Source of the DNA: Bacteroidales bacterium
GTDB lineage: Bacteria; Bacteroidota; Bacteroidia; Bacteroidales; UBA1402
DNA length: 38,502 nucleotides
NCBI GenBank assembly: GCA_017958305.1
Contig: JAGDCW010000180.1
Location: 1 to 38,502 of the forward strand
Reading direction: 5' to 3'
The number at the start of each line of letters is the position of its first letter. Position 1 is the stretch's first letter. Positions 1 to 38,502 of this stretch are shown here, one piece after another. The notes under the pieces were generated by a model. The model was not told the DNA's origin. It was given only the letters and a program-made list of their open reading frames with translations, and did not search any database. The position numbers and the translations under genes were made by a program.

Positions 1-126
1 CAGCTGACCAAATTCCTGAAATGCTGGGTCAGGGGAGAGAATTTGCTGGATCAGGATTATCAAATCCTGGCCGGCTACCCCATGCCGGGCGCCAATTTCA
101 TGGCCGGCATCATGCTCAGCCTGTAA
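1..126 (+). CDS. TonB-dependent receptor, C-terminal end only
   Basis: Frame 1 is open from the first base to TAA at 124-126 and encodes the last 41 residues of a protein whose start lies outside the window. The residues NLLDQDYQILAGYPMPG followed by NFMAGIMLSL match the end of TonB-dependent outer-membrane receptors, where an 'N-L-x-D-x-x-Y' strand leads to 'GYPMPGR' and a final beta strand. Such receptors import ligands such as cobalamin, haem or siderophores across the outer membrane; the ligand cannot be inferred from this fragment. The last residue is Leu rather than the more usual Phe. The gene converges on tatD, and its last bases overlap the ancestral tatD stop (116-118) by 11 bases. 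Confidence 0.8.
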   Translation, partial: QLTKFLKCWVRGENLLDQDYQILAGYPMPGANFMAGIMLSL

Positions 127-199
127 AGGCACGCACATTGTCCGCCACCTGACGCTCCAGCTCGGGCAGCGGCACGGAAAGCACCGCAGCAGCCTGCTG
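116..199 (-). pseudogene. Remnant coding sequence of the tatD C-terminus beyond the nonsense codon
   Basis: Reading on in the tatD frame past TAA at 200-202 gives QQAAAVLSVPLPELERQV, then ADNVRAFTG and a TGA stop at 116-118. This is what the last helix of a TatD protein looks like (the family pattern is an Ala-rich helix, then 'x-A-x-N-x-x-x-F'). With Tyr in place of the stop (a TAC or TAT codon changed at one base) the protein would be 230 residues, close to a normal short TatD. There is no frameshift and no ATG that would restart the segment usefully. It could be a real mutation, a strain polymorphism or a base-call error. Confidence 0.75.
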
Positions 200-808
200 T
201 TAGACCGCAGAGATTTCCGGCATCCGGCCGGGGGTCTCTGCGTCTGTTTCGAGGAGAAGCCTGTCGGGCGGGCAGGCTTTCAACGATTCGCTGTTGAAGC
301 GGGGGCCGAAAGAGAGGTAAAAGCCCTGGGCCGTCCACTGCCGGGCCTGTTGGGGCTTACCCCGGAAACCATGGATCATCCAGGCCGGGATGGAAGGGTA
401 TTTCCGGCGGCAGGCCAGGATTTCGGCTGCGGCATGGACACAGTGCAAGACCACGGGTTTATGCAGCTGCTGAGCCGCCGAGAGTTGGATGTCGAGCCAC
501 TCCATCTGCCTGGCCCAAGGGTGGGAGGAGGGGCGATGCAAACCGATTTCACCGACAAAACGCAGTTCGGGCAGTGCCAGCAGGGCTTCGAGCCAGTCTT
601 TTTCGGGAGCCTCCCCGACATCGAACGGATGCAGGCCACTACCCAACAGGCAGCGGGCGGGTTGTGCCACGCCCAACTCGGTCGTCAAGAGCTGCAAGGC
701 CTGGGAAGGGTTGTCCGACAGACCGCGCAAACGGGCCGCCGACAGACAAAGCAAGGCGACGGAGGCGTCCCCTTTTGCCAAAATATGGGTATGGGCATCG
801 GTCATCAT
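200..808 (-). CDS. tatD: TatD-family metal-dependent hydrolase, truncated by an in-frame stop
   Basis: This is a TatD-type DNase/deoxyribonuclease-like hydrolase of the amidohydrolase superfamily, 202 residues as it stands. The metal-binding residues are visible: DAHTH near the N-terminus, VGEIGLH with the bridging Glu, VVLHCVHA and MIHGFRG with further His, and the final Asp in [12 protein letters not shown]. The frame stops at TAA (200-202) directly after EISAV, where family members normally continue with a Tyr and a last helix. The missing 27 codons are still readable in the same frame down to TGA at 116-118 (separate entry). The start ATG overlaps the yidD stop as ATGA; an adjacent ATG at 805 is an alternative. 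The last gene of the frdC-to-tatD run. The catalytic core is complete, so the truncated protein may still fold and work. Confidence 0.85.
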
Positions 809-1047
809 GGCACAGGATCGTAGCCGTGGCCACCCCAGGGATGACAACGCGAAATGCGCTTGATGGCCAGCCAACCCCCTTTGAAGGGTCCATATTTCTT
901 GATGGCCTCGATGGCATACTGCGAGCATGTGGGGGTGAAGCGGCAGGAGGCCGGGGTGAGCGGGGAAATGCAGGCGCGGTAGAAATAGACCGGCAGCAAC
1001 AGCAGCCAGCCAAGCACTTGCTTGATATATTTCCAAAGGGTTTTCAT
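805..1047 (-). CDS. yidD: Membrane protein insertion efficiency factor YidD
   Basis: An 80-residue protein that matches YidD along its length: an N-terminal hydrophobic/amphipathic helix ([20 protein letters not shown]) followed by the family core [15 protein letters not shown], then the KYGPFKGGW segment and [17 protein letters not shown] at the end. YidD is a small inner-membrane-associated protein thought to help YidC-dependent insertion of membrane proteins. It starts inside the stop of rnpA (ATGA overlap at 1044-1047) and ends inside the start of tatD, so translation of the three genes is probably coupled. The rnpA-yidD adjacency is a classic bacterial arrangement, though the usual neighbours rpmH and yidC are not here. 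Confidence 0.95.
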
Positions 1048-1469
1048 GACTGCGTTGCCTTGGCTTTTTCCAGATTGGCCTGGACCTTGGCCAGCAATTT
1101 GCCCATCTTGGCATAGACGGTGGCATAGTCCGAGAGAGCGTCCTGCTGCCAGACGATGGCCAGTTGCAACTCGCAGTTCTGTTCACGGGCCATGGCCAGC
1201 AGACTGTGTTTCTGCAGCCGGTAGGCTTCGCGCATCAGGCGTTTGGCGCGATTGCGCTGGAAGGCCCGGTGCAGCTTTTTCTTGGGGGCGCTGATGAGCA
1301 CCTTTACCGGACTGTCGCTTGCGGAATCGGGCGCAGGGAGACAACGCCAACAAGCCCGCAAGGGAAAAGACATCACGGTCTCTCCTTCACGGAACAATGC
1401 ATCAATGCGTAATTCGCCGCATAAACGCTCTTCTTTTCGAAAAGTATTTCTCAGCGTTTCGGCAGCCAC
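1044..1469 (-). CDS. rnpA: Ribonuclease P protein component
   Basis: A 141-residue basic protein, the protein subunit of RNase P, which assists the catalytic RNA in maturing the 5' ends of tRNAs. It begins with the usual [10 protein letters not shown]-type entry, and contains the diagnostic RNR motif in [15 protein letters not shown] (about residues 75-89), where the conserved Arg residues contact the RNA. Slightly longer than many RnpA proteins because of the N-terminal extension and an Ala/Lys-rich tail. It sits 13 bases after hemD and overlaps yidD by four bases. Confidence 0.95.
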
Positions 1470-1482
1470 GGCACCGTTTTGA

Positions 1483-2235
1483 CTATTTCTTTTTGTTGGA
1501 TTCCTTCAAGTATGCCTCGATGGCAGCCGTAATGGAGGGAGCCTGAGGCGTGGGAGCCTCGATGTCGAGCCGGAGGCCGGCATCTTTCACAGCTTGGGCG
1601 GTGGATTTGCCCAGGGTGGCGATACAAATCTCGCCCTGCTGGAAATCCGGGAAATTCTTCATCAGCGAAGCGATACCGTTGGGGCTGAAGAATACGAGCA
1701 TGTCGTAGTTGAATTCCTCTTCGGGGGTGAAATCGTTGCTGATGGTCCGGTACATCACCGACTTGGTATGGAATATCTTCTTCTCCTCGAGCAGGGAGCA
1801 GAGATCGTCGTTGTTCACATCCGAGACCGAAACCAGGTACTTTTCGGAAGGGTGTTTCAAGATAAGGGTCACCAGGCCTTCGATCTTGCCGCTGGCAGGA
1901 TAGAAGATCTTGCGCTTGCGATACTGGATATACTTCTGCAGGTACAGGGCCACGGTCTCGTTGATGCAGAAATATTTCATGTCTTCGGGGACATCGACAC
2001 GGGTTTCCTCGCAAAGACGGAAGAAATGGTTAATGGCCGTGCGTGCGGTAAAGACAACAGCCGTATGGTCCAAAATGGATATCCGCTGGTGGCGGAATTC
2101 CTTCGCAGTGATGCCCTCAACCTTAATGAAAGGACGAAAATTTATCTTGACTCCATACTTCTTTTCCAGATCATAGTACGGGGATTTTTCTGATGCAGGC
2201 TTGGGCTGCGATACGAGAATATTCTTGATCTTCAC
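1483..2235 (-). CDS. hemD: Uroporphyrinogen-III synthase family protein
   Basis: A 250-residue protein with the two-lobed HemD layout: 'NILVSQPKP' opening strand, a first domain with VVFTARTAINHFF (about 60-72), the return linker, and a second domain with MLVFFSPNGIASL and ATLGKSTAQAV near the C-terminus. HemD closes hydroxymethylbilane to uroporphyrinogen III in tetrapyrrole synthesis. It is low in sequence conservation, so the call rests on these patterns and on position: in Bacteroidota a HemD-annotated gene commonly lies between DUF4271 and rnpA. Whether the organism runs the full pathway is not visible here. It is 26 bases downstream of the DUF4271 gene, in the same run as a haem enzyme, frdC. 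Confidence 0.88.
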   Translation of the reverse strand: MKIKNILVSQPKPASEKSPYYDLEKKYGVKINFRPFIKVEGITAKEFRHQRISILDHTAVVFTARTAINHFFRLCEETRVDVPEDMKYFCINETVALYLQKYIQYRKRKIFYPASGKIEGLVTLILKHPSEKYLVSVSDVNNDDLCSLLEEKKIFHTKSVMYRTISNDFTPEEEFNYDMLVFFSPNGIASLMKNFPDFQQGEICIATLGKSTAQAVKDAGLRLDIEAPTPQAPSITAAIEAYLKESNKKK

Positions 2236-2261
2236 GTCCTATTCAATTAATAGTTAAAACT

Positions 2262-3047
2262 TTAGCTCAGCAAAAATATTCCCTTGCACATAAGGCAAAT
2301 CGGGAGGATTTCCGCGCCGCAAAAGTACAAAAAAAAATGAAAGGACGATACTCTTTGGATAGAAAAAAAGCGCAAGACTGTCAGCAACTTCAAAAGCGCC
2401 GAAATCACCCACATGGACAGCGAGGCCACCAGCAGCGCAGTGGCCGGGAAGGCGATAATCTCGTTGAACAGAATCAGGAAAGCCAAAAAAAGCGAGACAA
2501 AGCAGAAGGGCGTCACAAAAAGACTGTGGACAACTGTCTTGATCGTTTCGGGCAAATGCAGCCAGGCGAACAGGCTGGTGCCGAAGAATCGAAGGGCGAC
2601 ATAGCCCATTGTGAGCAGGAAGGCCACATACAGGTGGGGCCAGTCCGTATCGTAGATCCTGGGGTAAGGGTTCTGCTGCAGTATCAAGGAGATGACCAGC
2701 ATCCAGATGATGCAGGACACGACAAAAAACAAGGTCTGGAAGTGGCTCAGACGGACATCCCCCTCGTCGGACACCCCCAGTCGGCTACCCGGCAGGAGCA
2801 CCTGGCGCAGCAGGTCCTTCAATTGTCCGCGACTGGCAAACAGGTAGGCCAGGAAAACCAGGCAGAGCACAATCAGCCCGTACGACTTCAGCCCGTCAGC
2901 CACGTCGCGCGAGCGGGCGAGTCCTTCATAAAGCGGGAGTTGGACAGTGCAAATGCAAGATGTATCCCCGGATGCAGCCGACACCGCCTGAAGCGTGTCC
3001 CCGCCCGGAACTGTCCAGGCGGCCTGAGCATACATCTGAGGATACAT
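2262..3047 (-). CDS. DUF4271 domain integral membrane protein
   Basis: A 261-residue polytopic membrane protein of unknown function. The first 50 or so residues are polar with four Cys/Ser-rich positions; then about six hydrophobic segments follow (near residues 55-71, 104-122, 137-160, 172-196, 199-222, 236-259). The pattern IYDTDWPHLYVAFLLTMGY and the closing FFLYFCGAEILP are typical of DUF4271, a family found in Bacteroidota next to hemD. Its start is 22 bases after frdB and its end 26 bases before hemD, so it is probably cotranscribed with both. Linking it to respiration or haem would be inference from position only. Confidence 0.85.
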   Translation of the reverse strand: MYPQMYAQAAWTVPGGDTLQAVSAASGDTSCICTVQLPLYEGLARSRDVADGLKSYGLIVLCLVFLAYLFASRGQLKDLLRQVLLPGSRLGVSDEGDVRLSHFQTLFFVVSCIIWMLVISLILQQNPYPRIYDTDWPHLYVAFLLTMGYVALRFFGTSLFAWLHLPETIKTVVHSLFVTPFCFVSLFLAFLILFNEIIAFPATALLVASLSMWVISALLKLLTVLRFFSIQRVSSFHFFLYFCGAEILPICLMCKGIFLLS

Positions 3048-3069
3048 CTTTTATGGATTCGGTCGGGCC

Positions 3070-3825
3070 TTAGTCTTTGAACTTGGCCGACAGGAATTCG
3101 CGATTCAAACGGGCGATGTTGGAGATGGAGACGTTCTTGGGGCATTCGGCTTCGCAGGCACCCGTGTTGGTGCAGTTGCCAAATCCCAGTTCGTCCATCT
3201 TGGCCACCATGGCCTTGGCGCGGGCGGCGGCCTCCACCTTGCCCTGGGGCAGCAGAGCCAGCTGGCTTACCTTGGCCGACACGAACAACATGGCCGAGCC
3301 ATTCTTGCAGGCGGCCACGCAGGCACCGCATCCGATGCAGGAGGCTGCATCCATGGCCAGGTCGGCGACGGGCTTGGCAATGGGCGTGGCGTTGGCGTCG
3401 GGGGCGCCGCCGGTGTTGACCGAAACATAGCCGCCGGCCTGGATGATTTTGTCGAAGGCCGAACGGTCCACCATCAGGTCGCGGATCACCGGGAAGCCAT
3501 GGGAACGCCAAGGCTCGACGGTGATGACATCGCCGTCCTTGAACTTGCGCATGTGCAGCTGGCAGGTGGTGATGTCCTCGTCGGGTCCGTGGGGATGGCC
3601 GTTGATATACAGGGAACACATACCGCAAATACCTTCACGGCAGTCATGGTCGAAGACCACCGGTTCCTTTCTTTCGGCGATGAGCTGCTCGTTGAGCTGG
3701 TCCATCATCTCCAGGAAAGAACTGTCTGTCGAGACATTGCCCAATTGATAAGTTTCGAACTTGCCGGGGGCCTTGGGACCTCTCTGGCGCCAAACTTTCA
3801 ATGTAATATTGATACTTTTTTCCAT
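3070..3825 (-). CDS. frdB: Succinate dehydrogenase/fumarate reductase iron-sulfur subunit
   Basis: 251 residues with the full set of cluster ligands: a [2Fe-2S] plant-type site (C62, C67, C70 in [10 protein letters not shown] and C88 in TTCQL), a [4Fe-4S] site (C163, C166, C169 in CIGCGAC, with C173), and a [3Fe-4S] site (C218, C224, C228 in [11 protein letters not shown]). It passes electrons between the FAD of FrdA and the cytochrome b subunit. It follows frdA by 3 bases. In anaerobic Bacteroidales the complex usually works as fumarate reductase, giving succinate; direction cannot be read from sequence alone. Confidence 0.96.
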
Positions 3826-3828
3826 GAC

Positions 3829-5784
3829 TTATTTGTAATTGCGTTGTTGTACTTTGGTAAACTCATAGTTCAACTCTTCCTTGATGAGTTGAGGTTCCTG
3901 GTCTTCGCCCATGTACTTCCAGCAGCCCACGTAGGAGAACTTGTCGTCCTGGCGCAGAGCCTCACCCTCGGGCGTCTGATACTCTTCGCGGAAGTGGCCG
4001 CCGCAGGATTCCTCACGGTGCAGGGCATCGGTGGCCATCAATTGGCCGATCTCGATGAAGTCGGCCAGGCGCAGGGCCTTCTCCAGCTCGACATTCTGAT
4101 CCTTGGCCTCGCCGGGAATGAACACGTTGGTCCAGAATTCCTGTTTGATGCGCTTGAGTTCGACCAGGGCCTTTTTCAAGCCTTCGGCGTTGCGACCCAT
4201 GCCGACGAAGTCCCACATGACCAGTCCCAGTTCCTTGTGGATGGAATCCACCGAACGCTGGCCCTGGATGGACATCAGTTTTTCGATACGCTCGTTGATG
4301 GCCTTTTCGGCTTCGAGGAATTCGGGCAGCTCGGTCGAGAAGCGCGGGGTGCGGATCTCGTCGGCCAGGTAGTTCTGGATGGTGTAGGGCAGCACGAAGT
4401 AACCGTCGGCCAGACCCTGCATCAGGGCCGAGGCTCCCAGACGGTTGGCGCCGTGGTCCGAGAAGTTGGCCTCACCGATGCAGAACAGGCCGGGGATGGA
4501 GGTCTGCAGTTCGTAATCGACCCAGATACCGCCCATGGTGTAGTGGATGGCCGGGAAAATCATCATCGGTTCCTCGTAGGGATTGGAGTCGGTGATTTTT
4601 TCGTACATCTGGAACAGGTTGCCATAACGGGCTTCGACCACGTCCTTGCCCAGGCGGTTGATGGCTTCGCTGAAATCCAGGAACACGGCCAGTCCGGTGT
4701 TGTTCACACCATAGCCGGCATCGCAACGCTCCTTGGCGGCACGGGAGGCCACATCACGGGGCACCAGGTTGCCGAAGGCGGGATAACGGCGTTCGAGATA
4801 GTAGTCGCGATCTTCCTCGGGAATGTCGCGGCCTTTGAGTTTGCCAGCCTGCAGGGCCTTGGCGTCTTCCAGTTTCTTGGGTACCCAGATACGGCCGTCG
4901 TTACGCAGCGATTCGGACATCAGCGTCAGCTTCGACTGGTTGGTGCCGTGCACGGGGATACAGGTCGGATGGATCTGGGCGTAGCAGGGATTGGCGAAAT
5001 AGGCACCCTTCTTGTAGGCCTGCCAGGCAGCCGAGCCGTTGGAACCCATGGCGTTGGTCGAAAGGAAGAAGGTGTTGCCGTAACCACCGGTACCGATCAC
5101 CACGGCATGGGCGGCATAGCGCTCGATCTTGCCGGTGATGAGGTTGCGGACGATGATACCGCGGGCCTTGCCGTCGATGATGACCAGATCGAGCATTTCG
5201 CGGCGGGTGAAAAGTTTCACGCTGCCCTTCTTGACCTGGCGGCTCAGGGCCGAATAGGCACCCAGCAGCAATTGCTGGCCGGTCTGGCCCTTGGCATAGA
5301 AAGTACGGGACACCTGGGCGCCGCCGAACGAACGGTTGGCCAGCGTGCCGCCGTATTCACGGGCAAAGGGCACGCCCTGGGCCACGCACTGGTCGATGAT
5401 ATTGTTCGACACCTCGGCCAGACGATAGACATTGGCTTCGCGGGCACGGTAGTCGCCGCCCTTGATGGTGTCGTAATAGAGACGATAGACAGAGTCACCG
5501 TCGTTCTGATAGTTCTTGGCTGCGTTGATACCGCCCTGGGCTGCGATGGAGTGGGCCCGGCGCGGGGAGTCCTGAATACAGAAGTTCAACACGTTGAAAC
5601 CAAGTTCTCCCAAGGAGGCGGCAGCGGAGGCGCCGGCCAGGCCGGTACCGACCACGATGATATCCAGACGACGCTTGTTCGACGGATTGACCAATTTCTG
5701 GTGGGCCTTGTAGTTGGTCCATTTTTCACTCAAAGCACCTTCGGGAATCTTCGAGTCAATCACTGTTTTTTTGGAAGTTGCCAT
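3829..5784 (-). CDS. frdA: Fumarate reductase/succinate dehydrogenase flavoprotein subunit
   Basis: 651 residues, normal for the type-B enzyme of Bacteroidota. The FAD Rossmann motif is at residues 41-55 ([15 protein letters not shown]), and H78 in [13 protein letters not shown] is the expected covalent FAD attachment site. Further hallmarks are [27 protein letters not shown] (substrate-binding region), [11 protein letters not shown] and [18 protein letters not shown]. It reduces fumarate to succinate (or the reverse) at the cytoplasmic face of the membrane. It starts 4 bases after frdC and precedes frdB by 3, so the three genes form one transcription unit driven from 6505-6536. Confidence 0.97.
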
Positions 5785-5788
5785 ATGC

Positions 5789-6469
5789 TTAGGAGATTAA
5801 ATTGACAATCAGATAATAGACAGGAATTGCTACAAAGAGCAGCATGATGATGGTGGCATAGATGTTGGAGATGCATTTGATGCGGGGCAGCCACGTGTTG
5901 TTGCTCCAGCCCAGCGTTTGCAGCGAGCTCCAGATGCCGTGGGTCAGGTGCAGCCACAAGGCCACCAGCCAGACAATGTAGAGGATGCAATAGACCGGAC
6001 TCTGGAACAGGTTCTGTACGACAGCGGCGCCACCCACGTGGATTTCCTCACCATTGATGATACCCATCAGTTCGACAAGCTGCATCTTGGCCCAGAAGTT
6101 GTAGAGGTGCAGGCAAAGGAAACCGCAGATGACGACACCCAGGACCAGCATGTTCTGAGAAGCCCATTCCACACCTTTTGGACGTGCTTTCACCTGGTAA
6201 GAGTTCGCGCCTCTGGCCATCTTGTTCTGGATGGTCAGCCACAAGGCATAGCAGATGTGGACGACGACCAACAGGGCCAGGCCCATTGTGCCGACCAAAG
6301 CATACCAGTTGGCTCCGAGAAAATGACAAATGGCATCATAGACCTCCGGCGAAATGATCACGAAGATGTTCATGATACTGTGGAACGTCAGGAACAGCAC
6401 CAGGGCAGCGCCGGTGATACTCATGACAAGTTTTCTTCCGATGGAAGAATTGACAATAAATACGCCCAT
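5789..6469 (-). CDS. frdC: Succinate dehydrogenase/fumarate reductase cytochrome b subunit
   Basis: 226 residues with five hydrophobic segments (about 14-38, 53-79, 105-127, 154-175, 197-222), the layout of the single-chain di-haem FrdC of type-B enzymes. Histidines placed in the membrane segments, H30, H71, H121 and H174/H177, are the likely haem ligands. It anchors FrdAB and exchanges electrons with menaquinone. First gene of the minus-strand run; the start ATG at 6467-6469 is preceded at about 35 bases by a -7 element (6505-6512). Confidence 0.94.
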
Positions 6470-6504
6470 AGTTTTTTACGTTATAGAATTCAGTGTATGA
6501 GCGG

Positions 6505-6536
6505 CAAAAATAATCCTTTTTTGCGGACTGCACAAG
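6505..6536 (-). promoter_or_regulatory. Predicted Bacteroidota-type promoter of the frd run
   Basis: On the minus strand a perfect -7 element TATTTTTG (6505-6512) is preceded, after 20 bases, by CTTG (6533-6536), three of four bases of the TTTG -33 element. It lies about 36 bases before the frdC start. It probably serves the whole frdC-to-tatD run. Confidence 0.6.
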
Positions 6537-6568
6537 GGCATTAAAGAAATAATTCTGTAATGCACCCA

Positions 6569-6600
6569 TTTGGTTTTCCCCACGCTTTGCCGTACCTTTA
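6569..6600 (+). promoter_or_regulatory. Predicted promoter of the serine acetyltransferase operon
   Basis: TTTG (6569-6572), a 20-base spacer, then TACCTTTA (6593-6600), seven of eight bases of the -7 consensus TAnnTTTG. The ATG of the acetyltransferase follows 21 bases later. Together with the frd promoter it fills the 152-base divergent gap 6470-6621, in which I see nothing else. Confidence 0.6.
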
Positions 6601-6621
6601 CGGACAATTTTCACAAGTCCT

Positions 6622-7518
6622 ATGGCAAGCGGTATTCCCTCAAAAACAGACAAGATTGTCGAGCAGTTGGCAGATTACAAAACCTTGAAAATCATGCGCT
6701 ATGACCAATGTCATGCCGAAGCGCTGCCCTCTTCCGGCGAATTGCAGGAGATCATCACGCTCTGCCGTTCCCTGTTGTTTCCCGGTTTCTTCGGCCCGGC
6801 CCTCGAGCGTCGGGACAACCTGGGAGAGTATATCGGACAGGTGGCCGGGGAGCTGTTTTCGCTGCTGCGTCGGCAAATAACCGCCGGACTTTGCTTCCAA
6901 CCCGACAAATGCCCGCACGACGGGAAGACCCTGCAACAGCAGGCCGAGGAAAAGGCCCGGGCCTTCATGTCGGTGTTGCCCGAACTGCGTGAGAAGCTGG
7001 AACAGGATGTGATTGCCTCCTACAACGGCGACCCGGCCGCCGAAAGCCTGGCCGAAGTCATCGCCTGCTACCCCGGCATCCGGGCCGTCAGCAGCTACCG
7101 TATCGCCCATGCCCTCTACGAACTCGACGTGCCGGTCATCCCCCGGATGATTACCGAAATGGCCCATTCCGAGACCGGCATAGACATCCATCCCGCCGCC
7201 CGCATCGGCATCTCCTTTGCCATCGACCACGGCACGGGCGTCGTCATCGGCGCCACGACCATCATCGGCGACCGCGTCAAACTATACCAGGGTGTCACCC
7301 TGGGCGCCAAGAGTTTCCCGCTCGACGAGAACGGACACCCCATCAAAGGCATCCTGCGCCATCCCATCCTGGAGGACGATGTCATCATCTATGCCAACTC
7401 CACCATCCTGGGCCGGGTCACCATCGGCCGCGGCGCCATCATCGGCGGCAACGTCTGGGTGACGGAAGACGTCCCGGCCGGCGCCCGTGTGATGCAATCG
7501 AAAAAGAAATCCCTGTAA
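6622..7518 (+). CDS. cysE: Serine O-acetyltransferase
   Basis: 298 residues. The N-terminal half is helical; the C-terminal half (about 180-290) is a left-handed beta helix of hexapeptide repeats. The family signature is clear: TGIDIHPAARIGISFAIDHG with the catalytic His/Asp pair, then TGVVIGATTIIGDRVKLYQG and VTLGAKSF. The enzyme makes O-acetylserine from serine and acetyl-CoA, the committed step of cysteine synthesis. The longer form with an insert after LGAKSF (PLDENGHPIKGILRHP) and a short tail is the EpsC-like variety common in Bacteroidota. First of three closely spaced plus-strand genes; cysK is not in the window. Confidence 0.92.
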   Translation: MASGIPSKTDKIVEQLADYKTLKIMRYDQCHAEALPSSGELQEIITLCRSLLFPGFFGPALERRDNLGEYIGQVAGELFSLLRRQITAGLCFQPDKCPHDGKTLQQQAEEKARAFMSVLPELREKLEQDVIASYNGDPAAESLAEVIACYPGIRAVSSYRIAHALYELDVPVIPRMITEMAHSETGIDIHPAARIGISFAIDHGTGVVIGATTIIGDRVKLYQGVTLGAKSFPLDENGHPIKGILRHPILEDDVIIYANSTILGRVTIGRGAIIGGNVWVTEDVPAGARVMQSKKKSL

Positions 7519-7530
7519 TACTTCCGCCCC

Positions 7531-8700
7531 ATGCAAGCCGAATCCTTCGAAATGATTGCCAAGACCCTGCAGGGATTGGAAGAAGTCCTGGCCAAAGAAA
7601 TTGTGGAACTGGGGGGCGACGACGTGGAAATCGGCCGCCGCTCGGTGTTTTTCCGCGGTGACAAGCGACTGATGTACAAGGCCAACCTGCACTTGCGTAC
7701 CGCCCTTCGCATCCTCAAGCCCGTGGCCGCCTTCGATGCCAAAAACGCCGATGAAATCTACGAGCATCTGCGCCGCTTCGACTGGGAGAGCCACTTCGGG
7801 CTGGAGCAGACCTTCACGGTCGATACGGTGGTGTATTCCGAGCATTTCAACCACTCGCAGTTCCTCACCTACCGGGTCAAGGACGCCATTGCCGACAGTT
7901 TCAACGAAAAATACGGCCGTCGGCCCTCGGTCAGGCTCACCCGGCCCGACATCTACATCCATCTGCATGTGTCGCACAACCATTGCACCCTGTGCATGGA
8001 CAGCTCGGGCGAATCGCTCCACAAGCGCGGCTACCGCGACGAACAGACCGAAGCCCCGCTCAACGAGGTGCTGGCTGCCGGCATGTTGCTGCTGGCCGGT
8101 TGGGACGGGCAGACCAACTTCATCGATCCCATGTGCGGAAGCGGCACTCTGCCCATCGAGGCGGCCCTCATCGCCCTGAATATTCCGCCGGGCATCTACC
8201 GCAAGGAATTTGCCTTCCAGAAATGGAAAGACTACGACGAGGAACTTTTCGGTGAACTCTACGACGAGGACACCCAGCGCGAGTTCAAACACAAGATCTA
8301 CGGCTCGGACATCTCCAAGCAGGCCATCGCCATCGCCGAAAAGAATGTCCGCAGCGCCGGGCTCACCAAGTACATCCACCTCAAGGCCAAAGCCATCCAG
8401 GACATTGTTACCACCGTCGGGCCGGGCGGTCTGCTGGTGACCAATCCTCCCTACGGGGAGCGTCTCCGCCCGGAAAACCTGTACCAACTCTACGAAGACC
8501 TGGGCGAGCGGCTCAAACACGTGTTTGTCGGCTATACGGCCTGGGTGCTGAGCCAGCGCCGCGAGTGTTTCGACCACATCGGCCTGCGCCACTCGGCCCG
8601 CATTCCGCTCATGAACGGCAACCTCGAATGCGAATTCCGCAAATACGAGATTTTCAGCGGCAAGATGGATGGTTATAAATCCCGACACCGCAACAACTGA
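7531..8700 (+). CDS. THUMP-domain class I RNA methyltransferase (RlmL N-domain/YpsC-like)
   Basis: 389 residues. A THUMP RNA-binding region occupies about residues 1-160, followed by a Rossmann methyltransferase domain with motif I FIDPMCGSGTLPIEAAL, the acidic loop YGSDISKQAIAIAEKN, and the catalytic NPPYGERL motif (amino-group N-methylation). This is the arrangement of the N-terminal half of E. coli RlmL and of YpsC, which modify 23S rRNA (m2G2445 in E. coli). The exact target is an inference by homology. 12 bases after cysE and 3 before rnhA. Confidence 0.9.
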   Translation: MQAESFEMIAKTLQGLEEVLAKEIVELGGDDVEIGRRSVFFRGDKRLMYKANLHLRTALRILKPVAAFDAKNADEIYEHLRRFDWESHFGLEQTFTVDTVVYSEHFNHSQFLTYRVKDAIADSFNEKYGRRPSVRLTRPDIYIHLHVSHNHCTLCMDSSGESLHKRGYRDEQTEAPLNEVLAAGMLLLAGWDGQTNFIDPMCGSGTLPIEAALIALNIPPGIYRKEFAFQKWKDYDEELFGELYDEDTQREFKHKIYGSDISKQAIAIAEKNVRSAGLTKYIHLKAKAIQDIVTTVGPGGLLVTNPPYGERLRPENLYQLYEDLGERLKHVFVGYTAWVLSQRRECFDHIGLRHSARIPLMNGNLECEFRKYEIFSGKMDGYKSRHRNN

Positions 8701-8703
8701 GCC

Positions 8704-9342
8704 ATGGCAAGGAAAAACCAGTTCTATGTCGTCTGGGTCGGACGCCAACCCGGCATCTACCCATCGTGGGACAGCTGCCATGCGCAGGTCGATCAGTTCG
8801 AAGGCGCCCGCTACATGGGCTTCCCCACCCAGGAGGCCGCCCAAGAGGCCTATGCCGGCGGCTGGCAGCAAGCCTATGCCGCCCACCGGCAGACGCAGGA
8901 ACCGGCCGGTACGGCCAAAAAGTCACTGCCCCGTCCCACGGGCGAGTTCCTGGCCGTGGATGCCGCTTGCAGCGGCAATCCCGGGCTGATGGAATACCGG
9001 GGTGTCTATCTGCCGGCCGGCAACGTGGTCTTCCACCGCGGTCCCTGGACAGACGGCACCAACAACATCGGAGAATTCCTGGCCATCGTCCACGTCCTGG
9101 CCCTGCAAACCGAGAAAGGCACCCGTTTGCCCGTCTATTCGGACAGTGCCAACGCCCTGCTGTGGGTCAGGAAAAGGAAATGCGGCACCAAACTGGCCCG
9201 CACCGGTCGCAACGGGCAATTGTTCGACATGATCGCCCGGGCCGAGAAGTGGCTCGAAACCCACGACTACAGCGCCATCCCCCTGCACAAATGGGACACG
9301 GCCGCCTGGGGTGAGATCCCGGCCGACTTCGGCAGAAAATAG
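8704..9342 (+). CDS. rnhA: Ribonuclease H with N-terminal viroplasmin-like domain
   Basis: 212 residues. The N-terminal 50 residues (FYVVWVGRQPGIYPSWDSC, then GFPTQEAAQEAY) form the caulimovirus viroplasmin/RNase H1 hybrid-binding domain. After an Ala/Pro-rich linker the RNase H fold begins: FLAVDAACSGNPG (first Asp), TNNIGEFLAIVH (Glu), VYSDSANALLWV (second Asp) and the last Asp in the C-terminal tail. It degrades RNA in RNA-DNA hybrids. The stop is 9 bases from the converging xerD stop. Confidence 0.9.
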   Translation: MARKNQFYVVWVGRQPGIYPSWDSCHAQVDQFEGARYMGFPTQEAAQEAYAGGWQQAYAAHRQTQEPAGTAKKSLPRPTGEFLAVDAACSGNPGLMEYRGVYLPAGNVVFHRGPWTDGTNNIGEFLAIVHVLALQTEKGTRLPVYSDSANALLWVRKRKCGTKLARTGRNGQLFDMIARAEKWLETHDYSAIPLHKWDTAAWGEIPADFGRK

Positions 9343-9351
9343 ACTTTCTCC

Positions 9352-10251
9352 CTACTGGTTTTTGCGATTGCGCGGCAGATACTCCAATATCTGTTGCTTG
9401 AGGAAGTGTTTGTCGATGTGGGTGTAGATTTCGGTGGTCTGGATGCTCTCGTGGCCCAGCATCTGCTGGATGACCCGCAGGTTGGCCCCGCCCTCTAGCA
9501 AGTGGGTGGCGAAGCTGTGACGGAAAGTGTGCGGGCTGATGTTTTTCTGTATGCCGGCCTCAGCGGCCAGCTGTTTGATGATTTTGAACACCATGGACCG
9601 GGTCAGGGCAGCTCCCCGACGGTTCAGGAAAACATAGTCTTCCTGTCCGCGCTTGATGTCCAGTTTGCTGCGGTCGTGCATCCACAGCCCGATCTCATGG
9701 ACGGCCGAGGCGGCGATGGGCACCAGGCGCTGCTTGCTGCCTTTGCCCTCGACCAGGATGTATTCCTCGTCGAAATAGCAACGCGACAGTTTGAGCGTCA
9801 CGAGTTCCGACACCCGAAGACCGCAACTGTACAAAGTCTCCAGCATGGCCCGGTTGCGCTGGCCTTCGGGACGGCTGCGATCGATGCAGCCGATGATGGC
9901 GTCGATTTCCCCGACCGACAGCACCTCGGGCAGATGCCTCCCCAGCCGCGGGGTCTCGACAAGGCTCATCGGACTGGCTTCCAGATAGTCCTCCATCACC
10001 AGGAAACCGTAGAAAGACTTCAGGCCGGAGATGATCCGGGCCTGCGACCGGGCGCTGATGCCGACATCGCGCAAATCGCAGAGGAACGCTTCTATCTCCT
10101 CGCGGGTCAAATTGGCCAAAGGGCGGTCGCCGGCGTAGTCGGAGAGTTTGCGCAAATCCTCCATATAGGCCGTCACGGTGTTCTCGGACAGGGATTTCTC
10201 CAACCTCAGGTAGTTGGTGTATTTTTTTATCCACTGTTTGCTCTCAGCCAT
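9352..10251 (-). CDS. xerD: Tyrosine recombinase XerD-type
   Basis: 299 residues, the usual XerD size. An N-terminal SAM-like core-binding domain (about 1-105) precedes the catalytic domain, in which all tyrosine-recombinase residues are seen: R146 (CGLRVSEL), the Lys in EGKGSKQRLVP, H241 and R244 (HTFRHSFATH), H267 (MLGHESIQTT) and the nucleophile Y276 (EIYTHID). It resolves chromosome dimers at dif, normally together with XerC. The ATG at 10249-10251 was chosen because the frame upstream is antisense to aroQ. Its immediate neighbours are ordinary chromosomal genes with no att sites, so a housekeeping role is more likely than an integrase role. Confidence 0.93.
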   Translation of the reverse strand: MAESKQWIKKYTNYLRLEKSLSENTVTAYMEDLRKLSDYAGDRPLANLTREEIEAFLCDLRDVGISARSQARIISGLKSFYGFLVMEDYLEASPMSLVETPRLGRHLPEVLSVGEIDAIIGCIDRSRPEGQRNRAMLETLYSCGLRVSELVTLKLSRCYFDEEYILVEGKGSKQRLVPIAASAVHEIGLWMHDRSKLDIKRGQEDYVFLNRRGAALTRSMVFKIIKQLAAEAGIQKNISPHTFRHSFATHLLEGGANLRVIQQMLGHESIQTTEIYTHIDKHFLKQQILEYLPRNRKNQ

Positions 10252-10267
10252 TTTTGTTATACCTTTG
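10237..10267 (+). promoter_or_regulatory. Predicted promoter of the aroQ operon
   Basis: TTTG (10237-10240), a 19-base spacer, then a perfect TACCTTTG (10260-10267), followed 35 bases later by the aroQ ATG. The -33 element lies inside the first codons of divergent xerD. Confidence 0.65.
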
Positions 10268-10285
10268 TCTATTATTATGTAGAGG

Positions 10286-10293
10286 CAAAAATA
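10286..10293 (-). promoter_or_regulatory. Possible -7 element for xerD
   Basis: The minus strand reads TATTTTTG, a perfect -7 match 34 bases before the xerD ATG. No TTTG is found 19-21 bases upstream, so this is weaker than the aroQ promoter facing the other way. Confidence 0.35.
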
Positions 10294-10302
10294 AGCATTT
10301 TC

Positions 10303-10728
10303 ATGAAAATTGTCATCATCAACGGACCCAATCTGAACCTGCTGGGAAAAAGGGAGCCCGACATCTATGGAAGCACCTCTTTCGATGATTTCTTCGCCAC
10401 CCTCGAAAAGGAATACCCCGCCGTGGACCTCGAATACCGCCAGTCCAACCACGAAGGCACGCTCATCGACTGGATCCAGGAATATGGCTTTGCCTGCGAC
10501 GGCATCCTCCTGAACGCCGGGGGCTACACCCATACCTCCATCGCACTGGGCGACGCCATCCGGGCCGTCCCGGCACCGGTTGTCGAAGTGCACATCTCCG
10601 ACATCTACCAGCGGGAGTCCTTCCGGCATGTGTCCATGATCAAGGAGGCCTGCGTCAAAAGCATCGTCGGTTTGGGGCTGGATTCCTACCGCCGGGGCAT
10701 CGAGGCCATCCTCCATCACGATTTCTGA
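10303..10728 (+). CDS. aroQ: 3-dehydroquinate dehydratase, type II
   Basis: 141 residues, normal length for type II dehydroquinase, a dodecameric cytosolic enzyme that converts 3-dehydroquinate to 3-dehydroshikimate in aromatic amino acid synthesis. Visible hallmarks: INGPNLNLLGKREPDIYG with the catalytic Tyr (Y22) and loop Arg, QSNHEGTLIDWIQE, LLNAGGYTHTSIALGDAI with the active-site His, and VVEVHISDIYQRESFRH. The ATG at 10303 starts exactly at the conserved MKIVIINGPN. First gene of a plus-strand run to 15121, with 6 bases to the next gene. Confidence 0.97.
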   Translation: MKIVIINGPNLNLLGKREPDIYGSTSFDDFFATLEKEYPAVDLEYRQSNHEGTLIDWIQEYGFACDGILLNAGGYTHTSIALGDAIRAVPAPVVEVHISDIYQRESFRHVSMIKEACVKSIVGLGLDSYRRGIEAILHHDF

Positions 10729-10734
10729 TTTCCC

Positions 10735-11367
10735 ATGGACGAAACCCTCGAAGCCTATCTCTGCCGGCATTGCGAGCCGGAACCCGAGCTCTTGCAGGAA
10801 CTCCGGCGGGAGACCTATGTCAATTTCCTCAACCCGCGCATGATATCTGGCCATCTGCAAGGACGCCTGCTGGTGATGCTCTGCCGCATGCTGCGTCCCC
10901 GGCGGGTGCTGGAGCTGGGCACTTTCACGGGCTACGCCACATTATGCCTGGCCGAAGGAACAGACTCCAAGGCGGAGATCCATTCCATCGAGCACAACGA
11001 CGAGTTGGAAGACCATCTGGAGAAATGGTTCGCCCGCTCGCCCTACGGCCACAAGATCCAGATGCACTTCGGCGAGGCCGAGACCCTGATTCCCCAATTG
11101 GAAGGCCTTTTCGACCTGGTCTTCCTCGATGTGGACAAACGCCGTTACCGGGCCTGCTACGAACTGGCCCTGGACAAGATGCCCGCCGGCGGCTTCATGC
11201 TGGCCGACAACACCCTTTGGAACGGAAAAATGCTGGAGCAGATCGCCCCTGCCGACTGCCAAGCCATTGCAGTTTCAGATTTTAACGACTATCTTGCCGC
11301 CGATCCCCGGGTCGAGAAGATCATCCTTCCTGTCCGGGACGGCCTCACCATCATCAGAAAAAAATAA
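10735..11367 (+). CDS. O-methyltransferase, class I SAM-dependent (COMT-like family 3)
   Basis: 210 residues of the bacterial O-methyltransferase family 3. The SAM-binding motif I is VLELGTFTGYATLCLAEG (about 59-76); LVFLDVDKRRYRACYE carries the metal-binding Asp, and LADNTLWNGKM matches the family's 'D-N-x-L-W-x-G' motif (second metal ligand). Such enzymes methylate catechol-like or other small hydroxylated substrates; the substrate here is unknown. Encoded 6 bases after aroQ and 7 before rbfA, a neighbourhood seen in other Bacteroidota. Confidence 0.9.
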   Translation: MDETLEAYLCRHCEPEPELLQELRRETYVNFLNPRMISGHLQGRLLVMLCRMLRPRRVLELGTFTGYATLCLAEGTDSKAEIHSIEHNDELEDHLEKWFARSPYGHKIQMHFGEAETLIPQLEGLFDLVFLDVDKRRYRACYELALDKMPAGGFMLADNTLWNGKMLEQIAPADCQAIAVSDFNDYLAADPRVEKIILPVRDGLTIIRKK

Positions 11368-11374
11368 TTGTCCT

Positions 11375-11710
11375 ATGGAAACCACCAGACAGAACAAAAT
11401 AAGCCGGCTGCTGCAGAAAGAGCTCAGCGAAGTATTCCTGTCGGAAACCCGGAAAATGCCGGGCGTCATGGTCAGCGTCAGCGTGGTCCGCGTGAGCTCC
11501 GATTTGAGTATCGCCCGCGCCTACCTGAGCATCTTCCCCGCCGCCCGGGCCGAAGAAATCCTCAAGAACATCCAGGACAACGCCAAGGCCATCCGCTACG
11601 AAATGGCCCAGCGCGTCCGCTTCCAACTGCGTAAAATGCCCGAGCTGAGCTTCTTCATCGACGACTCCCTGGACTACGCCGAACGCATTGATTCCCTGCT
11701 GAAACAATGA
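11375..11710 (+). CDS. rbfA: Ribosome-binding factor A
   Basis: 111 residues with the KH-like RbfA fold: ISRLLQKELSEVFLSE helix, VSVSVVRVSSDLSIARAYLS strand-helix pair, and RVRFQLRKMPELSFFIDDSL near the end. RbfA binds the immature 30S subunit and helps the 16S rRNA 5' region mature. The ATG at 11375 gives the usual start a few residues before the first helix. Its stop overlaps the start of the downstream permease gene (ATGA, 11707-11710). Confidence 0.94.
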   Translation: METTRQNKISRLLQKELSEVFLSETRKMPGVMVSVSVVRVSSDLSIARAYLSIFPAARAEEILKNIQDNAKAIRYEMAQRVRFQLRKMPELSFFIDDSLDYAERIDSLLKQ

Positions 11711-12936
11711 ACCTTCCCCTGCATATTGCCGGCCGCTACCTGTTGTCGAAGAAATCGCACAACGCCATCAACCTGGTTTCGCTGGTATCGGTCTTGGGCG
11801 TGGCGGCCGCCACGCTGGCCCTGGTCTGCACCCTGTCGGCCTTCAACGGTTTCCAGGGACTCATCGGCACGCTCTACGGCAATTTCGACCCCGACCTCAA
11901 GATCAGTGCGGTCCAGGGCAAGAGCTTCCATACCGGCACCGAAGCCTTCGACCATGTCAGGCAGCTGCCCGGAGTGGCCGTATGCTGCGAAAGCATCGAA
12001 GAGAACGTGCTGGTCCGCTACAAGGACAGCCAGACCAGTGCCATCCTGAAAGGCGTTGCCGACTCGTTCGACAGTTTGACCAGCATCCGCGACTGCCTGC
12101 GGGCCGGCTCGTTCAAGCTCAATGAAGAGGGCATCGACTTTGCCACGCTCGGAGCCGGGCTGGCCTCCACGCTGGGCACGGGCTATTCCTTCATCGATCC
12201 CGTCATGATCTACGCGCCAAGGCGCAAAGGGACGGTGAGCCTGCTCAATCCGGCCGCCTCGTTCAAGGCCGTCCCCATCCTGCTCACGGGGGCTTTCGCC
12301 ATCGGCCAGCCCGAATACGACGACCAGCGCATGATCGTGCCCCTGGCTTTTGCCCGGCAGCTGCTCGAATACAGCGACGACGAGGTGAGCTGCGTCGAAA
12401 TCAAGGTGGCACGCAAAACCGAACTGAAGAATGTCAAGAAACAGATACGCGAGATCCTGGGCCAAGACTACCGGGTGGAAGACCTGCACGAGCAGAAAGC
12501 CGAGTTCTACCGCATCAACCGGATGGAAAAATGGATCACCTACCTGATGCTCTGCTTTATCCTGATCATCGCCCTGTTCAATGTCATCGGCTCGCTGTCG
12601 ATGCTCATACTGGAAAAGAAGGAGGATGCCGGCATCCTGTCCAAACTGGGTGCCGACGGGCGGCTCATCCGGCAGGTGTTTCTCTACGAAGGCTGGCTCA
12701 TCGCCCTGAGCGGCGCTGTGCTTGGCATCGTCCTGGGAGCGGCGCTCTGCCTGCTGCAGCAGCATTTCGGCTGGCTCAAGCTGGGCGACGGCAACTTCAT
12801 AGTCTCGGCCTATCCCGTGGCCCTCAAGGCAGGCGACCTGTTGCTTGTGCTGGTCACCGTGCTCACCGTCAGCCTGCCTTCGGTCTGGTGGCCCGTCCAC
12901 TATATTTTTTCGGGGAATGAGCCGTCTGAGTCTTGA
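11707..12936 (+). CDS. LolC/LolE-type ABC transporter permease
   Basis: 409 residues with the LolC/E topology: an N-terminal segment (AINLVSLVSVLGVAAATLAL) starting a first membrane helix at about 20-45, a large periplasmic MacB-like domain (about 50-270), then three C-terminal helices of the FtsX domain (from KWITYLMLCFILIIALFNVI onward). This protein type extracts lipoproteins from the inner membrane with the LolD ATPase. A LolD-type gene lies 6.5 kb away at 19445-20098 on the other strand. Translation is probably coupled to rbfA (4-base overlap), and its 3' end overlaps the protease gene by 20 bases. Confidence 0.88.
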   Translation: MNLPLHIAGRYLLSKKSHNAINLVSLVSVLGVAAATLALVCTLSAFNGFQGLIGTLYGNFDPDLKISAVQGKSFHTGTEAFDHVRQLPGVAVCCESIEENVLVRYKDSQTSAILKGVADSFDSLTSIRDCLRAGSFKLNEEGIDFATLGAGLASTLGTGYSFIDPVMIYAPRRKGTVSLLNPAASFKAVPILLTGAFAIGQPEYDDQRMIVPLAFARQLLEYSDDEVSCVEIKVARKTELKNVKKQIREILGQDYRVEDLHEQKAEFYRINRMEKWITYLMLCFILIIALFNVIGSLSMLILEKKEDAGILSKLGADGRLIRQVFLYEGWLIALSGAVLGIVLGAALCLLQQHFGWLKLGDGNFIVSAYPVALKAGDLLLVLVTVLTVSLPSVWWPVHYIFSGNEPSES

Positions 12937-15121
12937 CATATGGCTCCTTTTCGGCCTGCTGCTGCCACTGTCCCTGCAGGCCCAACCCTCCCGGGGCGGA
13001 CAACCCCTGCCGGCCCGGCTGCAGGGGGTCACGACACGCTTGATCGACCCCTACGGCATAGAGTTGCCTCCTTTCAACGTGGACTCCGTCCTGTATGTGG
13101 ATTCCCTCTATGCCAATCCCCACGGCCCGCTGCACTTTGCCCACAAGATTGCCGTCAACATCAACCCCGACAACGCCGGAGAGACGCATTTCCTGGCCGA
13201 CGGCACCATGGTCTGGCGGGTGAAGATACGCTCCAAGGGGGCCTTTTCCCTGAACGTGATATTCGACCGGTTCAGACTGCCTCCCGGTGCCAAGGTCTTT
13301 CTGTACAATCCCGACCGTACCCGGATACTGGGGGCCTACACGGCCGAAAACTGTCCCCGGGGCGAAGACTTTCCCACCTCGCCCGTCGAAGGGGACGAGC
13401 TGGTCGTCGAATACCAGCAGCCTCCGCGCTGCGAGTTTGAAGGCGAACTGCAGATCTACGAAGTCAACCACGACTACCGCGGCCTGAAGGCCGGCCCGCG
13501 CTTCGACTACCTCGACCTGCCCTGCCTGCCCCATGTCAGCTGTGAGAAAGAGTTTGAGACCATTTCCAGAAGCATCTGCCTGCTCATCGTCAACGGAGAC
13601 ACCTATTGCACGGGCGTCCTGCTCAACAACACCCTGCAAGACGGGCGGCCCTATCTGCTCACAGCCGCCCATTGCCTGGACGGCAATCCCGCCCTGGGCA
13701 GGCGCACCCTGGTCTATATGAACTACCAAAATCCCCGTTGCATGGAGCAGATTCGCGGATCGGAAGAGTTTTCCCTCACGGGAGGCGTCACCCGGGCCCT
13801 GTCCGAAGAGATAGACTTCGCCCTGTTGGAACTCGATCAACTGCCTCCGCCCGACTTCCGTCCTTGGCTGGCCGGCTGGAAGCTGTCGCCCGACTCGCTG
13901 GCCGATGCCCCTTTCTGCTGCATCCACCACCCCTACGGCGAAGGCAAGCGCTACTGCCTGGAGCTGGACAGCATCGAAAAGGACGACTGGTCGTGGCACG
14001 ACGGCATTGAGCCCGACAACCACTGGCGCGTGCGCCACTGGGAGACGGGGCACACCTGGATCGGGTCGTCCGGAGCACCGCTTTTCAACAACCGCCACCA
14101 GGTCGTCGGCGCACTCACCGGCGGAGATTCGGGCGGCAGCACCGGTTGTGGCGAATATACGGGTGGGGATTTCTTTTCGCGTTTCGACCGGGCTTGGGAC
14201 CATTATCCCTTGCCCAACAAGCAACTCAAGTACTGGCTCGATCCCCTCAACACCCGACAGACGGAAATCGACGGCCTGGATCCCTGGGCCGGACGGCACA
14301 CCACCCGCCTGAGCCACATCGGCGAGAAGGATTCCATCGGGAGTTTCAAACTGCCCGGCTACGGTTACCTGCTGGGGCACAACAGCGAGCGCCGGTCGTA
14401 CTATGCCGAGAGTTTCTACACCGACAGCAATGTCGTCCTGCACGGCGTCTTTCTGATGCCTGTCCGCGGCACCAACCGGCAGCCGGTCCTGGTGCAGATA
14501 CTCGACGGCGACCACCCCGAAACCGTCCTGGCCGAGAAAACGCTGGAACTGTCGGCGGCGGAATACCTCAACCATCGCTTCAGCCATACGAAGAAAACCA
14601 TTTTCGCCGGCAAGGAGAACTATCTTCGCATGGACACGGCCGTTGCCGTAGGGTCCCACTGGATGGTGGCCTGCCGCCTGTTCTACCCGGCCCCGGGATC
14701 TTCGGCCGAGGCCGACACCTTTGCCCTGTATGGTTCGGCCACCCCGCGCAACCGGGCCTGGTTCTTCGACCAGGAATGGCTGCCGTTCACCCGCTCGACA
14801 GTCTATCCCAGGGCCATGTCGCTCTGGATAGAGCCCGTCGTCTCCACCTCCCGCGACGGCGCATCACCGGTACCCCTGCCGGTGACGGAGATCAGGACGG
14901 CCTACTCGCCCGAGACGCGACTGCTGTATTTCCAGTTGCCATCCGACTGGCACCGGACGGTCAATATCGAAATCCTCGATGTCAATGGCAAAAGCGTCTA
15001 TCACCAGACAAGCTATACGTCACAGTCGCCCTTCTTTGTGCCGGCCTACCTGCGCAGCGGCCTGTACGTGCTGCGCATCAGGGATGCATATCATTCTCAT
15101 TCACAGAAGGTTTTCTTCTAA
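12917..15121 (+). CDS. Secreted trypsin-like serine endopeptidase with type IX sorting domain
   Basis: 734 residues from the ATG at 12917, which gives a clean signal peptide (LDIWLLFGLLLPLSLQAQ, cleaved after about residue 22). A beta-rich N-terminal region (to about 200) precedes a chymotrypsin-fold protease related to lysyl endopeptidase, with likely triad H252 (TAAHC), D300 (EEIDFALLEL) and S385 (IGSSGAPLF). A beta-sandwich region follows, and the last 75 residues (IEILDVNGKSVYHQ, then LRSGLYVLRI) are a type A T9SS C-terminal sorting domain. So the enzyme is exported by Sec, crosses the outer membrane by the Por/type IX system and is released or surface-anchored. Many Cys suggest disulfides. 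No T9SS machinery gene is in the window. Substrate specificity is not readable. Confidence 0.85.
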   Translation: MSRLSLDIWLLFGLLLPLSLQAQPSRGGQPLPARLQGVTTRLIDPYGIELPPFNVDSVLYVDSLYANPHGPLHFAHKIAVNINPDNAGETHFLADGTMVWRVKIRSKGAFSLNVIFDRFRLPPGAKVFLYNPDRTRILGAYTAENCPRGEDFPTSPVEGDELVVEYQQPPRCEFEGELQIYEVNHDYRGLKAGPRFDYLDLPCLPHVSCEKEFETISRSICLLIVNGDTYCTGVLLNNTLQDGRPYLLTAAHCLDGNPALGRRTLVYMNYQNPRCMEQIRGSEEFSLTGGVTRALSEEIDFALLELDQLPPPDFRPWLAGWKLSPDSLADAPFCCIHHPYGEGKRYCLELDSIEKDDWSWHDGIEPDNHWRVRHWETGHTWIGSSGAPLFNNRHQVVGALTGGDSGGSTGCGEYTGGDFFSRFDRAWDHYPLPNKQLKYWLDPLNTRQTEIDGLDPWAGRHTTRLSHIGEKDSIGSFKLPGYGYLLGHNSERRSYYAESFYTDSNVVLHGVFLMPVRGTNRQPVLVQILDGDHPETVLAEKTLELSAAEYLNHRFSHTKKTIFAGKENYLRMDTAVAVGSHWMVACRLFYPAPGSSAEADTFALYGSATPRNRAWFFDQEWLPFTRSTVYPRAMSLWIEPVVSTSRDGASPVPLPVTEIRTAYSPETRLLYFQLPSDWHRTVNIEILDVNGKSVYHQTSYTSQSPFFVPAYLRSGLYVLRIRDAYHSHSQKVFF

Positions 15122-15190
15122 TCTTCGGAAGCATCGGAGGGGGTGAGACAAAAAAAATGTTAAAGCCCTCCCGGCTCGCACAAAAATGAC

Positions 15191-15198
15191 TATATTTC
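15191..15198 (+). promoter_or_regulatory. Possible -7 element for the OmpA-like/TPR lipoprotein gene
   Basis: TATATTTC matches seven of eight bases of TAnnTTTG and lies 41 bases before the ATG at 15240. No TTTG is found at the right distance. The 118-base gap 15122-15239 otherwise shows only an A/T-rich leader. Confidence 0.35.
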
Positions 15199-15239
15199 GC
15201 ATCAAATAGAGGATTAATCAATTTCTAAAAAACAAAGCT

Positions 15240-16931
15240 ATGAACAAATCTGTCAAGTTTTCCCTGATGATGGCTATTGCCTTGATGCTCACCGCCTGCG
15301 GCCCCAAGTTGGCAATGGTGCGTGAACACTTTACCGTCACTCCCGAAGTGCTTGAAAGCGTAGGCGGCCAAGTGGACGCCACCATCGACGGTGTCATCCC
15401 CGAAAAAATGTTCCCTGCCAAGGCTGTCGTCACCATCACCCCTGTGCTCAAATTTGAAGGCGGCGAAGTGGAAGGCGATCCGCTCACCCTGCAGGGCGAA
15501 AAAGTTAAAGGCAACGACCAGGTGATCCCGACCAAGGCCGGCGGTGCCTTCAAGATGAAACCCTCCTTTGAATACATCCCCGAGATGCAGCGCTCCGAAC
15601 TCTATGCCCGCATTTCCATTGTCAAGGGCAAGAAGACGGTCAACCATCCCGAAATCAAGCTGGCCGACGGTGTCATCGCCACCGAAGCCCTGGCCAACGC
15701 CAAGACTGCCACGCCTGCCAATGCCCAGGACAAGTTCCAGCGCATCATCCAGGAAGAGACCCAGGCCAACATCATGTTCCTTATCCAGCAGTCCAACATC
15801 CGCAACAGCGAGCTGAAGAGCGAAGAGGTGAAAGCCCTGGCCGATGCCATCGCAGCCGCTGCCAAAACCGAAAACAAGGAAGTGGCTGGCGTGAAGATTT
15901 CCTCATATGCCTCTCCCGACGGTGCCGTCGATCTGAACGAGAAGCTGGCCGCCCAGCGTGAGAAGAGCACCACCAACTACATCAACCGCGAACTGAAGAA
16001 AGCCAAAACCACCGCAGAAGTCGAAGCCGATTTCACGGCCGAAGACTGGGCTGGCTTCCAGGAATTGCTGATGAATTCCAACATTCAGGACAAAGACCTC
16101 ATCCTGAGAGTGCTTTCCATGTATTCCGATCCCGAACGCAGGGAAACCGAGATCAAAAACCTGGCTTCCGCCTACAAGGCCCTGGCCGACGAGATCCTGC
16201 CGCAGCTGCGCCGCTCCAGGATGACCGTCACGGTCAATGTCATCGGCCGTTCCGATGAGGAAATCATCCAGACCCTCTTTGCCGACGCCTCCAAGCTGAG
16301 CATCGACGAGCTGCTCTACGCTGCCACCCTGTTCAATCCGGCCGACCGCAAGGAAGCCGTCTATCGCGAGGCCATCAAGTTGTATCCCGACGACTACCGC
16401 GCCTACAACAACCTGGGCAATCTGGCCTACGCCGCCGGCAAGATTGAGGAAGCCAAGGATTGGTACGAGCAGGCCTATGCCAAGGAGCAGGCTCCCGAAG
16501 TATGCGTCAACCTGGCTCTCTGCGCCATGGCCGAAAACGCCGACAAGGCCGTCATCGAGAAATACCTGAGCCAGGCCGCCGGTGCAGAAGGCTACGAACA
16601 GGCCATGGGTCTGTACAACATCAAGAAAGGCCAGTATGCCGAAGCCGCCAAGGCTTATGGCGAGACGGCCAGCAACAACGCCGCCCTGGCCCAGATCCTG
16701 GCCAAGAACTACACCAAGGCCAAATCCATTCTCGACCAGGTCGATCCCAAAGATGCCGAAACCTATTATCTGATGGCCCTTGTCGGAGCCAAGACCAACA
16801 ACAAGGACGAAGTGATTGCCGGCCTCAAGCAAGCTGTCACCATCGATCCCGGCATCAAGGAGAAAGTCCTCAAGGACGTCGAGTTTGCCAAATACGCCAC
16901 CGACCAAGCCGTTCTTTCAATTGTCAAATAA
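15240..16931 (+). CDS. Lipoprotein with OmpA-like region and TPR repeats
   Basis: 563 residues. The N-terminus has a lipoprotein signal with lipobox LTAC (Cys20). Residues 25-150 form a beta-rich domain with DATIDGVIPEKMFPAKAVV. At about 215-240, VKISSYASPDGAVDLNEKLA resembles the peptidoglycan-binding OmpA C-terminal pattern ('I-x-G-Y-A-S-P-D-G'). From about 375, RAYNNLGNLAYAAGKIEEA and following repeats are TPR units. A periplasm- or outer-membrane-anchored scaffold is likely; the specific role is unknown. It is a single-gene unit with its own terminator at 16949-16981. Ala/Lys-rich composition and strongly biased codons suggest high expression, which is inference. Confidence 0.8.
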   Translation: MNKSVKFSLMMAIALMLTACGPKLAMVREHFTVTPEVLESVGGQVDATIDGVIPEKMFPAKAVVTITPVLKFEGGEVEGDPLTLQGEKVKGNDQVIPTKAGGAFKMKPSFEYIPEMQRSELYARISIVKGKKTVNHPEIKLADGVIATEALANAKTATPANAQDKFQRIIQEETQANIMFLIQQSNIRNSELKSEEVKALADAIAAAAKTENKEVAGVKISSYASPDGAVDLNEKLAAQREKSTTNYINRELKKAKTTAEVEADFTAEDWAGFQELLMNSNIQDKDLILRVLSMYSDPERRETEIKNLASAYKALADEILPQLRRSRMTVTVNVIGRSDEEIIQTLFADASKLSIDELLYAATLFNPADRKEAVYREAIKLYPDDYRAYNNLGNLAYAAGKIEEAKDWYEQAYAKEQAPEVCVNLALCAMAENADKAVIEKYLSQAAGAEGYEQAMGLYNIKKGQYAEAAKAYGETASNNAALAQILAKNYTKAKSILDQVDPKDAETYYLMALVGAKTNNKDEVIAGLKQAVTIDPGIKEKVLKDVEFAKYATDQAVLSIVK

Positions 16932-16948
16932 TTGAAGTGTCAGTAACG

Positions 16949-16981
16949 AAAAGCCCGAATGAACAACGTTCGGGCTTTTTT
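16949..16981 (+). terminator. Strong rho-independent terminator after the OmpA-like/TPR gene
   Basis: An 11-base perfect stem, AAAAGCCCGAA (16949-16959) with TTCGGGCTTTT (16969-16979), encloses a 9-base loop and runs into a T tract. It is 18 bases after the stop and 41 bases before the next start, so readthrough could set expression of the downstream pair. Confidence 0.9.
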
Positions 16982-17021
16982 CTGACGCTCTCGGTACAAC
17001 CATTCCTGTTTCTCCTGTATT

Positions 17022-18110
17022 ATGACAGAACTATCGGCCAACACCACACTCAAGCGTGTTCCTACCGAACACCATGCCTCTTTCTATCAACTACAGACCG
17101 AAGGCCTGCACAACGAATACTACATCATCAGCAGCGAAGGAACCCGCCGGCTGATGTCCTCTCCCGAAGTGGTCGGATACGAATCCTATCTGGCCATGCA
17201 GAGTTCCACCACCGCTGCCCTGCGCTCCCTGTTCCGCAAACAAAAGAAGGAGAAGGTGGACATCCTCACCATCCTGCGCGGCGGTTTGAACTATCCCCTG
17301 GAAGAATGCTGCTACAAGGCCGGCCTGAAGGTTCCCAACATGAATTTCATCTCTTGTGAGCGGACCATCAAGGACGGAGTCATCACCGGCCTGGACATCA
17401 AATACGAGAAGCTGCACATCGCCAAAGGCGTCACCATGATGATCGGCGACATCATCGCCACGGGCGATACCCTGCGCATGTGCCTGCACGAGATCGTCGA
17501 TTTCTTCTACCAGCACGGAGGTTCCATCAAGCGCATCATCTTCTTCACCATCGGGGGCACCAAGGCCATCGAGGTGATGGAAGACCTGGCCGGGCACCTC
17601 AGGGAGCGCTTCCCCGAATTCGAGTGCTTCCAGTGCGTCTTCTACGAAGGCATTTTCACCATTTACCAGGACAAAGGCGTGACGGGGGTCAACGTCCCCG
17701 AAATCGATTTCGGCTGGAAGGGGGGTGTCATATCGCCCGAGTTCCGCCACTATATGCTTTCCTACAGCGAGAACGCCCTGTTCGAGAAATGCATCATCTA
17801 CGACGGCGGCGCCCGGCGCTACGAGATACCGGTGCACTACGAAGAAGTGATCGGCTATTGGAAAGACCTGCTGGCCGTCTCCGACAAAGCCGATTTCCAG
17901 GCCTTCATCGCCGAGAAAATCGGGTATGAAAGACATCTCTCCTACGAAGACTGGCTCAAAGTGACCTATTTCAACGGCCTGAACAACCTGCGTCCGCTCT
18001 ACCTGCAGGAGCGGGCCTTTGTGGCGCGTGCCTCCCGTCGCAAACTGAAGGACATCTGCCGGCAGCGGATCAGGGAAGTCAAAAAAACTCTCGGAAAATA
18101 CATCATCTAA
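17022..18110 (+). CDS. Phosphoribosyltransferase-like protein, divergent
   Basis: 362 residues. The central part looks like a type I phosphoribosyltransferase: ILTILRGGLNYPLEECC (82-98) resembles the 'ILRxGL' loop of uracil/other PRTases, and MMIGDIIATGDTL (139-151) resembles the PRPP-binding loop 'V-D-D-x-x-A-T-G-x-T'. The first of the two usual acidic residues is Gly here (GDIIATG). About 170 residues follow the core (FGWKGGVISPEFRHYML, then the basic C-terminus RRKLKDICRQRIREVKK), longer than any standard nucleobase PRTase. Ten bases downstream is a cytosine permease gene, so a salvage role for an imported base is the best guess; the real substrate is unknown. Confidence 0.7.
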   Translation: MTELSANTTLKRVPTEHHASFYQLQTEGLHNEYYIISSEGTRRLMSSPEVVGYESYLAMQSSTTAALRSLFRKQKKEKVDILTILRGGLNYPLEECCYKAGLKVPNMNFISCERTIKDGVITGLDIKYEKLHIAKGVTMMIGDIIATGDTLRMCLHEIVDFFYQHGGSIKRIIFFTIGGTKAIEVMEDLAGHLRERFPEFECFQCVFYEGIFTIYQDKGVTGVNVPEIDFGWKGGVISPEFRHYMLSYSENALFEKCIIYDGGARRYEIPVHYEEVIGYWKDLLAVSDKADFQAFIAEKIGYERHLSYEDWLKVTYFNGLNNLRPLYLQERAFVARASRRKLKDICRQRIREVKKTLGKYII

Positions 18111-18120
18111 TCTTTTTCAT

Positions 18121-19374
18121 ATGAATACGACTAAAACCAACGATGCGGACTACACAACCGGAAAGGTTGCATCGCAAGGCCGCAAAAGCAATTTGAGCAT
18201 GTTTATGATCATGCTGGGTTTCACCTTCTTCTCAGCCAGTATGTGGGCCGGACAGAACCTGGCCGGCGGATTGGACTTCTGGGGCTTCTGTGCCGCCCTG
18301 TTGCTGGGTGGCGCCATCCTGGGAGCCTATACCGGCACCCTCGGCTATATCGGCGCCGAGAGCGGTCTGACACTTGACATGCTGGCCCAGCGCAGTTTCG
18401 GCAAAAAAGGCAGTTGGCTGCCCAGCGCCATGATCAGCTTCACGCAGATCGGCTGGTTCGGTGTCGGCCTGGCCATGTTTGCCATTCCCGTCGCCAAAGA
18501 AGTCATGCACCTGGACGTCACGCCCGATTCCATGCCCTGGCAGGGTTATGCCCTGGTTGTCGTGGCCGGTATCCTGATGACATCAACAGCCTACTTCGGC
18601 ATCAAGAGCCTGACCCTGATCAGCTACATCGCCGTGCCCCTGGTTGCCATTCTCGGCACCGTGGCCATGATCATGGCCGTCAATCGCGGTGACGCCGGTC
18701 TGGTAGAGCAGTTCTCACGCGGTGCCAAGGACATGTCGGTCATCGCCGGCGCCGGCCTGGTCATCGGCAGCTTCGTCTCGGGCGGTACGGCCACACCCAA
18801 CTTCACCCGTTTTGCCAAGAACGGCAAGGTGGGCCTGTGGGTCACCGTGGTCGCCTTCTTCCTGGGCAACAGCCTGATGTTCTTCTTCGGAGCTGTTTCG
18901 AGCATCTATGTGGGCGGTAACGACATCTTCGAAGTCATGCTCAACCTCAACCTGTTTTACATCGCCATCCTTGTGCTGGGCCTCAACATCTGGACCACCA
19001 ACGACAACGCCTTGTATTCCGGTGGTTTGGGACTGTCCAACATCTTCGGTTTGAGCAAGAAGACCATGGTGCTTATTTCCGGCATCCTGGGCACAGTGGC
19101 TGCCGTATGGCTCTACTGGAATTTCTGCGGCTGGCTCAACGTGCTCAACTGCACCCTGCCTCCCGTCGGCATCATTCTGGTGCTCAGCTATTTCATGAAC
19201 CGCAAGGCTTATCTCAACGATGAAATGAAGATAGTCCAGGTCAACTGGTGGGCCGTAGCCGGCGTCGTCCTGGGTGCCGTCGTGGCCAACCTGGTCAAGT
19301 GGGGTATTCCCTCCATCAACGGCATGGTCACCGCTGCCATCCTCTTTGTCATCGGCGAAAAGATCCGCAAATAA
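18121..19374 (+). CDS. codB: Cytosine/purine permease, NCS1 family (CodB-like)
   Basis: 417 residues with about 12 hydrophobic segments. NCS1/CodB features are seen: SASMWAGQNLAGGLDF in the first helix region, ISFTQIGWFGVGLAMFAIP, the conserved GSFVSGGTATPNFTRFAKN, and WTTNDNALYSGGLGLSNIF. It is an inner-membrane importer of cytosine or a related base, coupled to H+ or Na+. No cytosine deaminase lies nearby; its only operon partner is the phosphoribosyltransferase-like gene 10 bases upstream. The unit ends at the hairpin 19393-19432. Confidence 0.88.
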   Translation: MNTTKTNDADYTTGKVASQGRKSNLSMFMIMLGFTFFSASMWAGQNLAGGLDFWGFCAALLLGGAILGAYTGTLGYIGAESGLTLDMLAQRSFGKKGSWLPSAMISFTQIGWFGVGLAMFAIPVAKEVMHLDVTPDSMPWQGYALVVVAGILMTSTAYFGIKSLTLISYIAVPLVAILGTVAMIMAVNRGDAGLVEQFSRGAKDMSVIAGAGLVIGSFVSGGTATPNFTRFAKNGKVGLWVTVVAFFLGNSLMFFFGAVSSIYVGGNDIFEVMLNLNLFYIAILVLGLNIWTTNDNALYSGGLGLSNIFGLSKKTMVLISGILGTVAAVWLYWNFCGWLNVLNCTLPPVGIILVLSYFMNRKAYLNDEMKIVQVNWWAVAGVVLGAVVANLVKWGIPSINGMVTAAILFVIGEKIRK

Positions 19375-19392
19375 TCCCTTTGCCCCATAATG

Positions 19393-19432
19393 AGACAGGG
19401 CGGCTCCTTTGCGGGCCGCCCTGTCTATTTTA
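19393..19432 (+). terminator. Rho-independent terminator after the permease
   Basis: A 12-base perfect stem, AGACAGGGCGGC (19393-19404) with GCCGCCCTGTCT (19415-19426), then ATTTTA. It sits between two converging genes, and may work weakly on the minus strand as well. Confidence 0.85.
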
Positions 19433-19444
19433 TCCCGATCCGGA

Positions 19445-20098
19445 CTAAACGATCATGCCGTCCTTCATTTCGATGATGCGGTCGGTGAGGGCGGCCATCT
19501 CCCGGTCGTGGGTGACAATGACAAAGGTTTGGCCAAACTGGTCGCGCAGGTCAAAAAACAGACGGTGCAGGGAAGCCTTGTTGGCCGAGTCGAGACTGCC
19601 GGAGGGTTCGTCGGCAAAGACCACCTTGGGCCGGTTCACCAGCGAACGGGCCACGGCCACGCGCTGACGCTCTCCGCCGGAAAGTTCGGCAGGCTTGTGC
19701 TGGCAACGGTCGGAGAGGTGCATGTAGTCGAGGATTTCCCGGGCCCGCTGTTCGGCCTCCTTTTTGCTGCGACCGGCAATCAGGGCCGGCAAGCAGACAT
19801 TTTCCAAGGCGGTGAACTCGGGCAGCAATTGATGGAACTGGAAGACAAAGCCGATGTGGCGGTTGCGGAAAGCGGCCCGGGCCTTGTCGCCCAGACGCGA
19901 CACCTCCTGCCCGTCAATGACCACCCGGCCGCGATCGGCCCGGTCCAGGGTGCCCAGAATCTGGAGCAGCGTGGTCTTGCCTGCCCCGCTGGGACCGACA
20001 ATGGAGACAACCTCGCCTTTTTCGACACTGACGCTGAGTCCGCGCAGGACGTGCAGATCGCCAAAACTCTTGTGGATATCCGTTGCTTCGATGATCAT
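19445..20098 (-). CDS. lolD: LolD-type ABC transporter ATP-binding protein
   Basis: 217 residues, a stand-alone nucleotide-binding subunit of the MacB/LolD class. Walker A is at residues 35-43 (GPSGAGKTT), the Q-loop in [18 protein letters not shown], the signature [15 protein letters not shown], Walker [13 protein letters not shown] and the switch His in [10 protein letters not shown]. The [16 protein letters not shown] stretch is typical of LolD. It powers lipoprotein release with LolC/E-type permeases; a candidate partner is at 11707-12936. Its start overlaps the stop of the antiporter gene (ATGA). Confidence 0.88.
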
Positions 20099-22182
20099 AT
20101 ATTCTTTTTCTTGGATTTCAGTTCGATAGGTCCCGAATAGGTCGTCATGTTCTGCATATACAGACGCTGTTCGGGGAAGACAAAGGCCACCGTACGGTCG
20201 GGGAAGGTGGAGGCTATCATCGTGGGCATGTTCTCCAGCGAAGCATCGTAGGAGACACCGTCACGACGGGAAAGCACGAACATCAGCAGACTGTCGGGGG
20301 GCAGGTTGTCCACCAGCATGGGAATGTTCTGCCAATTGTGCCAGTCGTTGTATTCGACCGTCAAGTCGGGATAATGACGGGCCTTCAGGCGGCGCACATG
20401 CTGAAGGGTGGCCGGATGACCGTAGAGGATGAGCGGACAACCCAGGTTGCGGCACAACAACGAACAGCGCTTGATAAGCGAGCCGAAGCCGTGTTCATAT
20501 TCCGATTTCTCAGGCAGGAAGAGCACCACCGAGCGCCAGGATGCCGGACGCGACTTGAAACGGAAAATGTACAGATTGGTATGCACCTGTCCGATGAGCC
20601 GGTGCAGCCGGTTGCTGAACGGAGAGTCGGCACTGGAGGCGAAGTGGCTCATATACAAGATCACATCCGATATGGCGTATTCGCGCACCGCCTGCTTGAT
20701 ACCGGCCGTCACATCCGAGTCGAAACGCATGATCTGGTGGAAATCGGCATCCATCGAGGCTGCATACTGGGCGCTCATGTTGAGCAGGTTGCTGCACTGT
20801 TTGCGATCGGCCCCCGTATCGTCCTCCACCACACTCAGGGCGTAGAGCGCGTCCTGGGGATTGCGGCAGAAAGCGGCCGTCTGGACCAGGTATTCGATGA
20901 TTTTCGGATTGGCCACGGGGATGAGGATATGCGCCGCATCCTGCCGGTCCACTTCCTTTTCGTCCTTTTCGAGCATCATTCGCCGGGCGGCCCGTTCCGT
21001 CACCACAGGACTCACCAGGCAGCAAATCAGAATCATGATGACACTGCCGTTGAGCACCGATTCGCCGAGCAGGCGGACGGGCGTGCCATCGTCCTGGTAG
21101 CCGACAATGATATGATAGCCGACGGTCACCACGGCCAGCGTGACGGCCGCCCGGCCCGAAGTCAGGCCGAAAAGCAGCGAACCCTCGCTGGCGCGCATCT
21201 TGAACAGCCATTGCGAGGATTTGGCCGCCAACCATTTGCCCACCAGCACCACGGTGGTCATCACCGCGGCCACCGCAATGCCCTCCCAACTCTGCACAAA
21301 GGAGCGCAGGTTGATCATCATGCCCACGCTGATGAGGAAATAAGGGAAAAACAAGGCATTGCCCACAAAACTCACCCGATTCATCAGGCTCGACAATTTC
21401 GGTATCTGGGCATTCAAGGCCAAGCCCACGAAGAAAGCGCCCAAGATGCCCTGGAATCCGGCCATCTCGGTGAGCAAAGCCCCCAGAAAGGCCATGGCCA
21501 GCACCATGACAAAACGCAGCACCCCGTCGGCATAGCGGTTCAGGAACCAACGGCACAGACGGGGCAACACATAGAAGATGATGCCCAAGGCGGCTGCCAG
21601 TTTGAGCACCATGCCCAGCCAGCGTTCACTCGAACCGTTGTCCTGAAAGTGGCAATCCACCCCGGCCAATAGGAACATGGCCAGCGTCACTGCCACCACC
21701 GTGCCGCCCACGGCGATGTTCACCGCCGAGCGGTTGGCCAGGCCGTAACGACTGATGATGGGGAAGGAAACCAGCGTATGCGAAGCAAAGACGCTCATCA
21801 GCAGCACGGCCGACATCAAACCAAAATGCAACAGCCAGAGCGAAGAGGCCAAGCCCAGCAGGGCCGGCAGCGAAAAGGTGATGAGGCCGAAGGCCAGACT
21901 GCGGCCCAGGTTCTTGCGCAAATCCTGGATGTCGATTTCCAGGCCGGCCAGGAACATGATGTAGAAAAGGCCCACCTGGCCAAAGACATCGATGCTGCGA
22001 TCGAAGGGCAGGATGTTCAGGGCATAGGGGCCCAGCAACAGGCCGGCCAGGATCATGCCGACAATATGGGGGATGTGCAGACGTCGCATCAGCATCGGCG
22101 CCAGCAGGATGATCAGCAAAACCGTCAGGAAAACGGCTATCGGATTGACGATAGGAAAGGTGATGCCGAGTAATGGATCCAT
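20095..22182 (-). CDS. CPA2-type cation/proton antiporter with C-terminal soluble domain
   Basis: 695 residues from the ATG at 22182. About residues 5-400 hold 12 or so membrane helices of a Na+/H+ or K+/H+ exchanger ([52 protein letters not shown]). After [12 protein letters not shown] the remaining 270 residues are soluble and resemble paired universal-stress-protein-like folds ([39 protein letters not shown]). This layout is common in Bacteroidota exchangers; the domain may sense nucleotides or ions. Exchanged ion unknown. It is followed by lolD with a 4-base overlap. Confidence 0.87.
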
Positions 22183-22200
22183 GCCCCTGAATTGTGAGGG

Positions 22201-22232
22201 CAAAAGTAATGCAAAGGCGGTAAAACAACAAA
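22201..22232 (-). promoter_or_regulatory. Predicted promoter of the antiporter-lolD operon
   Basis: The minus strand reads TTTG (22229-22232), a 20-base spacer, then a perfect TACTTTTG (22201-22208). The antiporter ATG lies 18 bases further on, so the leader is short. The preceding gene ends at 22236, just upstream of the -33 element. Confidence 0.7.
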
Positions 22233-22235
22233 TTT

Positions 22236-23222
22236 TCAGGGCTGTACAGCCACCACAAAAAACTGTCTGAACACCTGCCCCTCTGCCGTGTGGCATTGTG
22301 CCCTCACCAGGTAGCGGCCGAAGGGGACCGCGCGCCCCTCGTCGTCGAGGCCCGACCAGCATACAAGGCCTTCCCCGCCCAGCAGCAGGTTGTCGGCCAG
22401 GGTGCAGCAGGGCACCGACACCTGGTCGTAAACTGTCACATTGGCCACACAGCCGACGGTGAACCTGTAGTGGAGCCGCCACTGGCTGTCGGTGCCCAAA
22501 CGCCGCGGATAAAACACCTCCGAGGAAGCATGGAACCTGTTTTCGGAAGCTTCGGGGAGAAGGGGCCAGGGACGGTATTGCGTGTTTTGCCGGCCCGGAC
22601 TGCCGAAACCGCCATCGGCCGCCGCCGAAGTCCAGGAAGCCGGATCGGCCGATGAGAGGAGCGGATGCAGTTTTTCCAAAGCAATGCCTTCCCTGACCGC
22701 CACCAGGGGATGGTGCAGGTATTTGTCATAGGGGAACTCATCGACGATTCGACCCGCCTGGTCGGTCAACACCACACAACCCGATTCGTTGGGATAGGAC
22801 GGAAAACCCTTGATTTGCAAGCGAAGGCTGTCGGATGGGCAGCCGTAGTCGGCCGCCACCCGGGCCGTGTCGCCGCTGAGCAGGCAATAGCCGCCCGGTT
22901 TCAGACAGCAGACCCCGGTACTGAGCCGCTTGCCTGTCCCCAGCACTCCGGCGGCATTGCGATTGGCCAGGAAAAAAGCGGAAAGATCGACTGTTTCGCG
23001 GGAAACATTCACGATTTCCACATAATCGGCCCCGTCGCCCAGGGGGTCGAAGAGCAGTTCGTTGATGCTAAGAAGGGACGGAAATGTATTTTTATCGAAT
23101 TCCTCCACACTTGCCGAATCAAGATCATTCGACTGATTATCAAAATAATTCCTATCGCCCAAAGGCGTACAAGAAATGCATATAAACCACATTATGCATA
23201 ACTTTCTCATTATTCTTCCCAT
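22236..23222 (-). CDS. Lamin-tail-domain protein with FlgD-like C-terminal fold
   Basis: 328 residues. A hydrophobic N-terminus (MRKLCIMWFICISC) suggests a signal peptide; the Cys could be lipidated, but position -3 is Cys rather than Leu, so this is uncertain. Residues about 48-165 are a lamin-tail domain: LLSINELLFDPLGDGADYVE, then VNVSRETVDLSAFFLANRN. The C-terminus (VCWSGLDDEGRAVPFGRYLV) is like the FlgD Ig-like fold that ends many secreted Bacteroidota proteins, but it lacks a clear type IX sorting motif. Function unknown, probably surface or periplasmic. An in-frame ATG at 23210 is an alternative start. Single-gene unit. Confidence 0.75.
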   Translation of the reverse strand: MGRIMRKLCIMWFICISCTPLGDRNYFDNQSNDLDSASVEEFDKNTFPSLLSINELLFDPLGDGADYVEIVNVSRETVDLSAFFLANRNAAGVLGTGKRLSTGVCCLKPGGYCLLSGDTARVAADYGCPSDSLRLQIKGFPSYPNESGCVVLTDQAGRIVDEFPYDKYLHHPLVAVREGIALEKLHPLLSSADPASWTSAAADGGFGSPGRQNTQYRPWPLLPEASENRFHASSEVFYPRRLGTDSQWRLHYRFTVGCVANVTVYDQVSVPCCTLADNLLLGGEGLVCWSGLDDEGRAVPFGRYLVRAQCHTAEGQVFRQFFVVAVQP

Positions 23223-23239
23223 GGTATTCCAATTTTTTC

Positions 23240-23247
23240 TAACTTTG
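23240..23247 (+). promoter_or_regulatory. Possible -7 element for asd
   Basis: TAACTTTG is a perfect -7 match, about 75 bases before the asd ATG at 23322. No TTTG is seen 19-21 bases upstream, so confidence is limited. Confidence 0.4.
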
Positions 23248-23265
23248 CAGCAACATTCCAGGGCA

Positions 23266-23273
23266 CAAAAGTA
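23266..23273 (-). promoter_or_regulatory. Possible -7 element for the lamin-tail gene
   Basis: The minus strand reads TACTTTTG, a perfect -7 match 43 bases before the ATG at 23222. The nearest upstream TTTG has a 25-base spacer, longer than the norm. The site lies downstream of the asd -7 element, so the two transcripts would overlap at their 5' ends. Confidence 0.4.
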
Positions 23274-23321
23274 ATGGCTGGAATTGTTATAATGAGAACA
23301 AAAAATTAATATTATCCTAAC

Positions 23322-24323
23322 ATGAAAATCGCCATTGTCGGCGTCAGCGGCGCCGTAGGTCAGGAATTCCTGAAAGTCTTAGCGGAAAGAGATTTCCCCA
23401 TCGATGACCTGGTACTGTTCGGTTCTTCGCGCAGTGCCGGCCGTGTTTACTCCTTCAAAGGCAAAGACTATACCGTCAAGGAACTCCGACACAACGACGA
23501 CTTCAAAGGCATCGACATTGCCTTCACATCGGCCGGGGCCGGCACTTCCAAGGAATTTGCCGAGACCATCACCAAATACGGTGCCGTCATGATCGACAAT
23601 TCCAGCGCTTTCCGCATGGACAGCGACGTGCCCCTGGTGGTACCCGAAGTGAATCCCCAGGATGCCCTGGTCCGTCCCAGAGGCATCATTGCCAACCCCA
23701 ACTGCACCACCATCCAGATGGTCGTGGCCCTGAAAGCCATCGAAAACCTGAGTCATATCAAACGGGTGCATGTGGCCACCTACCAGGCGGCCAGCGGCGC
23801 CGGCGCCACCGCCATGAAAGAACTCACCGAGCAGTACGCACAACTGGTACGCGGCGAGCAGCCCACCGTCGAGAAATTCTTCTACCAGCTGGCCTACAAC
23901 CTGATCCCCCAGGTGGACGTGTTCACCGAAAACGGCTACACCAAGGAGGAAATGAAGATGTACAACGAGACCCGCAAGATCATGCACTCCGACGTGGAAG
24001 TCAGTGCCACCTGCGTGCGCGTTCCCGTGCTGCGCGCCCATAGCGAAAGCGTCTGGATCGAAACCGAGCGGCCCGTCTCCGTCGAAGAGGCACGCAAAGC
24101 GTTCTCAGAAGGTGAAGGTTTGGTCTTGCAGGACAATCCAGCCGAAAAATCCTATCCCATGCCCCTGTTCCTTTCGGGCCAGGATCCCGTCTATGTGGGT
24201 CGCATCCGCAAAGACTTGAGCAACCCCAACGGTTTGACGTTCTGGTTGGTCGGCGACCAGATCAAGAAAGGCGCCGCCCTGAACGCCGTCCAAATTGCCG
24301 AATACCTGGTCAAGCAGGCCTGA
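23322..24323 (+). CDS. asd: Aspartate-semialdehyde dehydrogenase
   Basis: 333 residues. The NADP-binding Rossmann motif opens the protein ([15 protein letters not shown]), FGSSRSAG is the cofactor-phosphate loop, the catalytic Cys is C128 in ANPNCTTIQ, the active-site Gln lies in [18 protein letters not shown], and the base His in [12 protein letters not shown]. It makes aspartate semialdehyde for lysine, diaminopimelate, threonine and methionine. Transcribed alone; its stop is 7 bases from that of the converging FKBP gene. Confidence 0.97.
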
Positions 24324-24330
24324 CCGCTTC

Positions 24331-24864
24331 TCAGTCGGCCGCCGATTTGAGTTCGACTTTGAACACCAGGGTCGAATAGGCCGGTATCGTGGGCGTGGAA
24401 TAGAGGTAATCCATCGAACCGTAGCCCAGGTAATAGGGAATGTACACTTTCCACACCGAGCCCACCGGCATACGCTGCAACACATGGGTGAAACCCTCGA
24501 TGGTGGTGGTTCCCAAAGCAAAGGAAAGACTGCCGTCGTCAAACTGGCTGCCGTCGTAGAACCAACCGGTATAGGACATCTCTACCGTCTGTCCGATGAC
24601 CGGAATCGGGCCAGTGCCCCGACTCAACTCCCGATAATAGATGCCCGTGGCCGGCTGGGCCTGATAGGCGACCCCTTTGTCGGCTGCCAATTGCTCGTCG
24701 TTGATTTCCAAGGGGACAATACCGGCGGAATCCTTCAGGGAGGCCATGAATTTCTCGTTGTCTTGCCGCCAGCGACGCGACTCGCCGTCTTCCAGACAGG
24801 AGGATAGCAGCAGGGCAAAAAGGCCGGAAAGCAGCAGTATGGATGTTTTTCTGTTCATCTTCAT
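24331..24864 (-). CDS. FKBP-type peptidyl-prolyl cis-trans isomerase lipoprotein
   Basis: 177 residues. A lipoprotein signal peptide ends in the lipobox LLSSC (Cys23). A charged linker leads to an FKBP domain from about residue 85: [40 protein letters not shown] with the usual 'YG' turn, and [13 protein letters not shown] at the end. It probably catalyses proline isomerisation for folding exported proteins, anchored in the periplasm. Two in-frame ATGs (24864 and 24858) are possible; the first is used here. Confidence 0.92.
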
Positions 24865-24867
24865 AAT

Positions 24868-24902
24868 TTTGAAGCAAAGGTAGTGTTTTATTTGTATTTT
24901 TG
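24868..24902 (+). promoter_or_regulatory. Possible promoter of the GH95 operon
   Basis: A perfect -7 element TATTTTTG (24895-24902) lies 40 bases before the GH95 ATG. The nearest TTTG (24868-24871) has a 23-base spacer, somewhat too long. It occupies the same bases as the FKBP promoter on the other strand. Confidence 0.45.
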
Positions 24903-24906
24903 CACA
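24875..24906 (-). promoter_or_regulatory. Predicted promoter of the FKBP lipoprotein gene
   Basis: The minus strand reads TGTG (24903-24906), a 20-base spacer, then a perfect TACCTTTG (24875-24882), 10 bases before the ATG at 24864. It interlocks with the promoter-like element of the divergent GH95 gene. Confidence 0.6.
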
Positions 24907-24942
24907 TTCAGTGTCGACACAACAAGCAATCAGCATTCCAAG

Positions 24943-27498
24943 ATGAGAAATATTTCTTTCAAAAAACTGATACTCAGCACGATAATCATTGCCCTCCAGC
25001 TTCTTTCGGTCCAGGCATGGGATTTTCGGGTCCCCCCGATCCAGGCACAACAGCTTCAACTGCGCTACGACCAGCCCGCCGTCTATTGGGAAGAGGCCCT
25101 TCCCATCGGTAACGGGCGCATCGCCGGCATGGTTTACGGACAGCCTGCCGATGAAGAGATACAACTCAACGAAGAGACCGTCTCGGCCGGCGCCCCTTAC
25201 GAAAACCACAATCCGGAAGCAAAAGACGCTCTGGACGAAATCCGCCGACTCATCTTCACGGGCAGCTATGCTGAGGCCCAGAACCTGGCCGGCGAAAAGA
25301 TTTTGTCGAAGAACGGATTCGGCAAACCCTACCAGACAGTCGGCAGCCTCCGACTGCATTTCGACGGGCACGAAAAATACGAGAATCTGCAACGCATACT
25401 CGATTTGAACCAGGCCGTGGCCACCACCACCTATACGGTCGACGGCATCACCTACAAGCGTGAGGCTTTCGCCTCCTTTGCCGACCAGCTCATCATTGTG
25501 CGCCTGAGCGCCTCCCGGCCGGGCAGCCTCAATTTTTCGGCCCGCCTGACCTGTCCCCAGGAGGTGCGCCGTGAAGTGCCCGACAGCCGACACATTTCCA
25601 TGTCGGGCATGACGCGCGGCAGCGGCAAGGGCGATAACGATGGACAGGAGCCGCGACTGCGCTTCCGGGCCGACCTGCAACTCAAGACCAAGGGCGGCAG
25701 CACCGTCCAAACAGACACCTCCCTGGTTGTCAAGGGAGCCACAGAGGCCATTGTCTATGTGGCCATGGCCACCAATTTTGTCAACTACAAGGACATTTCG
25801 GCCGACCCCCTGCAGCGCAACCAGGCCAGTTTGAAAAACGCCGGCAAATCCTACGCCAAGGCCCTTGATCAGCACAAGGAAGCCTATCGCCAGCTGTTCG
25901 GGCGTGTCACTTTGGACCTGGGACGCACTCCTCAGGCCGACAAGCCCACCAATGTCCGGGTCAAGGAGTTTGCCACCAGTTTCGATCCGCAGTTGGTCGA
26001 GCTCTATTTCCAGTTCGGACGCTACCTGCTCATCAGTTGTTCGATGCCCGGCTGCCAGCCGGCCAACCTGCAGGGCAAGTGGAACGCCAGCCTCAATCCT
26101 GCCTGGTCGTGTCGCTATACGGTCAACATCAATACCGAAATGAACTACTGGCCCGCAGAGCTGTGCAACCTCAGCGAGACCCACGAGCCCCTGGTGCAGA
26201 TGGTCCGCGAACTATCGGAGGCAGGTCGGGCCACCGCCCGTGAAATGTACCGCAGCCGGGGCTGGTGCCTGCACCACAACACCGACCTTTGGCGCATGAC
26301 CGGAGCCGTCGATCGCGCCTACTGCGGCCCCTGGCCCACCAGCAACGCCTGGCTGTGCCAGCATCTCTACGACCGCTATCTGTTCAGCGGTGACAAAAAC
26401 TATCTTTCCGAAGTCTATCCGCTGATGAAGAGCGCCGCAGAGTTCTTTACCGATTTCCTGGTGGAAGATCCCAACACCGGCTATATGGTGGTCTGCCCCT
26501 CCAATTCTCCGGAAAACGCTCCCCGGCATCTCAAAGGCCAGGCCAACCTGTTTGCCGGCATCACCATGGACAACCAACTGGTCTTCGATCTGTTCTCCAA
26601 CACCATCGACGCCGCCAACACCTTGGATTGCGACCAGCTTTTCTGCGACACCCTCCGAAGCCTGCGCAAGCGTCTGCCTCCCATGCAGGTGGGCCAATAC
26701 GGACAACTGCAGGAATGGTTCGAGGATTGGGACAACCCCAACGACCACCATCGCCACGTATCGCATCTCTGGGGCCTCTATCCGGGCCGTCAGATCACGC
26801 CCTACGAGACCCCTGTGCTGTTCGAAGGTGTCCGCAATTCGCTCATCCAGCGTGGCGATCCCTCCACAGGCTGGTCCATGGGCTGGAAAGTCTGCCTCTG
26901 GGCCCGCATGCTCGATGGCGACCATGCCTACAAACTCATACAGAACCAGCTGTCGCTGGTCTCGCCCGAGGAGCAGAAAGGCCAGGGCGGCGGCACCTAT
27001 CCCAACTTGTTCGATGCCCATCCGCCCTTCCAGATCGACGGCAACTTCGGTTGTACGGCCGGTATTGCCGAAATGATGGTCCAGAGCCACGACGGAGCCG
27101 TGCATCTGCTGCCGGCCATCCCACAGGTATGGACACAGGGACATGTCCAAGGCTTGCGCGCCCGCGGCGGTTTTGAAATCTGCCACCTGGGATGGAAAGA
27201 AGGCCGGATAGCCACCGTTATCGTCAAATCCACCATCGGCGGCAACCTGCGGCTCAGGACTTATGACCCCCTTCGGCTGACCCGTGCATGGAAGGTGGTC
27301 AAGAACAAGCCCGTCGAAGTGCAGGCCGATATGCAGCCGGCCAAGGGCGACAACCCCAATCCGCTGTTTGCCCTGCAGGAAATCGCCCGGCCCATGATCA
27401 GCCCCAAGGCACCGCTCAAGGGCATCGACCTGCGCCCTGTCCAGATGTACGACATCGCCACCGAGCCGGGCTGCTTTTATCGTTTTGAATTGAAATAA
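24943..27498 (+). CDS. Glycoside hydrolase family 95, probable alpha-L-fucosidase
   Basis: 851 residues from the ATG at 24943, which gives a Sec signal peptide ([18 protein letters not shown]). The N-terminal beta-sandwich domain has the family opening [20 protein letters not shown] and [13 protein letters not shown]. The (alpha/alpha)6 barrel carries the expected catalytic set: N395 and N397 ([13 protein letters not shown]), general acid E524 (SNSPENAP) and D699 ([12 protein letters not shown]). GH95 enzymes are inverting, mostly alpha-1,2-L-fucosidases acting on host or plant glycans; some are galactosidases. It is probably periplasmic. No SusC/SusD pair or other carbohydrase is nearby. The dut gene follows 11 bases later. 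Confidence 0.9.
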
Positions 27499-27509
27499 CA
27501 CTATCCCCT

Positions 27510-27947
27510 ATGGTTACTGTCAAGATCGTCAACAAATCCAAGCATCCGCTGCCCCAGTATGCCACCCCGCAATCGGCTGGCATGGACCTGCGTGCCAACC
27601 TGGAAGCGCCTGTCACCCTCAAGCCCATGGAGCGTAAACTGATTCCCACCGGCTTGTTTATCGAACTGCCCGTCGGCTATGAAGCCCAAATCCGTCCGCG
27701 CAGCGGCCTGGCCATCAAGAAAGGCATCACCGTGCTGAACAGCCCCGGCACCGTCGATGCCGACTACCGCGGAGAAGTGGGGGTCATCCTCGTCAATTTG
27801 TCCCAGGAAGACTTCGTCGTCGAAGACGGGGAAAGAATCTGCCAGATGGTGATTGCCCGCCACGAACAGGCCGACTGGCAACAAGTGGAAATCCTGGGCG
27901 AAACAGAGCGCGGAGCCGGCGGTTTCGGCCATACCGGCAAAGCCTGA
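27510..27947 (+). CDS. dut: dUTP diphosphatase
   Basis: 145 residues with all five trimeric dUTPase motifs in order: [29 protein letters not shown] (with the catalytic Asp and base-recognition Tyr), ERICQMVI, and the C-terminal glycine-rich [12 protein letters not shown] that closes over the active site. It removes dUTP and supplies dUMP for thymidylate synthesis. It is followed by the TPR, DUF4292 and EnvC-like genes, a gene order I recognise from other Bacteroidales. Confidence 0.97.
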
Positions 27948-27967
27948 CAACACCTTTCCCTCGTACC

Positions 27968-29716
27968 ATGCTCCGTCGCCCGACTGCCTGCCTGCTTGCC
28001 CTTTTGCTTCTGTGTGCCCTGCCCCTGTCGGCACGCAGGCCGGCGTCGCACACTCCTGCCCGGACAGCCGCGACAACACCGCTCCAAGCCAATGCCCCGG
28101 CCTATAGCCGCTACTTTCAGGAAGCCCTGCAGGCCAAGGCCATGGGCCAATATGCCGAAGCCTTCGAACTGCTCAAGTTCTGCCTGAGCCTGGATTCGAC
28201 CCAGGCGGCCGCCTACAGCGAACTGGCCGACTTCCACCTGGGCATGCAGCAGAACGCCAAAGCCCTGGAATACTACGAAAAAGCCTGCGAACTGGACAAG
28301 GACAACGAGTGGTACGCCCTGCAGCTGGCCGCCGCCTGCCGCGAGGACAGAAGAATATACAAAGCCATCTCGCTGCTCAAAAAGACGGTCAAGGACCATC
28401 CGGAGAAATACGAACTCTACTATCACATCTCCGAGATGTATATCCAGCTCAAGGACTACAAATCGGCCTTGAAAGCCCTGGAGCAGTTCGAGACCTTCAC
28501 CGGGCCGAAAGAGGAGCTGAGTTTGCAGAAATACCGGCTCTATCTGTCCATGAACCAGCCCAAAAAGGCACTGAAAGAGATGGAACGGCTTTGCCGTACC
28601 GAGCCCGACAACCAACACTACCGTGTCCTGCTGGCCCACGCCTATATGGAGAACAAGCAGTCGGCGACGGCCTACAACCTTCTCACCGAGGTCAAAGCCC
28701 AGGACCCCGACAACGGCGAAGCGCTCATTTTCCTGGCCGACTACTACGAACAACAGGGGCAGACCCAGGCCATGATGCAGGAGATGACCGACCTTGTCGA
28801 ACGGCCCGGCATCTCCTTCGAGCACAAGATGTACACACTGATGTATCTGCTCGGGAAGCAAAGCGACGACTCGGTGCTGATACAGCACAGTTTCGACCGC
28901 ATCCTGGAGCAATATCCCGAGGAATACGCCATCCATGAACAATATGTGCGCTGGCTTTTGCAACACGGCGAGAAGGACAAGGCCCGGGAAGAACTGCGCA
29001 ATGTGCTGGACATGAATCCCAACCAGCTGGAGGTCTGGAAGGACTATCTGAGCCTGTATTTCGAGACGAACGACTACCGGCAGATACGGGCCATCTGCCA
29101 ACAGGCCCGCGACTATTTCCCCGAAGAGGCCTCGTTTTGGTATTACGACGCCCTGACCTACGCCATCGAACAGCAATACGACCAGGCAGTGGACACCTAT
29201 CTGACCTGTCTTCAGAAAACCGACCCTGCCAACAAAGCGCTGGTTTCCCAAATCCTGGGCTACCTGGGCGATATCTTCCATCAGAAGGGCGACGAGGGGC
29301 AAGCCTTCGACTATTACAACCGCGCTTTGGCCGAGAATCCGTCCAATGTATTGACGCTCAATAATTACGCCTACTATCTCAGTCAAAAGGGAGAAGACCT
29401 GGAACGGGCGGAAATCATGTCGCGACAGTCGCTGCGTGCCGATCCCAACAACAGCACCTACCTCGACACTTATGCCTGGATCCTCTTCAAGCAAGGCAAA
29501 TACGAGATGGCCCGCATCTATATCGAAAGGGCCTTTATCTCCAACACTTCCGACGCAGATGCCAATGCCGAGATGGGCGAACACTATGGAGACATCCTCT
29601 GGTTCTGCGGCCAGCAGGACGCTGCCCGGCTGGAGTGGCAAAAAGCCCTGCGGCTGTCGGATAACCCTTCGGAAAAACTCATACAAAAAAACAATACCGG
29701 AACTTATGTCGAATAG
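27968..29716 (+). CDS. Exported tetratricopeptide-repeat protein
   Basis: 582 residues. A signal peptide (ACLLALLLLCALPLSARR) is followed by TPR repeats along nearly the whole chain, for example GQYAEAFELLKFCLSLDSTQ, AKALEYYEKACELDKDN, KGDEGQAFDYYNRALAENPS and GKYEMARIYIERAFI. TPR solenoids mediate protein contacts, so an envelope assembly role is plausible, but no partner can be read. It starts 20 bases after dut and overlaps the DUF4292 gene by 11 bases (29706-29716). Confidence 0.83.
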   Translation: MLRRPTACLLALLLLCALPLSARRPASHTPARTAATTPLQANAPAYSRYFQEALQAKAMGQYAEAFELLKFCLSLDSTQAAAYSELADFHLGMQQNAKALEYYEKACELDKDNEWYALQLAAACREDRRIYKAISLLKKTVKDHPEKYELYYHISEMYIQLKDYKSALKALEQFETFTGPKEELSLQKYRLYLSMNQPKKALKEMERLCRTEPDNQHYRVLLAHAYMENKQSATAYNLLTEVKAQDPDNGEALIFLADYYEQQGQTQAMMQEMTDLVERPGISFEHKMYTLMYLLGKQSDDSVLIQHSFDRILEQYPEEYAIHEQYVRWLLQHGEKDKAREELRNVLDMNPNQLEVWKDYLSLYFETNDYRQIRAICQQARDYFPEEASFWYYDALTYAIEQQYDQAVDTYLTCLQKTDPANKALVSQILGYLGDIFHQKGDEGQAFDYYNRALAENPSNVLTLNNYAYYLSQKGEDLERAEIMSRQSLRADPNNSTYLDTYAWILFKQGKYEMARIYIERAFISNTSDADANAEMGEHYGDILWFCGQQDAARLEWQKALRLSDNPSEKLIQKNNTGTYVE

Positions 29717-30515
29717 CAAACAACTCATGAAAACAGCAGGGAGCCTGCTCGTGGCCACAGTGCTGATGTGTTCCCTGTTTTCCTGCTCGTCGAGCCGGAA
29801 AGCCGCCCGCAAGTCGGCCGCCGAGACCAGGCAAATCGAACAGATGATCGAAAACTCTTCCACATTCAAGACGCTGGAATCCAAAGTGACGTTCAGGATC
29901 AACGGACAAAGCGTGGCCGGACAGTTGCGCATCGCCAAAGACAGCTGCCTGTGGGTCTCCATACAGCCCTTCCTGGGCATAGAAGCCTTCCGGGTCTTCA
30001 TCACCCCGGATCGGAAGATGGTGGTCATCGACCGGCTCAACAAGCAATTTGCCATGCAGGACCTGGACCAGGCGCCCCTGCCCGAAGCAGCCAGTCTGTT
30101 AAGCATCCTGACCCACACCCTGAGCAATTCGATATTCCTGCCCGAAACCCGGCTCAGAAGTGCCCGCGACTACCAACTGAGCACCCGTGACGACCAAAGC
30201 TACCGCCTGTCGGTGCCTTTCGAGCAGAACACGCTGCAGTACTATTTCGACCGGGAACTGAACTATGTGGCCGCAGATGTTTACAGCCAGTATGCCGGCG
30301 AACCCGTGCATGTGGAGTATTCAGGCTTCCAGGGCACACCTGTCGGCCGCTTCCCCTACCACATGCAGGCCACCGCTCGCGTGAGCGACAAGATTTACTC
30401 CCTGGGATGCGATTTCCAGCGGCCGGTCTTCGACTCGGCGCCCCGCTTCGATACCAGCATTCCTTCCAACTACCAGCCCTTTGATCTCATCACCCTGTTA
30501 AAGGCCCTGCTATGA
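29706..30515 (+). CDS. DUF4292 lipoprotein (possibly LolB-like fold)
   Basis: 269 residues from the ATG at 29706; an in-frame ATG at 29727 gives 262. The signal peptide ends in lipobox LFSC (Cys27). The mature part starts with a helix (RQIEQMIENSSTFKTLESKV) and continues as a curved beta-sheet pattern: FRINGQSVAGQLRIAKDSCL, WVSIQPFLGIEAFRVFITPD, RKMVVIDRLNKQFAM. That pattern resembles the LolA/LolB half-barrel, a fold resemblance I infer and cannot test here. A role in outer-membrane lipoprotein insertion would fit. It overlaps the upstream TPR gene and the downstream EnvC-like gene (ATGA). Confidence 0.8.
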   Translation: MSNSKQLMKTAGSLLVATVLMCSLFSCSSSRKAARKSAAETRQIEQMIENSSTFKTLESKVTFRINGQSVAGQLRIAKDSCLWVSIQPFLGIEAFRVFITPDRKMVVIDRLNKQFAMQDLDQAPLPEAASLLSILTHTLSNSIFLPETRLRSARDYQLSTRDDQSYRLSVPFEQNTLQYYFDRELNYVAADVYSQYAGEPVHVEYSGFQGTPVGRFPYHMQATARVSDKIYSLGCDFQRPVFDSAPRFDTSIPSNYQPFDLITLLKALL

Positions 30516-31726
30516 AACGACTCTTCCTTGGTCTGATATGTCTGATGCTGTGCCTGCCTCCCCTGGCGGCACAGGATATTGCCGACATCCGCCGTCAGCG
30601 GCAGGAGTTGCTCGAACAAATCAAACAAACCGACCAGGCACTGAGTGCCAACGAAAAATCGGTCAAAAACCAGTTGTACCGCTACAACCTGCTCAACGAC
30701 CAGATCAAGGAGAGCGAAAAATACCTGGCCACCCTCAACAGGGAATACAACCGCACCCGCAACAAGATTGACGAACTCAACCGTGAATCCCGCCAGTTGA
30801 AACAGGAGCTGGAGAAAAAAAAGGAGCAATATGCCTCCATGAGCCGCCATCTGTATGTCCGCCTCAAGGACAACGACAAACTGATGTTCATCTTTTCGGC
30901 TGAGAACCTGCAACAGAGCCTCCGTCGCGTCCGCTACCTGAACGAGTTCGCCCGCTACGAGCGCAAGCAGGCCGAAGAGATCAAAGTCCGGCAGGAAGAA
31001 CTGGAACAAGTCCTCAAGCAGCTGGAGGAGACCCGCAAGGAGCAGGCCGCCCTGGTGGCCGAGCAGCAGAAGGAGCGCGACCAACTCCGCCAGGAGCGCA
31101 ACAAGCAGAACGCCATCGTCAAAGACCTGCAAAAGAAAAGCAAGAGCCTGCAGGCCGAGCTGAAGAAACAGAAACAGCAGGCCGAGGCCTTGAACAAGAA
31201 GATCGAAGAGAGTATCACCGAGGACAACCGCAAGTCCACTTCACCCACGGGCGAAAAAGGCACCAAGACCACCTATGCCATGAATGTCGATGAAAAGAAA
31301 CTTGCCGCCGATTTCGGCAAGAACAAGGGCCAGCTGCCCTTCCCTGTGAGCGAGCCGGGCACCATCGTCGTCCATTTCGGCGAACAGAAACACCGCGACA
31401 TGAAATATGTCCAGACCAACAGCAACTGCATCGAAATCCAGACCAGTCCAGGCGCCTCCGCCCGGGCCATTTTCAACGGGACGGTGTCGAGGGTTTTTTC
31501 CGTGCCTGGCAGCAATTTCTCGGTCATCATCCGCCATGGCAACTATCTGTCGGTCTATTCCAACATCGAAAAAGTGAGCGTCAAGGCCGGGCAAAAGGTC
31601 AAAACCAGCCAGAAGATCGGGGAAATCTTCGTGGATAAGGATCAGAAAAACCTGACCATCATGCAGTTCCAAATTTGGAAAGACCTGCAGAAGCTCGACC
31701 CGGAAGCCTGGATCAAGCGAAACTAA
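30512..31726 (+). CDS. envC: EnvC-like murein hydrolase activator with degenerate M23 domain
   Basis: 404 residues: signal peptide (LFLGLICLMLCLPPLAAQ), a long coiled coil (about 22-250, dense in Lys, Glu, Gln and Leu), and a C-terminal LytM/M23 fold (about 280-400; VIIRHGNYLSVYSNIEKVSV; VKAGQKVKTSQKIGEIF). Active LytM enzymes have an H-x-x-x-D and an H-x-H zinc motif. Here the first region reads TNSNCIEI and the second YSNI, so the zinc ligands are missing. That is the state of EnvC/NlpD activators, which switch on amidases during septal peptidoglycan splitting. Last gene of the GH95-to-EnvC run. Confidence 0.88.
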   Translation: MKRLFLGLICLMLCLPPLAAQDIADIRRQRQELLEQIKQTDQALSANEKSVKNQLYRYNLLNDQIKESEKYLATLNREYNRTRNKIDELNRESRQLKQELEKKKEQYASMSRHLYVRLKDNDKLMFIFSAENLQQSLRRVRYLNEFARYERKQAEEIKVRQEELEQVLKQLEETRKEQAALVAEQQKERDQLRQERNKQNAIVKDLQKKSKSLQAELKKQKQQAEALNKKIEESITEDNRKSTSPTGEKGTKTTYAMNVDEKKLAADFGKNKGQLPFPVSEPGTIVVHFGEQKHRDMKYVQTNSNCIEIQTSPGASARAIFNGTVSRVFSVPGSNFSVIIRHGNYLSVYSNIEKVSVKAGQKVKTSQKIGEIFVDKDQKNLTIMQFQIWKDLQKLDPEAWIKRN

Positions 31727-31771
31727 GCATCCCTTACACCTGCCCTTTACGGCGCAGGCAGGGCGACGGCC

Positions 31772-33355
31772 CTATTTGATCAGATTGCCGAGAATATCGC
31801 GGCTCAACTCCCGGGTAAGGGTACGGGTGGCCGCACTGGTGGCATTCTTCACCACTTTGCCGGTGGTCGAGGTGCGCGACTTGGTCTGCTTGCCCTGCAC
31901 CTTGTTGCTGACCCAGGTACCCAGAACCGTGGCCAGGGTCGAAGTGGTGGCTGTCATCACAGCCTTGGCCACCTTGCTGCCCAGACCGGCCTTCTTTTTC
32001 TCCGTCTTGGTTTTTTTCTCCTTTTCTGCCGGCACCTCGGCGGCGGCCTGCTCCGCGGCGGCCAACTGTTGTTCCGCCTCGGCCATCAACACTTCAAAAG
32101 CGCTCTGACGATCGACAGGAGTGTCGTATTTGCCATAGATGCGGCTCTGCTTGATGATATCCAGGCGCTGGCCCTCGGTGATGGCTCCGATTTGCGACAG
32201 CGGGAACAGGATGCGGGCACGTTCAACAATGCCCGGAGCCCCCTTTTCATCGAGGAAACTAACCAAAGCTTCGCCCGTTTCCAGGTTCATGATGGCTTCG
32301 TCGGTCTTGAAAGCCGGATTGGGCCGGAAAGTATCGGCGGCCGTTTTCACCGCCTTCTGGTCCTTGGGAGTGTAGGCTCTCAGGGCGTGCTGCACACGGT
32401 TGCCCAACTGGCCGAGAATGTTTTCGGGAATATCCGTCGGACTTTGGGTTATGAAATAGATGCCGACACCCTTGGAGCGGATCAGCCGGATCACCTGTTC
32501 GATTTTGTCGAGCAACGCCTTGGAAGTGCCGTCAAAAAGCATGTGGGCTTCGTCGAAGAAAAAGACCAGCCGGGGCAAGGGAAGGTCGCCCACTTCGGGA
32601 AGCGTGCTGTAGAGCTCGCTCAGCAACCAGAGCAGGAAAGTCGAGTACAGCTTGGGCTGCAACATCAGTTTGTCGGCCGCCAACACATTCATCACCCCCT
32701 TGCCGCCTTCGGTCTGCATCAGGTCGAAAATATCGAACGAGGGCTCGCCGAAGAACTTGTCGGCCCCCTGGTTTTCCAATTGCAGCAGCGAGCGTTGGAT
32801 GGCTCCGACCGTGGTCGGGCTGATGTTGCCGTATTTGGTGGTATATTCCTTGGCGTGCTTCGACACATAGTCCAGCATCGAACGCAGGTCTTTCAGGTCG
32901 AGGATCAGCAAGCCCCGTTCGTCGGCGATGCGGAAGACAATATTGAGCACACCGTCCTGGGTCTCGTTCAGGCCCAACAGCCGCGAGAGCAGTTGCGGCC
33001 CCATTTGCGAAATGGTGGCACGCATGGGATGCCCCTGCTCGCCATAGACATCGAAGAAGCGGACAGGGCAAGCCTGGAACGAAGGATTCTCCAAACCGAA
33101 CTCCGGCAATCTTTTCTCGATGAAAGCACTCATTTTACCGGGTTGGGAAATACCCGAGAGGTCGCCCTTCATGTCGGCCATGAAACATGGCACCCCTGCC
33201 TGGCAGAATGTTTCGGCCATCACTTGCAAGGTGACCGTTTTACCCGTACCCGTGGCTCCGGCAATCAATCCGTGCCGGTTGGCCATCTTTCCTGTAATAG
33301 ACAAAGCCCCTGCCTCGCAGTGGGCGATGTACAAACCTTTTTCGCTGCTATACAT
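31772..33355 (-). CDS. HerA-like/DUF853 P-loop ATPase (YjgR family)
   Basis: 527 residues from the ATG at 33355. Walker A is near the N-terminus ([16 protein letters not shown]), Walker B is [15 protein letters not shown], and further family stretches are [38 protein letters not shown] and [19 protein letters not shown]. This is the HerA/FtsK-like family of E. coli YjgR, ring ATPases whose physiological role is not settled. The C-terminal 90 residues are Ala/Lys-rich, low in complexity ([15 protein letters not shown]) and end in a basic Thr/Arg tail. It is 22 bases downstream of the M20 gene and converges with envC; the 45-base gap 31727-31771 holds only a weak hairpin. Confidence 0.87.
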
Positions 33356-33377
33356 ATTGTTGAGAACTAAATCCTTT

Positions 33378-34448
33378 TCATGCGTGTTCGAGCGACAAGC
33401 CATCCAGCAGGGAGGCGTAGAGTTGCAAGCCCTGGGAGAGTTCGTCCAGGCAGATGTATTCATCGGCCGTATGGGAGCGCAGAGAGTCGCCAGGGCCGAT
33501 TTTCAGGGAGGGACAGGACATGCGGGCCTGATCCGACAAGGTCGGGGAGCCATAGCATTCGATTCCCAACTGGCGGCAACGCTGCACGACAGGGTGATTC
33601 AGGTCGATACCCGAAGAAGACAGCCGGTAGGAGCGTGCCTTCACCTCACAGTCCACCTGGGTCTTGATGTATTCACAGAGCTCCTGGTTGCGATACAGTT
33701 CGTTGACCCGTACATCCACTGTGAACGAGCAGGTATCGGGGATGATATTGTGCCGGGTGCCGGCTTGTATCACCGTGACCGTCATTTTGACCGGCCCGAG
33801 CAGTTCGGAGACACGGGGCAACCGGGTATGCTGGAACCAGGCGATATCCTTCATGGCTTTGTAGATGGCATTGTCGCCCGTGTTGTGCGCCGCATGGCCG
33901 GCCTGTCCGTGGGCCACGCAGTCGAGCACCATCAGCCCTTTTTCGGCCACAGCCACCCGCATGAGGGTCGGCTCGCCGACGATGGCCAAATCGATGGGAG
34001 GAAGTTCCTGCATCAGACGTTCGATGCCGCCCGTTCCGGTGATTTCCTCTTCGCACGACAGGCCCAGGATGAGGTTGTAGGGCCGGGGCTTTTGGGAGAG
34101 ACTCAGGAAGGTCTGTATCAGACAGCAAACCGAGGCTCCGGCATCGTTGCTTCCCAGGCCGTAGAGTCGTCCGTCCTCGATACAAGGCTCAAAAGGCTGC
34201 CTGGTCCAGCTGCTGGCCGGTGCCACCGTATCGATATGCGAATTCAGAAGCAAAGTCGGACGCGAACTGTCATAGCCCGGGGCCTGGCACCAGAGGTTGT
34301 TGCCGCAACGGTGCACTGTCTGGCCACGGGTTTGGAGATAACGTTCCAAAAAATCGGCGCAGGCCGCCTCTTCCCGACTCAGCGAAGGAATCCGGATCAG
34401 GTCCTGCAACAGGGCAAGGGTGTCGTCTAAAGTCATCATCTCGGTCAT
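33378..34448 (-). CDS. M20-family metallopeptidase (ArgE/DapE-like deacylase)
   Basis: 356 residues from the ATG at 34448. Metal-site residues of the M20 family are in place: H71 and D73 (NSHIDTVAP), D102 (GLGSNDAGA), the catalytic/ligand Glu pair at 133-134 (SCEEE), E159 (IVGEPT), and a late His ([11 protein letters not shown]). The dimerisation lid is about 170-280. In Bacteroidota this type often serves arginine synthesis by removing the acyl group from N-acylated ornithine or citrulline; no other arg gene is here, so a different acyl-amino acid is possible. Upstream GTG (34466) and downstream ATGs (34439, 34436) are alternative starts. The promoter places the RNA start close to 34448. Confidence 0.85.
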
Positions 34449-34454
34449 TTGCGA

Positions 34455-34486
34455 CAAAGATAGCACAAGAAGCCTCCCCTCGCAAA
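34455..34486 (-). promoter_or_regulatory. Predicted promoter of the M20 peptidase-HerA operon
   Basis: The minus strand has a full TTTG (34483-34486), a 20-base spacer and a perfect TATCTTTG (34455-34462). Only six bases separate the -7 element from the ATG at 34448, so the message would be leaderless or nearly so. Confidence 0.75.
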
Positions 34487-34491
34487 TTATT

Positions 34492-34523
34492 TTTGGAAAG
34501 CCCTCCCACTTGCGCTATCTTTG
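34492..34523 (+). promoter_or_regulatory. Predicted promoter of the acyl-CoA synthetase-prfB operon
   Basis: TTTG (34492-34495), a 20-base spacer, and a perfect TATCTTTG (34516-34523). The ATG at 34532 follows after eight bases, leaving almost no leader and no room for a Shine-Dalgarno site. Confidence 0.75.
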
Positions 34524-34531
34524 CCCCCGAT

Positions 34532-36355
34532 ATGACGAACATTATCCACTTGGCCAGGCTGGCACGGGAAAAGGCCGCCCAAACGCCTCACCAGACAGCA
34601 TTGCGATACCGGGACTACAAAGTGTCCCAATGGAAAAGCATCGACTGGCAGCAACTCGACCGCATCAGCGCCATCGCGGCCGCCGCTTTGCTTGAGCAGG
34701 GGGTGGCTACGGAAGACCGCATCGGTATCTTTTCCCAGAACAAGCCCGAATGTCTTTATTGCGAGATGGCAGCCTATGCCCTGCGGGCCGTGGCTGTGCC
34801 CCTGTATGCCACCTCGACGACCGCCCAGATAGAATATATCATCAAGGATGCCGCCATACAGGTGGTCTTTGTCGGCGAGCAATACCAATACGACCGCGCC
34901 TTCGAAGCCATGCAGGGCGATTGCGGCTTGCGCCGGATCGTCATTTTCGACCCCGAAGTGCGCCTGCACCGCAACGACCAGAGTTCTGTCTATTTCAACC
35001 GCTTCCTGAACACCGGCTTCCTCTCGGACCGGCAACAGGAAGTCGAAACACTGCGTGAGGCCTGCTCGGACGAAGACCTGGCCAACATCCTCTACACCTC
35101 CGGCACCACCGGCAACCCCAAAGGGGTGATGCTCTACCACAGCAATTTTCGCGCCATCTTCGAGGCCATGAACCTCAAGTTGGAAGGCATCATCGGCAAA
35201 AACCAGTCGTCGATGAGCTTCCTGCCCATGACCCATATCCTGGAAAAGGCCTGGGCCTATTACTGTCTGGAAAACGACATACGCGTGGACATCAACCTGC
35301 GGCCCACCGACATCCAGATGACCATCAAGGAGACCCGGCCCTACATGATGTGCAGTGTGCCGCGCTTCTGGGAAAAAGTCTATGCCGGTATCCAGGATGC
35401 CCTGGCCGGATACGGTCCCTTCATGCAGAAAGTGATGCGCTATGCCTTGAACATCGGCAAACGCTACCATATCGACTTCCAGCGCAACGACAAGAAAGTC
35501 CCCTGGCTATTGTATTTGCGCTACCAGATGGTGAGCCTGACCGTGTTCAGCAAGATCAAGAAGACCGTCGGCATCGAAAACGGTGTGCTCTTTCCCACGG
35601 CAGGGGCCAAACTTTCCGATGAAATCTGCCTTTTCATGCGCAGCATCGGCATCCCTATCTGCTACGGTTACGGGCTGACCGAATCGACCGCCACGGTGGC
35701 CTGCTTCGACCGCTATCATTGGAAAGCCGGATCGGTCGGCACTCTGATCGAAGGCCTGCAGGCCCGCATTGACGAAAACGGCGAAATCCTGCTCAAAGGC
35801 CCGACCATTACGCCGGGCTACTACCATCAGCCCCAAGCCAACGAGGAGTCTTTCACCCCCGACGGTTTCTTCCGCACGGGCGATGCCGGCTATTTCGACG
35901 AGGATGGCCACCTGTTCCTGACCGACCGGCTGAAAGACCTGTTCAAGACCTCGAACGGCAAATACATCGTACCGCAGAACATCGAGACCGCCCTGTGCAA
36001 CGACCGCTATATCGAAGAGGCGGTCATCATCGGCGACCAGCGGAAATTTGTCAGCGCCTTGATTGTCCCCGACTACCACGAGATACCCAAACTGCTCGAA
36101 AAACTGGGCATCCGGGATCTGTCGGCCGACGACATGGCCGCCTGTCTTGGCGACCCCCGCGTGCATCATTTCTTCGAAGACCGCATCCGTCTCGTCCAAA
36201 AAGACATGGCCGGCTTTGAACAGATACGGCGTTTTGTGCTGCTGCCCGAGAACTTTTCCATGGAGAAAGGCGAGCTGACCAACACCCTGAAAACAAAAAG
36301 GAAAGTCATTTACGAGCACTATATCGACCAAATCAACCAAATGTACGAACTATGA
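34532..36355 (+). CDS. Long-chain acyl-CoA synthetase (AMP-forming)
   Basis: 607 residues of the ANL adenylating superfamily. The phosphate-binding loop is at 188-200 (YTSGTTGNPKGVM), followed by FLPMTHILEKAWAYY, the A5 motif YGYGLTESTATV, A7/A8 FFRTGDAGYFDEDGHLFLTD with RLKDLFKTSNGKYI, and the catalytic Lys in LTNTLKTKRKV. It activates fatty acids to acyl-CoA via acyl-AMP, probably at the inner face of the membrane, for uptake or recycling. The ATG at 34532 sits at the first residue of the family consensus and just after a perfect promoter. Its stop overlaps the prfB start (CTATGATC). Confidence 0.93.
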   Translation: MTNIIHLARLAREKAAQTPHQTALRYRDYKVSQWKSIDWQQLDRISAIAAAALLEQGVATEDRIGIFSQNKPECLYCEMAAYALRAVAVPLYATSTTAQIEYIIKDAAIQVVFVGEQYQYDRAFEAMQGDCGLRRIVIFDPEVRLHRNDQSSVYFNRFLNTGFLSDRQQEVETLREACSDEDLANILYTSGTTGNPKGVMLYHSNFRAIFEAMNLKLEGIIGKNQSSMSFLPMTHILEKAWAYYCLENDIRVDINLRPTDIQMTIKETRPYMMCSVPRFWEKVYAGIQDALAGYGPFMQKVMRYALNIGKRYHIDFQRNDKKVPWLLYLRYQMVSLTVFSKIKKTVGIENGVLFPTAGAKLSDEICLFMRSIGIPICYGYGLTESTATVACFDRYHWKAGSVGTLIEGLQARIDENGEILLKGPTITPGYYHQPQANEESFTPDGFFRTGDAGYFDEDGHLFLTDRLKDLFKTSNGKYIVPQNIETALCNDRYIEEAVIIGDQRKFVSALIVPDYHEIPKLLEKLGIRDLSADDMAACLGDPRVHHFFEDRIRLVQKDMAGFEQIRRFVLLPENFSMEKGELTNTLKTKRKVIYEHYIDQINQMYEL

Positions 36356-37438
36356 TCACGACCGAACAGATAAAAGAAGTTCAGGAGCGCGAGCACGCGC
36401 TGAGGAGGTATCTTTGACATCGACGGCAAGACAACGCAGTTGAGCGAAGAAGAATCCAAGACCCAGGCCGCCGGTTTCTGGGACGACCAAAAGGCGGCCG
36501 AGAGCCAGATGCGCAAAATCAAGGAACTGAAAAACTGGATCGAGGCCTACCAAGGGGTACAGACCGCCTGCGAGGAGTTGCAGCTGGCCTATGATTTCTA
36601 CAAGGAAGAAGCCCTTTCGGAAGCCGAAATAGACCAGACCTACGCCGACACCCTGGCCAAGGTCGAAGCCCTGGAGATGAAAAACATGCTCCGCAACGAA
36701 GAAGACAAACTCGGGGCCGTACTCAAGGTGAACGCCGGTGCGGGAGGCACCGAAAGCCAGGACTGGGCCGACATGCTCTTCCGTATGTATCAGCACTATT
36801 GCGAGAACCACGGCTACAAGATACAGGTCACCAACTGGCAGGACGGCGACGACGCCGGCATCAAGACGGCCACGATGACCATCGAAGGCGACTATGCGTT
36901 CGGTTACCTGAAAAGCGAGAACGGTGTGCACCGCCTGGTCCGCGTCTCTCCCTTCAATGCCCAGGGCAAACGCATGACCTCCTTCAGTTCGGTCTTTGTC
37001 GTACCGCTGGTGGACGATACCATCGAAATCGAGATCAAGGAATCGGACATCACCTGGGACACCTTCCGTTCGTCGGGGGCCGGCGGACAGAATGTCAACA
37101 AGGTGGAGACGGGCGTACGCCTGCACCACATTCCCACGGGTATCGTCATCGAGAATACCGAAAGCCGCTCCCAGTTGGGCAACAAAGAGAACGCCCTGCG
37201 ACTGCTCAAGTCGCAACTCTACGAAATGGAGTTGGAAAAACGCCGGGCCGAACAGGCCAAAATCGAAGCAGGAAAGAAAAAGATCGAATGGGGTTCACAG
37301 ATCCGCAGTTATGTCTTCGACGACAGGCGGGTCAAAGACCATCGCACCAACTACCAGACTTCCAATGTGCAGGCCGTCATGGACGGCGACCTGGACGGCT
37401 TTATCAAAGCCTATCTGATGGAATTCGGCGGCCAGTAG
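36352..37438 (+). CDS. prfB: Peptide chain release factor 2, with programmed +1 frameshift
   Basis: Two frames make one protein of 361 residues. The zero frame runs from ATG at 36352 for 21 codons to CTT, then meets TGA at 36415-36417. Shifting +1 at CTT-T continues in the frame from GAC (36416) to TAG at 37436-37438. RF2 recognises UGA and UAA stop codons: the SPF anticodon tripeptide is in RLVRVSPFNAQGKR, and the catalytic GGQ in SSGAGGQNVNKVETG. The joined N-terminus (ALRRYL, then DIDGK) matches RF2 from other bacteria. Low RF2 slows reading of the TGA, allows the shift and restores RF2. Start overlaps the upstream acyl-CoA synthetase stop by four bases. Confidence 0.95.
36403..36418 (+). 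other. Programmed +1 frameshift site of prfB
   Basis: AGGAGG (36403-36408), TAT, CTT (36412-36414), TGA (36415-36417), C. The internal Shine-Dalgarno-like AGGAGG is three bases before the CTT slip codon, and the stop is TGA-C, the poorly terminated context. Same spacing as the well-known E. coli prfB site. Confidence 0.95.
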
Positions 37439-37447
37439 CCACCAAGG

Positions 37448-38502
37448 TTAATCCCGACGCTCACAATCGAGCAGGGCATGACGGCCGTCGCCCAGGGTGG
37501 TGGCAAACAAGAAACGGCGGCTGTCCTCCCTAAGTTTGTATTTCTTCCTGATTTCATCGGGGCTTTCCGGATAATTGCGCGCACACACGCTGTAGCCGGC
37601 TCCCGTCAGCGTGCGCCGGGTGTCCTTGCCCGATGGGGCCAACAGGGTCTTTACGCGGAAGATCCGCCCGGGGTAGTCGGGGCACAAGGTGTCGCTGGTA
37701 TAGAGGTGGCTGTTGGGATGCAGTTTGTCCAAATCAAAGGATCGGGCCGCCAGCCCATGACCTCCCGATTTCATCAGGGCGGCATTCGGCTCATAGAGCC
37801 ACGTCCCCGGCATGGGGACAATCCGAGGCTGACAAGCGGCCATTTCATCGAAGAAAAATCCAAATTCCTGCGCCGGGCCGCAAGTCTTGAGATTGACCGT
37901 CCGACAATAGGGGCGCAAGGGCGTCGCTGCCTGGCAATCGACAAGGAAGAGCAGTTCACGGCACTCGTTTTCGACGGCCACCGCGTGCACCTCGGTCGTT
38001 AGGGGCAATTGTTTCAAAGCCAGGCTAATATCGAGCATGGGAGACAATTTCAACAGCACCAGGCGGGCTTTCTTTTGCAACAGGGGCAGCAATTGCAGCA
38101 CATCGGGCTCGCAGTCGCTCAGCGCAGCCACCTTGCGCCCCCGGTCGTCGCGACGGGCCGGATCCAGAAACACAAAATCCAAGGATCCGGACGCTTGCAA
38201 ATACTCCTCAGCCTGCTGATGCAGCACCTGGACGTTGCCACGCCCCAACACAGCGAAATTATGCCTGGCCAGACGGCAAAGCTCCTCCTGCCGCTCCACA
38301 TAGTCGTAGGTTTCGAACAAGGGCGACAAAAAGCTGGCGTCCGCTCCCAATCCGCCCGTCAAATCGGCGCCGTGAAGGGGATGTCCGGCAGAGGGCGGCA
38401 GAACCCGGGACAACAGCTTTTGCTTGTAGCAGGCGGTCTGCTCCGAAGAACACTGTTCCAAAGGTAGGGAAGAGGGAAATTCCAGGCCCTTTTGTGCATA
38501 CC
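37448..38502 (-). CDS. THUMP-like-domain class I SAM methyltransferase, 5' end outside the window
   Basis: The frame is open from the window edge (38502) to the stop at 37448, about 351 residues, with the N-terminus missing. Upstream of an apparent TTG codon at 38461 the frame continues with YAQKGLEFPSSLPLEQCSSE, which is the family's usual lead-in, so the TTG is not the start. The Rossmann domain has motif I GADLTGGLGADASFLS and the catalytic-region motif FVFLDPARRDDRG; a THUMP-like domain (GTWLYEPNAALMKSGG and onward) fills the C-terminal third. Related to Trm5/RlmI-like RNA methyltransferases of Bacteroidota; the modified RNA is unknown. It converges with prfB, 9 bases apart. Confidence 0.85.
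   Translation of the reverse strand, partial: YAQKGLEFPSSLPLEQCSSEQTACYKQKLLSRVLPPSAGHPLHGADLTGGLGADASFLSPLFETYDYVERQEELCRLARHNFAVLGRGNVQVLHQQAEEYLQASGSLDFVFLDPARRDDRGRKVAALSDCEPDVLQLLPLLQKKARLVLLKLSPMLDISLALKQLPLTTEVHAVAVENECRELLFLVDCQAATPLRPYCRTVNLKTCGPAQEFGFFFDEMAACQPRIVPMPGTWLYEPNAALMKSGGHGLAARSFDLDKLHPNSHLYTSDTLCPDYPGRIFRVKTLLAPSGKDTRRTLTGAGYSVCARNYPESPDEIRKKYKLREDSRRFLFATTLGDGRHALLDCERRD

Follow-up and report, generated by a model that had tools for sequence, protein, structure and literature searches.

What does a CodB-type cytosine permease do when its partner gene encodes a divergent phosphoribosyltransferase (PRT)-like protein instead of a deaminase? The question is raised by a two-gene unit in a 38,502-nucleotide stretch of Bacteroidales DNA (contig JAGDCW010000180.1; hereafter, the window). 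The original prediction, made from the sequence, held that the unit imports a base and ribosylates it directly, the base possibly being one that known PRTases do not handle. Our analyses support this indirectly as the best reading of the locus. We consider it probable that the unit performs a two-step cytosine salvage, in which CodB imports cytosine and the upstream protein, P0001, converts it with PRPP into CMP, with no deamination.

Layout of the unit and predicted fold of P0001

Analysis of the ORFs confirmed a 362-residue protein with an ILRGGL loop and a GDIIATGDTL loop encoded 10 bases ahead of a CodB-type importer, as had been described, with both genes on the + strand (Table 1). P0001 is present in a single copy in the window's genome. 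Assignment of the importer, P0002, to the CodB type was borne out by matches to the NCBIfam cytosine permease equivalog NF008241 (433.3 bits, above the cut-off of 326), to Pfam PF02133 (1.2e-38) and to CodB 7qoa, its sole PDB sequence match (1.2e-99). The unit had also been described as isolated between two strong terminators. This holds for the downstream side, where a hairpin of 14 pairs is followed by a T tail. The upstream hairpin was missing from the list produced by the terminator scan, yet as RNA it folds at -23.2 kcal/mol (z -3.1).

Table 1. Positions of the two genes, their motifs and the flanking hairpins in the window
Feature	Position	Strand	Basis
Candidate cytosine phosphoribosyltransferase P0001, 362 aa	17022-18110	+	ORF call; UPRT-like predicted fold; no named family
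CodB-type cytosine permease P0002, 417 aa	18121-19374	+	Pfam, NCBIfam and PDB matches; ligand and sodium residues
ILRGGL loop, residues 84-89	17271-17288	+	R86 aligns with M. tuberculosis UPRT Arg77 (hhalign)
R114	17361-17363	+	Aligns with M. tuberculosis UPRT Arg102
PRPP loop GDIIATGDTL, residues 142-151	17445-17474	+	G-D replaces two acids
Insert of ~40 residues, residues ~213-254, not in UPRT	17658-17783	+	Alignment of relatives; hhalign gap
EKCIIYDGGARR, residues 255-266, including D261-x-G263-x-R265	17784-17819	+	Aligns with UPRT GDAGDR
C-terminal extension, residues 269-362, mostly helical	17826-18107	+	DSSP of the model; past the limits of the UPRT match
Terminator-like hairpin ahead of the unit (end of the upstream gene, or leader hairpin)	~16948-16980	+	RNA folding
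Strong intrinsic terminator past codB	19393-19426	+	Hairpin of 14 pairs and T tail

Searches of Pfam, NCBIfam, the PDB sequences and PADLOC with P0001 alone gave no meaningful match, the defence library gave none, and the Pfam scan of the single protein did not match PF14681 (UPRT). Among 38 relatives, two matched PF14681 below its gathering cut-off (best E 0.031), and seven had sub-threshold matches to PRTase-CE and other PRT-like Pfam families, none of which reached a cut-off. A profile built from these 38 relatives gave weak PRT matches in the PDB (best 0.026). Membership of a known family by profile was ruled out, as no curated family reached its cut-off.

The predicted structure was more informative about the fold. 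An AlphaFold2 model of P0001 (pLDDT 89.8, pTM 0.91) had the UPRT 1xtt as its top Foldseek match (7.3e-7), and a second structural aligner run against the PDB returned UPRTs in all of its best 14 rows (Z 11.9-14.0), the best aligning 187 residues at an rmsd of 2.8 (Z 14.0). Among the fold matches listed, HGPRT was the next family (Z 10.2), and PyrR 2igb also appeared (Z 9.5). When the P0001 family was aligned to UPRT as profiles by hhalign with deep relatives added, residues 2-269 matched with a probability of 81% and an E value of 1.2e-5. This match depends on alignment depth, because a shallower set, which included two faulty rows (L114 and L115), gave 63% and a shallow UPRT set gave no match. 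The UPRT-like core spans residues ~21-268, including the ~40-residue insert, and is followed by ~94 mostly helical residues. By the limits of the model and the match, the original estimate of about 170 residues beyond the core was roughly right. The structure prediction and profile search that had been proposed beforehand as checks thus gave a UPRT-like fold and assigned P0001 to no characterised family. The predicted model has a UPRT-type fold and P0001 falls short of the Pfam UPRT gathering cut-off; because it lies below that cut-off and is without the uracil motif, we did not file it as a UPRT.

Putative active-site residues of P0001 and the cytosine pocket of CodB

We counted residues over 101 non-degenerate relatives of P0001, a few rows being the same gene from two collections. 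R86, R114, D261, G263 and R265 were invariant (101/101). In the hhalign alignment with UPRT, R86, R114 and D261 pair with M. tuberculosis Arg77, Arg102 and Asp198. PMC3570474 assigns Arg77 and Arg102 of that enzyme to PRPP binding and Asp198 and Arg102 to catalysis, the first Asp of the GDAGDR motif being the proposed catalytic residue. The PRPP loop has indeed lost its first acidic residue, as had been noticed in the single sequence, and the change is fixed: G142 is present in 101/101 relatives, as are D143, A146 and G148. In the aligned sequences, P0001 lacks the first acid of this loop and UPRT lacks the second. PRPP binding by P0001 would involve R86, R114 and the GD loop.

The segment in front of the end motif differs from that of UPRT. 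The end motif itself reads YDGGAR in P0001 and YDAGSR in the relatives L005 and L088, against GDAGDR, GDAGDK or GDAGDL in UPRTs. YIVPGLG, which precedes it in UPRT and which we take to be the uracil-recognition segment of that enzyme, is missing from the P0001 family, where KCIIY-DGGAR or RCTIY-DAGSR stands instead. The insert (~213-254) holds conserved PxIDFxW and PEFR motifs. M. tuberculosis UPRT forms no product from cytosine, as stated in a part of PMC3570474, and altered base recognition is therefore expected in a cytosine PRT. In such an enzyme D261 would lie near the base, and cytosine and PRPP would yield CMP and pyrophosphate without deamination of cytosine to uracil.

In two degenerate PRT relatives (L089:1387-2343 and L090:1117-2070), D-x-G-x-R is kept but R86 and R114 are gone, as is the PRPP loop. 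They sit between genes that are trmD-like and pyrD-like by eye, and no CodB was found in their genomes. These relatives are possibly a regulatory pseudoenzyme.

The permease offers separate evidence on the base. According to the portion of PMC9379551 on the binding site, cytosine in CodB is contacted by Gln105, Trp108 and Phe204 and by the main chain of Ser203 and Ala207, waters link it to Gly202, Ser206 and Asn280, and Phe33 lies at the edge. We aligned 84 rows with E. coli CodB, some rows again being the same gene from two collections. Gln105, Trp108, Ser203, Phe204, Ser206, Asn280 and Phe33 were kept in 84/84 rows, as were the sodium residues Asn275, Thr278 and Thr279, and Gly202 was kept in 82/84. 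These residues are consistent with a CodB that would import cytosine with sodium. Two positions differed: 84/84 paired CodBs have Gly at position 207, a main-chain contact, and Pro at position 212, where E. coli and Vibrio carry Ala. Because residue 207 is Gly in every row, CodB specificity could have shifted. P0001 might then be a PRT whose base, also carried by CodB, is not cytosine but, for example, isocytosine, 5-methylcytosine or isoguanine; the resulting nucleotide would be unusual and would serve in salvage or detoxification. A base-recognition segment unlike that of UPRT would also suit such an enzyme. We nonetheless find another base unlikely, as all the cytosine-contacting side chains of P. 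vulgaris CodB are kept and P0002 passes the cytosine permease equivalog.

Conservation of the pair and its genomic context

A survey of neighbouring genes had been set as a test of whether the pairing is accidental. Our scan of genome contigs, with the PRT as sole query, kept 80 loci of 126 relatives. codB lay directly downstream of the PRT in 78 of the 80; one of the others (L037) runs off its contig and one (L085) is without codB. Over 83 pairs, all on the same strand, the gap between the genes had a median of 8 bases and was 40 bases or less in 79. Relatives of only ~30% identity (L087 and L088) were likewise paired with codB. Common gene families joined 67 of the 80 loci into one of 11 neighbour groups, and this grouping does not serve to count independent contexts.

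A relative of P0001 was carried by 5 of 295 sampled Bacteroidales genomes, intact in three (G000, G023 and G132) and degenerate in two (G090 and G193), and CodB was found in 3 of 247 sampled genomes of the order, the same three with an intact PRT. Among Lachnospiraceae, 14 of 397 genomes searched carried the PRT. codB adjoins it in 10 of these 14 and is 64-71% identical to the window's CodB; three carriers have no codB close by (L148, L149 and L151) and one locus (L158) is cut by a contig end. A search of 25 chosen genomes found CodB in eight, namely the known carriers G003, G004, G005, G023 and G132, together with G754, where a PRT lies beside it, G762, where it sits at a contig end, and G743, where it is unpaired. 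In this last genome, of the Lachnospiraceae, the PRT-free CodB adjoins a carbon-nitrogen hydrolase (L167:1399-3792), perhaps for pyrimidine degradation. Carriers of the unit are gut Bacteroidota and Lachnospiraceae. No relative was found in viral contigs or plasmids, which ruled out a phage or plasmid element.

PRT and CodB distances were correlated over 93 pairs (r = 0.84, with 0 of 2000 permutations as high), a result that would equally follow from joint inheritance. In a CodB tree with several long outgroup branches, the main paired clade grouped together (19 rows, 100/100). The CodBs of the divergent pair L005/L088 fell apart from it, so two separate CodB lines each accompany a PRT. Chance pairing was ruled out by the 78/80 loci, the second phylum (Lachnospiraceae) and the divergent branch, and the pairing is strongly conserved. 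The two outcomes named in advance as counting against the original prediction, a characterised family and an accidental pairing, thus emerged from neither the profile searches nor the neighbour survey.

We then asked which enzymes in the carriers act on cytosine and uracil. Elsewhere the partner of CodB is a deaminase, CodA in E. coli, Vibrio and Haloarcula and a nucleoside deaminase in Palleronia; the exception is Enterococcus, where the CodB neighbours are DUF917 and hydantoinase. As to the absence of cytosine deaminase, CodA was found in 0/50 carriers, the genomes of relatives at 50 of the 80 loci, by a search that recovered the E. coli control. Some CDA-type deaminases occurred in 50/50 carriers. 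Of 10 CDA-superfamily matches from three genomes, 9 could be named by eye as cytidine deaminase, dCMP deaminase or TadA, and the tenth (L106) yielded no ORF by the pattern used. For three of the matches, all from G706, the best NCBIfam model agrees with the names given by eye, mostly below model cut-offs.

UPRT was present in 49/50 carriers, so uracil is already served in them. This bears on the idea that P0001 is a divergent UPRT acting on uracil, with cytosine being deaminated by an unrecognised deaminase. UPRT is the nearest fold, and no UPRT match was found in the window's own genome (82.5% complete) or in its nearest kin, G694, so P0001 could be the sole UPRT-like enzyme in these two. But the near-universal presence of UPRT and the lack of CodA in the carriers searched, the replacement of YIVPGLG and a partner that is CodB and not a uracil permease make uracil a very unlikely substrate. 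In many carriers, such as those of L117 and L118, the only UPRT match is of a second kind, UPRT-like, which ends in GDAGDL and matches PF14681 with an E value near 1e-37.

Upstream of the PRT, we observed TAnnTTTG, which we take to be the Bacteroidota promoter box, within 65 bases of the start codon in 76 of 80 loci, where shuffled sequences gave 3.4 on average and 9 at most; ahead of codB it was present in 2 of 78. The window itself is without this box ahead of the PRT. The leader spans 21-33 bases, and in many lineages it holds a hairpin between the box and the ATG that ends just before the ATG and in some is followed by a U run. Distinct leaders number 38, L020:5971-6003 among them, and in many lineages they are almost wholly hairpin. 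Over these 38 distinct leaders, with a 21-locus Bacteroidaceae clade (L052-L072) that is missing the hairpin left out, pairing was found in 77.5% of cells against 70.0% in shuffles, and G-U was kept in 23 rows. Changes on both sides of the stem numbered 20 cells against 5.9 in shuffles; since a one-column slide gives 19, this count alone is not decisive.

Such a leader raises the possibility that P0001 is a regulator akin to PyrR, one that would sense pyrimidine nucleotides or PRPP and control the permease by binding its own leader hairpin. The hairpin, with its occasional U run and its excess of pairing, and the presence of PyrR among the fold matches are consistent with this idea. Against it, the UPRT catalytic residues are all invariant, UPRT fits the model better than PyrR does, the Bacteroidaceae clade is without the hairpin and the window is without the box, and we hold a purely regulatory role to be quite unlikely. 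P0001 could be an enzyme and a regulator at once.

The same 21-locus clade has a distinctive setting, with the pair between PnuC and DUF3078 in 17 loci and ahead of TonB in 4. A TPP riboswitch was detected ahead of TonB in 7/7 tested loci of the clade, and it heads the TonB-PnuC operon in 5/5 tested loci with the pair inside the operon; at L067 and L069 it comes after codB. The pair has settled at two positions around the TPP-riboswitch TonB-PnuC operon (L052:1901-10207; L067:8478-8570). In 16 loci a cytidylate kinase-like gene (PF13189; L052:1901-2590) lies divergent to the operon.

Location inside the TonB-PnuC operon at 17 of the clade's 21 loci, with a TPP riboswitch at its head in the 5 tested, could indicate that the pair belongs to thiamine metabolism, with CodB importing HMP (the thiamine pyrimidine) and the PRT handling HMP or a breakdown product. 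We regard this as highly improbable. The pair lies ahead of TonB in the other 4 loci and ahead of the riboswitch in the two tested, L141 has the TonB-PnuC operon without the pair, and the window, L074 and 11 other loci showed no TPP riboswitch. Furthermore, within the operon the pair is preceded by a promoter box of its own, and P0002 scored 87 against the CytX (HMP transporter) model, for which the cut-off is 310.

Proposed cytosine salvage in relation to known systems

Cytosine salvage by CodB and P0001 remains our preferred reading. The UPRT-like fold, the PRPP and catalytic residues, the altered base segment, the CodB cytosine pocket, the pairing and the lack of CodA in the tested carriers are all computed observations. 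From these we infer that P0001 is active as an enzyme, that cytosine is its base and that CMP is its product.

Among known systems, P0001 most resembles UPRT (upp, PF14681), with which it shares the fold, equivalents of Arg77, Arg102 and Asp198, the D-x-G-x-R end, the ILR-G loop and A-T/S-G in the PRPP loop. It differs from UPRT in lying below the Pfam cut-off, in having G-D for D-P in the loop and KCIIY for YIVPGLG, and in its ~40-residue insert, ~94-residue C-terminal extension and CodB partner. The unit as a whole resembles E. coli codBA (CodB and CodA), a two-gene cytosine operon with a homologous permease and the same cytosine-contact side chains. In contrast to codBA, a PRT-fold protein is encoded ahead of codB and there is no CodA, so that cytosine would stay cytosine. 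PyrR, the pyr operon regulator with UPRT activity, has in common with P0001 the PRT fold, a pyrimidine context and, in some lineages, a leader hairpin, but P0001 matches it less well in fold, is larger and has no adjoining pyr operon. Likeness to PRTase-CE and other PRT-like Pfam families is sub-threshold.

Our literature search, in which most subscription papers lay outside coverage, returned no prior report of the unit or of a cytosine PRT and statements of absence alone. A cytosine PRT activity may have been reported for Giardia extracts, a point to be set against the proposal. Both PMC8842674 and PMC8497467 state that a cytosine phosphoribosyltransferase has yet to be described from any organism. 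PMC8842674 builds on this to argue that a supply of cytosine does not remove the need for CTP synthase, which makes this enzyme indispensable to minimal cells and lets it coordinate growth.

Against this background, we lean cautiously toward P0001 being the first natural cytosine PRT, a far-diverged lineage of UPRT type that has spread with its own importer and that would supply CMP, and so CTP, from free cytosine without CTP synthase, with a minimal 5' leader hairpin controlling it in some lineages. If true, a natural enzyme converting cytosine to CMP would break the rule stated in PMC8842674 and allow CTP synthase to be bypassed, and it could serve as a tool in synthetic cells and in the activation of cytosine prodrugs.
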